Source: Bacteroidetes bacterium HGW-Bacteroidetes-1
Lineage (GTDB): Bacteria > Bacteroidota > Bacteroidia > Bacteroidales > F082
DNA: 64,000 bases
Direction of reading: 5' to 3'
NCBI GenBank assembly: GCA_002842755.1
Contig: PHDU01000005.1
Location: 1 to 64,000, forward strand
Shown: one piece after another, positions 1 to 64,000 of the stretch
How positions within the stretch are numbered: the first letter of the stretch is position 1
Layout: each line of letters starts with the position of its first letter
The notes under the pieces: model-generated
Database searches by the model: none
Seen by the model: the letters and a program-made list of their open reading frames with translations, nothing else
Told to the model about the DNA's origin: nothing
Translations under genes and position numbers: made by a program

Positions 1-674
1 GGCTTCTTTTTACCAGCATTTTTGATCTTCAATTCTTCAACAATCTGCTCATAGTTACCATATTCAAGAATGTAATCAGTTGCTTTCTTTTCACCAACAC
101 CGGCAATATTTGGGATATTGTCTGATGTATCGCCGGTCATGCACTTGTAATCAAGGTAATATTTCTGCTTGAACCCAAAGATATTTTCAAAGTTTTCCTT
201 GGTAATAGTCACCTTCTTATTAGGGTTATAAACAGAGATACGATCATCAATTAACTGTGGAAAGTCACCATCGGTTGAGATAATTGTAACAAGATGGTTG
301 TTACGAAGCATGAATGACAATAAAGCAATGTAATCATCTGCTTCGTAACCATCACCATCTAATACATTAAGGCCAGACTTTCTACAGATTTCTATAAAGA
401 CGGGAAAAACTTTCTGGAACATTGCGTATTGTTCTGGTGTAAGTGATGTCTTTCTGTGCCCTTTGTATTCAGGAAACAGATTTAATCTTCTTTCGCTTTT
501 ACAAGTATCGAACACCATGATTACTCTCTGGTTTTTAAGAGAGTTTTGCCGCATAAGCAGCCATGTATTCACAACACCTTTTAAAGACTTTGAGAAGTTT
601 TTAACATCACAGTTTTGCCAGAATGTTCTATGGAAAAAGTTATTTCCATCAATTATAGAAACGCGTATACTCAT
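1..674 (-). CDS. 5'-3' exonuclease / flap endonuclease (T4 RNase H-like), 3' end cut by window edge
   Basis: Not in the ORF track because it runs off the window. Reading the minus strand from ATG at 674 (AAAGGTAA just upstream) gives 224 open codons. Conserved acidic metal ligands of the FEN/T4 RNase H family are visible: IIDGNN (D9), VFD (D56), EADDYIALLS (about 111-120), STDGD (about 134-138) and TGDTSDNIPNIAGVG, the helix-hairpin-helix segment near 180-194. Family role: removes RNA primers and 5' flaps from lagging-strand fragments, matching the ligase and replisome genes nearby. The C-terminus is missing only because the window ends. Confidence 0.92.
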   Translation of the reverse strand, partial: MSIRVSIIDGNNFFHRTFWQNCDVKNFSKSLKGVVNTWLLMRQNSLKNQRVIMVFDTCKSERRLNLFPEYKGHRKTSLTPEQYAMFQKVFPVFIEICRKSGLNVLDGDGYEADDYIALLSFMLRNNHLVTIISTDGDFPQLIDDRISVYNPNKKVTITKENFENIFGFKQKYYLDYKCMTGDTSDNIPNIAGVGEKKATDYILEYGNYEQIVEELKIKNAGKKK

Positions 675-691
675 TAGTTTACCTTTCGTGT

Positions 692-988
692 TTACTTCTT
701 GAGAGCAGCCAACCTTTTTGCTTTCTTTTCATTGAAAGTAATCTGGCGTTTAGCGGCCATTTCTTTCAGCTTTTCAGGGGTGATGTTCTTTTTTACAATT
801 GGCATAGCAGCAACATCGGCCTGTATAAGCTTTCTCATTGCATGTGCTGATTTGATGATTGCCATCAATGCCTTACGAGCAACAAGACCGGCTTTCTTCA
901 CTTTGTTGTTTTGGAGCTTATAAAGCTCACCTTTTACAACAGCACTGTTATTGTCGATGGTTGATATATAAGATTCAAGATTATTCAT
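692..988 (-). CDS. small basic protein, possibly histone H1/Hc1-like
   Basis: 98 residues, lysine- and alanine-rich and predicted mainly helical. The centre (KKAGLVARKALMAI) and the Lys-rich C-terminus (NEKKAKRLAALKK) resemble Hc1-type DNA-binding proteins, like the ORF at 12520-12705 but less clearly. It sits 17 bp upstream of the flap endonuclease start in the same direction. A nucleoid or DNA-compaction role is inference; it may be a ribosome- or RNA-binding protein instead. Confidence 0.7.
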   Translation of the reverse strand: MNNLESYISTIDNNSAVVKGELYKLQNNKVKKAGLVARKALMAIIKSAHAMRKLIQADVAAMPIVKKNITPEKLKEMAAKRQITFNEKKAKRLAALKK

Positions 989-1051
989 AGATACTCCTTA
1001 TCGAAAAAATTCATAAAATCAATATATCAACGTATTTAACTTATGTCAAGA

Positions 1052-1450
1052 TTATTTCGCTGCTGTTTCCTTTTCTGCGGTTTCGATTTTTGTAATGATA
1101 TCTTCGATAGCTGATTTCATTGATGCATACACTTCAGCATTGCTGTCGTTGATTACAACAATGTTGTCAATGTTGGAAGAACTGTAATAGCTTTCTGATG
1201 AAATCATCGAGCTTGTGATTACAAATTCTCGTTCTTTGCGAGTTGTTTGTATGTGACTGTCCTTTAAAGTCAGTTTGCGTTTGAGTGCTTCATACACATT
1301 GATCTTGACAAAGCCATTTTCAAAAATTGCGGCAGGGTTCATGTATGGCATTACCAAATCAAACATTTCACCGCGCTTGTCTGTTACCGACAAAACGATT
1401 AGCTTTTCTTTGCCATTTACCGCATCCATAATCGGGTATTTCTTAGTCAT
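1052..1450 (-). CDS. hypothetical protein
   Basis: 132 residues, no recognised family. The start ATG at 1450 overlaps the end of the ligase gene by 8 bp and has GGAG about 7 nt upstream, so it is probably translationally coupled to the ligase. The sequence looks like a mixed alpha/beta soluble protein with a serine-rich middle and a charged helical C-terminus. No signal peptide or membrane segment. Confidence 0.75.
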   Translation of the reverse strand: MTKKYPIMDAVNGKEKLIVLSVTDKRGEMFDLVMPYMNPAAIFENGFVKINVYEALKRKLTLKDSHIQTTRKEREFVITSSMISSESYYSSSNIDNIVVINDSNAEVYASMKSAIEDIITKIETAEKETAAK

Positions 1451-2699
1451 CTGTAGTCTCCTTATCGAATCTAAATCTTTCGAAAGCTGTGTGTCTTAGA
1501 CTTCCAGTTTTCGTCTCTTCCATGTAACTTATTTCAGCAATTTTGTCAAGCAATTCTTCTTTATATGACCAATATTCTTCTCTTTCATCTTTTGTATAAC
1601 CTGTACCGCAACGCAGTTCTGTATTTTTATATTTAAAGATTAAACCACCTAGACAATGCTCGATTTCTGTTCCGGGTTCTCCGGGGTAATACCCAATTAT
1701 TCTCAGGTCAATTGTGTTCTTATCTTTGAACTTTAACCAATCATTGCTTCTTTTTGTCTGGTATAGTGAATAAGGATTTTTAATGATAATCCCTTCAGCA
1801 CCAGCAGCAATGTATTTACGAGCAATAGATGCTATAAGGTTGTAATCCATCTTAACCTTAAAGTATTTAAGGAACTTAATCTTCGGTGAATCTATCTTCT
1901 TTTCAAGAGCTTCCATAAAGGCAACACGTTCATACAAAGGTAAGTGACCAAGACTCTTGATATCGAAGATGCTTAATTTCGTTGTATTACGAATGTAAAT
2001 AGACGACATATCGACGTTCTTTCTATTTACAATCCTCATCAGCTTTTGAAAGTGGGTACTGGATATTTCGCAGTCTAATTCAAGACCAGCAAAATGATCT
2101 ATATGCCGGGCTATTTCAGATTTGATATTCTCTACCAAGAACGGTTGTAATTCCTTACCATCTCTTGATTTGAAATCAATTATATCTGAGGATTGAACTG
2201 TCTCAACAGCACGTATACCATCCACCTTCACATTGTAGTAACACCATTCAAGTTCAGAGAATGCGCGATTAAACCGCTTCTCATCTTGCTTAAAGGCCAG
2301 CATACAACCAAAGTCTGGTATAATTTCTTTGTTGAATGCTTTGTTTATCAACTTTTTGTTGATACCAATATTCAAGTCTTTATCAATTGCTTTAAGAAAG
2401 TAATCAATCACTTCTTTTTTACGAAGTGCTAGATTACTTCTCAATAGTTGTATCTTGTCGTTTCTTCCGGGTGTTACCTTGATCTTTTCAAATAAATCAA
2501 ATGGTATATCTTCATTAAGACCATATATCCAAGGAACCCTAATACCGGCAGATGTCAGGCCAAATATTTCCCGATTGGAATAAGCGTACACAAGAAAGCG
2601 TTCCAGTTCATCTTGGTTGCTATATTCTCGTAATAGCTTCACCTTAACGCTGGTTCTAGGTTCGTTCTTTATTTCATTTAACAATCTGACGAGTGCCAT
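1443..2699 (-). CDS. ATP-dependent DNA ligase
   Basis: 418 residues. Motif I is KVDGIRA with the presumed adenylated lysine at K158. It is followed by LELDCEI (motif III region), EGIIIKNP (motif IV) and a WLKFKDK motif V, then an OB-fold-like tail. Family chemistry: seals nicks using ATP through a lysyl-AMP intermediate. The N-terminal 140 residues are helical, as in T4 gp30-type ligases. Neighbours are recombination and primer-removal genes, fitting Okazaki fragment joining and repair. Confidence 0.95.
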   Translation of the reverse strand: MALVRLLNEIKNEPRTSVKVKLLREYSNQDELERFLVYAYSNREIFGLTSAGIRVPWIYGLNEDIPFDLFEKIKVTPGRNDKIQLLRSNLALRKKEVIDYFLKAIDKDLNIGINKKLINKAFNKEIIPDFGCMLAFKQDEKRFNRAFSELEWCYYNVKVDGIRAVETVQSSDIIDFKSRDGKELQPFLVENIKSEIARHIDHFAGLELDCEISSTHFQKLMRIVNRKNVDMSSIYIRNTTKLSIFDIKSLGHLPLYERVAFMEALEKKIDSPKIKFLKYFKVKMDYNLIASIARKYIAAGAEGIIIKNPYSLYQTKRSNDWLKFKDKNTIDLRIIGYYPGEPGTEIEHCLGGLIFKYKNTELRCGTGYTKDEREEYWSYKEELLDKIAEISYMEETKTGSLRHTAFERFRFDKETTDD

Positions 2700-3213
2700 T
2701 TTTAATATCCAACCTTCTATATAATCTATCTAATATTTGGAAGTCTGTTGCTCTTAAAAGAATGCGACCATTTAACACTCGTTTGTGGTGCTTCTTAACG
2801 AATTCTAGGAACTTTGCTTGTTCTATGCCATTCTTCTTTTTTAAAACGCTTCTTGCCCCGTTAACAGCGTCGAGAGTAGTCAGCACTTCATCTTTGTAAT
2901 ACATCCGCATCATCTCATTGAGATGTTCGAATAAGAATTCCCTTATTCTCAAAAACTCACCAAAGCTATTTACTCCAAATTTTCCTTTTAATTGCCAGAA
3001 CAGGTCAATCCCAAACTGGAATATGTAAGATGTAAATGCGGTAATTGTGGTTGCATCTTTAAAGACTGTTTCATAAAGAATTGCAATCTTTTTGTAGAAC
3101 ATGGTTGGGATCATGATTACCCTTGGAATCCACTTAGCGTAACCAAGCGATAACAAAAGCTGGTCTTTTTGCTTTTGTTCAGCCTTTAACTTCGTAGACT
3201 TTGCTGATGCCAT
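2674..3213 (-). CDS. hypothetical helical protein
   Basis: 179 residues, Lys-rich N-terminus, otherwise helical, with hydrophobic stretches around residues 50-75 that are too broken for a clear membrane anchor. It overlaps the Rad50 C-lobe gene by 35 bp upstream and the ligase by 26 bp downstream, so it belongs to this operon. No family recognised; a DNA-repair accessory role is suggested only by position. Confidence 0.75.
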   Translation of the reverse strand: MASAKSTKLKAEQKQKDQLLLSLGYAKWIPRVIMIPTMFYKKIAILYETVFKDATTITAFTSYIFQFGIDLFWQLKGKFGVNSFGEFLRIREFLFEHLNEMMRMYYKDEVLTTLDAVNGARSVLKKKNGIEQAKFLEFVKKHHKRVLNGRILLRATDFQILDRLYRRLDIKNGTRQIVK

Positions 3214-3790
3214 TTTCCTGTTCTACCTTTATCGCTTTATCTGCTTTATGTATCAAGTCTTCTAAGTGAGTCACTATAATCATTTGCATTCCCATCTGCT
3301 TTGATGTAACAGATATCCAATCAATAGCAAATGGTAATCTCACACCATCCAAGTTCTTGAACGGTTCATCAAGGATTAGAACCTGTCTTAATGTGCCTTT
3401 AAATATTCTCAAGTAAGAAATCCTGAGACATAAGCTGATGATATCAAGGACACCACCACCCTTACAATCTTTGAGTGGCGTTATTTTACCATCTGTATTA
3501 ATGTAAAGATCATAGAACAAACCTTTTTTATTCCGGTTTGGTATAACCTTAAACTCCATCTTTTTATCAGGGAAAACAGCCTTTAATGCCAAATTTGACA
3601 AATTTTCGAGTTTAGACTTCACTTCGTTCCTTGTAAACTCAGAAAAGCTATAAAGGAAATCAAGAGCTTTGGAAAACTTATCAAGGCTTTCTTCATTTAA
3701 TATAACCTGTTCTTTGCTTGTCTTGATCGTTCTTTCAAGGTGTTCTTTATAGGACTGAACCTTAATTAAACGTGAATGTAAGTCACTCAT
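3179..3790 (-). CDS. Rad50/SbcC-like ABC ATPase, C-terminal lobe as a separate protein
   Basis: The track starts at a TTG (3805); I prefer ATG 3790, which has GAGAAG upstream, giving 203 residues. An N-terminal coiled-coil helix (about 1-70) leads into an SMC-type C-lobe: KGGGVLD signature-like loop (about 110-116), LILDEPFKNLD Walker B plus D-loop (about 138-148) and VTHLEDL H-loop. There is no Walker A; that lies in the separate gene at 5105-6424. Together with the Mre11-like gene between them it would form an SbcCD/gp46-gp47-type end-processing nuclease. Confidence 0.85.
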   Translation of the reverse strand: MSDLHSRLIKVQSYKEHLERTIKTSKEQVILNEESLDKFSKALDFLYSFSEFTRNEVKSKLENLSNLALKAVFPDKKMEFKVIPNRNKKGLFYDLYINTDGKITPLKDCKGGGVLDIISLCLRISYLRIFKGTLRQVLILDEPFKNLDGVRLPFAIDWISVTSKQMGMQMIIVTHLEDLIHKADKAIKVEQENGISKVYEVKG

Positions 3791-4046
3791 TGATAGTCTT
3801 CTCAACTGCTGTCAAAGTTGTTTCAAATGAGGTAAGAGCCGTTTCAAGCTTGGTTTTCATTGTTGAAATATCGGTTTTCATTGTTTCGATAGTTGCTTTA
3901 ACCTCGCTTGGTTCAATACCAAACTCGGTTTTAACACGATCAACCAATGATTTTCTCTGGGTTTCAGCGACAGTGATGGTCTTTTCTACGCTGTTGAGTC
4001 GCTTTTTAAGGTCTTCAAACTTAGCTTTTAATTCATTAAGTTCCAT
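3783..4046 (-). CDS. small coiled-coil protein
   Basis: 87 residues, almost entirely heptad-like (LKAKFEDLKKRLNSVEKT...), with no other domain. It lies between the Mre11-like nuclease (11-bp overlap upstream) and the Rad50 C-lobe gene (8-bp overlap downstream). Because the Rad50 arms are encoded separately here, this could be a coiled-coil partner or spacer of that complex, but that is inference from position. Confidence 0.75.
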   Translation of the reverse strand: MELNELKAKFEDLKKRLNSVEKTITVAETQRKSLVDRVKTEFGIEPSEVKATIETMKTDISTMKTKLETALTSFETTLTAVEKTINE

Positions 4047-4926
4047 TTTGTAATCGTTCCTTTACAAATTTAATTACATCGTCATCAACTTTGGTCGTCT
4101 TGGCAAATATATCGAGAGCATTGAATAGATTCTCGCTCATGATGCTTGTATCCATGAGTTCAACCATCTGTTTAACATTCTCAAGAACATTAACTTCCGG
4201 TGTATCATCAATAATTTTCTCAATGAACACATCGGTTTCACATGGTATTTCTTTGAGAACTACACCCTTATCAGATAGATAGGCGAACTTTGGCTTGCGG
4301 CCAACATCATGTGATGTATTCTTCCTTCTTGCCAATGCACCGGTTGAAACAAAAGTTGTTTTACCCCGCTGGATAATTCCCTGTTCTGGGTGATAATCAG
4401 CAATCAATACATAATCTGCATTTGTTTTCAAATCAGCAATCAAATAATGCTTGTAAATAACAGGGTCTTTCACAATTATGTGGTGTGTTAATAACACATT
4501 ATTTAATTCAGGTGAAAGAAATTCATCTCTTGTGTTTGGGTCTGTTACATTATCAGCAAATATCAATCTTGTTGTTGGTAAGTCCAAGTAATCCCGACCA
4601 TCCGAAAGTGTTACATTCCTCATAAACATACCAAGCATTGTCAGTGGTGATGACTCAGGAGAACCATCGTGGAAATGATTACCACGAAGTATTACCATCT
4701 TCACATCTGAATACTTTTCGAACAACATTAACAATTCTATAAAGACCAACATTGAAATGCTTGGTTTATCAAACAAATCACCACCAATTATGACGGTGCA
4801 ATGGTTTTTACGAGCAACTTTGAAAGCATGTTCAAGCTTGTTTAAGATGCTTCTATTGTAATTATCCTTGCGGCTAATTGGTCGTGCCCCATAATGGGGG
4901 TCAGGAATGTATATCAGTTTGTCCAT
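4036..4926 (-). CDS. Mre11/SbcD-like metallophosphoesterase (T4 gp47-like)
   Basis: 296 residues. Calcineurin-type metallophosphoesterase motifs appear in order: PDPHYG (D9, H11), GGDLFD (D50), RGNH (N83, H84), LLTHH (about 147-149) and a terminal H in DYHPEQG (about 179). Family role: Mn-dependent nuclease subunit that resects DNA ends with the Rad50 ATPase. Both Rad50 halves are encoded in the same operon. The last part would be the partner-binding region. Confidence 0.92.
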   Translation of the reverse strand: MDKLIYIPDPHYGARPISRKDNYNRSILNKLEHAFKVARKNHCTVIIGGDLFDKPSISMLVFIELLMLFEKYSDVKMVILRGNHFHDGSPESSPLTMLGMFMRNVTLSDGRDYLDLPTTRLIFADNVTDPNTRDEFLSPELNNVLLTHHIIVKDPVIYKHYLIADLKTNADYVLIADYHPEQGIIQRGKTTFVSTGALARRKNTSHDVGRKPKFAYLSDKGVVLKEIPCETDVFIEKIIDDTPEVNVLENVKQMVELMDTSIMSENLFNALDIFAKTTKVDDDVIKFVKERLQNGT

Positions 4927-4947
4927 GTTTATCTTTCAATCCATTCA

Positions 4948-5121
4948 TTATAGACTGCAACCTTTTTCGGTTGCGGTTGCAAATAACAACGATGTAACAG
5001 ACTGTTGGCATTCACGACAAAGAGCTATCCATTCGTCTGTTTTCGTATGGAAATGCACGATAACTTCTTTTTTACCACACCCGTCACAAATATTCGGCTG
5101 AGTCTTATGCTGTAAGATCAT
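4948..5121 (-). CDS. small zinc-ribbon protein
   Basis: The track uses GTG 5148; ATG 5121 is more natural because it overlaps the preceding gene's stop by only 17 bp. 57 residues with CDGC and CREC pairs separated by about 18 residues, a typical treble-clef/zinc-ribbon spacing. It lies between the Rad50 N-half and the Mre11-like gene. Function unknown; could bind DNA or a protein of the complex. Confidence 0.65.
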   Translation of the reverse strand: MILQHKTQPNICDGCGKKEVIVHFHTKTDEWIALCRECQQSVTSLLFATATEKGCSL

Positions 5122-6424
5122 TTTTAATTGTCTCAATACAACTTTCACAATATTTCTGATTAGTAATCGGACAAATCATTTTATCAGAATCTATTTCTTT
5201 TTTCAAAGATTCAATCTCTTTTAAAATATTTTGTTTATCCTTTGCGTACTCTTTAAATCGGGTGTCCAGTGTTGTTAGATTGTAATCAATACATTCAAGC
5301 TGATCGAGTTTAAATTGCAAAGCATCTGGAAACTCAACCTCTGGGAACACTGGAATATCGGCAGTTATAATATTGGCTATCTTCGCAATAATTGCCATCA
5401 GCTTCATACCAACGTCTATTTTCTTGGCAAGATCGTTGATATCATCTTCAACATCATCAAACAGAGCAAATTCCATCATGTCTATGCTATCATATTTCGA
5501 TAATGATTGCAAGCTATTTTCTAATTCTTTTAAGGTTTTATAGCCAGTTTCAATGTTCTGACATTTGCCAAGCATCATGATTGCTGCATCTAACTTGGTC
5601 TTAAAGTTATCAACAGTCGGTCTATATGTGGTGACTGGTGAAACCTTGTTTATTTCGATTTCCAGCCCTTCCAGCATGTTCAAATTGTCTTCAATGAGTT
5701 TGATGTCGTTTGCCAGTTTCGCAATCGTTTTATAGGCATCTGTTAACAGATCAACATCAGACTTAATCAGGTTCAACTGTTCTTCAGCAATCAATTGCTG
5801 TTTTGTGTAAACCTTCAACTGAGCCGATGTGTTTAACTTCTCAGATACAAGCTCTTTAATCAGAACATCTATCTTTTCTGAATCAGGTAACAGCGTCGAA
5901 ATCATCTTGTTCCGCAATGAACCGGTGTAAAGATCAGATACAAAGAACATCGGTTCATGCTGTTCAGCAAAGTTTAAAAAGATTTCGTTGTCAAGGAACT
6001 GAATCGGTTTAATCCGAGTGAAGTCTGTAATAAATTCAGGAAGCTTAACACCAAACCTGTCACGGCGTTCATCGTTAAGCATGTAGAACTCTTCAGAACT
6101 TTTGGCTGATAGAAATTCGCCACATGATTCACAAACTTGATCTTCTGCCTTGACTTTCTCTTTACAGTTAGGACACTTTTGTATCTTCGTTTTGGTGAAG
6201 CTTCTTGAAATTGTATCATCGTTGTCAAATACGATTGTATTCTTACCGGTTTCAGCATCCCAATTCAAATAGAATGGAGCTTTCCTTAATACAGCATCCA
6301 AGCCTCTAAGAAAAGCAGATTTACCAGAATCAGATAATCCTTGAATTACATTGATTGAAGGATGTAATTCAACTTTTGTATTAACATGTGGTTGAAAGTT
6401 CTGAAGTTCGACAGATTTAATCAT
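5105..6424 (-). CDS. Rad50/SbcC-like ATPase, N-terminal lobe plus half zinc hook (T4 gp46-like)
   Basis: The track begins at TTG 6469; ATG 6424 (MIKSVELQNF) is the better start, overlapping the upstream mini-ORF as TAATG, giving 439 residues. Walker A GLSDSGKS lies at about 29-36. A CPNC/CESC zinc ribbon sits at about 84-101, followed by a long coiled coil and a terminal cysteine motif CPIT...CESC at about 418-429. There is no Walker B or ABC signature; these are in the gene at 3179-3790. The protein stops just after the cysteine motif, as if Rad50 were cut at its hook. Confidence 0.88.
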   Translation of the reverse strand: MIKSVELQNFQPHVNTKVELHPSINVIQGLSDSGKSAFLRGLDAVLRKAPFYLNWDAETGKNTIVFDNDDTISRSFTKTKIQKCPNCKEKVKAEDQVCESCGEFLSAKSSEEFYMLNDERRDRFGVKLPEFITDFTRIKPIQFLDNEIFLNFAEQHEPMFFVSDLYTGSLRNKMISTLLPDSEKIDVLIKELVSEKLNTSAQLKVYTKQQLIAEEQLNLIKSDVDLLTDAYKTIAKLANDIKLIEDNLNMLEGLEIEINKVSPVTTYRPTVDNFKTKLDAAIMMLGKCQNIETGYKTLKELENSLQSLSKYDSIDMMEFALFDDVEDDINDLAKKIDVGMKLMAIIAKIANIITADIPVFPEVEFPDALQFKLDQLECIDYNLTTLDTRFKEYAKDKQNILKEIESLKKEIDSDKMICPITNQKYCESCIETIKNDLTA

Positions 6425-6510
6425 TATTTCACCAACAATTTTTCTTGTCGTGCAAACATAGCCAAACAAAGGCTTTCGGCCATATCATCATGAGTCAAAA
6501 TTCGCGACAT
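6424..6510 (-). CDS. 28-residue mini-ORF upstream of the Rad50 N-half
   Basis: Too short for the track. ATG at 6510 follows GGGAG, and the 28-codon frame (MSRILTHDDMAESLCLAMF...) ends in TAATG, sharing one base with the Rad50-like start. It looks like an amphipathic helix. The HNH gene upstream overlaps its first 16 bp. Probably a real leader or small protein coupled to the ATPase gene; function unknown. Confidence 0.55.
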   Translation of the reverse strand: MSRILTHDDMAESLCLAMFARQEKLLVK

Positions 6511-7064
6511 AAATATACTCCCTGTTTTTGGTCAAAATAAATTATGTCACATTCGATAAGTTTTTTAACACATTTATTTAGTGACCCATGAGATAAAAAA
6601 TGATCCGTGTTTGTTTTAAAAATATGTAAATTTTCAATACGATTGTCCTTTTTGTCCATGTTGATGTGATGAACAATCTCTGTATCTTCCAAATATCGCC
6701 CAATATGTTGTTCGACTACATATCTATGTTCTGATATCCAACCCTTTTTTGCAAATGGATGATTTATTTGCTTTATGAGAATATGCCCATCCATCTCAAT
6801 CCTACCCCTCTTGTTCTTTTTAGCTCCATCTGGGACTGAACTAATTACACGTCTACAATCAATGCTATTGCAGATAATGTTCTTGCTTCTTTTAAAATTT
6901 GAAAGATTTGCATATATTTCTTTTCCACAAACCGAGCAATTTGTTTTTACAAGATATCTATTTGCTGGTAAACCATTTTTTCTTAGATATGGGATTTTGT
7001 AAAGATTATCTCTTACAAAAACAAGTTTATTATTATTTTCTTCTGGTCTTTTTTTATTTACCAT
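6495..7064 (-). CDS. HNH homing-type endonuclease
   Basis: About 189 residues from the second of two tandem ATGs (7064), which is 7 nt from GGAG; TTG 7070 in the track is less likely. An N-terminal zinc pair (CSVCG...C..C) is followed by an HNH_3-type core with EHRYVVEQHIGR, VHHINMDKKDNR and IENLHIF. Such free-standing HNH enzymes cut DNA and spread within phage genomes. It is wedged between the RusA-like gene and the Rad50 operon, with a 20-bp perfect inverted repeat upstream. Confidence 0.88.
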   Translation of the reverse strand: MVNKKRPEENNNKLVFVRDNLYKIPYLRKNGLPANRYLVKTNCSVCGKEIYANLSNFKRSKNIICNSIDCRRVISSVPDGAKKNKRGRIEMDGHILIKQINHPFAKKGWISEHRYVVEQHIGRYLEDTEIVHHINMDKKDNRIENLHIFKTNTDHFLSHGSLNKCVKKLIECDIIYFDQKQGVYLCREF

Positions 7065-7084
7065 CATCAATCTCCATGCTTTTT

Positions 7085-7136
7085 AAATTAAACATTGACA
7101 ATATCATAATAAAAAAATATTGTCAATGTTTAATTT
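7085..7136. repeat. 20-bp perfect inverted repeat upstream of the HNH gene, with embedded promoter-like hexamers
   Basis: Arms AAATTAAACATTGACAATAT (7085-7104) and its exact reverse complement (7117-7136) flank a 12-bp AT loop. On the minus strand the arms contain TTGACA and TATTGT 17 bp apart, a plausible sigma70 promoter for the HNH gene. The symmetry could be a repressor operator, an RNA hairpin that limits readthrough, or both. Confidence 0.7.
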
Positions 7137-7143
7137 GTAACAG

Positions 7144-7536
7144 TTATTGTGATGTAATTGATGCACTTTCAATCACGATACTCCCGGTAATTGCCCAGTA
7201 TTTTGCAACAGTTATTTGCCATATGTGAGCATCCTCATCATGAACCGCGTCAGAAAGTGCCTTTAACATGTTATCGAGATCGGGTCTCTGTTGGTGTGGC
7301 TTACCTATCATTTCATTTTGCTTCTTCTTACTCCAGCTTTTCGGAATCGGTATATTGAATGTTACCTTTGCTCCTGCTTCCGGTAGTTTTGCACCAAGCT
7401 CTCTGAGCATATTACAGTAATCATAGTATCGGACAATGATAGGTCTTTTACGCCACTTGTCTGAGCGAGTCATACGTGGTTTGGGTTGTGGGTCTATGTT
7501 TAAAATTTGTATATTGTTCGGTAACTGCTGTTCCAT
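7144..7536 (-). CDS. RusA-like Holliday junction resolvase
   Basis: 130 residues from ATG 7536, preceded by AAAGGAAG (the track start 7569 is upstream of this RBS). The RusA signature is clear: an N-terminal PKPRMTR segment and RPDLDNMLKALSDAV followed by HDEDAHIW, which supply the conserved aspartates for metal-dependent cleavage. Family role: resolves four-way junctions in replication and recombination intermediates; T4-like phages use endonuclease VII for this instead. Confidence 0.9.
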   Translation of the reverse strand: MEQQLPNNIQILNIDPQPKPRMTRSDKWRKRPIIVRYYDYCNMLRELGAKLPEAGAKVTFNIPIPKSWSKKKQNEMIGKPHQQRPDLDNMLKALSDAVHDEDAHIWQITVAKYWAITGSIVIESASITSQ

Positions 7537-7605
7537 TGATAAAACTTCCTTTGAATAAGAATATACCAATTATAGCACATTAAAGGAAAGTTTTAAAGTA
7601 ATAAA

Positions 7606-7962
7606 TTACACATCAATTAATTGCTTTATTTTCTCTATTTTGGTGTTTTGTTGTGATATTCTTTCTTTCAATATGTTGATATATTTTGCTTGATCGATGA
7701 GAGTATTATCTTTAATGTGATGATCAATGAAAACCGCTTCTTCTGATTTACCACTAACATATGATATAATTTTGTTTAAATGATGTGCTTTTAAAATAGC
7801 TATATTTTGTGGTAGTTCTGGTAAACTTTCATTATGTGAAATGCAAAGAAGAATGTGTTTTTCTGGATTTTCTAATGCCATTTTAATAGCATCACAAATC
7901 ATTCTTGTTGTTTGGCCGCATTTTCTTGCCTGTGTGCTTAAAACTGTTCCAATACAAGTCAT
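7606..7962 (-). CDS. hypothetical protein with a degenerate P-loop-like motif
   Basis: 118 residues with AAAGGAATT upstream of ATG 7962. The N-terminus STQARKCGQTTRM resembles a Walker A loop with the usual lysine replaced, and EEAVFIDHH looks like a Walker B strand. It reads as a minimal P-loop fold ending in a coiled coil. It overlaps the upstream gene as TAATG. Whether it binds a nucleotide is uncertain; no specific family recognised. Confidence 0.65.
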   Translation of the reverse strand: MTCIGTVLSTQARKCGQTTRMICDAIKMALENPEKHILLCISHNESLPELPQNIAILKAHHLNKIISYVSGKSEEAVFIDHHIKDNTLIDQAKYINILKERISQQNTKIEKIKQLIDV

Positions 7963-8141
7963 TATAACAATTCCTTTATTAAGTTCATTGCTTCTGGAAG
8001 TGCAGGATTCTGACTGTTTCTAACAGCTATATTCCTGTTTAACCAACGGACATTATCTTTATTCTTGATGGTCTTTCTGTAAAATGGGATATCCATCTTC
8101 GCAATGATTGCTTCCAGCTTAGAAACTAATTCCTTATTCAT
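7962..8141 (-). CDS. hypothetical small protein
   Basis: 59 residues from ATG 8141 (the track uses TTG 8153). The nearest Shine-Dalgarno-like sequence (GGAGGT) lies about 14 nt upstream, inside the end of the preceding zinc-ribbon ORF. Basic, probably helical, no motif recognised. It shares one base with the next gene's start (TAATG), which supports translation. Confidence 0.6.
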   Translation of the reverse strand: MNKELVSKLEAIIAKMDIPFYRKTIKNKDNVRWLNRNIAVRNSQNPALPEAMNLIKELL

Positions 8142-8145
8142 AATG

Positions 8146-8253
8146 TTAATCAATTACCTCCGTATCATCTGAACCACAATGAGGACACTCAGCATCAATA
8201 GGTGATGGGTCTTCGAAATCTTCATCACAAGCATTACAATGATATGTAATCAT
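8146..8253 (-). CDS. 35-residue zinc-ribbon mini-protein
   Basis: Below the track cutoff. ATG 8253 has AAGGAG 8-9 nt upstream. The peptide carries CNAC near the N-terminus and CPHCG 15 residues later, with an acidic linker and tail: a textbook minimal zinc ribbon. It lies between two co-directional genes with short spacers. Function unknown; may be a small regulator of transcription or translation. Confidence 0.7.
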   Translation of the reverse strand: MITYHCNACDEDFEDPSPIDAECPHCGSDDTEVID

Positions 8254-8270
8254 TTAATAATCTCCTTAAT

Positions 8271-8411
8271 TTATTTCTTCCAAATGTTTGTAGCATAGAA
8301 CATTGGTTGATTTGGCACACCACCTTCACGCGGTTTAACCAATTCAACATTTACAATCAATACCTTGTCGGAAACTAAGTCTTTTCGCTCAACTATTAAC
8401 AGATTGTTCAT
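8271..8411 (-). CDS. hypothetical 46-residue protein
   Basis: Below the track cutoff. Open frame from ATG 8411 with GGAG about 10 nt upstream to TAA at 8271; starts MNNLLIVERK and ends in NIWKK. Compact beta-like pattern, no motif. The stop-to-start spacing with both neighbours is a few bases, consistent with an operon member. Confidence 0.6.
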   Translation of the reverse strand: MNNLLIVERKDLVSDKVLIVNVELVKPREGGVPNQPMFYATNIWKK

Positions 8412-8413
8412 GT

Positions 8414-8776
8414 CTATTTAACTCCATAGATATAATACGAAATATAGTTGCTTACATAACCATCAAATAATTTCTGTCTTGTTTCTAAGATGTAGTCTAT
8501 GCGGTAATACTCGTCAAAAATTTTGATGATTTCGTCAATTATTGGTTTTTTACGATCTTGAGGTAATGCAGATAATGGTTTGTCTAAATCGTATTTACGT
8601 CTTATTTTTAATTTATGCAAATATGGAACCCTTATGTCTGTACCAGACACTTCACAAACTCGTTCCTGAAAGAATTTAACCGGTATTCTATCCTCCCAAG
8701 CAAGATCGTTATTCGGGTCTTCAACAATGATGCCCTGTTTAAGCAGTTCTTCAACATCTATATTGAGAATATGCAT
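8414..8776 (-). CDS. hypothetical protein
   Basis: 120 residues from ATG 8776, which has AAAGGA upstream; the track start 8797 lies before this RBS. Charged, with an N-terminal HILNIDVEELLKQG segment and a tyrosine-rich C-terminus. No family recognised. Confidence 0.7.
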   Translation of the reverse strand: MHILNIDVEELLKQGIIVEDPNNDLAWEDRIPVKFFQERVCEVSGTDIRVPYLHKLKIRRKYDLDKPLSALPQDRKKPIIDEIIKIFDEYYRIDYILETRQKLFDGYVSNYISYYIYGVK

Positions 8777-8789
8777 TTGATTTATTCCT

Positions 8790-9008
8790 TTACCCAATAT
8801 AGCCGTTGAATGTATTAAATTCTTCTTCGCTGATTTCTTGCCAGCTCAACACAGTGTATGTTTCCATGTTTTTATATGATTCATTACAATCTAACTGCCA
8901 TTGGAGTGGGTGTCTACCAACTAAAAGAGCCTGTCTGTATGGTTGTGCGAAGTTTGTTCGACAACCATGTTTTTCACACAAATAAACAACAAAATAATAT
9001 TTCCTCAT
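8790..9008 (-). CDS. hypothetical protein
   Basis: 72 residues with AAAGGAATAAA directly before ATG 9008. Contains a Cys/His pair near the N-terminus (CEKHGC) and an LSWQEISEEEFNTFNG tail. It is the first protein gene downstream of tRNA-Leu(UAA), and both may be driven by the promoter at 9238-9266. Confidence 0.7.
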   Translation of the reverse strand: MRKYYFVVYLCEKHGCRTNFAQPYRQALLVGRHPLQWQLDCNESYKNMETYTVLSWQEISEEEFNTFNGYIG

Positions 9009-9040
9009 TTTATTCCTTTATGTATTTAATTCAAAACATT

Positions 9041-9118
9041 GCCAGATAAGGGAGTCGAACCCTTATGCTTTCGCGCTGAAGCTTAAATTCAGTGTGTATT
9101 CCATTTCACCAATCTGGC
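9041..9118 (-). tRNA. tRNA-Leu(UAA)
   Basis: The minus-strand transcript folds as a 7-bp acceptor stem (GCCAGAT/ATCTGGC), anticodon stem CTGAA/TTCAG with loop TTTAAGC giving UAA, a short class II variable arm (CGCGAAAGCAT) and a T-arm with TTCGACT. Discriminator A; CCA is not encoded. Confidence 0.93.
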
Positions 9119-9126
9119 AAGTGGTA

Positions 9127-9148
9127 AGGCGGCAATTGCTTGCCGCCT
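9127..9148. terminator. GC-rich hairpin downstream of a small ORF, possible terminator or processing site
   Basis: Perfect 9-bp arms AGGCGGCAA/TTGCCGCCT with loop TTGC. No U-tract follows on either strand, so intrinsic termination is uncertain. It lies immediately upstream (transcript sense) of tRNA-Leu(UAA) and could be an RNase processing signal. Confidence 0.5.
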
Positions 9149-9161
9149 ACCGATTATAACA

Positions 9162-9242
9162 TCAACCTTTCAGGGCTGCAATTTCCTTGTCAATATCTTC
9201 TACAGACATTGCTTCAAGTGATGCATTCAACAGATTAACCAT
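9162..9242 (-). CDS. possible 26-residue peptide
   Basis: ATG GTT ... TGA reads MVNLLNASLEAMSVEDID..., a protein-like amphipathic helix, but there is no ribosome binding site and its ATG falls inside the -10 box of the promoter at 9238-9266. A TTG start further up would give 34 residues. It could be the remnant of a longer gene. Confidence 0.3.
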   Translation of the reverse strand: MVNLLNASLEAMSVEDIDKEIAALKG

Positions 9243-9266
9243 AACATATTTTAAATCGTCTGTCAA
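9238..9266 (-). promoter_or_regulatory. sigma70-like promoter before tRNA-Leu(UAA) and downstream genes
   Basis: TTGACA (9261-9266), 17-bp spacer, TATGGT (9238-9243) on the minus strand. It is placed directly after the terminator-like hairpin at 9271-9301, as expected for a new transcription unit. Confidence 0.5.
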
Positions 9267-9270
9267 GAAA

Positions 9271-9301
9271 AAACATCGTTTAAATCATTTAAACGATGTT
9301 T
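9271..9301 (-). terminator. intrinsic terminator at the end of the tRNA array
   Basis: Perfect 14-bp arms AAACATCGTTTAAA/TTTAAACGATGTTT around a 3-nt loop. On the minus strand the stem runs into six T residues. It ends transcription after tRNA-Leu(CAA). Confidence 0.75.
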
Positions 9302-9329
9302 AAAGAGAGGATTTTCGGACAAACGAATT

Positions 9330-9410
9330 AGCAAGGGTGGGACTTGAACCCACAAGCCTCTCGGCGACTGCTTTTGAAACAGCTACGTCTACCAATTTCG
9401 TCACCCTGCC
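9330..9410 (-). tRNA. tRNA-Leu(CAA)
   Basis: Class II tRNA: acceptor GGCAGGG/CCTTGCT with two G-U pairs, Leu-like D-arm, anticodon loop TTCAAAA (CAA), long variable arm TCGCCGAGAGGCTT and T-loop TTCAAGT. CCA is not encoded. Confidence 0.92.
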
Positions 9411-9437
9411 ATAGAAAAGGTACCACCGAACTACCGT

Positions 9438-9515
9438 CTATTTTGTAAATGGTTGGATTATGAGTCCAACGTTACAAAATGCGTTAGTGCGAAACGTAAC
9501 GGTTGACACAAATAG
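9438..9515 (-). ncRNA. tRNA-like element with a Met-type anticodon arm but no T-arm
   Basis: The 78-nt minus-strand segment is closed by CTATTTGT/ACAAAATAG, has a D-arm-like hairpin CGTTA/TAACG and a hairpin TTGGA-CTCATAA-TCCAA. That loop matches the bacterial initiator Met anticodon loop. No TTCGA T-loop exists, so it is not a canonical tRNA. It may be a decayed tRNA or a stable RNA analogous to the unexplained species 1/2 RNAs of the T4 tRNA cluster. Confidence 0.45.
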
Positions 9516-9533
9516 TTCAGTAAAAATGTTCGA

Positions 9534-9821
9534 TTATTTCTTGGAACTCTTCAAACCATTATCAAAAGACCGTTGATACATCTGTTTGTCGGCCAGAACG
9601 ATTTGAAAAGCTTCTTCTCTTGTAAAGCCAGAGGCCATCAAGAGTTCAAACTTTTCTTTCACGTATTCAACAGACTTCTTGATGAATAACTTCCTAAAAG
9701 CCGGTTCAATGACAGAACCAAATTCTTCCAACACTTCAACAACTTCTGAAACGAATGGCAATAGCCTGTCCTTTTCTTCTTTGAGTTCTTTTACAATTGC
9801 CGCTACCTGATTAAAATCCAC
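9534..9821 (-). CDS. hypothetical helical protein inside the tRNA array
   Basis: The real start is probably GTG 9821, seven bases after GGAGG; the track's longer form reads through tRNA-Gln. 95 residues, strongly helical and charged (AAIVKELKEEKDRLLPF...), with GFTREEAFQIVLAD near the C-terminus. No family recognised. It is the only protein gene between the tRNAs, which hints at an early-expressed accessory role. Confidence 0.75.
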   Translation of the reverse strand: MDFNQVAAIVKELKEEKDRLLPFVSEVVEVLEEFGSVIEPAFRKLFIKKSVEYVKEKFELLMASGFTREEAFQIVLADKQMYQRSFDNGLKSSKK

Positions 9822-9855
9822 GAATATACCTCCGAAATAAATTGTAAAACACGGC

Positions 9856-9926
9856 AGGGGTACAAGGATTCGAACCCTGATTACATGCGCCAAAGGCATG
9901 TGTCCTAGCCATTGGACGATACCCCT
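9856..9926 (-). tRNA. tRNA-Gln(UUG)
   Basis: Acceptor AGGGGTA/TACCCCT, anticodon stem CATGC/GCATG with loop CTTTGGC (UUG), T-arm with TTCGAAT. Discriminator G followed by CCG rather than CCA. Confidence 0.94.
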
Positions 9927-9930
9927 AGAT

Positions 9931-10057
9931 GGTGTAATGGATGGCTTAATTCCACTACACCGTAAAACAAGAACGGGTTTGAGTTCACGTATCGTTATTG
10001 AGCAAAATATTGATAAAAGATTTCAAACCAATGTAACCGGCACAGCCAGCGTTACAT
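9931..10057 (-). other. hairpin-rich spacer between tRNA-Gln and tRNA-Thr
   Basis: Three foldable units: GGTGTAATGGA/TCCACTACACC (9931-9961, one mismatch), a 54-nt element closed by GGTTTGA/TCAAACC (9976-10029) and ATGTAAC/GTTACAT (10031-10057). No ORF with an RBS. Possibly RNA-processing signals or remnants of tRNA genes. Confidence 0.45.
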
Positions 10058-10061
10058 CAAA

Positions 10062-10132
10062 GCCGAAAATAGGATTTGAACCTAAAACCTATGCATTACA
10101 AGTGCATTGCTCTACCGTTGAGCTATTTCGGC
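10062..10132 (-). tRNA. tRNA-Thr(UGU)
   Basis: Acceptor GCCGAAA/TTTCGGC, D-arm TAGCTCAACGGTAGAGCA, anticodon stem ATGCA/TGCAT with loop CTTGTAA (UGU), T-loop TTCAAAT. Discriminator U; CCA is not encoded. Confidence 0.95.
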
Positions 10133-10135
10133 AAA

Positions 10136-10205
10136 GCCGGGAGATTTATCAATTTGCAACCCTATTCAATGAGTGCCAACTGCGATTAAATAGGTTTCTC
10201 CCGGC
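10136..10205 (-). ncRNA. tRNA-sized element closed by a 9-bp stem, no T-arm
   Basis: GCCGGGAGA (10136-10144) pairs perfectly with TCTCCCGGC (10197-10205), enclosing 52 nt with an inner helix CCTATT/AATAGG. Length 70 nt. No T-loop and no recognisable anticodon arm. It starts 3 nt from tRNA-Thr. Confidence 0.45.
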
Positions 10206-10316
10206 AAATTCGGCATATCGACCCTAATCTATCATCTTGTATAGTTGGTTTGCAACCCAAAAATACACACCAAACAATTATGATGTTTGTCATGAATAGC
10301 CGAGCCGACACACATT

Positions 10317-10390
10317 GCCAGTGATAGGATTCGAACCTACAAGTTAGTAGTTCCTAAGACTACCGTGTCTACCATTTGCACCACACTGGC
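10317..10390 (-). tRNA. tRNA-Leu(UAG) with a short variable loop
   Basis: Acceptor GCCAGTG/CACTGGC, Leu-type D-arm (TGGTGCAAATGGTAGACA), anticodon stem GTAGT/ACTAC with loop CTTAGGA (UAG), T-arm GTAGG-TTCGAAT-CCTAT. The variable region is only about 6 nt, whereas bacterial Leu tRNAs normally have a long arm. CCA is not encoded. Confidence 0.88.
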
Positions 10391-10393
10391 GAT

Positions 10394-10471
10394 CTTTGGT
10401 ATAGTCCTGTTCACAACAATGACTAACAGGAGTAAGCATGTCATTGTTTTCGTAGCCTACATCAACCAAAG
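10394..10471 (-). ncRNA. 78-nt tRNA-like element with possible pseudoknot
   Basis: Closed by CTTTGGT/ACCAAAG. On the minus strand an 8-bp hairpin ACAATGAC/GTCATTGT carries CCTGTT in its loop, which can pair with AACAGG downstream. Same length as the elements at 9438 and 10708, and no T-loop. Confidence 0.42.
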
Positions 10472-10487
10472 CTGGCTACCTACGCGG

Positions 10488-10572
10488 CGAAAAGTGAAGG
10501 ATTCGAACCTTCGGTACCTTTCGGTACACAAGTTTAGCAAACTTGCTGTTTAAACCACTCACACAACTTTTC
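10488..10572 (-). tRNA. tRNA-Ser(GCU)
   Basis: Class II tRNA: acceptor GAAAAGT/ACTTTTC, anticodon stem CAAGT/ACTTG with loop TTGCTAA (GCU), variable arm TGTACCGAAAGGTACC, T-loop TTCGAAT. Discriminator G is followed by CCG. Confidence 0.94.
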
Positions 10573-10632
10573 GAAAATGGGTAGGTGAGGCACTACCCGC
10601 GAAATACTCTCACATTAACTGCACAATACAAA

Positions 10633-10703
10633 GGGGAATGGTGGATTTGAACCATCGACCTAGCGGTTAACAGCCGCTTGCTCTACCACTGAGCTAATTC
10701 CCC
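10633..10703 (-). tRNA. tRNA-Asn(GUU)
   Basis: Acceptor GGGGAAT/ATTCCCC, D-arm TAGCTCAGTGGTAGAGCA, anticodon stem AGCGG/CCGCT with loop CTGTTAA (GUU), T-loop TTCAAAT. Discriminator appears to be U; CCA is not encoded. Confidence 0.95.
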
Positions 10704-10707
10704 AAAC

Positions 10708-10785
10708 AGTTGTAAATTGGTGGCAATATTAATGACCTTTGCTCTTACCTCTTGGAACGGTCAAGCAAGCGGCCAATTTACAACT
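10708..10785 (-). ncRNA. 78-nt element closed by a perfect 13-bp stem, next to the tmRNA 3' end
   Basis: AGTTGTAAATTGG (10708-10720) pairs perfectly with CCAATTTACAACT (10773-10785). The inner helix TTGACC/GGTCAT is visible on the minus strand. It lies between the tmRNA 3' end and tRNA-Asn, so it may be a processing hairpin or a stable RNA. Confidence 0.45.
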
Positions 10786-10789
10786 TCGG

Positions 10790-11156
10790 TGGAAGTGACG
10801 GGAATTGAACCCGTGTCCGAACAGATTTACATTCATCCATCTACATCGTTATCTTTTTTGTTATCTTTTGGAACACAGGATAAAAAGCTAAAGTTCCAAT
10901 GTTTCCAGCAACCACAGTAGGCACTCATGTAGGGTCACAGTGATAATCTCCCCTAGCCACTAGCTGCTTTTATGTTACACCTAGCCTGAATCGTCGCAGC
11001 AACTATTCAGGTAGATGGTTGTAGCGGCTTACGCGGCTACAGCGTTGTATGATTCTTCGTTGGCGTTTAAAGCCTGACCGACTTTTAACGTAGCCTCTCG
11101 GTCAACTACGCGATGCAAGATGAGTTTCAACTGCCCGTCGAAACCATTTCACCCCC
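10790..11156 (-). ncRNA. ssrA: tmRNA (SsrA), phage-encoded
   Basis: Hallmarks on the minus strand: 5' end GGGGGTG with the conserved TTTCGACGGG; 3' end GGACACGGGTTCAATTCCC then CACTTCC, pairing with the 5' end as a tRNA-like acceptor and T-arm. Before the tag there is an interleaved pseudoknot, CGTAG/CTACG with GACCGA/TCGGTC. The tag frame GCC AAC GAA GAA ... GCG TAA encodes ANEESYNAVAA. About 367 nt; discriminator A followed by CCG. Role: rescues stalled ribosomes and tags nascent chains for proteolysis. Confidence 0.95.
11029..11064 (-). CDS. tmRNA proteolysis-tag reading frame (ANEESYNAVAA)
   Basis: Twelve codons inside the tmRNA from resume codon GCC to TAA. The peptide parallels the E. 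coli ANDENYALAA tag and keeps a hydrophobic-Ala-Ala end (VAA) of the kind recognised by ClpXP. It has no start codon because translation resumes here in trans. Confidence 0.92.
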   Translation of the reverse strand, partial: ANEESYNAVAA

Positions 11157-11302
11157 AGAATTACACATTTGTCTATCAAATTTGTTAAAAAGTGAGAGAC
11201 AATTGTGTTTGTCCTTCATATATGATTGTCGTTTCAATCCACGTACCAAATTATTGATACGACATTTCATCAATGTTATTGTCAAAGATCAAAAGAATCG
11301 GT

Positions 11303-11374
11303 TGCTAGGGCAGGATTCGAACCTACGTAATGATGGTTTATGATACCATTGTCTTACCACTTGACGACCTAGCA
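11303..11374 (-). tRNA. tRNA with CAU anticodon (Met or Ile2)
   Basis: Acceptor TGCTAGG/CCTAGCA, anticodon stem ATGGT/ACCAT with loop ATCATAA (CAU), T-loop TTCGAAT, discriminator A followed by CCG. The first acceptor pair is U-A and matched, so it is not a standard bacterial initiator. Elongator Met and lysidine-modified Ile cannot be separated by eye. It is the first tRNA in transcript order. Confidence 0.9.
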
Positions 11375-11386
11375 ATGAAATTCAAC

Positions 11387-11860
11387 TTATAATCGAGAAT
11401 TGTGTAGTGCATTGTGATGCTTCTGACACAACCATTTTATTTCCAGAGGTTTATTGTAATCATCATGATGTGCATGTGCAGAACTTTTACCACAAACTTC
11501 ACAACAACCACGAGCTAATCTACCAGCCCTAATCTCAAGAGCAACGATTCGTCTTGCATTTATTTTTTCTGGGTATCTTTCGATTTGTAGTTTTTTATAA
11601 TGATAATTGTTCTTTGATATCCCGCCGCGCCAGTTTGGGTTTTGCTCCCCTTTAGATTCTATGTTGTTATTGCGGTTTATAGCCGATTGTGACATAAAAC
11701 TAAACACGATATCTTTTGGTAGAATCAAACCGAGTCGTTTCATCTTCATTTTTACGGCATGAGGGCTGCGTTTTAAGTGTTGTGAAATTACCACACTATT
11801 CATTTTTAAATAGTTTTCCTTGATAAATTTAATTTCAACATCACTCCAACGATTATTCAT
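11387..11860 (-). CDS. HNH homing-type endonuclease with N-terminal helix-turn-helix
   Basis: 157 residues. The N-terminus (WSDVEIKFIKENYLKM...SPHAVKMKMKRLGL) looks like a Myb/HTH DNA-binding segment. The C-terminus has the HNH core CEVCG, AHAHHDDYNKPLEIKWLC and QKHHNALH. It sits 12 bp before the tRNA array in transcript order, a typical insertion place for free-standing homing endonucleases. Confidence 0.9.
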   Translation of the reverse strand: MNNRWSDVEIKFIKENYLKMNSVVISQHLKRSPHAVKMKMKRLGLILPKDIVFSFMSQSAINRNNNIESKGEQNPNWRGGISKNNYHYKKLQIERYPEKINARRIVALEIRAGRLARGCCEVCGKSSAHAHHDDYNKPLEIKWLCQKHHNALHNSRL

Positions 11861-11894
11861 ACCACAAAAACCCTTATAATTTATTTATATGGAT

Positions 11895-11920
11895 TGTGTT
11901 GTCAAAGGACTGACAACACA
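11895..11920 (-). terminator. hairpin after the 149-residue gene, possible terminator
   Basis: Perfect 10-bp arms TGTGTTGTCA/TGACAACACA around AAGGAC. No U-tract follows on the minus strand. The second arm contains TTGACA, so the site could also be part of a promoter for the HNH/tRNA unit. Confidence 0.4.
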
Positions 11921-11945
11921 CCCATCAAAAACACCGTGACACTCT

Positions 11946-12395
11946 TCAAGAAACAGTGTTGTTTGCGCCTTTAAAAGCTGCAATCCTGACCTTAATTTTT
12001 TCAACTTCGGCCTTAATGCGCTTTGTAAAGTTCTCAACCTTGCGAGTCTGTTCACTATGAAGCTGTTTCTGAATACCAATGATGATATTAGCAACATTCT
12101 TCGTGAACTTTAGTTTCGCAAGTCTGGTACCTTTCAGTTCTTCAAATGTATCATCGGGATTGCACTTAGCCATACCGACACACTTTGCCAACTGGAAGCA
12201 CAAGGTAGCAAGGGTTTTATGACGAACGTTTTTACCGTTCTGAACGAGTAATTTGATTGTCTGTGGACAGAACTTTACAATCAACTTATTCTCGTTACGA
12301 ATCATTTCGTAATTTGTATTTGGGCTGATGGCTCCGAACTGTGAAAGCAGTTCATTGAGCATCTTGCTTTGTCTTTTTGAAAATTCAACCTTCAT
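11946..12395 (-). CDS. hypothetical protein
   Basis: 149 residues with AAAGGATTAAATAA before ATG 12395 and a consensus promoter at 12425-12454. Basic, with helical N- and C-terminal thirds (KLHSEQTRKVENFTKRIKAE-type repeats) and two cysteines in the middle. No family recognised. Its own strong promoter suggests high or early expression. Confidence 0.8.
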   Translation of the reverse strand: MKVEFSKRQSKMLNELLSQFGAISPNTNYEMIRNENKLIVKFCPQTIKLLVQNGKNVRHKTLATLCFQLAKCVGMAKCNPDDTFEELKGTRLAKLKFTKNVANIIIGIQKQLHSEQTRKVENFTKRIKAEVEKIKVRIAAFKGANNTVS

Positions 12396-12424
12396 TTATT
12401 TAATCCTTTCGTTTCGATATTTTG

Positions 12425-12454
12425 ATTATATCATTGCTTAACAAACTTTGTCAA
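12425..12454 (-). promoter_or_regulatory. consensus sigma70-type promoter
   Basis: TTGACA (12449-12454), 18-bp spacer, TATAAT (12425-12430) on the minus strand, 30 nt before the ATG at 12395 and just after the terminator at 12477-12510. The same TTGACA-18-TATAAT arrangement recurs at 36852. Confidence 0.85.
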
Positions 12455-12476
12455 CAAAAATCTTTATCTAATTTTT

Positions 12477-12510
12477 AAAGGCCGGTGAAAATTGCTTCCC
12501 ACCGGCCTTT
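12477..12510 (-). terminator. strong intrinsic terminator after the replication operon
   Basis: Perfect 11-bp GC-rich arms AAAGGCCGGTG/CACCGGCCTTT, followed on the minus strand by TTTAAAAATT. It separates the Hc1-like gene from the next transcription unit. Confidence 0.88.
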
Positions 12511-12519
12511 AGACGTTAA

Positions 12520-12705
12520 TTAGCCGACAACTTCAACAGACAGTTTGCGGAAGTCTTTAAACAACTTTGTGAGGTTGTTTGTTGCGCCTCTGGCGCGTCT
12601 TGTGGCCATTTTGTTGCCCTTTTCGGCGGCTTTCTTTGAGTCTTCATTGAAAATGACCAACTCGGCTTCGATTTCTTTCAACAGTGATTCCAGTTTGCTA
12701 TCCAT
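12520..12705 (-). CDS. histone H1 (Hc1)-like DNA-binding protein
   Basis: 61 residues from ATG 12705, with AAAGG 8 nt upstream (the track's GTG 12714 lies inside the RBS spacer). The run AEKGNKMATRRARGATNNL followed by KLFKDFRK closely resembles the conserved core of chlamydial Hc1 and the Hc1-like proteins of many phages. Likely coats or condenses DNA. Last gene of the SSB operon, before the terminator. Confidence 0.8.
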   Translation of the reverse strand: MDSKLESLLKEIEAELVIFNEDSKKAAEKGNKMATRRARGATNNLTKLFKDFRKLSVEVVG

Positions 12706-12723
12706 TGTGTACACCTTTCGTTA

Positions 12724-13875
12724 TTAGATTGCAATGCTTTCTTCAAGCAATGATTCCGGTACTTCAACATCATTTGTTTTCAGATAGTTGTTAATTGCAT
12801 TAACATCTTTCTTCAAATCATCGGTGATTGCAAGAATACCTTTTTCCTTAAAGTATTCAATGATCTGTGAAAGAAGATGTTTATTCTTCAGATTCTTTGC
12901 AATGATGTCTTTGGGTAAAGTTATCATCTTAACTGGTATGGCGATGTCATCAAGGCTCAATTCATCATCCCCATCAAGTGATAAGCTTTCAGTATCAAGA
13001 GAGATATCATTATCACTGTCAAGTGAGAGATTGTCAAGTGATAAATCATCTTCTTTTGGTTTAGCCGTTGTTTTTGGAGCTGTAGATGGCTGAATCTTCG
13101 GTGCTGTTTTTGGATCAGCAGTTTTGGTCTTTGATGAAGTGTTTACATCATCAAGACTGGTAACTTCATCTTCGTCAAGTTCAGCATCAGATTCTTCTTC
13201 TGAGTGAGCTTTTGTAAGGTAGTCATGAAGCTGTTCATAAGTCTGTGTTTTACCATAGACCTTTTCCAGATCAATCGGGCCACCCTGTTCAAACGTTCTA
13301 CCCCAGAGGAAGTCGTAGTTTTCCTTGAGTTCATGTGCTCTTGCATCATCAGTTGATTCTGTAAGGCTGTATGAAACACGGTCACTACCATCTTTATTCT
13401 TGGACATCGTTTTCTTGTAAGACCAGATAATACCATCAATCGGGTCTTTTTCGATGATTGCAAGGATTTCTTTCAGTCTGGACGCTGTGAACTTAATAGC
13501 GATGAATTTCTGTTCTTTGTCATTAAGATCAATGGCATTTACCCAGTACTTCTCATCAACTATCTTGTTGATAACACCCTGAATTTTTGTCTTTTCGTCT
13601 TTGTTGGATGTTTCGCGCCATTCTTTCCATAGTTCCTGAATGAAGTCGCATACCGGGCACTTCTCGTTAAGTTCCGGGCTTGTATTCATGCACCAGCAGC
13701 TTTTTGCGTTGCTCTTAACGATTGGAACCATGTGAAGGTTGAAGTGTTTTCGTGCATAGAAAAACTGTTCATTTGGAATCCACAGTTTTACAGTTCCTTC
13801 ATGCTTCAATTCTCGACTGTTGCGAGAACCACCGGACATTTTTGATTTTAGTTCTTTTGCTGTAAAGTACCCCAT
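12724..13875 (-). CDS. single-stranded DNA-binding protein, T4 gp32-like
   Basis: 383 residues. A basic N-terminus and a zinc-binding segment CWCMN...EKCPVCDF (about 60-77) match the gp32-type OB-fold arrangement. A long acidic region (about 235-300) contains repeated LSLD/LDD motifs as in gp32-like C-tails that recruit partner proteins. An unusual extra helical domain of about 75 residues follows the acidic part. The start overlaps the clamp gene stop (TAATG). Role: protects ssDNA at forks and organises the replisome. Confidence 0.82.
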   Translation of the reverse strand: MGYFTAKELKSKMSGGSRNSRELKHEGTVKLWIPNEQFFYARKHFNLHMVPIVKSNAKSCWCMNTSPELNEKCPVCDFIQELWKEWRETSNKDEKTKIQGVINKIVDEKYWVNAIDLNDKEQKFIAIKFTASRLKEILAIIEKDPIDGIIWSYKKTMSKNKDGSDRVSYSLTESTDDARAHELKENYDFLWGRTFEQGGPIDLEKVYGKTQTYEQLHDYLTKAHSEEESDAELDEDEVTSLDDVNTSSKTKTADPKTAPKIQPSTAPKTTAKPKEDDLSLDNLSLDSDNDISLDTESLSLDGDDELSLDDIAIPVKMITLPKDIIAKNLKNKHLLSQIIEYFKEKGILAITDDLKKDVNAINNYLKTNDVEVPESLLEESIAI

Positions 13876-14657
13876 TATTCTACCTCCATTGTATTTATGT
13901 TAAAGAAATAGTCTTTACCATTTGTAAGAAGCCATGCCATATCCGACACGTACAACTTAACTCTGTCTTTGGGATTGCTGTCTTTAATGGCTTTAATCAT
14001 TTCCTTAAAGCCCATTCCAACCATCGTTACCGGGATGTTATCAAGACTACCGATGAAATCTTTGTCGGCAATCGTTCTGGTAAAGTTTTCACCAGTTGAA
14101 TTGTTTTCAATGCGGCATTTCATCATACCTTTTGCCGGTGTCATCTTGAATGTTTCATAGCTGAACGCTTTGGCATCATCGACAACATCTTGCAAAGTAC
14201 CAATCGGGAGTTCAACACCGTTTTCATAAACGATTTTGCCACGATTATATGTCAGTGCATCTTTGTCGAAGAAGTCAAGAATACCATCAATTGCCTGATA
14301 AGATTCTACAATTTCAGCATCAGAGGTTTGAGCCATATTCGAATGAATTTTGCCAACGCCTGTACCGTCACTGAGAAGGAATGCATCAACAGATGATTTG
14401 ATTCTTAACATTTCAGAATCGGTTCTGTTTACTGCGGCAATCAATTTCTGAAGATTTGGAACTTTGATGTTCCCTTCTTCTGTAACTTTAACACCGTCAC
14501 AATAAACTTCTGCGTACATTGTGACCATTTTGTCAGTTACTTTAGCCATGATTCGGTTATTCGGTGCTGTGTGAATAACAAGATCACGGATAATATTTCC
14601 GAGAGCGCAACGCCCTAAGAATTGTTTAAAGTTCGCTGTGTTCAACTGGATATCCAT
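13875..14657 (-). CDS. putative DNA sliding clamp (gp45/PCNA-like)
   Basis: 260 residues, the length of a two-domain clamp subunit. The N-terminus (FKQFLGRCALGNIIRDLVIH...) and the final strands (DRVKLYVSDMAWLLTNGKDYFF) follow the beta-alpha-beta pattern of clamp domains. No other clamp candidate is visible, while a clamp loader is encoded at 23658-24518. It sits between helicase and SSB. The assignment rests on fold-like patterns and context rather than on a diagnostic motif. Confidence 0.6.
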   Translation of the reverse strand: MDIQLNTANFKQFLGRCALGNIIRDLVIHTAPNNRIMAKVTDKMVTMYAEVYCDGVKVTEEGNIKVPNLQKLIAAVNRTDSEMLRIKSSVDAFLLSDGTGVGKIHSNMAQTSDAEIVESYQAIDGILDFFDKDALTYNRGKIVYENGVELPIGTLQDVVDDAKAFSYETFKMTPAKGMMKCRIENNSTGENFTRTIADKDFIGSLDNIPVTMVGMGFKEMIKAIKDSNPKDRVKLYVSDMAWLLTNGKDYFFNINTMEVE

Positions 14658-14678
14658 AGTTTAAAAACCTCCATAAAC

Positions 14679-14687
14679 ATTATAACA
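14679..14687 (-). promoter_or_regulatory. possible extended -10 promoter before the clamp-SSB genes
   Basis: TGTTATAAT on the minus strand, in the 46-bp gap between the helicase stop and the clamp start. The -35 region is weak, with TTGACT too far upstream. Plausible extra promoter for the abundant clamp and SSB. Confidence 0.4.
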
Positions 14688-14703
14688 ACATAGAATTGTT
14701 TTA

Positions 14704-16191
14704 TTAGTCAAGCAAATTTATTTCTTCTTCTTGAGAACATTTTGACAGTTTTCCTTCTTTAGCAATAGGTATTTCGCCTCCTGCTACCTTCTCTCCTTCT
14801 TCTTTTACCTTCTGTTTTTTGGTTTTCATACTGCTGAAACCAACCGCCATCATTTCTTCTTGTTCTTTTTCGATAAATGTCATTTTGTGAAACTGTGGGA
14901 TTACTTGGGTTCTACATTTTGGTATATTCCTTCCTTTAATAATTGAGATACTCATTCTGCCATTGTAAACAACTCCTTCAAACTCTGTCATAAAATCTTC
15001 ATCTTCTTTTGTAATCTCAAGCGCAATCATTATATCGGCCTTATGTGAGGCAATATCTGACCACGATCCTGACTCTGTATCAACCTTCTTAACACCACGT
15101 TTAGTTTGCTGTGCAGAGTATACCACACAATTGAATTCACCAGCAAACTCTTTTAGTGACGAATAAATAACACCAAAGGCAGCGGCGTCATAATCGGAAA
15201 CACCATTAATACCGGACTTCATATCACCAGCATAGTCAATGATTATAAAGTCTGGGTTAAACGGATTATTCGCAATGATGCTTCGTACCTTTGCCGGTGT
15301 GCAACCGCTTGGTACCCAATAAACTAACAGGTCTTCATCTCTGGAACTGACACAGGAAATCCGGTTATCCCATCGCTTCATCAAATCTGTATCAGTTGTA
15401 ATAGAACCAGATGAGAATTGCTTATGTTCTATACCGGTAATATTTGAATCCATTCGATACAAATACTGACTGGCACTCATTTCAATTGTGATAATTATTC
15501 CACGTAAACCACGCTTATAATTATGTAATGCCGTGTGCATCAAGAACATTGATTTACCAGTGTTTGTTCTGGCCTGATAAAGAACAAATTCGCCGGGAGC
15601 CTGTCTACCAATATATTTGTCGATGTTCTTAAAACCAAGTTCACACATACCAACCTTGTCTGGGTTGTCGTGTATATCTTTGGCTAATGATTGTCGATCT
15701 TTTAAACTGTTCTTTAAACCCATTACAGTTTGTACCTGCTTTGGGTTCTTCATTCTCCTGATTTCGGAAAAGCTCTTTTCCAAATCAGTCATAGTACCAT
15801 CAAAGTTCTTATCAACGTAATCTATCGAATTGTTTAATGCACCCAAGAACTTTCTTCGACAAGCAAACTCTGTCAGTGCAATACAGTGAACCTTGAAGTC
15901 TTCAATCGTGCAAGGTCGTGTCTTTATTGCTCTTAATGCTTCCAAGACCTTTAAGTTTTCCTTCTCTGGTCTTTCCTGCATGTTCTTGTAATATGTCAGG
16001 AACCCTTGAGTAGAAAGGACATCACCTTTTCGTAATCGTTCACAAAGGATTAAAACTATTTCACGGTTTACAAGATTTGCGAATTGTTCTTCTTTAGCAG
16101 GTGACGCATCAAATACTTTAATTGCATCCTTGCCGTATTTAAACAGCCCAAACATTAGAGATAGTTCTGTATCAATACATTCAACCTTCAT
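14704..16191 (-). CDS. replicative DNA helicase, DnaB/gp41 family
   Basis: 495 residues. RecA-like core with Walker A ARTNTGKS (about 207-214), Walker B FIIIDYAGD, a QTKRG motif (the DnaB-type glutamine and arginine finger region) and SIIKGRN near the end. The helical N-terminal 150 residues match the DnaB N-domain. Hexameric 5'-3' helicase that unwinds the fork and binds primase; the primase is on the other strand at 41937. The start overlaps the loader gene stop by 4 bp. Confidence 0.92.
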   Translation of the reverse strand: MKVECIDTELSLMFGLFKYGKDAIKVFDASPAKEEQFANLVNREIVLILCERLRKGDVLSTQGFLTYYKNMQERPEKENLKVLEALRAIKTRPCTIEDFKVHCIALTEFACRRKFLGALNNSIDYVDKNFDGTMTDLEKSFSEIRRMKNPKQVQTVMGLKNSLKDRQSLAKDIHDNPDKVGMCELGFKNIDKYIGRQAPGEFVLYQARTNTGKSMFLMHTALHNYKRGLRGIIITIEMSASQYLYRMDSNITGIEHKQFSSGSITTDTDLMKRWDNRISCVSSRDEDLLVYWVPSGCTPAKVRSIIANNPFNPDFIIIDYAGDMKSGINGVSDYDAAAFGVIYSSLKEFAGEFNCVVYSAQQTKRGVKKVDTESGSWSDIASHKADIMIALEITKEDEDFMTEFEGVVYNGRMSISIIKGRNIPKCRTQVIPQFHKMTFIEKEQEEMMAVGFSSMKTKKQKVKEEGEKVAGGEIPIAKEGKLSKCSQEEEINLLD

Positions 16192-17042
16192 AATGTCCTA
16201 CCTCTGTTTGGGATTCTCTGCTTTGAAACCGGTCTGACAGACTCACCTTCAGATGAGCTTACCTTTTTATCTGAGAACAGCTTGACAAATTCTGGGTTTA
16301 ATTCGTTCAACCGTTCTAAGGCACTCTGCTTCTTTTTATCAATGCTGACTTCGAACTTTAAACAATCCAAGACGAAGTATTCAATCAGTGATGTGCAATA
16401 CTTTTTCTTCAAATCATCTAATATTAAATCACCAACAATTATCGTTATACAATTCATACTTGAACGTAAATTCAATAAGTTCATGAAACGTGTTGTAACA
16501 AATGATTCTTCTTCGGCTAATTGTTTATTATTCTCTTGCCCGAAACCATCAACGATGAGAAACTTAGTCTCTACCAGTGAATCCCAACCCTTCTCATCTC
16601 TTTCAAAGTTGAAGAATGTATCAATGAGTTCATGTGATTTAATCATCGCTGCATCATGTTCACTATCAATCAGATTAACCGCGATTAGACTGGCAATAAA
16701 CGATGTTGCATAGTCCTTTCGTTCTTTACAGTGTATGAATATGTTTGTCGCTTCTGTGAGCTGCCTAATCATCTTGATTAACAGTTTCACATTTTCCTGA
16801 CACTCTTTTGTAAATGTCTCGACAAATTTTCCATTACTGCCATTGAACAGAACTAACGGGACACCGATCTTTATGTATTCTTTGTTCTTGAGAAATGCCT
16901 TTGTACAATCACAATCGACGTATGTTTGTTCGTCTTTCATGATATGACCAAGATGGTCACACTTGGTACATTCCTTCTTTAACTTCTCGTAATAATCCTG
17001 ACAAACCCCAAAATATTTTTCCTTGAAAAACTCTGGTAGCAT
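16188..17042 (-). CDS. putative helicase loader (DnaC/DnaI-like)
   Basis: 284 residues with AAAGGAATT before ATG 17042. A zinc-like cysteine cluster (C..C at about 25-28, then CDC at about 44-46) resembles the DnaI/DnaC N-domain. The following AAA+-like region has FLIVDGFGQE as Walker B but no intact Walker A (IFIHCKERKDYATSF in its place). Encoded directly upstream of the helicase with a 4-bp overlap. If right, it delivers the helicase to DNA, possibly without ATP hydrolysis. Confidence 0.65.
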   Translation of the reverse strand: MLPEFFKEKYFGVCQDYYEKLKKECTKCDHLGHIMKDEQTYVDCDCTKAFLKNKEYIKIGVPLVLFNGSNGKFVETFTKECQENVKLLIKMIRQLTEATNIFIHCKERKDYATSFIASLIAVNLIDSEHDAAMIKSHELIDTFFNFERDEKGWDSLVETKFLIVDGFGQENNKQLAEEESFVTTRFMNLLNLRSSMNCITIIVGDLILDDLKKKYCTSLIEYFVLDCLKFEVSIDKKKQSALERLNELNPEFVKLFSDKKVSSSEGESVRPVSKQRIPNRGRTL

Positions 17043-17057
17043 TAGAACAATTCCTTT

Positions 17058-18005
17058 TTAATTGTTGTCTATTTGAGCACATTCATGAAAGATTCCTACA
17101 TTTTTCAGTCGTTTAACCTGATCTTCACAGTATTGTTTAGACACATCAATACTGACATAATATCGGTTCATCGACTTTGCCATAACTGCCGTTGTACCTG
17201 AACCACCGAACGGATCAACAACTATATCGCCGGGATTTGTCCATGTAAGGATATGGTCACGAACAAGTTCCTCTGGGAATACTGCGGGATGATCATTGGA
17301 TAGCTTTAAATATTTGTCATATGTATTCTTGACAGCCCAAACATCACAACGTTTACCATTTGGGTCAAGAATAATATAACCACGATTTACATATTCAAGA
17401 ATTTTGTCGTGTGTGAGTTCTTCTGGTTTCTCATTGTTTGCCGGGTAAGCCCACACATTCCACCTTGCGCCAACATCTTTATATTTCTTACCTGTTGTGC
17501 AAGCCTCTTTCTTTGTTCCATCGGCCTGACGTTCTCTACCGGGTACCAAACAACCACCCCAAAGGTTCTGACGATCTTCGATGATGTTGATTGTTTTTGG
17601 TTTACCCTTGCTGAAAACAAACATATATTCAAATGAATTGTGGTATCTGATTTTCTCAGGGTATTTAAGGAATGTTTTCTGCCAGATCATTGTATCGTGG
17701 ATATTTAAACCGCATTTCTGTTTGAAATACAACGCCTGTTTAAACGATGTTCCAGATTCAGAACCATCAATAACTGTATCTTGAACTACCCAAACAATTA
17801 CCCCGCCGGGTTTTAATGCTCTGGCTAATTCCTGTGCAATTGTACAAAAATCAAACGCATAACCTTCATACGATCGAGCATAATCATAGGGTGGTGACAT
17901 TATACCAAAATCAATAGACTCATCTGGCAATAGCCTTAACTTTTCGGCAGAATCACCATGGTAAACTTTATTAACAAGGAGTTTCATTTCTTCAGGAAGA
18001 TTCAT
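17058..18005 (-). CDS. DNA methyltransferase (N4-cytosine/N6-adenine type, beta order)
   Basis: 315 residues. The catalytic SPPYDYARS motif is near residue 37 and the AdoMet-binding DPFGGSGTTAVMA is near the C-terminus, i.e. beta-class motif order; SPPY is commonest in N4-cytosine enzymes. A central insertion of about 80 residues may be the target recognition region. It probably protects phage DNA from restriction or alters regulation. Unrelated in detail to the MIKLMKGD family of methyltransferases elsewhere in the window. Confidence 0.9.
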   Translation of the reverse strand: MNLPEEMKLLVNKVYHGDSAEKLRLLPDESIDFGIMSPPYDYARSYEGYAFDFCTIAQELARALKPGGVIVWVVQDTVIDGSESGTSFKQALYFKQKCGLNIHDTMIWQKTFLKYPEKIRYHNSFEYMFVFSKGKPKTINIIEDRQNLWGGCLVPGRERQADGTKKEACTTGKKYKDVGARWNVWAYPANNEKPEELTHDKILEYVNRGYIILDPNGKRCDVWAVKNTYDKYLKLSNDHPAVFPEELVRDHILTWTNPGDIVVDPFGGSGTTAVMAKSMNRYYVSIDVSKQYCEDQVKRLKNVGIFHECAQIDNN

Positions 18006-18046
18006 ATAGGGAAATGTCCTTTTATTGCTTGTTTAAAGGGGATTTT

Positions 18047-18082
18047 GTGGTCTGGTGCATCATGATAACACACCAGAACCAC
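18047..18082 (-). terminator. hairpin after the DNA polymerase gene
   Basis: GTGG-TCTGGTG pairs with CACCAGA-ACCAC with one bulge. It lies in the 96-bp gap after the polymerase stop. The minus-strand sequence continues AAAATCCCC without a U-tract, so it may attenuate rather than fully terminate. Confidence 0.5.
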
Positions 18083-18101
18083 TTTAATCAATGCTTATTC
18101 G

Positions 18102-21100
18102 TCAATTCCATAAAAAGCTTCGACCGGCTTTAGCAGAACCCGATGAATTGCCCTTGACATAATATTCATTCCATTTCAATGTCGGATAGGCAACGACCAA
18201 CAGCCTTTCAAACGCCGGGAATATCTTGTTATTCCAATAGTAAGATTCATTGTATTTACCAGTGAATGCATAGAGTGGCCTTGGTAGCGGCTTCTGTCTT
18301 GTGTCAAAGCTTTCAATGAAGTATTGAACCTTGTCACCAACCCAGAAGTCTTTACCATCTTTAAGCATCTGAGCAGCTACTTTTGTGTGCATCATCGGTT
18401 TATCATATTGATCAATAGGCTTTGTAACCTTCTGAGCAAACATCAGTTCATCCAATGGAAGCTTGCTGGAAAATACTTTGGTTTGTTTATCAAGAATCCA
18501 TGCCCGGATATCAATTGGTGATGGTGGTTCATCTGACAGAATCCATTCAAGAATTTCTTTCTGGTATTTCTTAACGAAACCACATTGATCTGTTCTGACA
18601 TATTCAAAACCAGTGATCTTCAGTTTACAAGGATTAACTTCATGACCATCAAGGTAGTCGAGATAACCAGCGTAACGCTTTTTGGCATTAACGATTAAGA
18701 ATGTTCTGAATCCTTTATCATAGGACATTTCCAGTGTACAAACATCTGCATTAAATTCTTCTTTGGCAATTTTATCGCACAACTTCTGAATCTTACCCAA
18801 GAGGTCTATGACATCATCTACCGATTTGATCTTGTCTACAAACAATGAATCTGTATTGTGTAATAGAATTGAACCCATTGCATCAACAAAGTTGTGATTA
18901 TCGGCTACCGACAAATCATAAAGATAATCATCATAATCAATTGGTTTGCAAATATTTTCTATCAAGTGCTTACCATATCCTTCATTGATCAGATTCTTAA
19001 CGGTATAGGTCTTTTTATTAAAGTTACTCTGACAAACAACCACCATACCAACCTGTTTCATGAGAGTAGACAATCCAGAAATCAACTTAATTGAAGCTGA
19101 TTCGAAATCATAGTTCGTGCCGCTTTTTATTTCTGTAATTGAACCATCACCAATCATTAGCTGTTGGATGAAATGTTTCTTTTGCTCCAACGACAATCTA
19201 TAAACAAAGTTTGGTATTCTTTTTTGGTCATATTTTTGTCCACAAAGTTGTCTAAATACAATAGCCTGTAAACAAGTCATCATCTGTAGTTTATTATTAC
19301 CATCAGATTGACACAATAATCCATTTTCTGCATTTTTGAATAGCCAGTCTGTTGTTTGTTTTAATTGATTTAACAACCAGAAATCTCTTGACGCAATTGA
19401 TGTACCTTTACGACTTTGTGTTGTTTCCGGGGTCGATGATGAACCATTACATATATAGTGCGCCAACAAACTTAAAAAGCCATTGAACATCGGGTCATTA
19501 ACATTGAGATGCCGCAACATTGTTGTCTTTTTGACTTGATTGTGTGATAAGAAAATCTTTTCACTATCTGCGGTTAAATAGACATCCCCACCACGCTTTC
19601 TTGTGTAAGAATATGGTTCCATATAATCTAATAGGTCGATTGTCGTGATTGGTTGTATGTCTGGTAATTGAGTTAAACTGAATGCATTAAAGCCGTCTGT
19701 TGGCTTAAAACATTGCCCCTCTGAATTTATCAATGAATGATCTTTTGATACTTCAGTAACGCCATGTCGGTATCTATAGTGGTAGACTTCTTTTTTAACT
19801 TTATGTCTTATGACACAATCAACCGACTTCCATTCGGAATCATGTGTTTGAAAGTTGTATGAGAGTGCTGTTACATTTTCATCAAAACTTCCATATTCTT
19901 TTCCATCCTTGATATATCGCTTGGTTGTTTTATTGAACAATTCTTCAAAGGATACAACGGAAACATCATCATTTGTTTTAATAATCGTACATCTGTCTTT
20001 AGTTACACTATCACCGTAAATTATAATGTATCCTTCATCCTCTAGGAACTTAGCACCAGCTTTATTAAAATACTGACCACCAAGAGTTACAGATTCAGCA
20101 ACCCTTGTATCATAAAATCTTGTATGTGACTCGCCTAGTGCTCCGTAAAATGAAAGACCAAATGATTTGTAAACATATTGAAGGTTATCATATGTTTTAT
20201 GCATCAGAGAACCGGGAGATTCTTTACTCATTAGGTCTTTGTAGAAATCTCTCTTCTCTTTCATTCTGGTAATAACTTTTGGAAGGATGCCAATAAAATC
20301 TTTCCTGAATCTATGACCACTTGGGGTTTTGATACACATTTCATCAGGAACGCTATCATCTGTAACAAGAGTATCAGGTGAAATATTCAGTGTTTTGATG
20401 ACGTTTGGGTAAAGTGATGAATAGTCAAATACTTTAACATTCTTGTATCTTCCGGGCTTTGGTGGGAATACATAAGCCCCTTCAAATTTATCATCATCTT
20501 CGTCATCGTCTTGTATCAACTGACCATTTTCATCGTATTCCCTGATGATCGTTTTAAAGTGATAATGTTTATCTTCCTGTGCCTGTTTAACGATGAGATT
20601 GTCAACTTTTCGAGTGATAAACAAGTCATCACAAGGACACATACCGATAGCATTTACGTTTCTTGCAACAGCTAGATACTTTGTTTTCATTTCAAGTTCA
20701 TATTGCCGTCTTACGTCAACTCTATTGTATTTCTCAAGAAGTTCTGGGTGGTTAAGCCACATCTCATAAACACCAATACCTTCATGTTGAACCTTACCTT
20801 CGCCGAGGTATTCTTGTGAAACATTTTCAAGAGAGTATGAACGCAATGATACAGACTTCTGAAATACCTTCATCTGATCCTGATGAAATATTTTACGCCA
20901 ATCGAGTTGTATTCCATATCTCATCATCCTCGATTTCACGTATGGTAAGTCAAAGGATATCCCGTTCCATGAGATGATTACATCATATGAGTTAAAGATT
21001 TTACCAATCTTAATAAGTAATTCTTTCTCTTCTTCATCTGTATCTTCAGCAATTTTCAAAAATGCTTCTTTACCATCAACCAAATCCTTGAAAGCAACCG

Positions 21101-21596
21101 ATAAAATGCGGAATTCTCCGGGGATTGGCTGACCGTTCTTAATGCGATCATCAGTTTCAATATCGAAGAATAAACATTTGTAATCCTGTTCAAACTCTAC
21201 GTTATCCTGCAAGGCAAATCGTTTGTGTGGTGGTATATCAGCTTCAAATGTTTCACATTCAAGCATCTTCAGCTTTTCAAGCATGTCATTGAATGCGAAT
21301 GTCTTGTAACCCCAATCTCTTTCCATTTCCTTGTTTAAGGACTCTGTTTTGTGTGGGTAATCAGCATAAATCTTAACGTATTTACCATCAGGTTCAACCG
21401 AGTTGATGACGTTGTTGCTTGTGAACTGGTTAAACTTGCTTCTTAACCGTTCATAATCTTCGGCTAAGACGTAGAAAAACCAAGCAAACTTTGTTTCACC
21501 GATTCCCTTTTTACCTGTCTCTGGATTCCTGTAGACGTAGGCTATTTTATTTAAGCCTCTATCCCATGCTCTCATTATCTTGAACTTTTCGGCCAT
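18102..21596 (-). CDS. family B DNA polymerase with intein
   Basis: 1164 residues. Exonuclease motifs: FFDIETDD (about 143-150), SWNGISFDLPYV (about 209-220) and YNRVDVRRQYE. Polymerase motifs: A is FDYSSLYPNVI (about 390-400), B is KSFGLSFYG (Leu where Asn is usual), C is YGD|TDS, then KKRYAGY. An intein of 385 residues interrupts motif C (530-914); removal leaves 779 residues, near the size of T4-like polymerases. Acts as the replicative polymerase with proofreading. Confidence 0.95.
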   Translation of the reverse strand: MAEKFKIMRAWDRGLNKIAYVYRNPETGKKGIGETKFAWFFYVLAEDYERLRSKFNQFTSNNVINSVEPDGKYVKIYADYPHKTESLNKEMERDWGYKTFAFNDMLEKLKMLECETFEADIPPHKRFALQDNVEFEQDYKCLFFDIETDDRIKNGQPIPGEFRILSVAFKDLVDGKEAFLKIAEDTDEEEKELLIKIGKIFNSYDVIISWNGISFDLPYVKSRMMRYGIQLDWRKIFHQDQMKVFQKSVSLRSYSLENVSQEYLGEGKVQHEGIGVYEMWLNHPELLEKYNRVDVRRQYELEMKTKYLAVARNVNAIGMCPCDDLFITRKVDNLIVKQAQEDKHYHFKTIIREYDENGQLIQDDDEDDDKFEGAYVFPPKPGRYKNVKVFDYSSLYPNVIKTLNISPDTLVTDDSVPDEMCIKTPSGHRFRKDFIGILPKVITRMKEKRDFYKDLMSKESPGSLMHKTYDNLQYVYKSFGLSFYGALGESHTRFYDTRVAESVTLGGQYFNKAGAKFLEDEGYIIIYGDSVTKDRCTIIKTNDDVSVVSFEELFNKTTKRYIKDGKEYGSFDENVTALSYNFQTHDSEWKSVDCVIRHKVKKEVYHYRYRHGVTEVSKDHSLINSEGQCFKPTDGFNAFSLTQLPDIQPITTIDLLDYMEPYSYTRKRGGDVYLTADSEKIFLSHNQVKKTTMLRHLNVNDPMFNGFLSLLAHYICNGSSSTPETTQSRKGTSIASRDFWLLNQLKQTTDWLFKNAENGLLCQSDGNNKLQMMTCLQAIVFRQLCGQKYDQKRIPNFVYRLSLEQKKHFIQQLMIGDGSITEIKSGTNYDFESASIKLISGLSTLMKQVGMVVVCQSNFNKKTYTVKNLINEGYGKHLIENICKPIDYDDYLYDLSVADNHNFVDAMGSILLHNTDSLFVDKIKSVDDVIDLLGKIQKLCDKIAKEEFNADVCTLEMSYDKGFRTFLIVNAKKRYAGYLDYLDGHEVNPCKLKITGFEYVRTDQCGFVKKYQKEILEWILSDEPPSPIDIRAWILDKQTKVFSSKLPLDELMFAQKVTKPIDQYDKPMMHTKVAAQMLKDGKDFWVGDKVQYFIESFDTRQKPLPRPLYAFTGKYNESYYWNNKIFPAFERLLVVAYPTLKWNEYYVKGNSSGSAKAGRSFLWN
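18855..20009 (-). mobile_element. intein in DNA polymerase motif C, with LAGLIDADG-type endonuclease remnant or domain
   Basis: Begins SVTKDRCTI directly after YGD and ends LLHN directly before TDS. Splicing block B is present (VSKDHSL) and so is a terminal VADNHNFV...HN block. First residue Ser, last Asn, +1 Thr: a normal Ser/Thr-type splicing set. The middle has two LAGLIDADG-like helices, LLAHYICNGSS (Asn where Asp/Glu is expected) and LMIGDGSIT, so cleavage activity is uncertain. The insertion point equals the pol-c site used by archaeal and viral family B polymerases. Confidence 0.93.
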
Positions 21597-21615
21597 AACT
21601 GATATAAACTCCTTT

Positions 21616-21876
21616 TTAATCTATGAAACCTGCGAAACCTTTATCTGTAGTCAGTTCTGTGAAAAACGGTTCTGGAATGTTCTCACCCCGCGATAACTTG
21701 AATGTAGCGACACCATAAACCATTTTAGTTTTCCTATCCTTGAATAATGGGTCAAAACCATCATAAACCATAGCAACACCATCATCGGTATTAATATGAA
21801 AACATGTGTTCAATTCTTTACCATCAATAAATGGATGCACCACAAACGCATAATTATGATCCGCTGTTATTATCAT
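21616..21876 (-). CDS. hypothetical protein
   Basis: 86 residues from ATG 21876 with GAGG 9 nt upstream (the track's TTG is inside the upstream gene's end). Beta-rich pattern, no motif recognised. It lies between the small membrane protein and the DNA polymerase, all co-directional. Confidence 0.7.
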   Translation of the reverse strand: MIITADHNYAFVVHPFIDGKELNTCFHINTDDGVAMVYDGFDPLFKDRKTKMVYGVATFKLSRGENIPEPFFTELTTDKGFAGFID

Positions 21877-21880
21877 TTTG

Positions 21881-22054
21881 TTAATCCTCAAACAAACTCA
21901 ATATAAATGATCCAACCATACAGGATATGGCAACAATCAATGATATAATTGTTGATATAACAGCGATTGCCACCCCGATCAACATTATTAAACCTATCAA
22001 TGCGAATGGTACAAGAGCCAGACAAACGATTACTAACAATGCATCCATTATCAT
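21881..22054 (-). CDS. 57-residue hydrophobic membrane protein
   Basis: Below the track cutoff. ATG 22054 has GAGGTAAATTA upstream. Apart from the ends (MIMDA.. and ..LFED) the sequence is almost uninterruptedly hydrophobic, enough for two membrane spans. Function unknown; possibly an early host-membrane modifier. Confidence 0.7.
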   Translation of the reverse strand: MIMDALLVIVCLALVPFALIGLIMLIGVAIAVISTIISLIVAISCMVGSFILSLFED

Positions 22055-22063
22055 TAATTTACC

Positions 22064-22684
22064 TCATTTTGTAATAACGAAGTTTACCCAATCATATTCC
22101 TTAGCCATCTTATTACTTTGGAATCTATCTTTGTAGAAACCAAAAGCATTTCTGAACTTTGCTGTAAGGAAAAAGGCTTCCCACTTTTCTCTTGTAAACA
22201 ACGAAACATGTGTCGGGTCTACGTCTATAGTACCAGGTAACAGAGGCCCAACGGTTGCTATGTAAATAATACCTCCGGGCATTAGTACACGATACAGCTC
22301 ATTTAAAACACCGGGAATAAGTTCTTCGGGGATATGTTCAATAACCTGCCCCATGTGTATGAAATAGAATGTATCGTTTGAAAAAGGTATCTTCCCATCT
22401 TCCACATTACACAAACGATCTCTGATTTCTGGGAATGGTGTGTTTTGAATGTACCAGTCAGATACATCGCCACCAAACACATTATCATAACCATGTCGCC
22501 TAAATGTTTCAACTAAAACTCCGGTTGCAGAACCCATGTCAAACATCTTATGCTTCTTTGTAATGTGTTCTTCAAAGATATCTTTAAGCATATGGAAGTA
22601 TTGTGTTTGCCATTCACCAATACAATTCATGTTGAAGTTATTCGTGTTTTTACAAAAATCAAAGTATTCTTTGCCAAATTTCAT
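22064..22684 (-). CDS. class I SAM-dependent methyltransferase
   Basis: 206 residues. Motif I DMGSATG (about 50-56), an acidic ligand in FGGDVS, and IEHIPEE...LYRVLMPGGIIYI typical of the Methyltransf_11/UbiE-like fold. No DPPY, so the substrate is probably not DNA bases in the usual way; small molecules, glycans or protein are possible. The start ATG overlaps the preceding stop (ATGA). Confidence 0.85.
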   Translation of the reverse strand: MKFGKEYFDFCKNTNNFNMNCIGEWQTQYFHMLKDIFEEHITKKHKMFDMGSATGVLVETFRRHGYDNVFGGDVSDWYIQNTPFPEIRDRLCNVEDGKIPFSNDTFYFIHMGQVIEHIPEELIPGVLNELYRVLMPGGIIYIATVGPLLPGTIDVDPTHVSLFTREKWEAFFLTAKFRNAFGFYKDRFQSNKMAKEYDWVNFVITK

Positions 22685-22851
22685 TGTTTTTTCTCCGGTT
22701 TATAGCAACGTGTTTCTTTGTATAAAGACGTATCCATATCCAATTCTATCGCTCGTTTCTGATGCTTTTCATGGAAATATTTAACACAAGTTTCTCTGTG
22801 TATACAATCATCCTGTGTACAAAAGCTCCGGTCACGATAAATTGGTTTCAT
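22681..22851 (-). CDS. 56-residue Cys-containing hypothetical protein
   Basis: Below the track cutoff. ATG 22851 (GGATTAAAT upstream) to TGA that overlaps the methyltransferase ATG. The pattern C-x4-C-x5-C with a later RC suggests a small metal-binding or redox fold. Basic C-terminus. Function unknown. Confidence 0.65.
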   Translation of the reverse strand: MKPIYRDRSFCTQDDCIHRETCVKYFHEKHQKRAIELDMDTSLYKETRCYKPEKKQ

Positions 22852-22853
22852 AT

Positions 22854-23102
22854 TTAATCCTCATCAATAGGTAAGTCTTCATCAATAACAGTAATGCGTG
22901 GTTTTACTTTCTGCACTGTTGGTTCAGGCTTTTCAGGTTCTTCAGCTATCTCAACTGAATCAATCTGTGTCAATTCTATCCTAAAGCGGTATAAAGGACA
23001 AGTCTTTATTGGACAATTTATAATCTCATCCTTTTGACCATTAGAACACTCTTGACACTTCATACGAATAGCATCAAGCGGGGTCTTTGGTTTCTTAGCC
23101 AT
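22854..23102 (-). CDS. small zinc-finger-like protein
   Basis: 82 residues. CQECS...CPIKTCPLYRFR forms a four-cysteine cluster of a type common in small phage proteins, followed by an acidic/proline-rich tail (EEPEKPEPT...). TAATG-type overlap with the gene upstream. Function unknown; possibly binds a nucleic acid or a host protein. Confidence 0.75.
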   Translation of the reverse strand: MAKKPKTPLDAIRMKCQECSNGQKDEIINCPIKTCPLYRFRIELTQIDSVEIAEEPEKPEPTVQKVKPRITVIDEDLPIDED

Positions 23103-23389
23103 TATATAACGCCCTTCATTACCTCAATCTCGACTCGTTTGATCTTCGCGCCGTTTAACGCTGTTTCAATAGATTCAATCTTGTTAATAATTGAGTTAAT
23201 TCTTCTCAGGATATACAAACCGAGTGTCATTAGAAACAGAAATATATCTGAGAAAAACATAGGATTCTGGGTAATAATATGAAAACATGCCCAAACAAAC
23301 GATATATAAGCTGCGTAATAATCGGCGTCAATTATATAAAGATATAAATTAGCCAGAAACTTTGCTAATATTGTTCTAAGATTGTCCAT
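23102..23389 (-). CDS. membrane protein, unknown
   Basis: 95 residues with two to three hydrophobic segments (about 10-38 and 43-62), then a helical, coiled-coil-like cytoplasmic tail (RRINSIINKIESIETAL). Overlaps both neighbours by a base or two. No family recognised. Confidence 0.7.
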   Translation of the reverse strand: MDNLRTILAKFLANLYLYIIDADYYAAYISFVWACFHIITQNPMFFSDIFLFLMTLGLYILRRINSIINKIESIETALNGAKIKRVEIEVMKGVI

Positions 23390-23646
23390 TACAACTCCTT
23401 GTTCAGATCAAGTGATTCCTGTGAAATGTAAAACACACGACAACCAGAACCATAATTGTGTTTTACATCAATGAGTTTAAGTTTCATGATCTTATTCGCA
23501 AGACATTTTGGTAATCTTGGGGTAGCTTGCCAAAACCGAATAGTCTTTTCTTTCGACTGTGTTAAAAGCTGAAGACATGCTCCATTATCTAAGAATCTAT
23601 CATCAGTCGTTATCTCGTATTCTTTTCGATTGATTTTAACTTTCAT
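23389..23646 (-). CDS. hypothetical protein
   Basis: 85 residues, mixed alpha/beta, Lys-rich. The middle resembles a small winged-helix layout (LANKIMKLKLIDVKHNYGSGCRVFYIS), which is only a suggestion. It lies 11 bp downstream of the clamp loader gene in the same operon. Confidence 0.7.
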   Translation of the reverse strand: MKVKINRKEYEITTDDRFLDNGACLQLLTQSKEKTIRFWQATPRLPKCLANKIMKLKLIDVKHNYGSGCRVFYISQESLDLNKEL

Positions 23647-23657
23647 TTATTTACCTC

Positions 23658-24518
23658 TTAAAAATGTGATTCAAGAAGATTTGCAAGGAATAATGTTTTA
23701 TGCACAGCATTATTCATCTTGTGGTTACAATCGGCCAATGGAACCAGCTTATCCCAAGCTTTTTCCTTCTGTACAATTTCCCACAGTTTCCCGAATATGT
23801 AATCAGGGTCAGCAGAAAATGCAATATTTATCTTTTCATCACGCTCCATTGAATTGATAGACGCGATTGTCAGCTTGTCAATAAACTCGGATGATGAACT
23901 GCTCACATTTCCTTCAAGATTGTTGATAGCAAGGCGCATGTCACCATTTGCCATCTTAGCAAACTGTATCAACTGTTGATCTGTGAAAACCATTTTATGC
24001 TTGATTGCAATGCGTTTAAGATGATTTGCGATTGTCTTAGTATCAATAGCGTCAAACTGAATTTGAACGCAGCGAGAAAGCAATGGAGTCACCAGTTTGA
24101 AAGGATAATTGGCAGTCAAAATAAACTTGGTGGTTCTGCCGTTAAGCTCCATGATACGACGTAAACACATCTGAGCATCGGCTGTAATGTTATCGGCTTC
24201 ATCAAGAAGGATAATCTTGTAAGGAGCACCACCCAACGGACGGCGTTTAGCTATTTCACCACCAATTTCATTTCTGATGAAATCAATACCTCTTGTTGAT
24301 GAGGCATTAAATTCGAAGAAATTGGATTTCTTGTTATCTCCGAGTATTTCATTGGCAATCGCGATAGCCGCTGTTGTTTTGCCAGTACCAGCTTTACCAG
24401 ACAATAGAATATGTGGTATTCCATCTGGCCTTGCTATCATGTCCTGAATCTGTTTGATTTCCTTATCGCGGCCTACAATCTGTTTAAGCGTTGATGGTCT
24501 TTCTGTTTCGAATAACAT
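23658..24518 (-). CDS. clamp loader ATPase subunit (T4 gp44/RFC small subunit-like)
   Basis: 286 residues. AAA+ motifs: Walker A GKAGTGKTT (about 41-49), Walker B ILLDEAD (about 103-109), sensor 1 ILTANYP and the RFC-type SRC arginine-finger motif (about 148-150). Loads the sliding clamp onto primed DNA using ATP. RNase HI and a possible second subunit are encoded just upstream. Confidence 0.93.
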   Translation of the reverse strand: MLFETERPSTLKQIVGRDKEIKQIQDMIARPDGIPHILLSGKAGTGKTTAAIAIANEILGDNKKSNFFEFNASSTRGIDFIRNEIGGEIAKRRPLGGAPYKIILLDEADNITADAQMCLRRIMELNGRTTKFILTANYPFKLVTPLLSRCVQIQFDAIDTKTIANHLKRIAIKHKMVFTDQQLIQFAKMANGDMRLAINNLEGNVSSSSSEFIDKLTIASINSMERDEKINIAFSADPDYIFGKLWEIVQKEKAWDKLVPLADCNHKMNNAVHKTLFLANLLESHF

Positions 24519-24535
24519 TTGTATTTATGCTCCTT

Positions 24536-25024
24536 TTAACTTCGAATACCTTTATTAGCTAAGTAATCAGCTCGTTCATTGTATGCATTACCAGCATGGC
24601 CTTTAACCCAGACCCACGATATTTCGTGTTTTAAGGTAAGCGCATACAACTGTTTCCATAAATCATCATTCTTCAATGGTTTAACTGTATTCAGCTTCCA
24701 ACCATTTCGTTTCCAGTTACTAATCCAATCATGGTTAAAAGCATGAATTACATATTGGCTATCACTGTAAATAGTGATATCACAAGGTTCCTTCAATGCT
24801 TCAAGACCCTTAATAACCGCTGTAAGTTCCATACGATTATTTGTAGTTCGCTGTTCACCACCATAAAGCTCTTTCTTGGTTTCACCATGTAAAAGGATTA
24901 CACCCCAACCACCGACTCCGGGGTTGTTCTTACAAGCACCATCGGCATATATCTTAACGAGTTTCAAATCATTAAGAGGCTTGACCATTGGTTCAAGAAA
25001 GCTTCTACCACCACGATTATACAT
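24536..25024 (-). CDS. ribonuclease HI
   Basis: 162 residues from ATG 25024, which has GGAG 5 nt upstream; the track's 25132 start would overlap the previous gene by 89 bp. RNase HI motifs: YADGACKNNPG, NRMELTAVIKGL, YSDSQYV and WVKGHAGNAYNERAD, covering the catalytic D-E-D-D set. Removes RNA from RNA-DNA hybrids. The phage thus encodes two unrelated RNase H activities, this one and the flap-endonuclease type at 1-674. Confidence 0.93.
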   Translation of the reverse strand: MYNRGGRSFLEPMVKPLNDLKLVKIYADGACKNNPGVGGWGVILLHGETKKELYGGEQRTTNNRMELTAVIKGLEALKEPCDITIYSDSQYVIHAFNHDWISNWKRNGWKLNTVKPLKNDDLWKQLYALTLKHEISWVWVKGHAGNAYNERADYLANKGIRS

Positions 25025-25043
25025 TTCTACTCCGGGTGCAACC

Positions 25044-25610
25044 TTAATCCACTGCGGCTGCTTTTTTGGGATACAACCAAGGTAAGAACTTGATTTCTGG
25101 TTGTGGTTTGATTTTATGGGCGATGACGGCATAAAGAATCTCCGGGTTTACTTTCCACTGATGCATGTCTAACCAAGCTACCCACTGTCTGTTGGGCTTT
25201 GTAATCTTTGTCATACCACCAATCAATGCTTTAATTAGCATAAACATCTGAGGTCTGTTGTTCATCAGGAAATCGAAAAGGTAATCACGATCTCTGATAT
25301 TTAAACAGGCTGCTGCTAATGCAAACGGGGATAAATCCTTCGCATTACCTTCTTCATAATGGATTTTGAGGTTCTTGCCCTGCCGTAATCCCTTTGTCAG
25401 TGATGTTGATTGAACAATGATTTTAACATTCTTGTTCGCATTTTTAATAATGAAATCAACCTGTTCCTTGTTTAACCCAAGATGATCAGCGTAAAGAACG
25501 ATTGATTTACCATCATCTATTTTCTTTTTATAGACAATATCTGGGAAGAAATAGTCATGAACAATTTCATCTTTTTTCGGCGAATAGTCGCCAACGATTA
25601 TATCAACCAT
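25044..25610 (-). CDS. hypothetical, possibly the small clamp loader subunit (gp62/delta-like)
   Basis: 188 residues. T4 gp62 has about this length and is encoded beside gp44. The N-terminal half alternates strands and helices (SIVLYADHLGL, VKIIVQSTS) as in delta-type N-domains. The C-terminal half is helical with NPEILYAVIAHKIK, reminiscent of clamp-loader collar domains. Position in the clamp-loader operon supports this, but no decisive motif is visible. Confidence 0.5.
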   Translation of the reverse strand: MVDIIVGDYSPKKDEIVHDYFFPDIVYKKKIDDGKSIVLYADHLGLNKEQVDFIIKNANKNVKIIVQSTSLTKGLRQGKNLKIHYEEGNAKDLSPFALAAACLNIRDRDYLFDFLMNNRPQMFMLIKALIGGMTKITKPNRQWVAWLDMHQWKVNPEILYAVIAHKIKPQPEIKFLPWLYPKKAAAVD

Positions 25611-25637
25611 TTTATCAGGCTCCCTTTAATGAAGAAA

Positions 25638-25666
25638 ATCATAACACATGTTTGTTTATTAAGCAA
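25638..25666 (-). promoter_or_regulatory. putative promoter of the clamp-loader operon
   Basis: TTGCTT (25661-25666), 17-bp spacer, TATGAT (25638-25643) on the minus strand, 28 nt before the ATG at 25610. Confidence 0.55.
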
Positions 25667-25681
25667 GAAATTAAATAATCA

Positions 25682-25885
25682 TTATTTATCAGCACAAATG
25701 GCTAGAAATTTGGGTTCGTTAAGTGTTTTAATCTTCTCATAATCCAACCAATCAATTATTCCACCATCCTCAATCGGTCTACCAAGATATTCTTCATATG
25801 CTTTGTAAATATCTTCAATCGGGCCACAGAGAATGCCAAAACGAATACCGATTATCACCGCTTGTTCTCTTGTAAGTTTTTCCAT
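25682..25885 (-). CDS. small conserved-type phage protein
   Basis: 67 residues. The pattern LTREQAVIIGIRFGILCG...EEYLGRPI and a C-terminal FLAIC resemble a small phage family I remember as DUF7736-like, but the match is from memory only. Function unknown. The start is 4 bp from the end of the membrane-anchored ORF upstream. Confidence 0.7.
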   Translation of the reverse strand: MEKLTREQAVIIGIRFGILCGPIEDIYKAYEEYLGRPIEDGGIIDWLDYEKIKTLNEPKFLAICADK

Positions 25886-25888
25886 AAG

Positions 25889-26065
25889 TTACCTTCCAAT
25901 TGTGTTTGGTGGAAAGACCGGCTTATTCGGCGGGTCTATCTCATTCTTTGTTGAAACAAATGATTTATTTGCTGGAATATCTGGAACCATTTGAATAAAC
26001 TGATATATAACACCAGCAATGAAACCGATTCCCATTGCCAAAACGATGTCCATTATATCATACAT
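25889..26065 (-). CDS. 58-residue single-span membrane protein
   Basis: Below the track cutoff. ATG 26065 with GAGGTAAATAAA upstream. One hydrophobic span (about 5-25, MDIVLAMGIGFIAGVIY), then a polar, proline-rich tail (DPPNKPVFPPN). Function unknown. Confidence 0.65.
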   Translation of the reverse strand: MYDIMDIVLAMGIGFIAGVIYQFIQMVPDIPANKSFVSTKNEIDPPNKPVFPPNTIGR

Positions 26066-26070
26066 TTTAT

Positions 26071-26847
26071 TTACCTCACTTTTAGTTCATTATAACGTGT
26101 TAAAATGCGATTTTTTGCTATTGAAAAATAGTTATCATCTTTTTCAATACCAATAAAATTCCTACCACTATTTAAACAAGCTATTCCTGTAGTACCAGAA
26201 CCCATAGTAAAATCCAAAACGATTTCACCTTCGTTGGTGTAAGTTTTAATCAGGTATTCCATCAGGGCAACCGGCTTTTGGGTTGGGTGGAGTCCTCGTT
26301 CTCTATTGTCAGAATTACCAATTCTTAATATATTCGTTGGATAGTTTTCAAATTCGATAATCCTTTCTAGTTTATGCGAGTCCCTTTTGAGTCCGTGTCC
26401 GTTCTCATAATTTCGTGGTCTTGACCATTTTTTATCTACTTTAATAATTCCTTGCGGATTGTATCTCATTCTTTTTTCACCTAACTGTATATTGTGTCCT
26501 ATTGGTGCTTCGCTAAATACAATCAGACTTTCTGTGAACTTTATAGGCATATTTTTAGCGTGAGTGAAATTACATCCTTTTGACTTCTCCCACACCCACT
26601 CATACTTAAACATCTTTGGGTTGCTCATCACAAGTGCTGAAGTAAAAGGCTGCGAACCAAAAAGCACAATCGCCCCATTAGGCTTAATAATGCGCTTCAA
26701 CTGTTCCCACATCGGTTCAAATGGAATAATAGAATCCCACTTACAAGATGTCGTTCCATATGGTATGTCAGCAATAATCGCATCGACTGAATGATCTGGG
26801 ATTTCCTTCATTCTTACAAGGCAATCACCTTTCATCAACTTAATCAT
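26071..26847 (-). CDS. DNA methyltransferase (MIKLMKGD family), variant DIPY motif
   Basis: 258 residues. N-terminal MIKLMKGDCLVRMKEIPD, catalytic motif IADIPYG (Ile where DPPY has Pro) and C-terminal LDFTMGSGTTGIA for AdoMet: beta-type order. Its paralogues are on the opposite strand at 41248 and 42928. The first 41 bp match 41248-41288 exactly and the last 120 bp differ at only 4 positions from 41800-41919. Activity is plausible but the DIPY change deserves a check. Confidence 0.88.
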   Translation of the reverse strand: MIKLMKGDCLVRMKEIPDHSVDAIIADIPYGTTSCKWDSIIPFEPMWEQLKRIIKPNGAIVLFGSQPFTSALVMSNPKMFKYEWVWEKSKGCNFTHAKNMPIKFTESLIVFSEAPIGHNIQLGEKRMRYNPQGIIKVDKKWSRPRNYENGHGLKRDSHKLERIIEFENYPTNILRIGNSDNRERGLHPTQKPVALMEYLIKTYTNEGEIVLDFTMGSGTTGIACLNSGRNFIGIEKDDNYFSIAKNRILTRYNELKVR

Positions 26848-27095
26848 TTGTTAAACACCTTTAAAATGGCATCTTTCTTATCACGGATTTCAATCAGTTT
26901 TGCAATCAGTTCATCAAGTTCACCACCAACGGTAGACACATGATACATTGTTTCATGCATACCATCAGCATCTTTCAAACCCTGACAAAGCCATACCGAG
27001 ATGTGTTTGTGTGGTGTTTTTCTATCTGACCCAAGCGGTGTAATGACTATTTCTGATAGACCATCACAAATTGATTGCTTAATTTCCTTTGTCAT
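26844..27095 (-). CDS. hypothetical protein
   Basis: 83 residues from ATG 27095 with GAGG just upstream (the track start 27119 is further inside the previous gene). Overlaps the methyltransferase start by 4 bp. Beta-strand-rich first half, helical C-terminus. No family recognised. Confidence 0.7.
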   Translation of the reverse strand: MTKEIKQSICDGLSEIVITPLGSDRKTPHKHISVWLCQGLKDADGMHETMYHVSTVGGELDELIAKLIEIRDKKDAILKVFNK

Positions 27096-27720
27096 TTTCT
27101 TCCTCGTCATACAAATCAATCTTGGTTGTCATGTCAGGAATGTAAAGGTTGATAGGATTATCACATTGAATATCCATCTTAAACACTTTTGTAAACTGAG
27201 ATTTGTCGAATGGTTTTGTAATCAGATGAACACCATTCTTCGTTAGTAACTCAATGATAACCTTGTTTGTATCTTCTGGTCTACAGTTGTTGTTAATGTG
27301 ATCTTTTACAGACTCAATAACAATCGGGTCTTTCTCATCAATATCGACAATCCACTTTTTATCATTGTCATTGTGGCATTGTCCACAGGCTTTAGAAAAC
27401 GCTTGTTTTGTTGAATGAAAATCTTCTTGCATCATCTGAGAAGTAATATTCAACATAGTTCTGAACGATACCTTCTTAAATGATCGTTTATTCAACCTTA
27501 AACCAGCTCTTGCACCAAAGAAGTTGCATAAAGCTTTAATCTCTGGATATTTTTTCTCAAAATAATCAAGAGAATGAATATAATAATCCTTGATGATAAT
27601 TGTGTTCTTCTTTGCTCCATTTGGCATGTCCTTACGCCTTTGAAACACTTGAACATAGTAGAAGTCATCTGGTGTGTCGAAACTCAATAAGGGCTTAATC
27701 TGTTCAAATACATCAATCAT
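27079..27720 (-). CDS. hypothetical protein
   Basis: 213 residues, soluble alpha/beta. Notable segments are CGQCHNDNDKK (possible metal site) and NGVHLITKPFD, a strand-turn pattern seen in some phage nucleotidyl-transfer or primase-like proteins; I cannot assign it. Overlaps the genes on both sides by 1-17 bp. Confidence 0.72.
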   Translation of the reverse strand: MIDVFEQIKPLLSFDTPDDFYYVQVFQRRKDMPNGAKKNTIIIKDYYIHSLDYFEKKYPEIKALCNFFGARAGLRLNKRSFKKVSFRTMLNITSQMMQEDFHSTKQAFSKACGQCHNDNDKKWIVDIDEKDPIVIESVKDHINNNCRPEDTNKVIIELLTKNGVHLITKPFDKSQFTKVFKMDIQCDNPINLYIPDMTTKIDLYDEEENDKGN

Positions 27721-28031
27721 TATATTTTACCACCTTCTATTGGTTTATTATCATTAAGACACCATTCGTTTAACCAATAATAATGCTCCCATTCATCGGG
27801 CGTTGCATTATATTGTTTCAATTTATCTTCTGTGAATTTGGCTGAATCTTTACCAGCTTCTTTCATCGTTTCAAGAGCCTGAACAAGTGCTAATACAAAC
27901 CCATCACCAATCAATTGTTTCTCTTTTTCAGGCCAGCGTTCACCATGCCTGTAAACTTCAAGAATTCCGTTGTTATTTTTAACTTGGTATTTTCCATCAT
28001 AAAGTGGAATTAGTTCTGGGTTATTGGTCAT
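27720..28031 (-). CDS. hypothetical protein
   Basis: 103 residues, acidic and Trp/Tyr-rich at the C-terminus (WEHYYWLNEWC). The start ATG overlaps the lipoprotein gene stop (ATGA). No family recognised. Confidence 0.7.
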   Translation of the reverse strand: MTNNPELIPLYDGKYQVKNNNGILEVYRHGERWPEKEKQLIGDGFVLALVQALETMKEAGKDSAKFTEDKLKQYNATPDEWEHYYWLNEWCLNDNKPIEGGKI

Positions 28032-28162
28032 TTATTCTTTACCTCAACATTATCTGGTAATAAGTCTTTATCAACAAGAATAGGCCCAACATCTAAGTGT
28101 TGGCCTCGATCACAACCTACAAAGATTAAGATGATGAACAGAATTAATACAACTTTTTTCAT
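28028..28162 (-). CDS. small lipoprotein
   Basis: Below the track cutoff. 44 residues: MKKVVLILFIILIFVGC with a lipobox (FVGC) at residues 14-17, then a short polar tail. An ATG six bases upstream (28168) is an alternative start. Probably lipidated and membrane-anchored; roles of such phage lipoproteins include superinfection exclusion, but nothing here proves that. Stop overlaps the next start. Confidence 0.72.
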   Translation of the reverse strand: MKKVVLILFIILIFVGCDRGQHLDVGPILVDKDLLPDNVEVKNK

Positions 28163-28173
28163 TCCCATTCACT

Positions 28174-28485
28174 TCAACCACCGCGCTCGATTGCGTCACG
28201 TCTCATGAGTTCTTCATACATAATCAGAACCGCCGATTTTCCATGTAATTCCGAAAGTGTTACAATGTCTTTTATCTGTATATTACCAGTTTGTAATATA
28301 TTTCCATTAACATCTTTCAGTGTCATTGAAACCGTGTTGACAACACCACGTTTGACAGGCTCTTTGACGTAAAACACCGTCGTCTTATCTTTGTGTTTAC
28401 AATCTTGACATATTGAATCACCATTGAGTCGTCTTTCACTTGCAATATTTTCACTTCCACATTTAGGACATTTTGGATTAGACAT
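28174..28485 (-). CDS. zinc-ribbon protein
   Basis: 103 residues from ATG 28485 with GGAAG 7 nt upstream. The N-terminal CPKCGSEN...CQDCKH ribbon (about 6-30) is followed by a beta-rich region and a helical end. It lies between the SNF2-type helicase and the lipoprotein. Function unknown. Confidence 0.72.
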   Translation of the reverse strand: MSNPKCPKCGSENIASERRLNGDSICQDCKHKDKTTVFYVKEPVKRGVVNTVSMTLKDVNGNILQTGNIQIKDIVTLSELHGKSAVLIMYEELMRRDAIERGG

Positions 28486-28487
28486 GT

Positions 28488-30317
28488 TCACACTTCCTTT
28501 TCAAATTGTTTCAAAATATTAGCTTCCATTTCAGCAACGATATCACCAAGATTGTCATCGCTGGAATCATCACCCAAACTTTCAATTACCTTATCAATAA
28601 GGTCTTTCTTTGTTTCCCATTGTTTATGAATGATTTCTTCAACCGTTCCTACTGTAATAAACCGATAAAGATGAACATCATGATCTTGGCCGCTTCTATA
28701 AGCTCTACCAGCTCGTTGCATTGTAATTGCTGGTTTAATAGGTATATCCCATTCTATTACAATTCTTGCAGATTGTATGTTCTGACCATAGTTGATTTTA
28801 TCAGTTGTTACAAGAGCTTTAATGTCTGGTGTATTATTAAACTCCTGAACGACTTTCAAAGCATCTTTACCATCACCTCCCATACATGTAATGTATTTGA
28901 ATCCAAGCTGCTTTAACTTCCTTGCTATAGCAGCTACACCGCACTTAAAGAATGTAAAGATAATAACTTTATCACTGGTCTGACCAATAATATCTTCCAG
29001 TAATTCAAACTTCGGATTCTCATCCCACCCACCACGACTTGTATCGCAAAGAAATTGTCTGGCGTTTACATATCTTGCACTACCAACAAATTGCTTTTTA
29101 TACTCGATGTAACTCTGATGAAATCTGGCAGACGGTTCCACAAATACATCATGCCTGTATAACTTAACCGGCAAATCAAGTTTCTTCTTGATGATGTAAG
29201 GCGCAATCAGGTTCTTAACGTATTGGTGGTTTTTAAAGCCAACAGCAACGATTTCTGTCTTGAAGAAAACCTGCTTAGACCCTTTCATTCGAAATGGTGT
29301 CTGGCGTTCTTCATATTCTACAAAGTTTGTTTCAAAAAACTTGTGACCACCAAGAATCTTCCCATCATCAAGCAGCTTAAACACTGGGTAAATATCAAAC
29401 AATTTATTCTCAATTGGTGTTCCTGACATTGGATAACGGTAACGAGGTTTCCAACAATCCTGAACCAACTGGAAAAAGTTGATACTTCGTTGAGCTGAAA
29501 TAAAGTTCTTCATCTTGTGAAATTCATCTACAACGATCATATCAAAGCTTAAATTCTTCAGATGATGAACATCAAAATTACATTTTTCATAGTTTGTAAT
29601 AAGTGTCTTGTATTGAGAAACACCTTTAAACATTTGATACATAGCTTCGCGTTTCTTTGGTGGTTCTGTTGTAATTTTAAACATTTCGCCATCACCAAAG
29701 AATTTACCATAGTCAGAGTAAAAGTTTTCTACAAGTGATGCTGGTAACATGATAAGTGTCTTTTTCACACCACCATATTTTTTGAGGTATTTATCGACTG
29801 TTAAAGCAACAAGCGTTTTACCTGTTCCAATGTCATTGCCGATAATAATACGTTCACCAATTATGCTGTAAACGATTGTTTCGACTTGGTTCCCATAATA
29901 TTGAAAGTCTTTTCTGTAAAGTCTGAAGAAACGTTCTTTAATGTGTAATTCGCATTCAAGAATAAAGTTAAGAATCTGCTTTACATCTTCATCAGCCGCA
30001 GAGTATTTACGTTCCTTTAATTCAACCAATCGTTTGCGATGGTTTGTATAATCGTCATATTTCTCTTTTAAACCATCGGTGAACTTGATTGGATATTTAA
30101 TTTCTTTAAGCCGGTTAATCAACACAGGCAAGGCAATAAACGGTACTTCATATTTGCTGTTACGAAAACGAGCACAAAGAGCATAAGAACATTTATCCTG
30201 AACGGTTAAAAACTGTTCGTTCGTTTCTTCGCTAATAGTTATTTGATGATTTTTCTCGTTATAACCTAATTGCACACTGATTTCTCGGTTTTCAAAAGAT
30301 TTCGTTAAGCATAGCAT
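28488..30317 (-). CDS. SNF2-family helicase/ATPase
   Basis: 609 residues. An N-terminal region of about 140 residues is followed by Walker A IGTGKTL (about 163-169), a DEFHKMKN motif II, MSGTPIEN motif III, and the C-terminal RecA-like half with TTDKINYGQNIQSA and QRAGRAYRSGQ (motif VI). Probably translocates on DNA in recombination or replication restart, like T4 UvsW/Dda in general role. No clear RBS before ATG 30317; GTG at residue 12 is an alternative start. Confidence 0.9.
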   Translation of the reverse strand: MLCLTKSFENREISVQLGYNEKNHQITISEETNEQFLTVQDKCSYALCARFRNSKYEVPFIALPVLINRLKEIKYPIKFTDGLKEKYDDYTNHRKRLVELKERKYSAADEDVKQILNFILECELHIKERFFRLYRKDFQYYGNQVETIVYSIIGERIIIGNDIGTGKTLVALTVDKYLKKYGGVKKTLIMLPASLVENFYSDYGKFFGDGEMFKITTEPPKKREAMYQMFKGVSQYKTLITNYEKCNFDVHHLKNLSFDMIVVDEFHKMKNFISAQRSINFFQLVQDCWKPRYRYPMSGTPIENKLFDIYPVFKLLDDGKILGGHKFFETNFVEYEERQTPFRMKGSKQVFFKTEIVAVGFKNHQYVKNLIAPYIIKKKLDLPVKLYRHDVFVEPSARFHQSYIEYKKQFVGSARYVNARQFLCDTSRGGWDENPKFELLEDIIGQTSDKVIIFTFFKCGVAAIARKLKQLGFKYITCMGGDGKDALKVVQEFNNTPDIKALVTTDKINYGQNIQSARIVIEWDIPIKPAITMQRAGRAYRSGQDHDVHLYRFITVGTVEEIIHKQWETKKDLIDKVIESLGDDSSDDNLGDIVAEMEANILKQFEKEV

Positions 30318-30361
30318 ATAACAAGTTTAAACGCAACTAAAAAACTTATCTAAAATTTTTC

Positions 30362-30391
30362 TTGACGAAAAGCTTTAGCCTATGATATTAT
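30362..30391 (+). promoter_or_regulatory. plus-strand sigma70-like promoter at the divergent junction
   Basis: TTGACG (30362-30367), 18-bp spacer, TATTAT (30386-30391). It points into the 850-bp gene-free region and marks the switch from minus to plus transcription. The predicted start is near 30398. Confidence 0.75.
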
Positions 30392-30397
30392 CATTTT

Positions 30398-31130
30398 GCG
30401 GTCGTAAGATCGAGGTGAGCATCTCTAGCGATAAGTGTAAATTTATCGTGATGCATGATAAAACCGAAGGGAAAACTGACCTTCTCTGTCCTACTTGTGT
30501 TCCCGTCTTAATCAAACGGATTCAACACGGTACTGACGGGCCTCGAAACTGCTTTCTAAACAGTAACAGGTTAATAAATGCTCTTGTTGGACACCAATCG
30601 GTATAAGACAAACAGCTATATTAACAGCCAACAGCTTGCAGGGATGTGAGTATAAGGGTTGAAATTATATCCTTGGTTGGTAAGCGAGATTTAATTGACG
30701 GGCAGCTTAACAGCTTAACTTGATTTCATCGGACTCTGAAGTCACTAGATTGTAAGTCGAGAAGATTCTTAAAGGCACCTGCCATATCTGTTATGATTTG
30801 GTCGTGGTGTGGTGATGAATAATTGCCGCACCCATCAAATGTAAACACAGTTAGATATGGTAGGAAACTGATTTGTCGTACCCGATAGTTAAAAGTGGTC
30901 ATAAAACAAATCAGTTAAAAGCTTATATAAGATTCTTATGTATAATTGGCATGGCATTTATATAATGCGTAGTTACAGTGTTATACATATAGAAATTTAT
31001 GTATTGCTTGTCATTAACCAGAAATGGTGTTGAGAATACAGGTTCATTTGGAAGAAATTCTAAAAAAGAAGGAACCTACGGAGGATGATTTCCTCTGCTA
31101 AAAATTGACGAAGTCAAGTTTTTAGTTAAA
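30398..31130 (+). ncRNA. candidate large structured non-coding RNA (about 730 nt)
   Basis: No RBS-supported ORF over 730 nt directly downstream of a promoter. Many exact helices can be read, including CGGTC-GTAA-GATCG (30399-30412, GNRA loop), CGATAA/TTATCG (30429-30448), CCCGTC/GACGGG (30502-30540), CCATATCT/AGATATGG (30782-30860) enclosing GTGTGG/CCGCAC, AACTGATTTGT/ACAAATCAGTT (30866-30916), and ATACATA/TATGTAT (30983-31004). It ends in a long stem with a U-run (31098-31125). The size resembles the GOLLD/ROOL classes of giant phage RNAs, but I cannot assign it. Confidence 0.65.
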
Positions 31131-31132
31131 TA

Positions 31133-31205
31133 CCAGTAATTACAGGAAATTACCAATATTACACAGAATACTGTTTTAATTGTGGATTACTAGATTTTTT
31201 ACTGG
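31133..31205 (+). promoter_or_regulatory. structured leader before the 31227 gene
   Basis: A 73-nt element closed by CCAGTAA/TTACTGG with an inner hairpin ACAG-AATA-CTGT and an alternative pairing GTAATT/AATTAC near its 5' side. It ends 21 nt before the ATG, close to the AAAAAGGAT ribosome site. Could be a cis-regulatory leader or a 3' domain of the large RNA. Confidence 0.4.
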
Positions 31206-31226
31206 TTTATTAAAAAGGATAAATAA

Positions 31227-31454
31227 ATGCTTAATTATATATTAATTACTATTGGTTATTTAACAATTGGCTTTGTTGTTGCGGTAGTTACTTTAATTTA
31301 TGATCATAGTGATGACATAGATCGAGACAATTTTATAAAATTGTCTATCTTTTTATGGCCGATTGTTTTGTTAATCTTGTCGTGGTTGTCTGTATCATCA
31401 TTCATATGTGAGAAAACGATAAAATTGGTTAATTATTTGAAAAAGCGATTATGA
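31227..31454 (+). CDS. small membrane protein
   Basis: 75 residues with AAAAAGGATAAATAA before the ATG. Two hydrophobic spans (about 4-25 and 40-60) separated by an acidic loop (DHSDDIDRDN), ending in a basic tail. First protein gene of the plus-strand region. Function unknown. Confidence 0.75.
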   Translation: MLNYILITIGYLTIGFVVAVVTLIYDHSDDIDRDNFIKLSIFLWPIVLLILSWLSVSSFICEKTIKLVNYLKKRL

Positions 31455-31717
31455 TACAATTACCGCCATTTAAACATATCTTTCCAATTAATAGAACAAG
31501 GATATTCCCAAGTTGGGGAAATTCTTATGTAGACAATTGGGTAAGATTTGAAACATTTATTGGTGGTGTTGATGTCAATGATAGTTGTGTTATGTATTTT
31601 GGAACGCCGAGCCAACCGGATAGACCTGACATTTGGGAACGATTTGCTAACTGTCAGGCTCCTAGAATGGTGGATGTTTGTGTTGCTTCTTTTCCACATC
31701 CGGGCAGAACACCTTAA
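31451..31717 (+). CDS. hypothetical protein
   Basis: 88 residues, starting in an ATGA overlap with the membrane protein gene. Rich in aromatic and proline residues, with three cysteines. No motif recognised. Confidence 0.6.
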   Translation: MIQLPPFKHIFPINRTRIFPSWGNSYVDNWVRFETFIGGVDVNDSCVMYFGTPSQPDRPDIWERFANCQAPRMVDVCVASFPHPGRTP

Positions 31718-31727
31718 ATAAATTTTC

Positions 31728-31761
31728 TTGACAAAGTTTAAATGATGTGCTATTCTATAAT
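31728..31761 (+). promoter_or_regulatory. sigma70-like promoter with extended -10
   Basis: TTGACA (31728-31733), 17-bp spacer, TGC-TATTCT (-10 at 31751-31756); an overlapping TATAAT is at 31756-31761. It is 30-40 nt before the ATG at 31792, which is preceded by AGGAG. Confidence 0.75.
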
Positions 31762-31791
31762 AGACGTTTAAATCCATAGGAGTTTATCAAA

Positions 31792-32328
31792 ATGAAAATA
31801 ACCGAAATTCAACCGTTCAAAACAATTGCTGGTACACTTGAAAAACAAAAACAATTAATAGATTTGTTTGTTAAAAAAGGTGGTTTATGTTTAACACCAT
31901 CCAATGATATTAATTATGGGTCATTATTTTGTATTCATAGATCAATAAAGAATGACCGGATGTTAATATCTAATTATGCTAATTTGGTCGATTTTGAAAA
32001 TTGTGATTTACCATATATGTCTTTTAAAGGAACAATTGAGCTTTTTGAATCTTTGGAAGATCACCAAACAGGTAAATTTGTAGAATTCGATATTGATTCA
32101 GATGGTAGATACCAGATACCAAATACAGCAATTCTTTCGTGGCAGGATTATATGACTTATGAACATGGCAATAAAAGAATATTTGGTGGGTGGTTGTGGT
32201 CACATAATGGTAAAGAATTCTGGCGTGGTCGTTGTGGACTCAATGGGTCTGGTAAAATCGTAAATGATTGCGATAAATGGGTAAAACCATTAGTTCCCAA
32301 GAAAATACGCTTCTGGGTAGAGGAATAA
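31792..32328 (+). CDS. hypothetical protein
   Basis: 178 residues, with AGGAG upstream. Soluble, aromatic-rich second half (GGWLWSHNGKEFWRGRCG). First gene after a good promoter, so probably early and well expressed. No family recognised. Confidence 0.75.
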   Translation: MKITEIQPFKTIAGTLEKQKQLIDLFVKKGGLCLTPSNDINYGSLFCIHRSIKNDRMLISNYANLVDFENCDLPYMSFKGTIELFESLEDHQTGKFVEFDIDSDGRYQIPNTAILSWQDYMTYEHGNKRIFGGWLWSHNGKEFWRGRCGLNGSGKIVNDCDKWVKPLVPKKIRFWVEE

Positions 32329-32334
32329 CAACAA

Positions 32335-32694
32335 ATGATTACAAACATCATTATTAACATAATCATTTCTGGTGTTATCTCATTCATCATCGGTTATATC
32401 ATTGGTCGAGTGACTTACAAGCCAACAAGAACATTCATATCTATTGATGAAGCAAACCAGAGAATTGGTAAATATGGCACTCTGTTTGACAATCAAAAGA
32501 AACGAATTGAAGCTAAAGATTCACCATTTTCACCAGAAACAACACAGTCTATAGAAAATACCCGGAAAATGGGTGAGAAATTAATTAACAGGTTAAATCG
32601 CGACCAAGAACCTAAATTAGAAATCATTGATGTTCGCGATATAGGCAAAGAAGAGGCTGACAACATAATTAAAAGGTTAAATAACCATGAATAA
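32335..32694 (+). CDS. membrane-anchored hypothetical protein
   Basis: 119 residues. A single N-terminal hydrophobic anchor (about 2-25, IIINIIISGVISFIIGYIIG) is followed by a charged, helical cytoplasmic or periplasmic domain. Overlaps the next gene by 8 bp. Confidence 0.75.
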   Translation: MITNIIINIIISGVISFIIGYIIGRVTYKPTRTFISIDEANQRIGKYGTLFDNQKKRIEAKDSPFSPETTQSIENTRKMGEKLINRLNRDQEPKLEIIDVRDIGKEEADNIIKRLNNHE

Positions 32695-32923
32695 ATTGTT
32701 AAAAAGACGTTTCCACAAACACCCAATGTATTTGATCCTATGGGAATTCTATGTATCAGAACACACCATCAGGCAGACTGTTAGTAGATCGTTGAAAATG
32801 CGATTAAAGAATATCACAGATGTTTATCTTAAAAAGTTGTGTCATCAAAATTCTTTTTACGATGTATATGGTCACAAGGTTCAATATGAACCAACCGATA
32901 TTTCTATACAAAAATTAGATTAA
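32687..32923 (+). CDS. hypothetical basic protein
   Basis: 78 residues, Lys/Arg/His-rich, no motif recognised. Its start lies within the end of the preceding gene, consistent with coupled translation. Confidence 0.65.
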   Translation: MNKLLKRRFHKHPMYLILWEFYVSEHTIRQTVSRSLKMRLKNITDVYLKKLCHQNSFYDVYGHKVQYEPTDISIQKLD

Positions 32924-32935
32924 AGGAAATAATCA

Positions 32936-33379
32936 ATGATTATAATTAAAAAAAGTATAACAGCAGATAGTAGAACTTGTGATTGTAAGAACATTCCAAT
33001 TGATGTTCTTGAACGTTCAACATACCAACACAAAGATGATGTTGAAAAAGCAATGGTATTTTTTCAAAGGCTGATGAGGATTGAAGGTTGGAGTCATGAT
33101 GACCACAAGCTTCGCACAATGAAGGAATTTCACAAGGCTTTCCAAGGTGGGTTTGTTGATGAAACATGGTGGAATGAACACAAGAAGGAACTACATCATT
33201 TACCACCGGATGCAGATATAAATATGGTTCATGTATTTGCATTCATATGTGATTGTGTAATGGCTGGTCTTGGCAGAACTGGTAAAATAAGACCTATCAC
33301 AATTGACAGTGAAGTTCTACAGAAAGCCTTTCGAAACACTGTTAATCTTTTGGTTAGCAATGTAAAAGTTGAGGAATAA
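32936..33379 (+). CDS. His-rich hypothetical protein
   Basis: 147 residues with AAAGGAAATAATC before the ATG. Histidine/aspartate motifs (QHKDDVEKAM, SHDDHKL, WWNEHKKELHHLPP) recall metal-binding DUF5662-type phage proteins; that comparison is from memory. No catalytic role can be stated. Confidence 0.75.
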   Translation: MIIIKKSITADSRTCDCKNIPIDVLERSTYQHKDDVEKAMVFFQRLMRIEGWSHDDHKLRTMKEFHKAFQGGFVDETWWNEHKKELHHLPPDADINMVHVFAFICDCVMAGLGRTGKIRPITIDSEVLQKAFRNTVNLLVSNVKVEE

Positions 33380-33383
33380 AATC

Positions 33384-33656
33384 ATGACAGATGAAGAATT
33401 GATGAACTTAACCGCCACGAAAGCCAGAGAGATACAATTAATCGAACAAAATGATAAAACCGATAAACAATTAATTGCTATCTTGAAACAAGTTAGAGAA
33501 ACAATTTCCAAAACAGATAAGGATCATTTGTGGTGGTATGATGTTTTGGAAGCCAGAACAATTGAGAGATTACGGTTGATGAAATATGTTGTTGTAAATG
33601 CATCCAATCAACATGACGGAACCGGCTACAAAATTTCATGGGGAGAACATGATTAA
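33384..33656 (+). CDS. hypothetical protein
   Basis: 90 residues from ATG 33384 with GAGG upstream; the track's TTG 33369 lies in the previous gene. Charged helical N-terminus, ending GTGYKISWGEHD. The next gene starts in a TAATG overlap and ends in a similar WYKIHW motif, so the two may share a small C-terminal fold. Confidence 0.7.
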   Translation: MTDEELMNLTATKAREIQLIEQNDKTDKQLIAILKQVRETISKTDKDHLWWYDVLEARTIERLRLMKYVVVNASNQHDGTGYKISWGEHD

Positions 33657-33883
33657 TGTCAGAAATTAATGCAATATCAATGAGAGCTATTGTAGCTTCA
33701 AGAGTTGATCAACAAGAGCTGAACGTGATATTAAACGAAATTCGCACAGCGGCAATGGCTGGATTGGTAAATATCAAAACAAATTGTAGTTCTCCCGGCA
33801 TCCACAGGGAACTTATCAATCGTGGTTTCGTTATTGAAGATATTTCATCAACAGCATCTAAGTGGTATAAAATTCATTGGTAA
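33656..33883 (+). CDS. hypothetical protein
   Basis: 75 residues. Helical N-terminus with QQELNVILNEIRTAA, then a short beta C-terminus ending WYKIHW. Coupled to the gene upstream by a TAATG overlap. Function unknown. Confidence 0.68.
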   Translation: MSEINAISMRAIVASRVDQQELNVILNEIRTAAMAGLVNIKTNCSSPGIHRELINRGFVIEDISSTASKWYKIHW

Positions 33884-33893
33884 AGGATAACAT

Positions 33894-34091
33894 ATGTCAC
33901 GTTATGCAGGAAAGATCAAGGTTATCTGTGCTAACAATATGTGTTTTCCTGTTAATACAAATCTGGAACCTTGTGGGTGTGAATGTTATGACCCCTACCC
34001 AAGATTACCAGATGATGCAATCGAACATATAAGTTATTACGATTATTTACAAAGAAAATTTGGAGTTGAAATAAATGTCCAGCGTAGGTAG
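33894..34091 (+). CDS. Cys-containing hypothetical protein
   Basis: 65 residues with AAAGGATAACAT upstream. Five cysteines in two groups (CANNMC and CGCEC) suggest a small metal site. Overlaps the next gene by 17 bp. Confidence 0.65.
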   Translation: MSRYAGKIKVICANNMCFPVNTNLEPCGCECYDPYPRLPDDAIEHISYYDYLQRKFGVEINVQRR

Positions 34092-34308
34092 AAATCAAAC
34101 AGTTGGTTATACAAAGAGACAGTCTGGCACAAACATGGACTTTTCAAGGCGATCACTTGAAGCTATGGAAATCCCAGAACTTGAAGAAATGTTGGAATAC
34201 CTGAAAACCAATGGTAATCGTTCTTCAAGAAAGCTTGTAGAGAAGATATTGAATTCCAAACTTAATGAAAATAATTTAACATTTAAACTCAGGTTAGAAA
34301 AGGATTAA
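34075..34308 (+). CDS. hypothetical protein
   Basis: 77 residues. A polar N-terminus is followed by a helical hairpin-like C-terminus (IPELEEMLEYLKTNGNRSSRKLVEKIL). No family recognised. Confidence 0.68.
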   Translation: MSSVGRNQTVGYTKRQSGTNMDFSRRSLEAMEIPELEEMLEYLKTNGNRSSRKLVEKILNSKLNENNLTFKLRLEKD

Positions 34309-34312
34309 ACGA

Positions 34313-34408
34313 ATGTTGGAAAAAGGAATTCTGTTAACAATTGTTGTCATTTTATTATCTGTGGTTATTACATCGACTCCACCGGTAACAGCAGAGAAAC
34401 CACCATAA
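34313..34408 (+). CDS. 31-residue membrane peptide
   Basis: Below the track cutoff. AAAGGATTAAACGA before ATG 34313. One hydrophobic span (ILLTIVVILLSVVITS) followed by a proline-rich end, which could be either a signal or an anchor. Function unknown. Confidence 0.55.
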   Translation: MLEKGILLTIVVILLSVVITSTPPVTAEKPP

Positions 34409-34429
34409 GTTGTAAAACCTACAAACAGA

Positions 34430-34558
34430 ATGAGTCTGATAGAATCCAATGATCTTGATAACAAAACATCACTATTCCTCATCGCTTTGGATAACAAAGA
34501 ATATCTTGTTTGTTCTAGTTGGGATGGTGGAATTACAATTGTTGAGGTAACTAAATGA
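34430..34558 (+). CDS. 42-residue hypothetical protein
   Basis: Below the track cutoff. Frame from ATG 34430 to TGA that overlaps the next ATG (ATGA). Beta-like (LFLIALDNKEYLVCSSWDGG). The RBS is weak, so the call rests on the overlap and the protein-like composition. Confidence 0.5.
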   Translation: MSLIESNDLDNKTSLFLIALDNKEYLVCSSWDGGITIVEVTK

Positions 34559-34719
34559 AAATAGAAATAAATCAATCCAACTTACAAATGCAATTATGGA
34601 TTATCATCGCTGGTTATTTATCATGGATTACACACCATTCATTTGGTTTGTGTGTTTTTCATGGATTGTTAAATGTGTTTTACATTCTTTATTGGCTTTG
34701 GAATAACTCTATTACATAA
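34555..34719 (+). CDS. 54-residue membrane protein
   Basis: Below the track cutoff. GAGGTAACTAA before ATG 34555. Two hydrophobic, Trp-rich spans (about 13-25 and 33-50). Function unknown. Confidence 0.6.
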   Translation: MKIEINQSNLQMQLWIIIAGYLSWITHHSFGLCVFHGLLNVFYILYWLWNNSIT

Positions 34720-34731
34720 AAGGATAAACAA

Positions 34732-35244
34732 ATGGAAACCAAAACAGCATTTTCTGTAGATTTGTTGGAATTTGAACGTGGGTGGGGTAGCAAGGTAGAC
34801 GACACAATCATCTTCTTGGATGCCAACAAAGCTTATAAATACGTTGAAGAATTTAATGCCAAGAACAATGCAGACAAAGTTCCTGACTGGTATATGACGG
34901 CAGAAAAGCCAGTTGATATCAAGCTGGCGACAGAATCTTATGATATCATTGACAAAACTGTTGAAAAATACATGAGTGAACGGGAACTACGCGATCAGTT
35001 AATGGCTAAAAACAAGCCAGAAGACACGAAACCAAGACCATTAACATGTGCTGGTTGTCTACAAGAATTGAAACCACCACTTAAAGGATTGCCTGATTGG
35101 TATGCTTTTAAACTATCCTATACCAACATAGCAAACCCACTCACTGATAATGAAGCGTGTATACAACTCATTCCATTATTCACAGGTGATAAATATTTCT
35201 GTAATAAGAAGTGTTTAATTGAATGGTTAAATAAACTAAAATAA
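34732..35244 (+). CDS. hypothetical protein with C-terminal zinc-type cysteines
   Basis: 170 residues with AAAAGGATAAACAA upstream. The N-terminal half is acidic and helical. The C-terminal part has CAGC and CNKKC pairs about 45 residues apart, a possible zinc-stabilised fold. It precedes the CCA-adding enzyme in the same direction. Confidence 0.72.
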   Translation: METKTAFSVDLLEFERGWGSKVDDTIIFLDANKAYKYVEEFNAKNNADKVPDWYMTAEKPVDIKLATESYDIIDKTVEKYMSERELRDQLMAKNKPEDTKPRPLTCAGCLQELKPPLKGLPDWYAFKLSYTNIANPLTDNEACIQLIPLFTGDKYFCNKKCLIEWLNKLK

Positions 35245-35256
35245 AGGAACTGAACC

Positions 35257-36705
35257 ATGCTTTCTAAATTAAAAACATTTGCTCAAGACATTAACAAAGA
35301 ACTTGATGGTATACTCTATCTAGTGGGTGGTTCTGTTCGCGATATGATTATGAACATAGCACCAAAGGATTACGATCTTGAACTGTTTAGAGTCTGGCCG
35401 AAAGACTTTGTTAAATACCTCGATAAAAAGAAAATCCCATTTAAGTTTAACAGCGATGCAAAATTCCCTGTTTACCGTGTCTGTATTGTGAATAACCTTC
35501 TTGACGATGAAGAATGGGTTGAAGTTGGTTTCCCTCGTGTAGACAACAAGACAGGCCCGAAACATTCAGACTTTGAATGTCTTGTAGACCCATTTATGTC
35601 GGTTATTGATGCCGCGATGAGAAGGGATTTCACAATCAATGCTGTTTATTACAACCTTTTAAAAGATGATTACGAGAATCATGGCTTTGTTAGCCATATA
35701 ACACACAGTAGGGAATTATCCCCTGTTCACATGGAGAAGTTTAAGGAAGACCCACTTCGTATTATGCGCGGGTTCCAATTTGCTTCTCGTTTTGGGCTAT
35801 ATACGGCTGATACTCTTGAAACCGTTGATGTAGATATGATCAATGGATTATCACATGTAGACCCAAGCGGCATCTACGCTGAATTTGTTAAGGGAATTAC
35901 AAAGGCAAAGAACATCACAAATGCTCTTGAATACCTTTGTTCAATAGCATTACGAAATAACGGTTCTGAATTCTTTAAACCTATTACAGAAATGTTTTAT
36001 TGCTTACAGAACGCCAGACACCATTTCGAAGGTAATGTTTGGGAACACACAAAACTCGTTATCAAGAATGCTATTGAACTGGCAGATACCGATGATGAAA
36101 AGGTTCTCCTGTTCTTCGCTGCTTTCTTCCATGACATAGGCAAGATACCAACATTTAAACTTGATACCGCCGGGAATCCAACTGCTCATGGTCACGATGT
36201 AGAAGGTGATGATCTGGTTGAACTTTATGGTAGTCGTTTCGGATTACCAAAGAAGATGATTAAACAGATTATCGTTTTGAAACACTGCCACATGATTGGT
36301 AATGATGCCAAGAATAAGAAGCTTTATTTAATGGCAGAAGAATTAGAGAAAGTCGGCCTGAATTTCGATATCCTTTGTAAGCTGATGCTTGCTGATGTTT
36401 ATGGGTCTGTTAAGGAATATTTCAGAAGCACTGTTAGAAGTCATGGCGAAATCTACAATTTCATGGCGAAAATTAAATCTCTTGGAATTGAGCTTAAACC
36501 ATTGCGAATGTTTGTCAGTGGGGATGATATTCTTTACCACAGTAACGGTAAAATCAAAGGTAAGAAACTTGGTGATCTGCTTTATGAAATGAAGATGTTG
36601 CAGATTAACAATCGTGTTGCAACACGACAGGAAGCATTTGATTTTATGAAAAAACGCATCGAAAATATTTTGGAGAAAATAGTTGACAAAGAAACGCCTG
36701 AATGA
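35257..36705 (+). CDS. CCA-adding tRNA nucleotidyltransferase with HD domain
   Basis: 482 residues. Pol beta-type head: YLVGGSVRD (about 21-29), DYDLELF (about 38-44), MRRDFTINA and EDPLRIMRGFQFASRFG, the class II CCA enzyme signature. A C-terminal HD phosphohydrolase motif follows (FFHDIGK, with HGHDVEGD later). Adds or repairs the 3' CCA of tRNAs. This fits directly with the phage tRNAs and tmRNA, none of which encodes CCA. Followed by a strong terminator. Confidence 0.93.
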   Translation: MLSKLKTFAQDINKELDGILYLVGGSVRDMIMNIAPKDYDLELFRVWPKDFVKYLDKKKIPFKFNSDAKFPVYRVCIVNNLLDDEEWVEVGFPRVDNKTGPKHSDFECLVDPFMSVIDAAMRRDFTINAVYYNLLKDDYENHGFVSHITHSRELSPVHMEKFKEDPLRIMRGFQFASRFGLYTADTLETVDVDMINGLSHVDPSGIYAEFVKGITKAKNITNALEYLCSIALRNNGSEFFKPITEMFYCLQNARHHFEGNVWEHTKLVIKNAIELADTDDEKVLLFFAAFFHDIGKIPTFKLDTAGNPTAHGHDVEGDDLVELYGSRFGLPKKMIKQIIVLKHCHMIGNDAKNKKLYLMAEELEKVGLNFDILCKLMLADVYGSVKEYFRSTVRSHGEIYNFMAKIKSLGIELKPLRMFVSGDDILYHSNGKIKGKKLGDLLYEMKMLQINNRVATRQEAFDFMKKRIENILEKIVDKETPE

Positions 36706-36711
36706 TAAATT
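36683..36711 (+). promoter_or_regulatory. promoter-like sequence at the end of the CCA enzyme gene
   Basis: TTGACA (36683-36688), 17-bp spacer, TAAATT (36706-36711). The only downstream feature before the next promoter is the terminator at 36741-36778, so it could make a short RNA of about 60 nt. The -10 is weak. Confidence 0.4.
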
Positions 36712-36740
36712 GATTATGCCATAACAGCTCCATGATTTCT

Positions 36741-36778
36741 GAAAACCCGCTAGTTTCTTCCTTTTCTAGCGGGTTTTC
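36741..36778 (+). terminator. strong intrinsic terminator after the CCA enzyme gene
   Basis: Perfect 13-bp arms GAAAACCCGCTAG/CTAGCGGGTTTTC with the U-tract formed by the end of the second arm. The symmetric A/T flanks could let it work on both strands. Confidence 0.88.
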
Positions 36779-36851
36779 TCATTTCCGGGGAATTTCGGTT
36801 GGATTTAGTTTAATGTTAAATTAGTCTAACCGTTGGACAAAAAGAATTTGA

Positions 36852-36881
36852 TTGACAAACCTTATTAAACGATGATATAAT
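36852..36881 (+). promoter_or_regulatory. consensus promoter abutting the next ATG
   Basis: TTGACA (36852-36857), 18-bp spacer, TATAAT (36876-36881). The ATG at 36888 is only 7 nt after the -10 box, where transcription is expected to begin, so the mRNA would be leaderless. Confidence 0.8.
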
Positions 36882-36887
36882 CAATAT

Positions 36888-37262
36888 ATGAAGAAAGATA
36901 AATTAGATGGAATTCCTTTGCTTATCGACCCTGAAGAATTTTTTAAACATGCTTTAATTCTCAGGGAACTTGACCAAGTTGGTTATTTGAATGTTGAGAT
37001 AACCGATAAGGAATGTTTGGAAAAGCTGAAGATTCCAGAAGCTCTTTACAAATTTGCTTCTGAAACAAATACACCAGTTGGAGAAATGATTAATGTTATT
37101 TTAAGAGATTGGTGTATTAGAATGTTTGAAGGTGAATCTAAATACAGGAAAGGGCTTTTGTTCAAAATAGTTAAATGTCCGTCTAGTGTATTGACTGATG
37201 AACAGAAGAATAAATTGATTGTATTTTTACACAAGGATATACCAGAGTTGCAGAAACGATAG
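36888..37262 (+). CDS. hypothetical protein, probably from a leaderless mRNA
   Basis: 124 residues. Soluble and helical with an LLIDPEEFFKHALILRELDQVG start; no family recognised. No RBS precedes the ATG and the promoter leaves no room for one. No later in-frame ATG has an RBS either. Confidence 0.7.
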   Translation: MKKDKLDGIPLLIDPEEFFKHALILRELDQVGYLNVEITDKECLEKLKIPEALYKFASETNTPVGEMINVILRDWCIRMFEGESKYRKGLLFKIVKCPSSVLTDEQKNKLIVFLHKDIPELQKR

Positions 37263-37330
37263 ACAAAGATTAGCTTGAACATTGTTTATTTATATGTTAA
37301 TGTTGATGAACACAAACAAAGGATTTGATC

Positions 37331-37684
37331 ATGACTAATGATGAAGCGATTGAAGCAATCGAAAAGTTTCAAAGATGCCGAACAACCCTTGAAAACTTTG
37401 ATAACCTGACAATCATTGGTAATCATGATGAAATCAATGATAATGAACATCGTTTAAAGCATTTTCAGGTTAAGCTAAGTGAAATATTTAAAGATAATAT
37501 TATCACTTTCCGGGTATCAATTGTTCAAGATACATTCTTTTGTTGTGTTGTTACACGATATAATAAAAGCACGTTCGTTACTGATAAAAATTTTGTTGAT
37601 AAACTGATATCTGGCGAAGAGCCAGTTACAGATAGAATCAGATTATTTCTAAATAGTGATACAATGAATAAATTAATTTCATAA
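37331..37684 (+). CDS. hypothetical protein
   Basis: 117 residues from ATG 37331 with AAAGGA upstream (the track's TTG is six bases earlier). Helical N-terminus, then a beta-rich middle with FFCCVV. It ends four bases before the TnpB start. Confidence 0.7.
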   Translation: MTNDEAIEAIEKFQRCRTTLENFDNLTIIGNHDEINDNEHRLKHFQVKLSEIFKDNIITFRVSIVQDTFFCCVVTRYNKSTFVTDKNFVDKLISGEEPVTDRIRLFLNSDTMNKLIS

Positions 37685-37688
37685 AAAC

Positions 37689-38810
37689 ATGAATAAAACA
37701 TTTAAATATAGAATTTACCCAACAAAGTCACAAGTTAAAAAACTGAATGACAACATTCGGGCTTGTCGATTTGTTTGGAATACCTTTCTTAATGAAAGGA
37801 AAGTTCTGTATGAAACGGAAAAGAAGCAAATCTCTTGCTTTGATCAAACAGCAAAACTAACTGAGCTGAAAAAAGAATTCCCATTTTTAAAAAATGCGTA
37901 TTCACAGTCATTACAACAAATTGTTATCAAATTAGATTTGTCCTTTAAGTCATTTTTTAGACGCATCCAAAACGGAGAAACACCGGGGTATCCGAGATTT
38001 AAAGGATGTTATCGACTAAGTTCTATATATTTCACCCAATTTGGTAAGGGTTGTAAAATAGCTAATGGAAAGTTAGCCGTTTCTAAAATTGGTGATATAA
38101 AACTAGTTTATCATCGCGAATTAATAGGAACTCCAAAAACAGCAACGATTAAACGTACACCAACTGGTAAATGGTTTGTATCTATCTGTTGTGAAACTGA
38201 TAATACCATATTGCAAACAAACGACTTATCTGTTGGTATTGATTTGGGTATTAGCAAGTTTGCTACTTTTTCTGACGGAACAGTTATTGAAAATCCGAGA
38301 TTCTTCAAAGAAGAAGAAATCAAAATCAAGAAAGCTCAGAGTAAAACAGACAAACTTGTTAAAGGTTCTAAAGAACGATTTAAAGCTAGAAAGGTTGTTA
38401 ATCGTATTTATGAACGTTTAAGCTGGAAGCGAGACAATTTTTCTCATCAAGAGAGTAGGAAGGTGATAAATAAATATCAAAATATCATTCTTGAAAAGTT
38501 GGAGATATATAAATTGATACACAATGGATACCCAAACTTAAACAAATGTATAACAGATGTAGCATGGAATAAATTTACAAGTTTGGTACAATACAAAGCG
38601 GTAGAAGCTGGTAGAACTGTCATTCTTGTAAATCCTAAAAATACCACAAAAACTTGTAGTCAATGTGGTAAGATTGTTGATAAATCTCTAAGTGAACGAG
38701 TACATAATTGCTCTTGTGGACTTGTATTAGATAGAGATTTAAACGCAGCTATTAACATTTTAAGATTGGGAACACAATCTTTACAAAGACTCTGCCTCTC
38801 GGCAGAGTAA
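37689..38810 (+). CDS. tnpB: TnpB-type RNA-guided nuclease (IS200/IS605 OrfB)
   Basis: 373 residues, full length for TnpB. N-terminal FKYRIYPTKSQ and WNTFLNER helices, then RuvC motifs: GIDLGISKF (D185), ILEKLEI (E269), and DRDLNAA (about 348-354). A zinc finger CSQCG...CSCG sits between RuvC II and III (about 323-344). All catalytic residues are present. No TnpA lies beside it. Its 3' end forms the hairpin at 38789. Family role: omega-RNA-guided DNA cleavage that helps retain the element. Confidence 0.93.
   Translation: MNKTFKYRIYPTKSQVKKLNDNIRACRFVWNTFLNERKVLYETEKKQISCFDQTAKLTELKKEFPFLKNAYSQSLQQIVIKLDLSFKSFFRRIQNGETPGYPRFKGCYRLSSIYFTQFGKGCKIANGKLAVSKIGDIKLVYHRELIGTPKTATIKRTPTGKWFVSICCETDNTILQTNDLSVGIDLGISKFATFSDGTVIENPRFFKEEEIKIKKAQSKTDKLVKGSKERFKARKVVNRIYERLSWKRDNFSHQESRKVINKYQNIILEKLEIYKLIHNGYPNLNKCITDVAWNKFTSLVQYKAVEAGRTVILVNPKNTTKTCSQCGKIVDKSLSERVHNCSCGLVLDRDLNAAINILRLGTQSLQRLCLSAE
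38789..38808 (+). repeat. hairpin at the TnpB gene end, candidate IS200/IS605 right-end structure
   Basis: ACTCTGCC-TCTC-GGCAGAGT, 8 perfect pairs overlapping the last codons of tnpB. Subterminal hairpins at this place are typical of the right end and the omega-RNA region of IS200/IS605-type elements. Confidence 0.6.
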
Positions 38811-38829
38811 TGTTCACAAGGAGTTAACA

Positions 38830-40377
38830 ATGACAACGGATGTAATTACCTCACTGACCGATCTCGATGATTTAGACCTCGATCTTGAAACCGATGGAGT
38901 CAGTGAAATCACAGATGCAACAACGCTTGATTCTGTGGCCTCAAAAACCGATTCTGATGATGACCTGACCTTAGATGACCTTGAGGAAGACACGGTGCAG
39001 CCAGCGGCCTCTAATTCGCAGGAAACAGATGAATTGAAACTTGACGATGAAACCAGTTCAATTGATGATTTGACACTGGAAGATAACATCGTTGACCCAC
39101 CGGTTGATACCGCGAAGCCAGAACTCAACAAACCGGTTTTGAATCTTGATGAAGAAATCGAACTTGACCTTGATGTAAACGAAGGTATCACAAAGAAGAC
39201 CGAAGTAACCATAAATGGGAAAACGCCGGGAGAATTTGTTAAAGATGCTTTCGATGCGGCGGTAACACCACCGGTTGAAGAAAAGAAGAAGCGTGGTAGA
39301 AAGCCAAAAGAAGTTAAGCCAGAAGTTGTTACATCGGCTCCTGTCGATACTTCAAAATTCATTGATCCTAATTTCCCACTGGCTGTCCTCAATGTTGATA
39401 AATACGCCACTCGTTCAACTATTCGTTCTGATGAAGAAGTTACTGAACTGGCCGAAAAGATTAAGTTGCAAGGCCAAGCCGAACCTATTCATGTTTACAT
39501 CGCCGATGATGGCGTTGCTTACCTTCTTGCTGGTCTTGGTAGAAAGATGGCAATTCAGGATAAACTCGGCAGAGAAACCGCTGAAGCTATCGTACATAAA
39601 GGCTTAACAGAAGCCGATATCTACAAGATTTGCACAGGAACTAATGAACCAAGAACCAAGTTAACCGAATGGGATAAGATTGTTTCCATTGGTAAATACA
39701 CAGACGCACATCCCGGTGTTTCTATTGATGATGAGAATGATACAAACTCAGTTGTTCGTGTATTTGGTTATTCAAGAAGTGCGGTTTATCAGTATTTAAA
39801 GGCTTGGAATGTGTTGAAAAACAGTTCTGAATTCATTGAATACTTTAACAGAAACGGCCAGAAAATCGCTGGCTACACTTATCAGATTCTTGCCAATACC
39901 ATCACAGCACTTGCCGAACACAAATTGTCTGCCGCTGAATGGATAGTCATTTTCAATGAGATTTATGCTATTTCCACCAGACAATCATTTGCAACAATGT
40001 TGATTGATGCCGCGAATACATATCTTGTTATGAAGAAACCGGCATCAGTACTTGCTACAGAGGTTGATGATGGTTTAAGTAAAACTGATGAAAAAATCAT
40101 CGACAGGGCTGTTAAAGAGACAAAAGAAAATGATACCGTTGAAGATATCGACAATACAATGGTTGATAAACTTGAACAGGAAATCGCGGTTGAACAGGAC
40201 TCCAAAGAAGTCATTGACGGCTGTTATCAAAGTGTGTTATTAACATTAACACAGGCACGTTCAGGCATTGAAAGTTTGATCGCTATTGAGAAATATCAGG
40301 AACTTAAAACCCCTGCTGAAATCAAGAAAATCAAAGAAATGATAATGATGGTTGCCGAATCTGCTAAAAAACTTTGA
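38830..40377 (+). CDS. ParB/Spo0J-like nuclease-domain protein
   Basis: 515 residues with AAGGAGTTAAC before the ATG. The N-terminal 110 residues are acidic with DLDDLDLD and LTLDDL repeats. The middle (about 175-250) is a ParB N-domain (AVLNVDKYATRS, LLAGLGRKMAIQ), followed by a helix-turn-helix region (FGYSRSAVYQYLKAW) and a helical C-terminus. Could bind DNA for partition, regulation or nicking. The acidic repeats resemble those in the SSB at 12724. Confidence 0.82.
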   Translation: MTTDVITSLTDLDDLDLDLETDGVSEITDATTLDSVASKTDSDDDLTLDDLEEDTVQPAASNSQETDELKLDDETSSIDDLTLEDNIVDPPVDTAKPELNKPVLNLDEEIELDLDVNEGITKKTEVTINGKTPGEFVKDAFDAAVTPPVEEKKKRGRKPKEVKPEVVTSAPVDTSKFIDPNFPLAVLNVDKYATRSTIRSDEEVTELAEKIKLQGQAEPIHVYIADDGVAYLLAGLGRKMAIQDKLGRETAEAIVHKGLTEADIYKICTGTNEPRTKLTEWDKIVSIGKYTDAHPGVSIDDENDTNSVVRVFGYSRSAVYQYLKAWNVLKNSSEFIEYFNRNGQKIAGYTYQILANTITALAEHKLSAAEWIVIFNEIYAISTRQSFATMLIDAANTYLVMKKPASVLATEVDDGLSKTDEKIIDRAVKETKENDTVEDIDNTMVDKLEQEIAVEQDSKEVIDGCYQSVLLTLTQARSGIESLIAIEKYQELKTPAEIKKIKEMIMMVAESAKKL

Positions 40378-40393
40378 GAAATATGGTAATACA

Positions 40394-40894
40394 ATGGATA
40401 AACAACCGGTATTCAAATTTCATGTTCTCTCGCTTGGTGCATCAAACCAGCAGTTAGGTGAGAGTAATAACTATATCAATCGCCCATTTTTACAAATCGA
40501 CGAGCTTCGTAAAAAGTGGGGAGATGAATATATAGTTCTTAATTCGCCGCTTGGTGACTTTGATAAACCTAAGACATACCTTGGTTGTATTGATCTTGAT
40601 AAAAAGAATCGCAAATATTTAAAGCTTTTCAAAGAACTGGACTTCCCGATTGAGAACCCGGATTACTTTGTTTTGAATATTTGCTTCTCTGGTAGCAAGA
40701 TTGATAAGGTACAGGACTTCTTTAAACACGACGATGAATCATTTTCATGCATCCTTTCATCTGCCTACAACAAGGAAGGTGAAGTTTATACAACTGATAT
40801 GCTTGTCATCTGCAAAGATGGTGATGGAATCGTTGTTGATGGTGTAATGCACTTCTTTAACAAAGAAATCGGCACGTTTGAAGAAGATAATTAA
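40394..40894 (+). CDS. hypothetical protein
   Basis: 166 residues from ATG 40394 (the track start 40352 lies inside the ParB gene). Soluble alpha/beta with FKFHVLSLGAS at the start and an acidic end. Last gene before a terminator. No family recognised. Confidence 0.7.
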   Translation: MDKQPVFKFHVLSLGASNQQLGESNNYINRPFLQIDELRKKWGDEYIVLNSPLGDFDKPKTYLGCIDLDKKNRKYLKLFKELDFPIENPDYFVLNICFSGSKIDKVQDFFKHDDESFSCILSSAYNKEGEVYTTDMLVICKDGDGIVVDGVMHFFNKEIGTFEEDN

Positions 40895-40904
40895 CTGACT
40901 TGTT

Positions 40905-40935
40905 AAGAGAGGGAGCCTTAAAAACTCCCTCTCTT
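40905..40935 (+). terminator. intrinsic terminator after the ParB-like unit
   Basis: Perfect 11-bp arms AAGAGAGGGAG/CTCCCTCTCTT, then TTAT. Closes the TnpB-ParB transcription unit. Confidence 0.85.
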
Positions 40936-40960
40936 TTATAAATTAAAGGAATAAATTAAC

Positions 40961-41251
40961 ATGTGGTACCCAACAGGCGCAACAACAGAAGCGACTAATT
41001 ATGTTGGTAATTCGACTTGGGTTGGTGTTGTCCGAATTGATCCAGTGCCAGAATCGCCCCCAGATTGGCGAAATATAAAGAAGATAGATAAAGAGGCCAA
41101 GCGGATTAAAACGATTGAAGGTATCAAGACTTCAAAAAGATTACATTCGAAAACACCAGTGTTTAAAGTGTTTGATAGACGATTTTCTAAACCATACAAG
41201 AGGGAACCAAGAATGACACAACAATTTGCCATGAGACAGGTGATTCTATGA
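40961..41251 (+). CDS. hypothetical basic protein
   Basis: 96 residues with AAAGGAATAAATTAAC upstream. The Gly/Thr-rich N-terminus is followed by a Lys-rich C-terminus. Ends in an ATGA overlap with the methyltransferase gene. Function unknown. Confidence 0.65.
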   Translation: MWYPTGATTEATNYVGNSTWVGVVRIDPVPESPPDWRNIKKIDKEAKRIKTIEGIKTSKRLHSKTPVFKVFDRRFSKPYKREPRMTQQFAMRQVIL

Positions 41252-41940
41252 TTAAGTTGATGAAAGGTGATTGCCTTGTAAGAATGAAAGAGATTCCAGA
41301 TAAAAGTGTTGATTGCGTGATAGCAGATCCACCATATATTATGACAAAACGTGGCAAAAGTTGTAGCCCAAACTGGATGCCTGATAATATGGGCGAAAAT
41401 GTTTTTGATGGTGATATCCCGAATTTTTACGATTGGCTTTTTTTGTGTTATCAAAAATTAAAAAACGATTCACATATTTATATATTCACAAATACCGTTT
41501 CATTACAAAGAATTTTGAATGATGCTACCGCCATTGGTTTTAAGTTACATAACATAATAACAATGATAAAAGATACAAACATGCCAAATCGGTGGTATTT
41601 AAAGTGTTGTGAATTAGTTTTATTTATGAGAAAGGGATTGGCATATCCGATCAATGATATGACTTCAAAAGATTGGTTACATGTTGTAATGCCAAAACAA
41701 AAAGATGGAAAGTTACATGTAACACAAAAGCCAGTTAAGCCTGTTAGAATGTTTGTACATAATTCAACACCATTGAATGGTATAATCCTTGACCCATTCA
41801 TGGGTTCTGGTACTACAGGTATAGCTTGTTTAAATACTGGTAGGAATTTTATTGGTATTGAAAAAGATGATAACTATTTCTCAATAGCAAAAAATCGTAT
41901 TTTAACACGTTATAATGAACTTCAAAGAGGCATTAAATGA
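41248..41940 (+). CDS. DNA methyltransferase (MIKLMKGD family)
   Basis: 230 residues. Begins MIKLMKGDCLVRMKEIPD, catalytic IADPPYIMTKRG (about 29-40), and LDPFMGSGTTGIACLN near the end: beta-type N6-adenine/N4-cytosine methyltransferase. The middle differs from the paralogue at 26071, while both ends are nearly identical in DNA, a mosaic pattern that suggests target-domain exchange. Coupled to the primase gene by a 4-bp overlap. Confidence 0.9.
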   Translation: MIKLMKGDCLVRMKEIPDKSVDCVIADPPYIMTKRGKSCSPNWMPDNMGENVFDGDIPNFYDWLFLCYQKLKNDSHIYIFTNTVSLQRILNDATAIGFKLHNIITMIKDTNMPNRWYLKCCELVLFMRKGLAYPINDMTSKDWLHVVMPKQKDGKLHVTQKPVKPVRMFVHNSTPLNGIILDPFMGSGTTGIACLNTGRNFIGIEKDDNYFSIAKNRILTRYNELQRGIK

Positions 41941-42935
41941 GCGTTGTCCATGCTATTTTTGAGAAGTTACAAATTGAATACGTCGAACATAAAAACGGTG
42001 AAGAACTGAGGTTCAGATGTATCAACCCAAAACACAGCGATTCAAGCCCTTCTGCTGATATCAACACATTAACAGGTGCTTGGCTTTGCCGTTCATGTGG
42101 TTTCAAAGGTAATCTTGAACGCCTTATTAAAGTTGTTTCTGGTGAAGATGTTGACCTTTCACAATACGTCTCACTTGATGAGGAATTTAGATTCAAGGTA
42201 CAAAACATCTACAAACAAAGCCTCAAAGGGATTTCCCGCTATGATGACATCGTTCAGTTCGATGATACAATGGGAACCGAACTGAAGAATTTTAAACCGG
42301 CTATGGAATGTGAGGAAGCTGTTAAATATCTGACCGGTGTAAAGCGTAAGCTTACAGAAGAAACTATCACAAATCATAAACTCCATTATTCATCTGATGG
42401 TGATTATAAAAACAGGGTTATCATTCCATACTTCAAGAATGGAAAGTTGATCGGATTTAACAGTCGATTTATTTATGATGGTAATAAGAAGTTCAGATAC
42501 ATGTATTTCTTATCTCATTCACAGTTTGAGGACTATGTTTACAACTTGGAAAATGTTGTAGATAATGATTATTGTATTCTTGTAGAAGGCCCATTTGATC
42601 TTATGATTCTCAGACAACTTGGATATAAAAATGTAATAAGCACATTATCAACAAGGGTCAGTGAAAAACATTTACAACATATCATTTCATTTAAGAAGAT
42701 AATTTTCTGTTTCGATGATGATAAAGAGTCTAAAGCTGGACAGAAAGCCGTTATAAATGCTTCCAATCTGATTCTGGAAATCTCACCCACGAAACAGCTT
42801 TACTACTGCAAATTGCCTGAAGGGAAAGACCCTACAGAGGCCAGCGAAGATGAGTTGAAATCAGCGTTTAATAAACTGATAAGGATTAAAAAGAAGGAGG
42901 TACACACCATAGGGTGGGTTTTAACAAATGATTAA
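41937..42935 (+). CDS. DNA primase (DnaG/gp61-type, zinc finger plus Toprim)
   Basis: 332 residues. N-terminal zinc finger C28, H33, C51, C54 (RCINPKH...WLCRSCGF), linker, then Toprim domain with LVEGPFDLM (E218) and CFDDDKES (D261-263). Makes RNA primers for lagging-strand synthesis and would work with the DnaB-type helicase at 14704. It lies between two methyltransferase genes on the opposite strand from most replication genes. Confidence 0.92.
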   Translation: MSVVHAIFEKLQIEYVEHKNGEELRFRCINPKHSDSSPSADINTLTGAWLCRSCGFKGNLERLIKVVSGEDVDLSQYVSLDEEFRFKVQNIYKQSLKGISRYDDIVQFDDTMGTELKNFKPAMECEEAVKYLTGVKRKLTEETITNHKLHYSSDGDYKNRVIIPYFKNGKLIGFNSRFIYDGNKKFRYMYFLSHSQFEDYVYNLENVVDNDYCILVEGPFDLMILRQLGYKNVISTLSTRVSEKHLQHIISFKKIIFCFDDDKESKAGQKAVINASNLILEISPTKQLYYCKLPEGKDPTEASEDELKSAFNKLIRIKKKEVHTIGWVLTND

Positions 42936-43910
42936 ACTATTAAAAGGCGATTGTCTTGTAAGAATGAAAGAAATCCCAGATAATTCAATTGATTTAATTT
43001 TAACAGACCCACCCTATGGTTAGTTAGCACAACTGCATGTAAATGGGATTCTATTATTCCACTGGAACCAATGTGGGAGCAGTTGAAGCGCATTATTAAA
43101 CCGAACGGGGCGATTGTTATGACAGCTTCACAGCCGTTTACAAGTGCGCTGATAATGAGTAATGCAAAGATGTTTAAATATGAGTGGGTATGGGAGAAAA
43201 GCACCGTTACTGGATTCCAAAGAAGCAATTATCAACCACTAAAAAATACTGAAAATATTTGCGTATTTTACCCAACTGAGTTTATAAATGACATGCGAAG
43301 CGGGTCAAAAGAAGGAGAAATCAAGGGGAAGATGAAAAAAGCGTTTCGCGGTTCTGGATTAACAACAAAAGAACTCAATGCCTTGTGTGGTTTTGAAGCA
43401 TCTGGGTATTTGAGAACATCGTCGAGTTGGTCGAACGTATTGCCGAACGGGGAAAAGCGTTTGATTTTAGAAAATGTTTTGAAGATTAAAATAGAAGAAA
43501 TTACAGAAAAAAAAGAAATTACATTTAACCCACAAGGAATAGTTCTATGCAACAAAAAAAATAAAAGAGGGAGGGTCGGCGAGAATTGGGCAGAGATGAA
43601 GTCAAATGAATATAACCAAGAGTTTACAAATTACCCAAGACATTTATTATATTTCAAAAGTGAAACTGGTCTACACCCAACTCAAAAACCCGTAGTCCTG
43701 ATGGAATACCTGATTAAAACTTACACCAACGAAGGCGAGATTGTGCTAGATTTCACAATGGGTTCTGGTACTACAGGAATAGCTTGTTTAAATACAAAAA
43801 GAAATTTCATCGGTATTGAAAAAGATGATAAATATTTCTCAATAGCGAAAGATCGGATAACAAAACATTACAATGAACTGAAAAAGAAATCTTTGTTTTT
43901 AAAAGCGTAA
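42928..43910 (+). pseudogene. frameshifted DNA methyltransferase (MIKLMKGD family)
   Basis: ATG 42928 opens MIKLLKGDCLVRMKEIPDN...LTDPPYG and is then stopped by TAG. The expected continuation (TTACKWDSIIPLEPMWEQL-like) resumes in another frame after an extra TAGTTAGC. The rest (ORF 43071-43910) keeps FTMGSGTTGIACLN and carries an insert with an HTH-like segment (LTTKELNALCGFEASGYL). Without frameshifting, neither half has both the catalytic and AdoMet motifs. The primase stop overlaps the start. Confidence 0.85.
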
Positions 43911-43941
43911 TATATTTTAATTAGAAAAAGGATAAATAAAC

Positions 43942-44265
43942 ATGAGCACAACGACTTTTAGACCAATCACGATTTACAACTTGGAAAACCAAAGACCAAA
44001 TAAGCGACCATTTATAAGAATTGGTGCTGGCCCTGTTTGTATGAATGGTATGCGCGGAACTACAAGTGGAACAGCTTTTAACATAAACGAGGCTAGAGAG
44101 ATAATTGATATTTATGAATCTACAAGGAATCCAAGAATCCGTTTTGCGGATATGGATGATATTACATTGAGTAAAGAAGATATAGAAGATTTAAAATTCT
44201 TTGTTTTCTTTATGAAAAACTTTGAATATAAACCTAACCTTACAGGGGTGAAGCCCCTGAGTTAA
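43942..44265 (+). CDS. hypothetical protein
   Basis: 107 residues with AAAAGGATAAATAAAC upstream. Basic N-terminus, acidic helical C-terminus. The last residues (GVKPLS) are encoded by the hairpin at 44250-44278. Last plus-strand gene before the convergent lysis region. Confidence 0.7.
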   Translation: MSTTTFRPITIYNLENQRPNKRPFIRIGAGPVCMNGMRGTTSGTAFNINEAREIIDIYESTRNPRIRFADMDDITLSKEDIEDLKFFVFFMKNFEYKPNLTGVKPLS

Positions 44266-44278
44266 AAACAGGGGCTTC
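44250..44278. terminator. GC-rich hairpin between convergent transcription units
   Basis: Perfect 10-bp arms GAAGCCCCTG/CAGGGGCTTC around AGTTAAAAA. No U-tract on the plus strand. It separates the plus-strand unit from the minus-strand lysis genes and probably works in both directions. Similar hairpins also occur at IS200/IS605 ends, but no transposase is next to it. Confidence 0.6.
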
Positions 44279-44357
44279 GTGGTGAGAGAGGCACATCAAT
44301 TTTTTGGAGGCATGATTGTTAAAGGTTAACACAAGCCAAACAACATGTCAACTAAAA

Positions 44358-44765
44358 TTATCTACCAGCAATTAAGGCCGCGCCAACAATGATTGTGAAG
44401 AGAATTGTTTTTGCTTTATCTCTGCGTCTTAATTGTTTTAATGATCGTTTCGCACTCGTTAATGATTTTGATTGCTCCGTCAACATCTTCTGTTGATTTC
44501 CCAATTTCAATAGAAACGTGTTCGATTCGTTCTCGGCTTTTACTAATTTCAGTTCTGACTGTTGTAATTCCTGCGCTGTGACTTGCAACATCTGCCTGTA
44601 ACTGTCTAGTTTCTGACGCAAGTTCGTTATTATTTCTTTCAAGCTTGTCAAGTTCTGACTCAAGCTTGCCACTTGTGCCCCGGTAATAGTATATGATTCC
44701 CGCGCAAATAATGGAAATGAGCAGGATAACGACAATAATACCAATAATATTATTACTCGTTTCAT
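44358..44765 (-). CDS. secreted coiled-coil protein with C-terminal membrane span, spanin-like (dual-coding)
   Basis: 135 residues from ATG 44765. An N-terminal signal sequence (MKRVIILLVLLSLSCSFPLFA; possible but imperfect lipobox at SLSC) is followed by a Gln/Leu-rich coiled coil (about 30-110) and a C-terminal span (ILFTIIVGAALIAG). This topology recalls unimolecular spanins such as T1 gp11, which fuse outer and inner membranes at lysis. Nearly all of it overlaps the other spanin-like ORF in another frame. Confidence 0.65.
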   Translation of the reverse strand: MKRVIILLVLLSLSCSFPLFARESYTITGAQVASLSQNLTSLKEIITNLRQKLDSYRQMLQVTAQELQQSELKLVKAENESNTFLLKLGNQQKMLTEQSKSLTSAKRSLKQLRRRDKAKTILFTIIVGAALIAGR

Positions 44766-44769
44766 TCAC
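44416..44769 (-). CDS. i-spanin (Rz)-like protein (dual-coding)
   Basis: 117 residues from GTG 44769, with GGAG 6 nt upstream; the track start 44823 is in the holin gene. N-terminal anchor (about 7-29, IIGIIVVILLISIICAGII), then a charged coiled coil with no Cys motif: Rz-like type II topology. Its start is 4 nt before the ATG of the overlapping ORF, and both share more than 340 nt in different frames. Holin and amidase genes precede it. Confidence 0.7.
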   Translation of the reverse strand: MNETSNNIIGIIVVILLISIICAGIIYYYRGTSGKLESELDKLERNNNELASETRQLQADVASHSAGITTVRTEISKSRERIEHVSIEIGKSTEDVDGAIKIINECETIIKTIKTQR

Positions 44770-45037
44770 AGGTAACTCCGGTTTCAACGACAGCAGATGC
44801 CGCAGTGGTGTATGAACGAACATTCAACCACTTATCAACAACTCTCATACTTGAACTTGAGGCGGCAGAAAGGATTGCGAAAAGCTCATAATTGAATTTT
44901 TCTGGATTGTAAATAGCAGTCCAAATTGAAATAAAAATGAACAGACCATAACCGATGAATGACATCAGCTTTGTGCTACTTACAATCCCATCATTACCAA
45001 GAAACATACCAAAAATAGATTTGAAAAAAGCCCTCAT
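44762..45037 (-). CDS. putative holin
   Basis: 91 residues. One clear span (about 25-44, MSFIGYGLFIFISIWTAIY) and a second hydrophobic segment (about 50-60), with charged ends. The SSTKLMSFIGYGLFI pattern and the terminal VVDKWLN resemble small phage holin-like proteins. Located between the amidase and the spanin-like genes and overlapping the latter by 8 bp. A role in timing membrane permeabilisation is inferred. Confidence 0.7.
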   Translation of the reverse strand: MRAFFKSIFGMFLGNDGIVSSTKLMSFIGYGLFIFISIWTAIYNPEKFNYELFAILSAASSSSMRVVDKWLNVRSYTTAASAVVETGVTCE

Positions 45038-45040
45038 AAT

Positions 45041-45580
45041 TCACTCCTCGAAATTCCAGTTTCGTAACTTCATTATGTTAATCAGATTGCTCAGGTTGTG
45101 GCCCGGACAAAGTGTTAATTCATAATCTCTGTGGTTTTTTATACATTTTGGTATATTCAAGTGTTTGTACTTTTCTTTAATATATCTTAACAAAAGGATA
45201 AATGATTTCAATGATCGTTTATCAACCTGTTCTACATTATAGTTTCCATAGAACATAATTGCAATCGTTGTGTTATCATAACTCTTACAATGACAACCAG
45301 CAGTTCCTAGAGGACGACCTTCATAAACAGTTCCATCCTGACAAATGATAAAATGATATTTTATATCATTTAAACCAAGTTTCTTAATGTGTTTGTTCTG
45401 TAAATAAAGGATTGAGTCTGGGCCTTTATAGTATTTAGAAGTGATCGTCCTTGGTCTACCAACTTCCATACCATAATGATGAATAACAATTCGTTCAGGA
45501 AAGATGTTTATATAAGGAAATTTTGGAGTAATCGCACCCCATTCTGCACGTTTTATTATTCGAAAAGCAGAGGAAGTCAT
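45041..45580 (-). CDS. endolysin, N-acetylmuramoyl-L-alanine amidase (PGRP/T7 lysozyme-like)
   Basis: 179 residues. Amidase_2 signatures: RAEWGA (about 11-16), IVIHHYG with a zinc-ligand His (about 31-37), YHFIICQDGTVYEGRP, and KNHRDYELTLCPGH with the remaining His and Cys ligands. Cuts the amide bond between MurNAc and the stem peptide. No signal peptide, so it depends on the holin. A second cell-wall enzyme is encoded at 46613. Confidence 0.93.
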   Translation of the reverse strand: MTSSAFRIIKRAEWGAITPKFPYINIFPERIVIHHYGMEVGRPRTITSKYYKGPDSILYLQNKHIKKLGLNDIKYHFIICQDGTVYEGRPLGTAGCHCKSYDNTTIAIMFYGNYNVEQVDKRSLKSFILLLRYIKEKYKHLNIPKCIKNHRDYELTLCPGHNLSNLINIMKLRNWNFEE

Positions 45581-46596
45581 TTTGTAAAGAACCTTTTATA
45601 GAAGTCGATTGATCTCTGTAATGATGTTGTTTCTTTTGAGAACTTATCGTTTTCAAAGATTTCAACATATTTTTCATGTGTGTAATCTGTTAATGGAATA
45701 ACAGGAATGTCTAGTTCTTCTCCAGCGATTGCCCGTGTATCTACACGAACAAGAACAACTTTACCACCAATTCCATGAATAGGTAAACCAAAATGAAGTC
45801 TTGTTGTAACACAATATTCAACGTGTTTATAGTAATCAATTATATCCATCGCATTATCGACATGTACTATATGATTACCAAACCATTCTTTGAGATGTGA
45901 TAGATCGCTTTTCTTAACCTGTGCAAAGTATAAACACGGCTTACCTGTTTTTAATTCCAGATATTCCTTTGTCTTTTTAAACTCTTCTACCAATCTATCT
46001 CGATCTTCTCTATGTTCAAAGTATGCAGCAGTTAAACAGATGGCGTTGATTGTATTATCTGTTTTTTCAACTCCACGAAATCTACAAGCAAATGTACCAG
46101 AACATGGTAGCAGTGTAGATTCTACATTCTGGCTATCAAGGAATGCCTGTGCCATTTTATCGCGAGTTGTAATAAGTTTTGTATGTAATAGACTTTTTTG
46201 TAAAACCATTTTTGTCAGTTCTGATTTATTCAAATGATCTGAAAATTCTTGTGGTGTCCAAAATTCAGATGGATAACCACCACCACCGGCAAGTCTTAGA
46301 ATTGGAACGTTCAATTCATTTAGATCGTCCCATATTTCATCGTCATAATACAACTTCCAATCGTCAAGATTATTATACTGTGGCATACCACCATAGATAA
46401 TGAAATCACATGATTTCATGGTGTTTAAATCTTGTTGTGAAAGTTTTGAAAACCGACTTATCAAATGCCATTCTATGCGTTCTGGCTTCAGTGCTTCGTT
46501 TAAAATGTGCTGCAAACCAAACCGGATAAAAACATCACCGATGTTAATGTGGCCGGTGTAGTCTTGAATTAAATTTGTCAGAATGGCAATTTTCAT
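45577..46596 (-). CDS. polysaccharide pyruvyl transferase-like protein
   Basis: 339 residues from ATG 46596, with GGAG about 10 nt upstream (the track start 46635 lies further up). The GHINIGDVFIRFGLQHIL start, FIIYGGMPQYNN and CVTTRLHFGLPIHG match the PS_pyruv_trans fold (two Rossmann-like domains with the R-H motif). Family members add pyruvyl groups to sugars or act as GT-B-like transferases. May modify host surface glycans or virion sugars; unusual inside a lysis module. Confidence 0.78.
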   Translation of the reverse strand: MKIAILTNLIQDYTGHINIGDVFIRFGLQHILNEALKPERIEWHLISRFSKLSQQDLNTMKSCDFIIYGGMPQYNNLDDWKLYYDDEIWDDLNELNVPILRLAGGGGYPSEFWTPQEFSDHLNKSELTKMVLQKSLLHTKLITTRDKMAQAFLDSQNVESTLLPCSGTFACRFRGVEKTDNTINAICLTAAYFEHREDRDRLVEEFKKTKEYLELKTGKPCLYFAQVKKSDLSHLKEWFGNHIVHVDNAMDIIDYYKHVEYCVTTRLHFGLPIHGIGGKVVLVRVDTRAIAGEELDIPVIPLTDYTHEKYVEIFENDKFSKETTSLQRSIDFYKRFFTK

Positions 46597-46612
46597 TCGA
46601 TGTCTACTCCAA

Positions 46613-47143
46613 TTAGAAATTTGTTTTAAGTTCACCAGTTACAAACAAGTGAGCCTCGGATTTACGTCTTCGTACAAGACCAGCAAGAACCTTCCCGCCG
46701 CCTTTATTCCATCTAAGGAACTGTGCAGGAACTTCATCATATTTCCCTTGATTCAAGAGCTTTAATAGTGTAGAAGATGCAAATGCACCAGCACCAACAT
46801 TGAAAGTGAATGATACAAGTGCATCAAATTGGTTCTGTGAAAGCGGCACTTTAACATGTTTAGTTACAACATCTTCAAATTTCGCCATATCCTTTTTCAA
46901 AAGAGTCTCAGCATCAAAATCACTTATTGTCATACCCTGTGGTGTTGGTTTACCAAGAGTTGGGCCAGTATGTCCATAACCAATAGTCCACACATTAGCA
47001 GGGCACAGATAACCCTTGTTATGCTTTCCTTCAAATGCTTTAATAAGCTGTAATCCAACATCGCTGATATGTGGAGGAATTTGCAACCCATGAGATACAG
47101 CCGGTTTAACTTCATCAGTGTAACCACATTTAGGACATTTCAT
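46613..47143 (-). CDS. GH24 lysozyme (muramidase) with N-terminal cysteine knuckle
   Basis: 176 residues. MKCPKCGYTDE at the N-terminus is a small zinc-knuckle-like element. The lysozyme core has AFEGKHNKGYLCPANVWTIGYGHTG with catalytic Glu38 and the conserved GYGHT, then FTFNVGAGAF and RWNKGGGKVLAGLVRRR. Cleaves MurNAc-GlcNAc bonds. The usual catalytic Asp position reads Cys (YLCPANV), as in some R21-type relatives. It may be a second endolysin. Confidence 0.9.
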   Translation of the reverse strand: MKCPKCGYTDEVKPAVSHGLQIPPHISDVGLQLIKAFEGKHNKGYLCPANVWTIGYGHTGPTLGKPTPQGMTISDFDAETLLKKDMAKFEDVVTKHVKVPLSQNQFDALVSFTFNVGAGAFASSTLLKLLNQGKYDEVPAQFLRWNKGGGKVLAGLVRRRKSEAHLFVTGELKTNF

Positions 47144-47295
47144 TTCTTTACTCCTTTTAACAACATATCAAGAATGATTTCGTCCCAAGCATCGGCTATT
47201 TCTTTCGCCTGTTTTGAGAAGTCAAGTCCACGATCTGCGAATAATGTATCATCTGTCAACTTTTTTAATTTGACACTTGGTTCAACGTATTCCAT
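47140..47295 (-). CDS. 51-residue hypothetical protein
   Basis: Below the track cutoff. ATG 47295 follows AAGGATTAAATGA; the stop overlaps the lysozyme ATG (ATGA). Charged and helical (KLKKLTDDTLFADRG, AKEIADAWDEIILDML). Function unknown. Confidence 0.6.
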   Translation of the reverse strand: MEYVEPSVKLKKLTDDTLFADRGLDFSKQAKEIADAWDEIILDMLLKGVKK

Positions 47296-47299
47296 TCAT

Positions 47300-47551
47300 T
47301 TAATCCTTGTTATACACAGTGTAACATTGTCCACATTTGAGAACACCATTTCCAAGATCAAACAATTCGACATTTTCACATGTTAGATTACCACAATAAC
47401 ATATTCCGTCTATCTTTAACAACCTTGGGGTTTTTCTTTTTTCTATTTGTGGTGGTTCAACGTCCTTATTACTACCAGATTTATAGTCACCATACGCCAT
47501 TTCTGTCAGATTCTTGTGTTTCTTACGAATCTCATGTGGTCGTTTTGTCAT
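47300..47551 (-). CDS. zinc-ribbon protein
   Basis: 83 residues. A basic N-terminus (MTKRPHEIRKKHKN) is followed by a C-terminal ribbon CYCGN..C and CGQC (about 52-76). Probably binds nucleic acid or protein; function unknown. Confidence 0.68.
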   Translation of the reverse strand: MTKRPHEIRKKHKNLTEMAYGDYKSGSNKDVEPPQIEKRKTPRLLKIDGICYCGNLTCENVELFDLGNGVLKCGQCYTVYNKD

Positions 47552-47571
47552 GCAGACGAACCTGCTTTCAA

Positions 47572-47946
47572 TTATTTAGGAATTGGAATACCAAAAAAAT
47601 AAGCAAATATCATGATAACCAGAACAACAATACCTTTAATTATATCTGGTTTGACACCGAGTACCAATGAGCTTGTTTCATTTGTTTCTTTATTTTTATC
47701 TTCTATTAATTTATGGGAGATGCAGTTATTTTTTATACCATTTACGCTTACTGAAAGACTTTCAAGGGTCTTGTTTAAATTATCGAATTCTTTGGAATTC
47801 ATATCTTTTATGTCTTTTACTTTTTCAACAAGGTTGCTGATAACAACTTTCTGCTCAGCTTGTGTTTCTATCATCTTTACAAACTGTTCATCAAACCGAA
47901 AGTTATTTTTTTGTTGTTCGTCGTTGTAGCCCATATTATCACTCAC
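47572..47946 (-). CDS. coiled-coil protein with C-terminal membrane span (XhlA-like layout)
   Basis: 124 residues: a polar N-terminus, a coiled coil (about 20-75) and a C-terminal span (GIVVLVIMIFAYFFGIPIP). The layout resembles haemolysin XhlA-type holin partners of Bacillus phages. Position among lysis genes supports a membrane-lesion role, but no sequence signature proves it. Confidence 0.6.
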   Translation of the reverse strand: MSDNMGYNDEQQKNNFRFDEQFVKMIETQAEQKVVISNLVEKVKDIKDMNSKEFDNLNKTLESLSVSVNGIKNNCISHKLIEDKNKETNETSSLVLGVKPDIIKGIVVLVIMIFAYFFGIPIPK

Positions 47947-48530
47947 TTTCTAAAAGAACTTTTAATTTTTTCAACAACGTTTATTATAAATGCGTACAAC
48001 TTCGAATACCAAGGATTTGAATCCGTGTGTTCACCAACACCTATTGTATAAACACATTGTGGTGTGGCGTTTATTAACATATCTTCAAATTCTGAGAATG
48101 AAAATTTACGTAAAGTACCATCACCCCACCAAACAATTACATGTCTTGATTTTATCTGAATGCTGTGCAGAATACACCAATGTTGTTTTAATAACCCAAA
48201 CAAGCTTTTAATGAGTTTTGGTAAATTTGGAGTATCATGGACTAATATAATCGTTCTATTATTTGGCAGTTTACCTGAAAAAAGTTGTTCTTTGATTGGC
48301 TTAATAAGATTATAGTTTAGATTAAATTCAGGGTAAGCTTTTGCATATTCATTTATAACACGTTCATGTTCAGCAGGATTATCATCTAAATCATTGTCAT
48401 CATATTCCATAATCGTTTTAAGGTGGTTATAGACTTCATCATATGGTTTACCAAGAATATCCGCAACAACCCACGCCATCGCGGTTAATCCACAATCTTT
48501 TTTGGTTTTCATTAATGGAGCTGTTTGCAT
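47943..48530 (-). CDS. putative papain-like (C39-type) cysteine protease fold protein
   Basis: 195 residues. DCGLTAMAWVVADILGKPY near the N-terminus places a Cys at the start of a helix as in C39/papain folds, and SRHVIVWWGDG supplies a His followed by strands. Active status is uncertain. First gene of the lysis-region transcription unit; its promoter lies in the inverted repeat at 48542-48603. Confidence 0.55.
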   Translation of the reverse strand: MQTAPLMKTKKDCGLTAMAWVVADILGKPYDEVYNHLKTIMEYDDNDLDDNPAEHERVINEYAKAYPEFNLNYNLIKPIKEQLFSGKLPNNRTIILVHDTPNLPKLIKSLFGLLKQHWCILHSIQIKSRHVIVWWGDGTLRKFSFSEFEDMLINATPQCVYTIGVGEHTDSNPWYSKLYAFIINVVEKIKSSFRK

Positions 48531-48541
48531 AACATTCGCCT

Positions 48542-48603
48542 AAAATAATTGATTTACCCACATCTTTCATTATACATGAAATTGCAGGTAAATCAATTAT
48601 TTT
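48542..48603 (-). promoter_or_regulatory. promoter embedded in a 17-bp perfect inverted repeat
   Basis: Arms AAAATAATTGATTTACC (48542-48558) and its exact complement (48587-48603). On the minus strand the far arm contains TTGATT (-35), with TATAAT (48569-48574) 16 bp on. It drives the lysis-region genes. A transcript reading through from the glycosyltransferase would fold the arms into a terminator-like hairpin. Confidence 0.7.
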
Positions 48604-48633
48604 TTCTGTTTAAATGAAGTTTCTGGAAATGTA

Positions 48634-49653
48634 TTATTCTTTGTCTTTGTTGTTCTTTTTCAGATTCTTTTCAAAGGATTCCAGCTTATCAACCGCATTT
48701 ACTTCAAGAAATTTCCTGATAACAGTTGTTGGATCGTACTTCATACATTTACCACCGACTACACAACGCCACGGCTGACCGTTTCCACCAAAGTCAAACA
48801 TGAATGTGTTCGGCCTATTGCAATGAATTGATGTACAAAGGTCTTGCTGTGACAGGTTCTTATTGGTTGTGTAACCAAGCGTTTTCGGGTCAGTACCGCC
48901 CCAGAGAACGATTGCATCACGTTTACCAAGAGCAGCCCAAGCATGTTGTGCAAATGAATCAATGAATATACCAAATTCACATTCTGCCAGAAGTGCGAAG
49001 ATATAACGAGGATTCATTGGTTCTTTGTCAGACAGTTTGTAACAGTTCTGCAAGTCTGGTTCAGTTGGCAAACCAATATGAACTACTGCGAAACCAAGTT
49101 CTGTCAGATGATTAACAATCGCCTGTGCAGCTTCTTTCTTGAGTTCCCTGTAGTGCTGTGGCCTTACCGGGTTCTGAGCTTCCTGTGGTGAGTAATACGA
49201 AGTACCACCGAATGGCTGAAAGGCTACAAGCGGTCTGTCAACTTTCCACTGAAGTTTAATCTGTTTTGCAACAGCTTTTTCTTCATCAGAGAGTTCAATG
49301 ATACCAGATAGAGAGCTTGGAGCCTGAATACCAAGCATTTTGCACCATGATTCAATCAGGTGAAGGTTGCCTTTGCGGTAATCAATGTCTGTGTAAGGTT
49401 CAGCTTCAAGAACAGCATAATCCTTGTGGTCTTCATAGAAGTGAGGAACTACATTAAGCATGTATGTTCTGTCAATGAATTCCAGATTGGTAAATGCTTC
49501 TGGATAACTGGTCATCGCATGGATAACTGCTTTTGGTTTCTGTGAACGAAGGGCTTTCAATACGGCGGTTGCCATAATCTGTTTACCAAGACCACCACCA
49601 GAACGCCAGTTAATGTATTCGATTTCGGGGAAATCTTTTTTAGCCTTTGTCAT
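48634..49653 (-). CDS. glycosyltransferase family 9-like protein
   Basis: 339 residues. GGGLGKQIMATAVLKALR at the N-terminus, LVAFQPFGGT in the middle, FGIFIDSFAQHAWAALGK and VLWGGTDPKTLGY follow the GT9 (heptosyltransferase) two-Rossmann layout. Family members transfer heptose or related sugars to LPS; phage copies could alter host LPS or decorate virion proteins. The start overlaps the upstream gene by 4 bp. Confidence 0.82.
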   Translation of the reverse strand: MTKAKKDFPEIEYINWRSGGGLGKQIMATAVLKALRSQKPKAVIHAMTSYPEAFTNLEFIDRTYMLNVVPHFYEDHKDYAVLEAEPYTDIDYRKGNLHLIESWCKMLGIQAPSSLSGIIELSDEEKAVAKQIKLQWKVDRPLVAFQPFGGTSYYSPQEAQNPVRPQHYRELKKEAAQAIVNHLTELGFAVVHIGLPTEPDLQNCYKLSDKEPMNPRYIFALLAECEFGIFIDSFAQHAWAALGKRDAIVLWGGTDPKTLGYTTNKNLSQQDLCTSIHCNRPNTFMFDFGGNGQPWRCVVGGKCMKYDPTTVIRKFLEVNAVDKLESFEKNLKKNNKDKE

Positions 49654-49832
49654 ATATCAATCTTCACTCCATATTTGTTTAAAATAGCTTCAGCAGCTTC
49701 TTGAAGCGGTTTCATTTCAGATTTTGTAAGTTTACCAACGATATCATGAAAACCATTCTCAACACAATACAAAGTTAATGCGTCGAAAATAGCATCTGCA
49801 ATATCTTCACGCTTAACAGTGATGTCATGCAT
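49650..49832 (-). CDS. hypothetical protein
   Basis: 60 residues from ATG 49832, overlapping the previous gene's end; the longer track ORF (49650-50105) is mostly a shadow of that gene. Helical with KREDIADAIFDALTLYCVENG. Function unknown. Confidence 0.6.
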   Translation of the reverse strand: MHDITVKREDIADAIFDALTLYCVENGFHDIVGKLTKSEMKPLQEAAEAILNKYGVKIDI

Positions 49833-50160
49833 TTTGGAATATTGGTTCTGTTGCTTGAAGAACAGCTTCAATCGCGGCAACCATACCAGCACCAGATAAC
49901 GTGTCAACAGCAGCGTCAACATCTGCTTTCTTAACGCTGAATGAACGATTGAGAACCATACTTCGCTCAAGATCATGGTACTCGTTCTTTTCAAGTTTTG
50001 CTTTGTATGCATTATATGCATATTCATCGGCGAAACCAATGACTCTGACATCCATTTCGGCGCGGCGAACATCATAATTGAATGATTCAACAACAAATAC
50101 AGCATTTGTGAATTCGTAGCTTAATGGACTATTTTCTCGTTTTAAAGTGCCTGTGAACAT
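49825..50160 (-). CDS. hypothetical protein, possibly virion-associated
   Basis: 111 residues with ATGGAGAG before ATG 50160 and a promoter at 50191-50219. Beta-rich first half, helical second half with an Ala-rich end. Lies between fibre genes and the glycosyltransferase. No family recognised. Confidence 0.72.
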   Translation of the reverse strand: MFTGTLKRENSPLSYEFTNAVFVVESFNYDVRRAEMDVRVIGFADEYAYNAYKAKLEKNEYHDLERSMVLNRSFSVKKADVDAAVDTLSGAGMVAAIEAVLQATEPIFQNA

Positions 50161-50190
50161 TTTAACTCTCCATATGGTGAATTTTGTTAC

Positions 50191-50219
50191 ATTCTATCAC
50201 ACTTAATTCATTTCGACAA
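50191..50219 (-). promoter_or_regulatory. sigma70-like promoter
   Basis: TTGTCG (50214-50219), 17-bp spacer, TAGAAT (50191-50196) on the minus strand, 31 nt before the ATG at 50160. It overlaps an 18-codon frame (MSQNDILKFL...) that follows AAGGATTTAACC, which I do not call. Confidence 0.65.
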
Positions 50220-50275
50220 CAAGAAGAAACGAAGCAAGAACTTTAGAATATCGTTTTGTGACATTGGTTAAATCC

Positions 50276-51046
50276 TTATAGAGTGTGATTATCTATTTCA
50301 AATACAAATGAGCCAACAATTTGACCAGCAAGATGATCATTCAAATATCTCCACCCAAAATAAGCATTATCGAATGTACTAATTGGAATGATAAAGATAT
50401 TATCAGCATCTGCAACCATTGTGCTATATGTTGTAGTATTTATTCCAATAAAAGAAACCGGTATGAAGGTTATAGGGTCTTCTAACATCCGCAATGTAGC
50501 ATTTAAAACAAAAAGCGGGCACTTTAATATTTTTCCACTCGCTGATAAGATATTCGCTTTTTTTGATGCCATTGAATATACATAAATCCGAGTATTATCA
50601 ACGGTTGTATAGGGTGTCATTCCGTCACAATAATCCTGATGTGTTCGCGCTGAAAAACATGCAAATGTATTATTTGTCAATTTTCCATACAAAATTGTAC
50701 CAAATGGATTAGAACCTGTGAATAATTGGAAAAATGTATCTCCGAGAATTAAGTATGAATTAGAATTGATTATTGCATTTAGATTACCGTTTGAAAATAG
50801 AACTTGATTCGTTATTGTGGTACCAGAAGTCCAAGCATTACCATAATATGCATAAATCCAACTGTTCAAATCCGTTAGTTGTATTCGCATAACTTTATCA
50901 AAGATTGCTGGTACTGAAAAAATTACATTCGTTGCATCTGTATAATGAATGGTATAGTTACCAGCACCATAATAATCTGCAATTGCATTAGCAATTCCTT
51001 CAAGGATCGCTGGTATAGTTGGCGCAATTATATATTTTCTAGCCAT
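50276..51046 (-). CDS. putative virion/tail-fibre-associated protein
   Basis: 256 residues with AAGGGAGAATTAAA before ATG 51046. Aromatic-, Thr- and Asn-rich beta protein (FQLFTGSNPFGTILYGKLTN, YVYSMASKK), without signal or anchor. It follows the collagen-like fibre operon. A structural or receptor-binding role is inferred from composition and position. Confidence 0.68.
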   Translation of the reverse strand: MARKYIIAPTIPAILEGIANAIADYYGAGNYTIHYTDATNVIFSVPAIFDKVMRIQLTDLNSWIYAYYGNAWTSGTTITNQVLFSNGNLNAIINSNSYLILGDTFFQLFTGSNPFGTILYGKLTNNTFACFSARTHQDYCDGMTPYTTVDNTRIYVYSMASKKANILSASGKILKCPLFVLNATLRMLEDPITFIPVSFIGINTTTYSTMVADADNIFIIPISTFDNAYFGWRYLNDHLAGQIVGSFVFEIDNHTL

Positions 51047-51064
51047 TTTAATTCTCCCTTAATA

Positions 51065-51295
51065 TCAAACTGGTAATGTTTCAAGACACGGCGTTACACC
51101 GGCATCAACCGATGAGACTGTCATGTGAATAGGTAAAGATAAAACAGACCATTCTTTACCTTCAATCTCTTTTATTTTATTTACATATTCACTAAAAGTA
51201 GCATCACCAACTGTAACGCCTTTAGATTCGATTGCCGTTTTGATATCAGCTTTTGTTTGTATCAACTGTTGAAGTTTTTCTGGTAAATTTGTCAT
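51065..51295 (-). CDS. small tail-fibre-associated protein
   Basis: 76 residues. The stretch IKTAIESKGVTVGDATFSEYVNKIKEI is a motif common in phage tail-fibre and virion proteins. Ends in an SVDAGVTPCLETLPV tail. Probably associates with the fibre encoded upstream. Confidence 0.7.
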   Translation of the reverse strand: MTNLPEKLQQLIQTKADIKTAIESKGVTVGDATFSEYVNKIKEIEGKEWSVLSLPIHMTVSSVDAGVTPCLETLPV

Positions 51296-51304
51296 GATTT
51301 ATAC

Positions 51305-54067
51305 TCACAATTTCAAAAGATTCAAAAACGTTTCAAACACATTCGCATTGATAGTTCTGGCATCTCCAGTATAATAACGTGCTTTTATTTTATCATTAGC
51401 GTCTAAATATATTGAGGCTGTTAATAATAATCCATAAAAACCACCAGTCTGATTTTGTGATGATCTTAATATTTCATTGTTTGATTCGTCTGTGATGAAC
51501 AAAATATTTATACCAGAATATGGGGTGGTTATTCCACAACGGCATGTTATAATATACCAACCAGATTTAGAAACTGTAATTACACCAGAGTCTAGTGTAT
51601 AGCCACCATCGTTTTTAACGATCGTATTAAATGGTATATCATATGTTCCGCTATATGGGCCTGCATTTGCTGATAGCGTTAATGATAATCCTTTTATCGA
51701 AGTTTCGTTTGTAATTTTCTCGCTACTCCAAGTCTTGGTTGAAAGTGATTGTGTATCGTCTATAATCGGGAAATTATCAGTTCCCAACAAAGCATCTACA
51801 ATTTCTTCAACATCTTGAAATTCTGTGTCTATCTTGGTACTGCTCCACGTTTTATCAAGTGCTGTAACCGCATCATCAATAACATCACCACCACCGCCAG
51901 AACCAGCAGCATTAACATCTACCCAGTTGTAAGCATCAAGCTCATCTTTGATACAAACATAATAAAGATCGGCAACACCAGTTGCGCCAGTCAATGTGAA
52001 TATTTTACCACGATATGCTTCTGCCGCTGTTGGTAGTTCTGTTCCAGATAACAATGGAATATATGGTAAAGCATCCTGTGCGATAAATTCTATTTTTGAT
52101 TCGTCGGTTGAAACTTTTGCAAGTTTATCAGAATTTCCTACCAAAGAATCAATACCACTATGTTCAGTTATGCCTTGGTTATATGTTCTCGTTGCTGGAT
52201 AGCTGATTTGATCAACACCAACGCCACTACTGCCTCCAAAATCATACCAACGATTTATAAATCTTAGTTTTAGTGTGTGACTACCCGCAGATATTGCGGT
52301 AGAAAATAGTGTCCAAACAGCATTGACTGTTGTTGTATTGAAAACAGTTACATCATCCAAAATAACGGTGAATTGATCATATGTATTTTCAAAAGCAATA
52401 CCATAATAGTAAAAAGATAAATCACCAGCATTTTCATTTGTGAAAGTAAAAGTTTCTTCGGATGTGCCATCGTTTGTACCAACAATACCAGAACGTAAAC
52501 ATTTCACTCCGGCATAGGCAATTGCTGCCGTTAAAGTCCATGTTCCAGAATGAGGAATAATTTCATAAGCTTCTTCAAATGTTTCCGTTATTAAACCACC
52601 ATCAACGGATGGTATAAATAGATCAACAAATTCTAATGCGTCTTCATTTGTATTAACAACAGGTACTTTACCTGCCTGATTTGTATATGCTGCTGGAGTA
52701 TCAGTTAGACTTAGAAAATCACCACCGCCAGAACCAGTACCATCTTGAGCAATTATTAGCCAATCTGTACCATCCCAGATGTATGATTTACCTTCGGCTG
52801 TATTATAATAACCCCAATTTAATTCTGGATTGGCTGGTGCTGCTGTAAGTGAACCTTGCCAAACGATTGAAATACCATCAACACCATCTTGTCCATCGGT
52901 ACCATCAGCACCGGCGTTACCAACTATATTGGTTCCGGTTCCCCATACACTAGCGGCTTTCGGCCCAAATATTTGTAGTGTTGATGTGTTGATGTAAAAA
53001 TCACCATCAACACCTTCTGTAGTTGGGGCAATGGTTCCATTAAGGATTGTTTTACCATCAGCACCAGCATCACCGGTTGCTCCGGGCAATCCATCGGCTC
53101 CATCAGCACCAGTGATATCAGCAATGGCGATGATATTAGTCCATTCGATATCAGATGTATGCTTCCATTGAATGTGGGTACCAGTGTTTTGAAGCATAAC
53201 AGCTTCACCATCAGCACCAGTATTGCCGGTTTCGCCAGTCTCGCCCTTCAAAGCAGATAGTGCGATTAAATCAGTCCAAGTTACATCTGATGTATATTTC
53301 CACTGTATATGTGTGGCAGAAACTTGTAAAAGAACTTCTTCTCCATTAGCTCCATCATTACCTGTTGTGCCTGCTGCGCCATCAGCACCGGTAATTTCAG
53401 ATAAAGCAACGAGGTCAGTCCATGCACCATCCGTTGAATACTTCCATTGGATATGTGTAGCTGTTTTCTGAAGCATGACTTCATCACCATCTACACCGGG
53501 AATACCGGGGATTCCCTGTTGACCAGTTAAATCAATCAATGCTACGAGATTGATCCATTCTGTATCGCCCATGTAACGCCATTGAATGTGCGTTCCGTTA
53601 TTCTGGACTTCAATTGGAGTACCGGGAATACCAGGTAATCCTTGTAATCCTTGCTCTCCATCAGTTCCATCTTCGCCGGGAATACCTTGAATTCCCTGTG
53701 GGCCAGTAATTGCGGCGATTGAAATGAGGTCAGTCCAAGCTACATCAGAAGTGTATTTCCATTGAATATGAGTTGGTGAAAGTTGTAAAAGAACTTCTTC
53801 GCCGGGGACACCTTGGATTCCCTGAATACCTTGATCACCTTGGATTCCCTGAATACCTTGATCACCTTTGATGTCAACCAGCGGTAGAATGTTTGTCCAA
53901 TTTTCATCACCAACATACCGCCATTGAATATAAGCACCACTTCTACGAAGTTCAACAGCACGACCATCAAGACCAATAGGTTTTTCAATAACAACCGTTG
54001 GGGTTGCTTGTGGCGTAACAACGACAGTTATTGGTCTACCTTGTATAATTACGGTTTGAGTGGTCAT
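51305..54067 (-). CDS. collagen-like tail fibre protein with C1q-like tip
   Basis: 920 residues. Six copies of a module around THIQWKYTSD..WTDLI alternate with short Gly-X-Y collagen runs (GIQGDQGIQGIQGVPG and similar) over the first 340 residues. A second Gly-rich stretch, a jelly-roll-like region (about 480-620) and a C-terminal C1q/TNF-like domain follow (SANAGPYSGTYDIPF..., KSGWYIITCRCGI). It would form a trimeric fibre with host-contacting tip domains. Confidence 0.9.
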   Translation of the reverse strand: MTTQTVIIQGRPITVVVTPQATPTVVIEKPIGLDGRAVELRRSGAYIQWRYVGDENWTNILPLVDIKGDQGIQGIQGDQGIQGIQGVPGEEVLLQLSPTHIQWKYTSDVAWTDLISIAAITGPQGIQGIPGEDGTDGEQGLQGLPGIPGTPIEVQNNGTHIQWRYMGDTEWINLVALIDLTGQQGIPGIPGVDGDEVMLQKTATHIQWKYSTDGAWTDLVALSEITGADGAAGTTGNDGANGEEVLLQVSATHIQWKYTSDVTWTDLIALSALKGETGETGNTGADGEAVMLQNTGTHIQWKHTSDIEWTNIIAIADITGADGADGLPGATGDAGADGKTILNGTIAPTTEGVDGDFYINTSTLQIFGPKAASVWGTGTNIVGNAGADGTDGQDGVDGISIVWQGSLTAAPANPELNWGYYNTAEGKSYIWDGTDWLIIAQDGTGSGGGDFLSLTDTPAAYTNQAGKVPVVNTNEDALEFVDLFIPSVDGGLITETFEEAYEIIPHSGTWTLTAAIAYAGVKCLRSGIVGTNDGTSEETFTFTNENAGDLSFYYYGIAFENTYDQFTVILDDVTVFNTTTVNAVWTLFSTAISAGSHTLKLRFINRWYDFGGSSGVGVDQISYPATRTYNQGITEHSGIDSLVGNSDKLAKVSTDESKIEFIAQDALPYIPLLSGTELPTAAEAYRGKIFTLTGATGVADLYYVCIKDELDAYNWVDVNAAGSGGGGDVIDDAVTALDKTWSSTKIDTEFQDVEEIVDALLGTDNFPIIDDTQSLSTKTWSSEKITNETSIKGLSLTLSANAGPYSGTYDIPFNTIVKNDGGYTLDSGVITVSKSGWYIITCRCGITTPYSGINILFITDESNNEILRSSQNQTGGFYGLLLTASIYLDANDKIKARYYTGDARTINANVFETFLNLLKL

Positions 54068-54079
54068 TTTTGTTCACCC

Positions 54080-54412
54080 TTATGTCACAGGACGAGTAAT
54101 ATCTTTGATTACAGGAATTAAAAAAGTTGTTGAAGAAAATGGTTGACCGTTATGATCTACGTCGATATCCATTTCCAAAGTGCCAATCGGCCAAGCGTTA
54201 GTATCGGCAACGTAAAACTTCAGTTTGCCGACTTCTACCTTTTCAACTAAACAGGTATCAACCAAATCACCAGCCTTTGTTCTGATCTGTGATTTAACCT
54301 CACCGATAGCTAAATCAATTGGTGACTTATTTTCATCCAATATCTGAAACATGAACGAAAAGTAGTCTCCGCGTTTTATCTCTGGAAGCTCTTTTGGCTT
54401 ATATTTGGACAT
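54080..54412 (-). CDS. tail-associated beta protein (paralogue of 54547-54873)
   Basis: 110 residues. IKRGDYFSFMFQILDE, VKSQIRTKAGDLVDTC, FYVADTNAWPIGTLEMDID and a terminal VIKDITRP repeat the layout of the gene at 54547. Resembles the small BppU-like N-terminal or Ig-like tail adaptor domains. Probably an adaptor between hub and fibre. Confidence 0.72.
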   Translation of the reverse strand: MSKYKPKELPEIKRGDYFSFMFQILDENKSPIDLAIGEVKSQIRTKAGDLVDTCLVEKVEVGKLKFYVADTNAWPIGTLEMDIDVDHNGQPFSSTTFLIPVIKDITRPVT

Positions 54413-54533
54413 CGTACACCACCTGATTTACCTTTTCATGAACGTCGATTTCAATGACAGAATTGGAACGACTTACATTCAATTCTATCACAATTATCGG
54501 ACGATTAACATTGATTTCGATAATTTCTTCCAT
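54399..54533 (-). CDS. 44-residue beta-rich protein
   Basis: Below the track cutoff. GAGGTAAATTT before ATG 54533; the stop overlaps the next gene's start by 14 bp. Alternating hydrophobic pattern (IIEINVNRPIIVIELNVSRS), which suggests short beta strands. It sits between the two paralogous adaptor genes. Confidence 0.6.
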   Translation of the reverse strand: MEEIIEINVNRPIIVIELNVSRSNSVIEIDVHEKVNQVVYDVQI

Positions 54534-54546
54534 AAATTTACCTCAC

Positions 54547-54873
54547 TTACGGGCGAGTAATGTCTTTGATCACTTTCCTAACATATGTAGGAGAAGTGAA
54601 CTTAACATCATCTATAGTGTAATCAATGTCAAATTCTACGTCACCAAGAGGCCATTCGTCTGTATCTGAGATTGAGAATTTGATAGTTCCGGGGGTAACT
54701 TCTTCTTTGGTACATTCTTCAAGAAGTTTACCAGAAGCCTTAGACCGGACTTCACACTTAACATCATCTACAGAGATTTCTTCTGTTACACCTTCGTCAT
54801 GAAAATGAACTGTGAACTCAAAGGTTTCACCACGTTTAATATCATCAAGAACGATTGTTTCAAATGTTGTCAT
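54547..54873 (-). CDS. tail-associated beta protein (paralogue of 54080-54412)
   Basis: 108 residues from ATG 54873 with AAGGAG 6 nt upstream. IKRGETFEFTVHFHDE, VKCEVRSKASGKLLEEC, SISDTDEWPLGDVEFDID and VIKDITRP align with the neighbouring paralogue throughout. Likely a tail adaptor domain from a local duplication. Confidence 0.72.
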   Translation of the reverse strand: MTTFETIVLDDIKRGETFEFTVHFHDEGVTEEISVDDVKCEVRSKASGKLLEECTKEEVTPGTIKFSISDTDEWPLGDVEFDIDYTIDDVKFTSPTYVRKVIKDITRP

Positions 54874-54883
54874 TATAAACTCC

Positions 54884-55183
54884 TTAGACACTCAACCCAT
54901 TGTATTTCTCAATGGTTTTTAGATAGTTATAAGCCGCTGTTATTAGACCGGCTTTATCAAAGGATGTGATGGTTAAAGCGTTTAAAGAAACCTTTTCGGT
55001 TATCTTTTTAACACTACATGCACCTTCTGTATCTCTTGATTCTTTATTTGCAAAGACCAGAACTCTTATCCATGCTTCATTTGTTGAAATGCGGATTTCA
55101 ACGTCATGAACCTTTAAATAAGCATTTGGAAACTGGTAACGAATTTCATTGTCATAAATATTTGAAACGATTTCAATAGCCAT
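54884..55183 (-). CDS. hypothetical tail-region protein
   Basis: 99 residues. Beta-rich N-terminal two-thirds, then a helix (AGLITAAYNYLKTIEKYN). Its start shares one base with the hub gene stop (55183). Possibly a chaperone or small tail component; no family recognised. Confidence 0.68.
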   Translation of the reverse strand: MAIEIVSNIYDNEIRYQFPNAYLKVHDVEIRISTNEAWIRVLVFANKESRDTEGACSVKKITEKVSLNALTITSFDKAGLITAAYNYLKTIEKYNGLSV

Positions 55184-58100
55184 TAGTTTATACCAAGCCT
55201 TTCTTCGATAATTCTCATTTTATCAGATAGGGAGCCGATGCATGATTTTAGTTCAATATTTTCATTTTTCAGATATTCGATACATGTATCATGAACCTGA
55301 ACATTTTCATCAATTTCCTGTGCAGCTTTTAAAGCAATACCATCAAGAGTGTAGTAACCATCGTCTGCGAATGTTAAACCCCATGCTCTTGATACATCTT
55401 CTGCTGTTGGTGCTATAAATTCATCAAACCCACGTTGGTTACAATCGGCCCACAACCATTTCTGAATACATACGGTTCTTAATCCTGGTAATACATAAAT
55501 ATCTTCAAAATTTTGTTTGCGTGTCCTTGTTGATTCATTATAGTAAGCACCATTACCAACTACTGGATATGATGTGGTTGCCTGTCCAACTATTCCATAA
55601 CTCGGGGCAATACCAATAATGGCATGTGAAACTAATGCCTGCCCATAAACACCAAATCTAACTGACGCAAAACCAGTGATGGAACAGTTACATGCAATTG
55701 AATATACACAACCAACCGCGCAAATAGCCATATTTGTTGTTGGGGTATATACATAGAGTGGAATATCTGTGAATGCTCGTATTCTTACTGTCGAAAGAAC
55801 TACCCCCCCACCAACACAAATACTTTCAAAACCATATGCTGTACCAGCACCACTATATATTTTGTTTTCTACATAATCGGTTGCCGTACCAAGCCGAGTA
55901 TGTAAACAGTTTGTACAAACACATATATTCGCAACACAACCAGAACTGGCACATACGGCTCCTGTAAAAGTACCAGATGTAGCACAAATTACACCTTTTA
56001 CATTAAGTACTCCATTGTAATACTGCATATAAGCAGTAGAACCAGAACCAACGTAAAAGAATGGGCAGTTTATTGCTATTGTAGTTCCACTTGGGGCTAC
56101 ATATGCTGTACAAGCAACACCTGCAAGGAATGATGCTCTTGCTGTTGTTTGAGTTACAGAATAACCAAAAGCACATATCCATGTATTACAATCATACATT
56201 TTGCCATGCATTGCATGAGAACCGGCATGTGTGGTGTAAACACCATACGCTGGATATAAATAAACACCAGTTCCACACATATATGTTGGTGTAATAGACC
56301 AACCACCAATCGTACCACATGTTGCGGTTAACGCAGCTGTACAAACAGTTCCTGTAAATGTGCCAGCACTAGCGCATACGGTTCCTGTAAAAGTACCGCT
56401 AGTAGCGCACACCGCCCCGGTAAATGTACCAGATGTAGCACAGATTACACCTTTTACATTAAGTACTCCATCGTAATACTGCATATAAGCAGTAGAACCA
56501 GAACCAACGTAAAAGAATGGACATGTCGCAGCTACAGTTGTCCCACTTGGTAAAGCAACAGTCCCCAATGTAGCAACACCAATTGCAACTGGTAATGATG
56601 GCCCACAAAGACCTACACTGAAACCAACTGCATTTAAGTATGCTCCATTGTAATACATTCTTCCGAGGTTTGTGTAGCCCAATATGGCTGCTGCTGTACA
56701 TGCTCCTACAAATATAGTATAACCAGCCGAACATAAGTAAATTGAACCGGCGCCGGCAGTTATATTATGTAGATAATTTGACCCTATCGTCCAACCACCA
56801 ATGGTACCTAGACAAGATGTTATACTACCAGTAAAACAACCACTTGTAGCACATACGGTTCCACAAACAGTCAATGCGCTTCCATTCCATTGTAAACCGC
56901 CAGAAGTTCCACCTAAATAGAAACAACCGGTGTTATTCATGAAGGTTTTCCATGCACCACCATCATAATAACCCATATAATCAGAACCTAAGTAAAGACC
57001 AGCACCAGATGGAGCAGCTGTACAAGCAGGAACTACTCTGGAAATCAACGCACCTGTCGTTGAAAGACCGCGATATATTGCGTTTTGATTGCTTGTATCG
57101 ACATTGACCAATGATGGTGAATAGACATGCATTACTCTTGTGACAGCGGCATTTGACCAGTTCAAATAACGAAGTTTTAAATATTTCGCATTTGCTGGTA
57201 CTTTTGCATGAGATTGCGAATTCAGTCCGCGTGGCACATCTTTGGCAGCAATATATGACGGCATTATATACATTTCATAATCAACCCAAGTCGCGGCTGA
57301 AGCCACACCAGCTACAAAATAAAAGTTATTATTCGCTGTACCGCATGAACCATCCGCAGTAGATAAAGGCCATACATTTAATAGTGTGCAGTTACAATCA
57401 TATACATATAATCCTATGTAATGTGTACCACCAGCGATATCTTTTTTCAGAGACATTGAAAATTTATATGTATGAGATGGGTCTATTTCAGTGTAATTAT
57501 CAGCAATAACTTGAACACATTGATTTGTTGAAATAGCATGTGCTCGTATATTAACACCGTCTTTTGCAACAGTTACAAGACCTGAACATGTAGGCCACCC
57601 ATAAAGGTTATTACTTATCGAATAGTTATTGATAAGTGATGATCCTAAATATGTTTTTGCGCTATAAACACCATTCGGTACACCATCGAGGTTATTAACA
57701 GTAGCTAATGCACCAGCATCACTAAAATTGGCGATACCGCTGCTTCCGATGATAATCGCCCCCTTTAAATTGAGGATACCGCTGACCGTATCATATGTCA
57801 TGTACTGTCCAGTCGGACAACCAACAGCAATGCCATAGGTCACACCCAACGTTCCCCAACCATTAAGATTACCAATTCTCACACGACTTGTTGTTCCAGC
57901 CCAAGGGCTACCAGCATGTGTATAAAGGTCAATATATGGAGCTTGACCATTCATGCAGATACCACCACACCCACAACAACAACCATAGTTTACAACTGCT
58001 TGTCCTTTTGTTGGTGTCCACCCGCAGGTACCACTACACATGATAACAAACATATAATCAAGTGTGGGGTATGCCTGAGAACATCCAATACATGTAACTC

Positions 58101-61056
58101 TCCCCCAAGAATCATTTAAACCATCTTTTACACGCACGATATCATTAACCGCGAATTGTGAAAGACTATCCGAATAAATTGTTGTACATGTACCAGCACT
58201 ATAAGTACCAGCAAAACAATCGAGTGTAACTGCTGGTCTTATCATTGTATGACCACCAACAACACTTATCTCGTCTTTTATAAAGACTGCTGTTCTGATT
58301 GATCCCCTTGCACAAACGTTATTAAATTCTGCATTGCCGATACAATCTATTTTCCAACCACTGTTTCCTGTTACAAAATTGCCTGTTTGCATTATACCTG
58401 TGGCTGTGAGTATTATCCCACATGATGCTGAGTGAATACACCCATTTGTAACGCACCAACCACCAATATTACCTACACATGAATATAAGCAACCTGTAAA
58501 GCAACCAGCACATGCATAAATTGTACCTGTAAAGCAACCAGCACACGCATAAATTGTACCTGATATTTCAACATTACCTGTGTTGCTGATGTTAACAGTT
58601 CTACAAGAACCATTCCATGCTTGGAAACCAGCACAAGTGAGCATTACACCGGAAACAACACCATTTCCAACATTGCAAGCACTTCTAAAGTCTTTGGCTA
58701 TGATCTGTTGAGCTGTTAATTTTTCAGTAGTTACAGATTCAGCTTCGATGTCACCATTTTTAACTTGTAATGGAACAGATGAAGCCGACCAAGCAGACAT
58801 GGCAGATTCATTACCGCTTGTATCTACGGCAATCGCGGCGTAAGTTCTGGCAGCATAGCCAGAACCACGATCAGTATCACTGAATAACTGAGAAGGCCAA
58901 TTTTCATCAAGTAGTTCTTCTGCTGCTATACCAATTTTTCGATAGACTTTAAAATGTGAAAAATCATCAGGAATACCACCAGATACCGTGATGTAAAACG
59001 ACACACCACCGATAATCGGGTTCATATCGGCAACTGTTGGTGTTCCCGGTGCTACAACGTCACCAGTCATTGTTTTAAATGACTCGGCTCCCGGCTGACC
59101 ATAATAATGTTTATCACCAGATTCTATTGCTATATCTGAGTAAATACCAGCAGAACTTATTGAAACAAGTCTGAAGTTGTAATTACCAGCTTCTACGCCC
59201 TTCCAAAGTGCTGATATTCTAGTAGCATCGACTGTAAAATCAAGAGGTCTAAATGATGTATCTGGGTCGCCAACTGGTTTAAAGTAAAGAGCAACTAATT
59301 GAACATTTGTTGTTGGTTTTACAAAAACGACATCAACTCTTGTTTGAATAGTTCCATCGGTCATTTTTTCATTAACAATAGCCAACGAACTCATTGTTGG
59401 TTTCGCTGGTATATTATATGGTGAATACTGACTACCGCTGGTTTCTGCGCCTGTTCCGGGGTCTGTAAACACATAAACAGATGCAGAATATTCTTTAACT
59501 TCTATCGTTGTCTGCTCTTGGTTTCGTTTAATTGATGTAACAACGAACTCTTTTTCTGACCAACCAAAACGCGGCGAAGTAACTTTTACAACTTCACCAG
59601 CATCAAGATCACCAATTCCAACTTCGGTAGTGATTGATGTTCTTTTAAGTTGTTTGGTGATGTTTTTTAAATAATATTGTGCAAGTTTATGGGCTGTTGT
59701 ATCATCTTTAATCAGCTTAAATTCAAGTGTTTCGGTGTTCCACTTATTTATTCTTGCAGCATGTGCGGTATCTTTTAAGTTAGGGTCAAGCAATGGTGAT
59801 TCTTCATGAACACCGGGTTTTTTGTTAAAATCACCACGCTCAAAGTTCCATGAGTAACTAAGCCTGACTCTATTTGTTTGCTCGTCAATATCTGGCTCTT
59901 CCCACGGCGTTAAATCGCAATGAAACCCTTCAGCACCAGTTTCATCAAAATGAACTCCAGATAATACCTTTGTAGCATCAATTGTTAATTTGATTTTGCC
60001 AGCTTCTTCAAGAATGTTACCACGACAACAACGAAGAATTTCATTCAACCATTCACCAAACTCAGCCGTGTTGTCTATTACGCCATCTATCTTAAACCCT
60101 TGATTCGCGCATTCAAGAATAGCATCTGCAAAATCTAAGTCGGCTGTTGGTAAGCCAAGACCGTAACCTTCATAACCTGTTGTTGGCTTGGTCATCAAAT
60201 TATAAAGAATCTGTGCAGGATTTCTTTCTGCATCAGTGTTGCCAGCATTCCTTATACCATAAATATCGGCATAAATCTGGCTTACTTCACCATCTGGCGT
60301 AACAGGATCGGCAGGTTCTTCAATACCACCAACAATTTTATAAAGTTGAATATAAGCAAAACCGGGATATTCTGAGGTTACACCACCAACGACTTCAGGA
60401 CTACCAGAAGACCCTGTTCCATGAAACACTCTGAACTTTATTTCTTCGCTTTCTGGGGTTGGCTTGTAGCCATTTTTACCAGTTGTTACGTCGTAAACAA
60501 GCGTTTTATCGAAATATAGTTTACGAATCCGATACAAAGGCCCAGAACCTATGATGAATTCTGATCTGAAAAGGTTTACCCAAGCCAGAGGGATTCTATC
60601 GACTGTACCAAATGGTATTGGAATAGCATTCCAACTCTCATTTAAACCATTCTGAGAGTAATAATCATATGCTATTTGTGCATCTGGTATGCGACTTTTA
60701 AGATATTCATAGCCGCTTTCCATGACGGTTAGTGATATTTCATCACCAAATGAATTAAGCTTGCTTACTTTACCTGTGAACTTCTGATAATTTTTTGTGC
60801 CTTCTTTAAAAAGGAAGGTCACTTTCATGTTCAGAAAGCCACTAACAGATTCAATCGTGTTGAAATATTGATCTCTGTTGTCTAAGAGCAATTCCATTGA
60901 ACGGATTCTATTACCGTTCTTTTCAGAGATTTCAAATTGTCTGTTAAGATCAAATGTGTTCGCAATGCGAGGTTCCCAGTACCTGTTATCATAATCCAGC
61001 GGCTCTGACGCTAGATAGTATGTTGATGCACCAAAAACAGCAATGACTCTGAGCAT
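55183..61056 (-). CDS. tail hub/central fibre (J-like) with cysteine-rich repeats and S74-like end
   Basis: 1957 residues. The N-terminal 550 residues look like a lambda J-type baseplate hub. Two fibronectin III-like domains follow (about 560-780), then an IEAESVTTEKLTAQQI linker. From about 790 to 1780 many short Gly-rich beta repeats (GTFTGTVCASAG, GTIGGW) carry regularly spaced cysteines. The C-terminus has TRTRKQNFEDIYVL and a GFDEFIAPTAEDV region resembling an S74 intramolecular chaperone, then a coiled coil. Likely the receptor-contacting tail tip. Confidence 0.88.
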   Translation of the reverse strand: MLRVIAVFGASTYYLASEPLDYDNRYWEPRIANTFDLNRQFEISEKNGNRIRSMELLLDNRDQYFNTIESVSGFLNMKVTFLFKEGTKNYQKFTGKVSKLNSFGDEISLTVMESGYEYLKSRIPDAQIAYDYYSQNGLNESWNAIPIPFGTVDRIPLAWVNLFRSEFIIGSGPLYRIRKLYFDKTLVYDVTTGKNGYKPTPESEEIKFRVFHGTGSSGSPEVVGGVTSEYPGFAYIQLYKIVGGIEEPADPVTPDGEVSQIYADIYGIRNAGNTDAERNPAQILYNLMTKPTTGYEGYGLGLPTADLDFADAILECANQGFKIDGVIDNTAEFGEWLNEILRCCRGNILEEAGKIKLTIDATKVLSGVHFDETGAEGFHCDLTPWEEPDIDEQTNRVRLSYSWNFERGDFNKKPGVHEESPLLDPNLKDTAHAARINKWNTETLEFKLIKDDTTAHKLAQYYLKNITKQLKRTSITTEVGIGDLDAGEVVKVTSPRFGWSEKEFVVTSIKRNQEQTTIEVKEYSASVYVFTDPGTGAETSGSQYSPYNIPAKPTMSSLAIVNEKMTDGTIQTRVDVVFVKPTTNVQLVALYFKPVGDPDTSFRPLDFTVDATRISALWKGVEAGNYNFRLVSISSAGIYSDIAIESGDKHYYGQPGAESFKTMTGDVVAPGTPTVADMNPIIGGVSFYITVSGGIPDDFSHFKVYRKIGIAAEELLDENWPSQLFSDTDRGSGYAARTYAAIAVDTSGNESAMSAWSASSVPLQVKNGDIEAESVTTEKLTAQQIIAKDFRSACNVGNGVVSGVMLTCAGFQAWNGSCRTVNISNTGNVEISGTIYACAGCFTGTIYACAGCFTGCLYSCVGNIGGWCVTNGCIHSASCGIILTATGIMQTGNFVTGNSGWKIDCIGNAEFNNVCARGSIRTAVFIKDEISVVGGHTMIRPAVTLDCFAGTYSAGTCTTIYSDSLSQFAVNDIVRVKDGLNDSWGRVTCIGCSQAYPTLDYMFVIMCSGTCGWTPTKGQAVVNYGCCCGCGGICMNGQAPYIDLYTHAGSPWAGTTSRVRIGNLNGWGTLGVTYGIAVGCPTGQYMTYDTVSGILNLKGAIIIGSSGIANFSDAGALATVNNLDGVPNGVYSAKTYLGSSLINNYSISNNLYGWPTCSGLVTVAKDGVNIRAHAISTNQCVQVIADNYTEIDPSHTYKFSMSLKKDIAGGTHYIGLYVYDCNCTLLNVWPLSTADGSCGTANNNFYFVAGVASAATWVDYEMYIMPSYIAAKDVPRGLNSQSHAKVPANAKYLKLRYLNWSNAAVTRVMHVYSPSLVNVDTSNQNAIYRGLSTTGALISRVVPACTAAPSGAGLYLGSDYMGYYDGGAWKTFMNNTGCFYLGGTSGGLQWNGSALTVCGTVCATSGCFTGSITSCLGTIGGWTIGSNYLHNITAGAGSIYLCSAGYTIFVGACTAAAILGYTNLGRMYYNGAYLNAVGFSVGLCGPSLPVAIGVATLGTVALPSGTTVAATCPFFYVGSGSTAYMQYYDGVLNVKGVICATSGTFTGAVCATSGTFTGTVCASAGTFTGTVCTAALTATCGTIGGWSITPTYMCGTGVYLYPAYGVYTTHAGSHAMHGKMYDCNTWICAFGYSVTQTTARASFLAGVACTAYVAPSGTTIAINCPFFYVGSGSTAYMQYYNGVLNVKGVICATSGTFTGAVCASSGCVANICVCTNCLHTRLGTATDYVENKIYSGAGTAYGFESICVGGGVVLSTVRIRAFTDIPLYVYTPTTNMAICAVGCVYSIACNCSITGFASVRFGVYGQALVSHAIIGIAPSYGIVGQATTSYPVVGNGAYYNESTRTRKQNFEDIYVLPGLRTVCIQKWLWADCNQRGFDEFIAPTAEDVSRAWGLTFADDGYYTLDGIALKAAQEIDENVQVHDTCIEYLKNENIELKSCIGSLSDKMRIIEERLGIN
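55970..56064 (-). repeat. 95-bp direct repeat, copy 1, inside the hub gene
   Basis: Near-identical to 56426-56520 (offset 456 bp). It encodes the FFYVGSGSTAYMQYY and GVLNVKGVICATSGT segment. The pair could recombine to change the fibre length. Confidence 0.85.
56426..56520 (-). repeat. 95-bp direct repeat, copy 2, inside the hub gene
   Basis: Matches 55970-56064 with only scattered differences, for example cagattacac against caaattacac. Together they show that the fibre grew by internal duplication of a module of about 150 residues. Confidence 0.85.
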
Positions 61057-61068
61057 TAAAGCACCCCG

Positions 61069-61827
61069 TTAAACAATTTCGTCAAACTGGAAACCCATGT
61101 TTAAAACCTTACCCAAGAAGTAATCTCTGGCATAACCTGTATTCGCTCTTACCAGATAAACACTTGTCTTGTCTGTATCAAACTCCAAGTATAACACAAA
61201 TGGCTGATAAGTTTTCACTATTTTATCATACTCTGTTTTGGTGAATTTATCAAGATTACCTGAAAAAACCCTACGAGTTTTTCCTATTTTCTCAACTGAC
61301 ATGTAACCGCTTCTTGGAAATTCAAGAATGGATAGTTTTGGTATCTCATTAACAGAGAATCCTGATTTTGGGTTCCATATCGTTGTAAATGTCCCAACCA
61401 ACATATTACCAACCTTGAAATATGTTGGTTCAAACAATGGGGTTTGTGCAGGTATTCTTAATCGAACATAACGATAGTTCGTTGCTGTAATTTCAACAAA
61501 TCTGTGGATATAAAGCTCATCAGCAACTTCATCGGTAGTTAAACCGGTGACATGTTCTGCGAGAGTCCATGTAGAACCATTTGGGCTTGTTTCTATGTAG
61601 AATTCTGCGAAATTTATTCTATTGATAAAGATTCCGTTATAAGAATACAACCCACCAAGATCATAACGGATAATCTGTTCTGCGATTACTGATGTACTTT
61701 TCCAACACTTTACAGGCTGTAAACTTTTCAAGTTCGATTTTGGAAAGTTTGTATCTTCGGTGGTTGCTGTGATTGTTACAGACGAATCGTTTTCATTCTG
61801 TGGGTAAAAGTCAACTAATTGTTTCAT
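61069..61827 (-). CDS. distal tail-type protein with discoidin-like domain
   Basis: 252 residues. The N-terminal half (WKSTSVIAEQIIRYDLGG, FYIETSPNGSTWT, YRYVRLRIP) resembles F5/8C discoidin carbohydrate-binding domains. The rest is beta-rich (EIPKLSILEFPRSG...). Positioned between the tape-measure-like gene and the J-like hub, where siphoviruses encode the distal tail protein. May link the tube to the hub and bind surface glycans. Confidence 0.72.
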   Translation of the reverse strand: MKQLVDFYPQNENDSSVTITATTEDTNFPKSNLKSLQPVKCWKSTSVIAEQIIRYDLGGLYSYNGIFINRINFAEFYIETSPNGSTWTLAEHVTGLTTDEVADELYIHRFVEITATNYRYVRLRIPAQTPLFEPTYFKVGNMLVGTFTTIWNPKSGFSVNEIPKLSILEFPRSGYMSVEKIGKTRRVFSGNLDKFTKTEYDKIVKTYQPFVLYLEFDTDKTSVYLVRANTGYARDYFLGKVLNMGFQFDEIV

Positions 61828-61830
61828 GTA

Positions 61831-64000
61831 TTACCTGCCTATCCCAAGCATTTTCTTCTTGTATTCCTCGATAAGAGTCATCGCCTTTGGATCATTGCTT
61901 TTAACAGCTTCCAGCATTCTATCAAGCATCTGCTGGCCGTTTCTGGTAGAACCAACATCTAAAAAGTAGACATCACCCTTAGCTGTCTGTTTTTCTTCGG
62001 CAATTCTCATTCTCATGGTTTCTTCGATCTTACCGAACATATCTTCAAGAGAACGATTCATTTCTTCCGCTTTGGCTTTCATCTTCTCGGCGTTTTCGAT
62101 CATGAGGTTAAACAGGTCATTCTGAGCCGTAAACCATTCTTCAGACTTTTCTTCAGAATTGCCTATTCTTGTCTGTATAACATCCTTATTAAACTGGAAC
62201 CATGCATCATAAGGATCGGAATAGCCAGACATATCTAGTGATGTGCCACCCATTGCATCTTTTAAACCACTCATTTCAGAAGAACCCATGACCTGATTGT
62301 AAAGACTGAAATCTTCCATGTCCTTAATCGTTCCAAGCATTGATGAAGTAAGGTTTCCTTTTCTACCAATAAGCATCAGATCATCGTAAAGGGTTGTTGC
62401 CATCATATTGAAGCCATCAGAAATAGCGTTACCAAACACACCGATGCTTTCATCCGCGACACTCAAATAACCAGATTTAATAACACCATTCACACCACCG
62501 GCAAGTTCTTTGTAGAACTCAGACAATTGAAGTGTGTTATCCAGAAGTGCCATACTTCTATCAAATTCGGTCATTGCAGAATCAGCAATCAAGTTTGTAT
62601 TAACTGTCGCCAATGTATTGTATCTGTCTGTTATTGCGCTATCAACATTGCCCAATAGATTATTTATTGCTGTTTTAGTCAAAGAAATTTGATTACCAAC
62701 AGTTGCAGATTTTATTGTGAGTTCTATATCTTTGTTCAAATCTTCAATAATTTCTTCTAGTGTTTTAGAATACGTATTGATTGTTTCTTGAACTGTTTCT
62801 TCAACCTGCATTGTGTAGTTTATGGTTCCCATTGGAGTACCATTTGCACCCCATTGTTTATCAAGAATGGTACCACCAGCGGCTTTTATGTCTTTGTATG
62901 TTTTCGTAAACCAGTCTACATATGCCTTGTGTGCATCATTCCCAGAAATGAGATCCCCGCGAATACTGGCACGAAGATTTGTAGGAATCTGCATGGTTGC
63001 TTGTAGTGTTTTTGTATTAAAAACACCAGTCCCACGCATTTCACCAAGTTGAGAGTATTTTTGTGAGTATTTTAAAACGTCTTCTTCAGTATATTTACCA
63101 CTTTTGAATTTTTCAATCTCTTTGTATTTTCCTGTTACATCGGCAAGAATAGTTCCTGTAGATGTTGAAGATTGTGCAAGCTGATATATTTCAGCAGCAG
63201 CAGATGAAATAGCACTTATCGTATCTTTTGTAATGGTTTTAAGCTGATTTGATAAATCAACTTCCAAACCAAGTAGATTCATTTTCGATTCATACCACTC
63301 CATTGTACCAGATGTGAATTCTGCATGTCTGGCTTTTTCGATTTCAATAGCAGTTTTCGCCATTGTTATTGAATCTTCGCCAAAGAAACTATTAATATAA
63401 GCCGAGTATTCCATCTGTTTATAAATGGTTTCTTTTTCAAGCTTCAATATCTCTTCTTTTGCTTGCCAGTTGGCGAATTCTTGATCAAGAAGTTGATTGC
63501 GGTAATCATCCATTTTTTCATATTTATCTGCGGCTGTATATGATGATGTAGCATAACGATCATATTCTGTTTTAATCATAGACAACTTTTTGATATCATA
63601 TGACTGCTGTTCTCTCAGCGATTTCAATGAGTTGGTTTCGGCTGTTTTCTGAATAGTTTTCATATTACCATAATGTTGCTGTCCAGCAGACATCAACATC
63701 TTGTAATAACTATCCATCGAATTCAAATAACTGCTTGCATCAGTTGAGGCATGTTTCTCTTTCGGGCCTTTAAACCACCCATCACCAGATTTCCATGTGC
63801 GGTAATCAACGCTACCAAACGAATAATCTTGAATACCAGAAGTATTACCCATGTAATAACCAATAGCGTCAGAACCGCGACGATTTATAGAAGCGGCTCG
63901 TCTTGCGTTGTAATCATCAAGAGATGCTTGAGCACCAGCGGTTTTATCCTTAGTACCACCAAACAAACGTCCGGGTGATGAAAGGAATGACAATGCACCA
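61831..64000 (-). CDS. tape-measure-like tail protein, C-terminal part (5' end cut by window edge)
   Basis: At least 722 codons; the frame is still open at base 64000, and the track's start 63993 is only an internal TTG. Long helical, coiled-coil sequence (AADKYEKMDDYRNQLLDQEF, MENAEKMKAKAEEMNRS-like) with Gly/Ser-rich parts. Being upstream of a distal-tail and a J-like gene, it is probably the end of the tape measure protein, though a separate helical tail protein is possible. Confidence 0.6.
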   Translation of the reverse strand, partial: GALSFLSSPGRLFGGTKDKTAGAQASLDDYNARRAASINRRGSDAIGYYMGNTSGIQDYSFGSVDYRTWKSGDGWFKGPKEKHASTDASSYLNSMDSYYKMLMSAGQQHYGNMKTIQKTAETNSLKSLREQQSYDIKKLSMIKTEYDRYATSSYTAADKYEKMDDYRNQLLDQEFANWQAKEEILKLEKETIYKQMEYSAYINSFFGEDSITMAKTAIEIEKARHAEFTSGTMEWYESKMNLLGLEVDLSNQLKTITKDTISAISSAAAEIYQLAQSSTSTGTILADVTGKYKEIEKFKSGKYTEEDVLKYSQKYSQLGEMRGTGVFNTKTLQATMQIPTNLRASIRGDLISGNDAHKAYVDWFTKTYKDIKAAGGTILDKQWGANGTPMGTINYTMQVEETVQETINTYSKTLEEIIEDLNKDIELTIKSATVGNQISLTKTAINNLLGNVDSAITDRYNTLATVNTNLIADSAMTEFDRSMALLDNTLQLSEFYKELAGGVNGVIKSGYLSVADESIGVFGNAISDGFNMMATTLYDDLMLIGRKGNLTSSMLGTIKDMEDFSLYNQVMGSSEMSGLKDAMGGTSLDMSGYSDPYDAWFQFNKDVIQTRIGNSEEKSEEWFTAQNDLFNLMIENAEKMKAKAEEMNRSLEDMFGKIEETMRMRIAEEKQTAKGDVYFLDVGSTRNGQQMLDRMLEAVKSNDPKAMTLIEEYKKKMLGIGR

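Follow-up and report, generated by a model that had tools for sequence, protein, structure and literature searches.

Overlapping spanin genes are well known. In the available text of a spanin survey (PMC6139136), embedded arrangements account for 182/528 and overlapped arrangements for 228/528. Lambda Rz/Rz1 is of the embedded kind and P2 LysB/LysC of the overlapped kind, and in lambda, T7 and P2 the second gene lies in the +1 frame relative to the first. The same text describes the u-spanin as a mostly beta protein that needs an N-terminal lipoprotein signal. About 13% of phages in that survey have no recognisable spanin, for which lipoprotein-based searches or other reasons are named, and the survey suggests that spanins might also be of the type I membrane protein kind or use some other anchor.

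The window analysed here comprises 64,000 nucleotides, positions 1 to 64,000 of contig PHDU01000005.1 from Bacteroidetes bacterium HGW-Bacteroidetes-1. Two frames on its minus strand are encoded by almost the same DNA. Frame A (44416..44769) encodes an i-spanin-like protein of 117 aa, which starts at a GTG (44769-44767) and has its stop at 44416. Frame B (44358..44765) encodes a putative exported protein of 135 aa, which starts at an ATG (44765-44763) and has its stop at 44358. B is +1 relative to A, and the dual-coding overlap of 350 nt (44416..44765, minus strand) covers 99% of A and 86% of B.

Like Rz/Rz1 and LysB/LysC, A and B are presumed envelope proteins from two mutually out-of-frame genes that close a holin-endolysin cassette, with the second gene in the same relative frame, and A shares with two-component spanins the i-spanin plan with a periplasmic Cys. 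In contrast to those pairs, in which the second gene typically begins at 0.4-0.5 of the length of the first, B starts 4 nt into A and extends beyond its end; the product of B is longer than that of A, predicted to be helical and not a conserved lipoprotein. Like the u-spanin T1 gp11, B carries both a signal for export at its N-terminus and a hydrophobic segment at its C-terminus, but it has no conserved lipobox, is modelled as a helix rather than beta, has a weak C-terminal TMD and is accompanied by an i-spanin-like protein. The cleaved signal peptide and C-terminal hydrophobic anchor predicted for B would also fit a type I (N-out, C-in) spanin, which is a suggestion in the available text of PMC6139136, although the anchor of B is short and the charges are on the unfavourable side. 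The near-coincident starts, a second protein that is longer and helical, and its lack of a lipobox look rare against the known overlapping spanins, of which the supplementary tables of that survey could list a comparably extreme overlap.

Lysis cassette and start region

The minus-strand order is amidase, holin-like gene, then A/B. The N-acetylmuramoyl-L-alanine amidase endolysin (45041..45580) matched Amidase_2 (E 6.8e-12) and the endolysin family phrog_1493 (E 2.9e-17). Between it and A/B lies a gene for a holin-like small membrane protein of 91 aa (44762..45037), the best conserved gene of the cassette (79-82%), which had no match to any holin family in family and PHROG searches. A second muralytic enzyme, a phage lysozyme (GH24), is encoded at 46613..47143 on the same strand (Phage_lysozyme E 2.2e-49; phrog_7 endolysin). 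A 352-aa ORF (45577-46635, minus strand) between the two muralytic enzymes shows polysaccharide pyruvyl transferase-like features, as read from its sequence.

In two related phage contigs, L004 and L005, a DUF5675 gene stands in place of the amidase of the window, so the enzyme upstream of the cassette appears exchangeable. A G+C-rich hairpin with a T-run lies directly 3' of B in both relatives; B therefore appears to be the transcript's final gene. The window has a perfect 10-bp inverted repeat, GAAGCCCCTG/CAGGGGCTTC (44250-44278), about 80 nt past frame B, where a converging plus-strand ORF (43942-44265) ends.

The octamer GTGAATGA (44762..44769, minus strand) holds the GTG start of A, the ATG start of B and the TGA stop of the holin-like gene in 8 nt, and is unchanged in L004 and L005. 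A Shine-Dalgarno-like GGAG (44776..44779, minus strand), read from the sequence, is located 6 nt from the GTG and 10 nt from the ATG, and AGAGG occurs at equivalent spacing in both relatives. A start of A at the GTG is supported by L005, in which an in-frame stop is followed by this GTG as the first start codon. The sequence-only reading had placed a GTG with a ribosome-binding site at 44769 and the ATG of a 135-residue frame at 44765, and the coordinates and the site were all recovered from the sequence. In L005 an in-frame hexamer repeat (3255-3290; NANANAN) was seen in the holin C-terminus, just before the A/B junction.

The openness of both frames is not exceptional by itself, because the contig is AT-rich and long open alternative frames exist elsewhere in the window, where same-strand ORFs share 333 and 321 nt with long genes.

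Conservation in related phages

IMG/VR and genome scans with the proteins, their alignments, a holin motif and the DNA pattern forced by joint A/B peptides yielded three distinct family members. The two diverged metagenomic contigs L004 and L005 were found in IMG/VR with the holin protein. Both keep A and B open, collinear and similar to the window, with identities to the window of 65% (L004) and 55% (L005) for B, 56% and 45% for A, and 75% and 68% for the overlap DNA. The earlier claim that more than 340 nt are dual-coding agrees with the measured 350 nt and with both frames kept in these relatives, neither of which carries the stop in one frame that had been named as refuting it.

A Caldithrix MAG locus (L010) has the same sequence as the L005 phage, and a further locus (L002) the same as the window. 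The window contig (110,279 bp) has a 120-kb counterpart in IMG/VR, with no differences across the 6.4 kb that were compared. Tblastn searches of the INPHARED phages (E up to 1) gave no match to frame A or B, and fold searches with both structure models gave none. HMM matches among 396 genomes of the phylum were coiled-coil noise, and a lead from phrog_2990 was rejected, as it led to DUF948-like cellular proteins.

Omp85 and 141 T9SS sorting domains mark the bin that holds the window contig as diderm; by the T9SS trait it is Bacteroidota-like, and the phage could be misbinned. Past the window, on contig C13, two intein-like insertions were read from the sequence (L032:18859-19983 and L032:14748-17132 (-)), one in a terminase-like gene and one in a head-morphogenesis-like gene, the latter insert being homing-endonuclease-like.

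Selection on the two frames

Raw codon-position counts were confounded by the fast evolution of B, and the analysis therefore relied on simulated nulls in which the observed proteins were taken as given. Evolution was simulated from the window sequence with holin-like synonymous drift while the observed proteins of one frame were enforced. When only B was enforced, the fraction of simulations in which A stayed open was about 3e-4 for L004 and 1e-4 for L005, or 0.004 and about 0.0013 when DNA identity was matched. When only A was enforced, B was open in 0.023 (L004) and 0.006 (L005). What puts the overlap above chance is the retention of two open, collinear and similar frames in L004 and L005, together with the failure of the single-frame nulls.

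Per site, A-changing differences silent in B amounted to 0.43, 0.435 and 0.39, B-changing differences silent in A to 0.28, 0.33 and 0.27, and synonymous differences in the holin gene to 0.61, 0.69 and 0.60, in three pairwise comparisons that share branches and are not independent (n=3 distinct sequences). Both one-frame-silent classes were below the holin synonymous rate, with Fisher p of 0.003-0.04 (A-changing) and 4e-5 to 2e-4 (B-changing). Both frames thus look protein-coding: a change that is silent in one of them but alters the other is seen less often than a silent change in the adjacent holin gene. This codon-level selection check on homologues, which had been proposed together with the original observation, was not uniform: both one-frame-silent classes were depressed, but NN and SN rates inside the overlap do not separate A from neutral (p 0.13-0.88; three sequences, low power). 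The 58-nt tail of B past the stop of A is conserved, with 22/43 substitutions at B third positions. Judged from these sequences, dual coding appears well supported and very probable.

Predicted properties of the two proteins

Residues 8-26 of A form a predicted TMD in all three members (KD17 2.9-3.25), with predicted type II topology, and a coiled coil follows. AlphaFold models A as one helix (residues 3-116, pLDDT 87). Cys22 and Cys106 are invariant in all three members, and Cys106 is the predicted periplasmic Cys that the i-spanin plan needs for an intermolecular disulfide. A matched the Rz-like spanin family phrog_214 (E 1.6e-5, residues 9-96, 3/3 members), a weak score that is confounded by coiled-coil composition and in part reflects a generic TMD and coiled coil. 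With its N-terminal anchor, modelled helical periplasmic part and invariant Cys106, frame A fits an i-spanin, and the description of A as an Rz-like anchor plus coiled coil holds for the TMD, the heptads and the helix model, with Rz-like PHROG matches of weak score.

B has a predicted signal peptide with a signal-peptidase-I-like LFA site common to all three members. Past it come a flexible 'ESYTIT-AQ' segment, a long helix, a basic stretch and a hydrophobic C-terminus, and AlphaFold models a single helix (residues 29-134, pLDDT 86). The net charge is +11 to +13. The C-terminal tail is weakly hydrophobic over 13-16 residues (KD17 1.4-2.0), and the positive charges of this segment lie on the would-be periplasmic side. 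A strict lipobox was found in 0/3 members; the window copy alone has a loose match, at C15, while L004 B has no Cys at all and C15 of L005 B is preceded by Phe. No recognised family was found for B in family, PHROG and tblastn searches.

The best reading of these features is that B is secreted and not a conserved lipoprotein. As none of the three members has a strict lipobox, the u-spanin label, as well as a strict o-spanin label, fails for B; the o-spanin-like trait that B has is an out-of-frame gene overlapping the i-spanin gene (350 nt, +1). The u-spanin topology first proposed for B accordingly found no support: the LFA site is kept in 3/3 members and the AlphaFold model is one helix. From the proposed succession of signal peptide, coiled coil and C-terminal membrane span, export and the helical middle stood, and the span is weak.

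Some resemblance of A and B is automatic, because a shift of one base leaves composition and a 21-nt period common to both frames. Given A only, the N-terminus of B was nearly as hydrophobic as observed (P 0.10-0.39), while given B only, the A TMD never arose (0/5000 in each of three phages). Heptad strength was above the by-product level for B given A (P 0.0004, 0.0014, 0.027) and for A given B (P 0.0008, 0.0014, 0.025). The N-terminal hydrophobicity of B is largely a by-product of the A anchor; the A anchor and both heptads are not by-products. What had been called an unusual pair of membrane-associated coiled coils is upheld in these latter respects, and hydrophobic N-termini in both frames are partly an artefact.

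A direct search around the cassette found no lipoprotein gene. A tiny ORF of 46 aa with a canonical lipobox, FVGC, is located at 28028-28168 (minus strand) in a tight operon. Its homologue in the phage of L004 (L059:1498-1623, minus strand) is 41 aa long and 43% identical, with the lipobox kept. Next to the latter, L059:1620-1856 (minus strand) is a 78-aa lipoprotein-like ORF (MLTGC) with a possible ATA start, in an ATAA overlapping the previous stop, behind GAGGAG; no homologue of it was found in the window contig.

Discussion

Both frames are open and conserved in three phages, in the context of a lysis cassette, and single-frame nulls are disfavoured. We consider it probable that A and B are a nearly completely dual-coded, two-component spanin-like pair, in which the second component would be a secreted non-lipoprotein and both would act in the envelope.

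If only A were a real gene, an i-spanin, B would be an open by-product of the composition and heptad periodicity of A. The A TMD codons would then account for the hydrophobic N-terminus of B, which has no known family. This is very unlikely, because only 0.6-2% of A-only simulations left B open, B is the better conserved of the two and has the conserved tail with mostly third-position substitutions, and differences that are A-silent and B-changing occur at half the frequency of synonymous ones in the holin gene. The converse, that B alone is real and A spurious, draws on the better conservation of B, its ATG start and the similar NN and SN rates in the overlap. It is hard to reconcile with an A frame open at ~1e-4 under B-only evolution, a TMD that never arose in 5000 simulations per phage, a conserved GTG ideally spaced from the Shine-Dalgarno sequence, the invariant Cys106 and the spanin PHROG matches, and we hold it to be most improbable.

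Two further readings accept A as an i-spanin and differ on the role of B. The outer-membrane partner of A could be the unlinked lipoprotein at 28028-28168, with B as, for example, a periplasmic lysis regulator or antiholin. The FVGC lipobox, kept in the phage of L004, and a cassette neighbourhood free of lipoprotein genes speak for this, and there are precedents in separated spanins and in the exported antiholin T4 RI, according to the available texts of PMC6139136 and PMC8385771. The 46-aa ORF may possibly be an unlinked o-spanin or an exclusion lipoprotein. It lies at a distance of 16 kb, next to a helicase gene and a zinc-ribbon gene, has only ~28 mature residues and is weakly like Cor-type exclusion lipoproteins (phrog_1119, E 0.15), and a regulator role of B would be conjecture; the reading as a whole is unlikely. 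That B is a genuine u-spanin, a lipoprotein with a C-terminal TMD overlapping a redundant i-spanin, is extremely improbable: against the loose lipobox match at C15 of the window copy and the C-terminal hydrophobic run stand the missing strict lipobox, the state of this position in L004 and L005, the conserved LFA and the one-helix model of B, where u-spanins are mainly beta in the available text of PMC6139136.

For the favoured spanin-like pair, the following course may be envisaged. Translation of A would begin from the Shine-Dalgarno site; ribosomes would reach the start of B either through that site as well or by re-initiating where the holin-like gene stops. A would be held in the inner membrane by its N-terminal TMD, and its helical coiled coil with the conserved Cys would reach into the periplasm. 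B, co-expressed and exported by a cleaved signal peptide, would form a long basic periplasmic helix whose short hydrophobic tail is probably in contact with a membrane. Once the holin has triggered and the peptidoglycan is broken down, A and B, most likely made together as late proteins, would disrupt the outer membrane as a periplasmic helical complex, in the manner of a two-component spanin that lacks a conserved lipoprotein anchor. More tentatively, the locus could represent lipoprotein-free outer-membrane disruption by a type II i-spanin and a signal-peptidase-I-processed helical partner that is tail-anchored or touches the outer membrane, from starts 4 nt apart.

The locus would be a case of extreme dual coding, with one stretch of 350 bases preserving both the anchors and the heptads of two helical envelope proteins. 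For phages without a recognisable spanin, a partner that is no lipoprotein and is concealed in the alternative frame of the i-spanin gene is a candidate route that can be tested.
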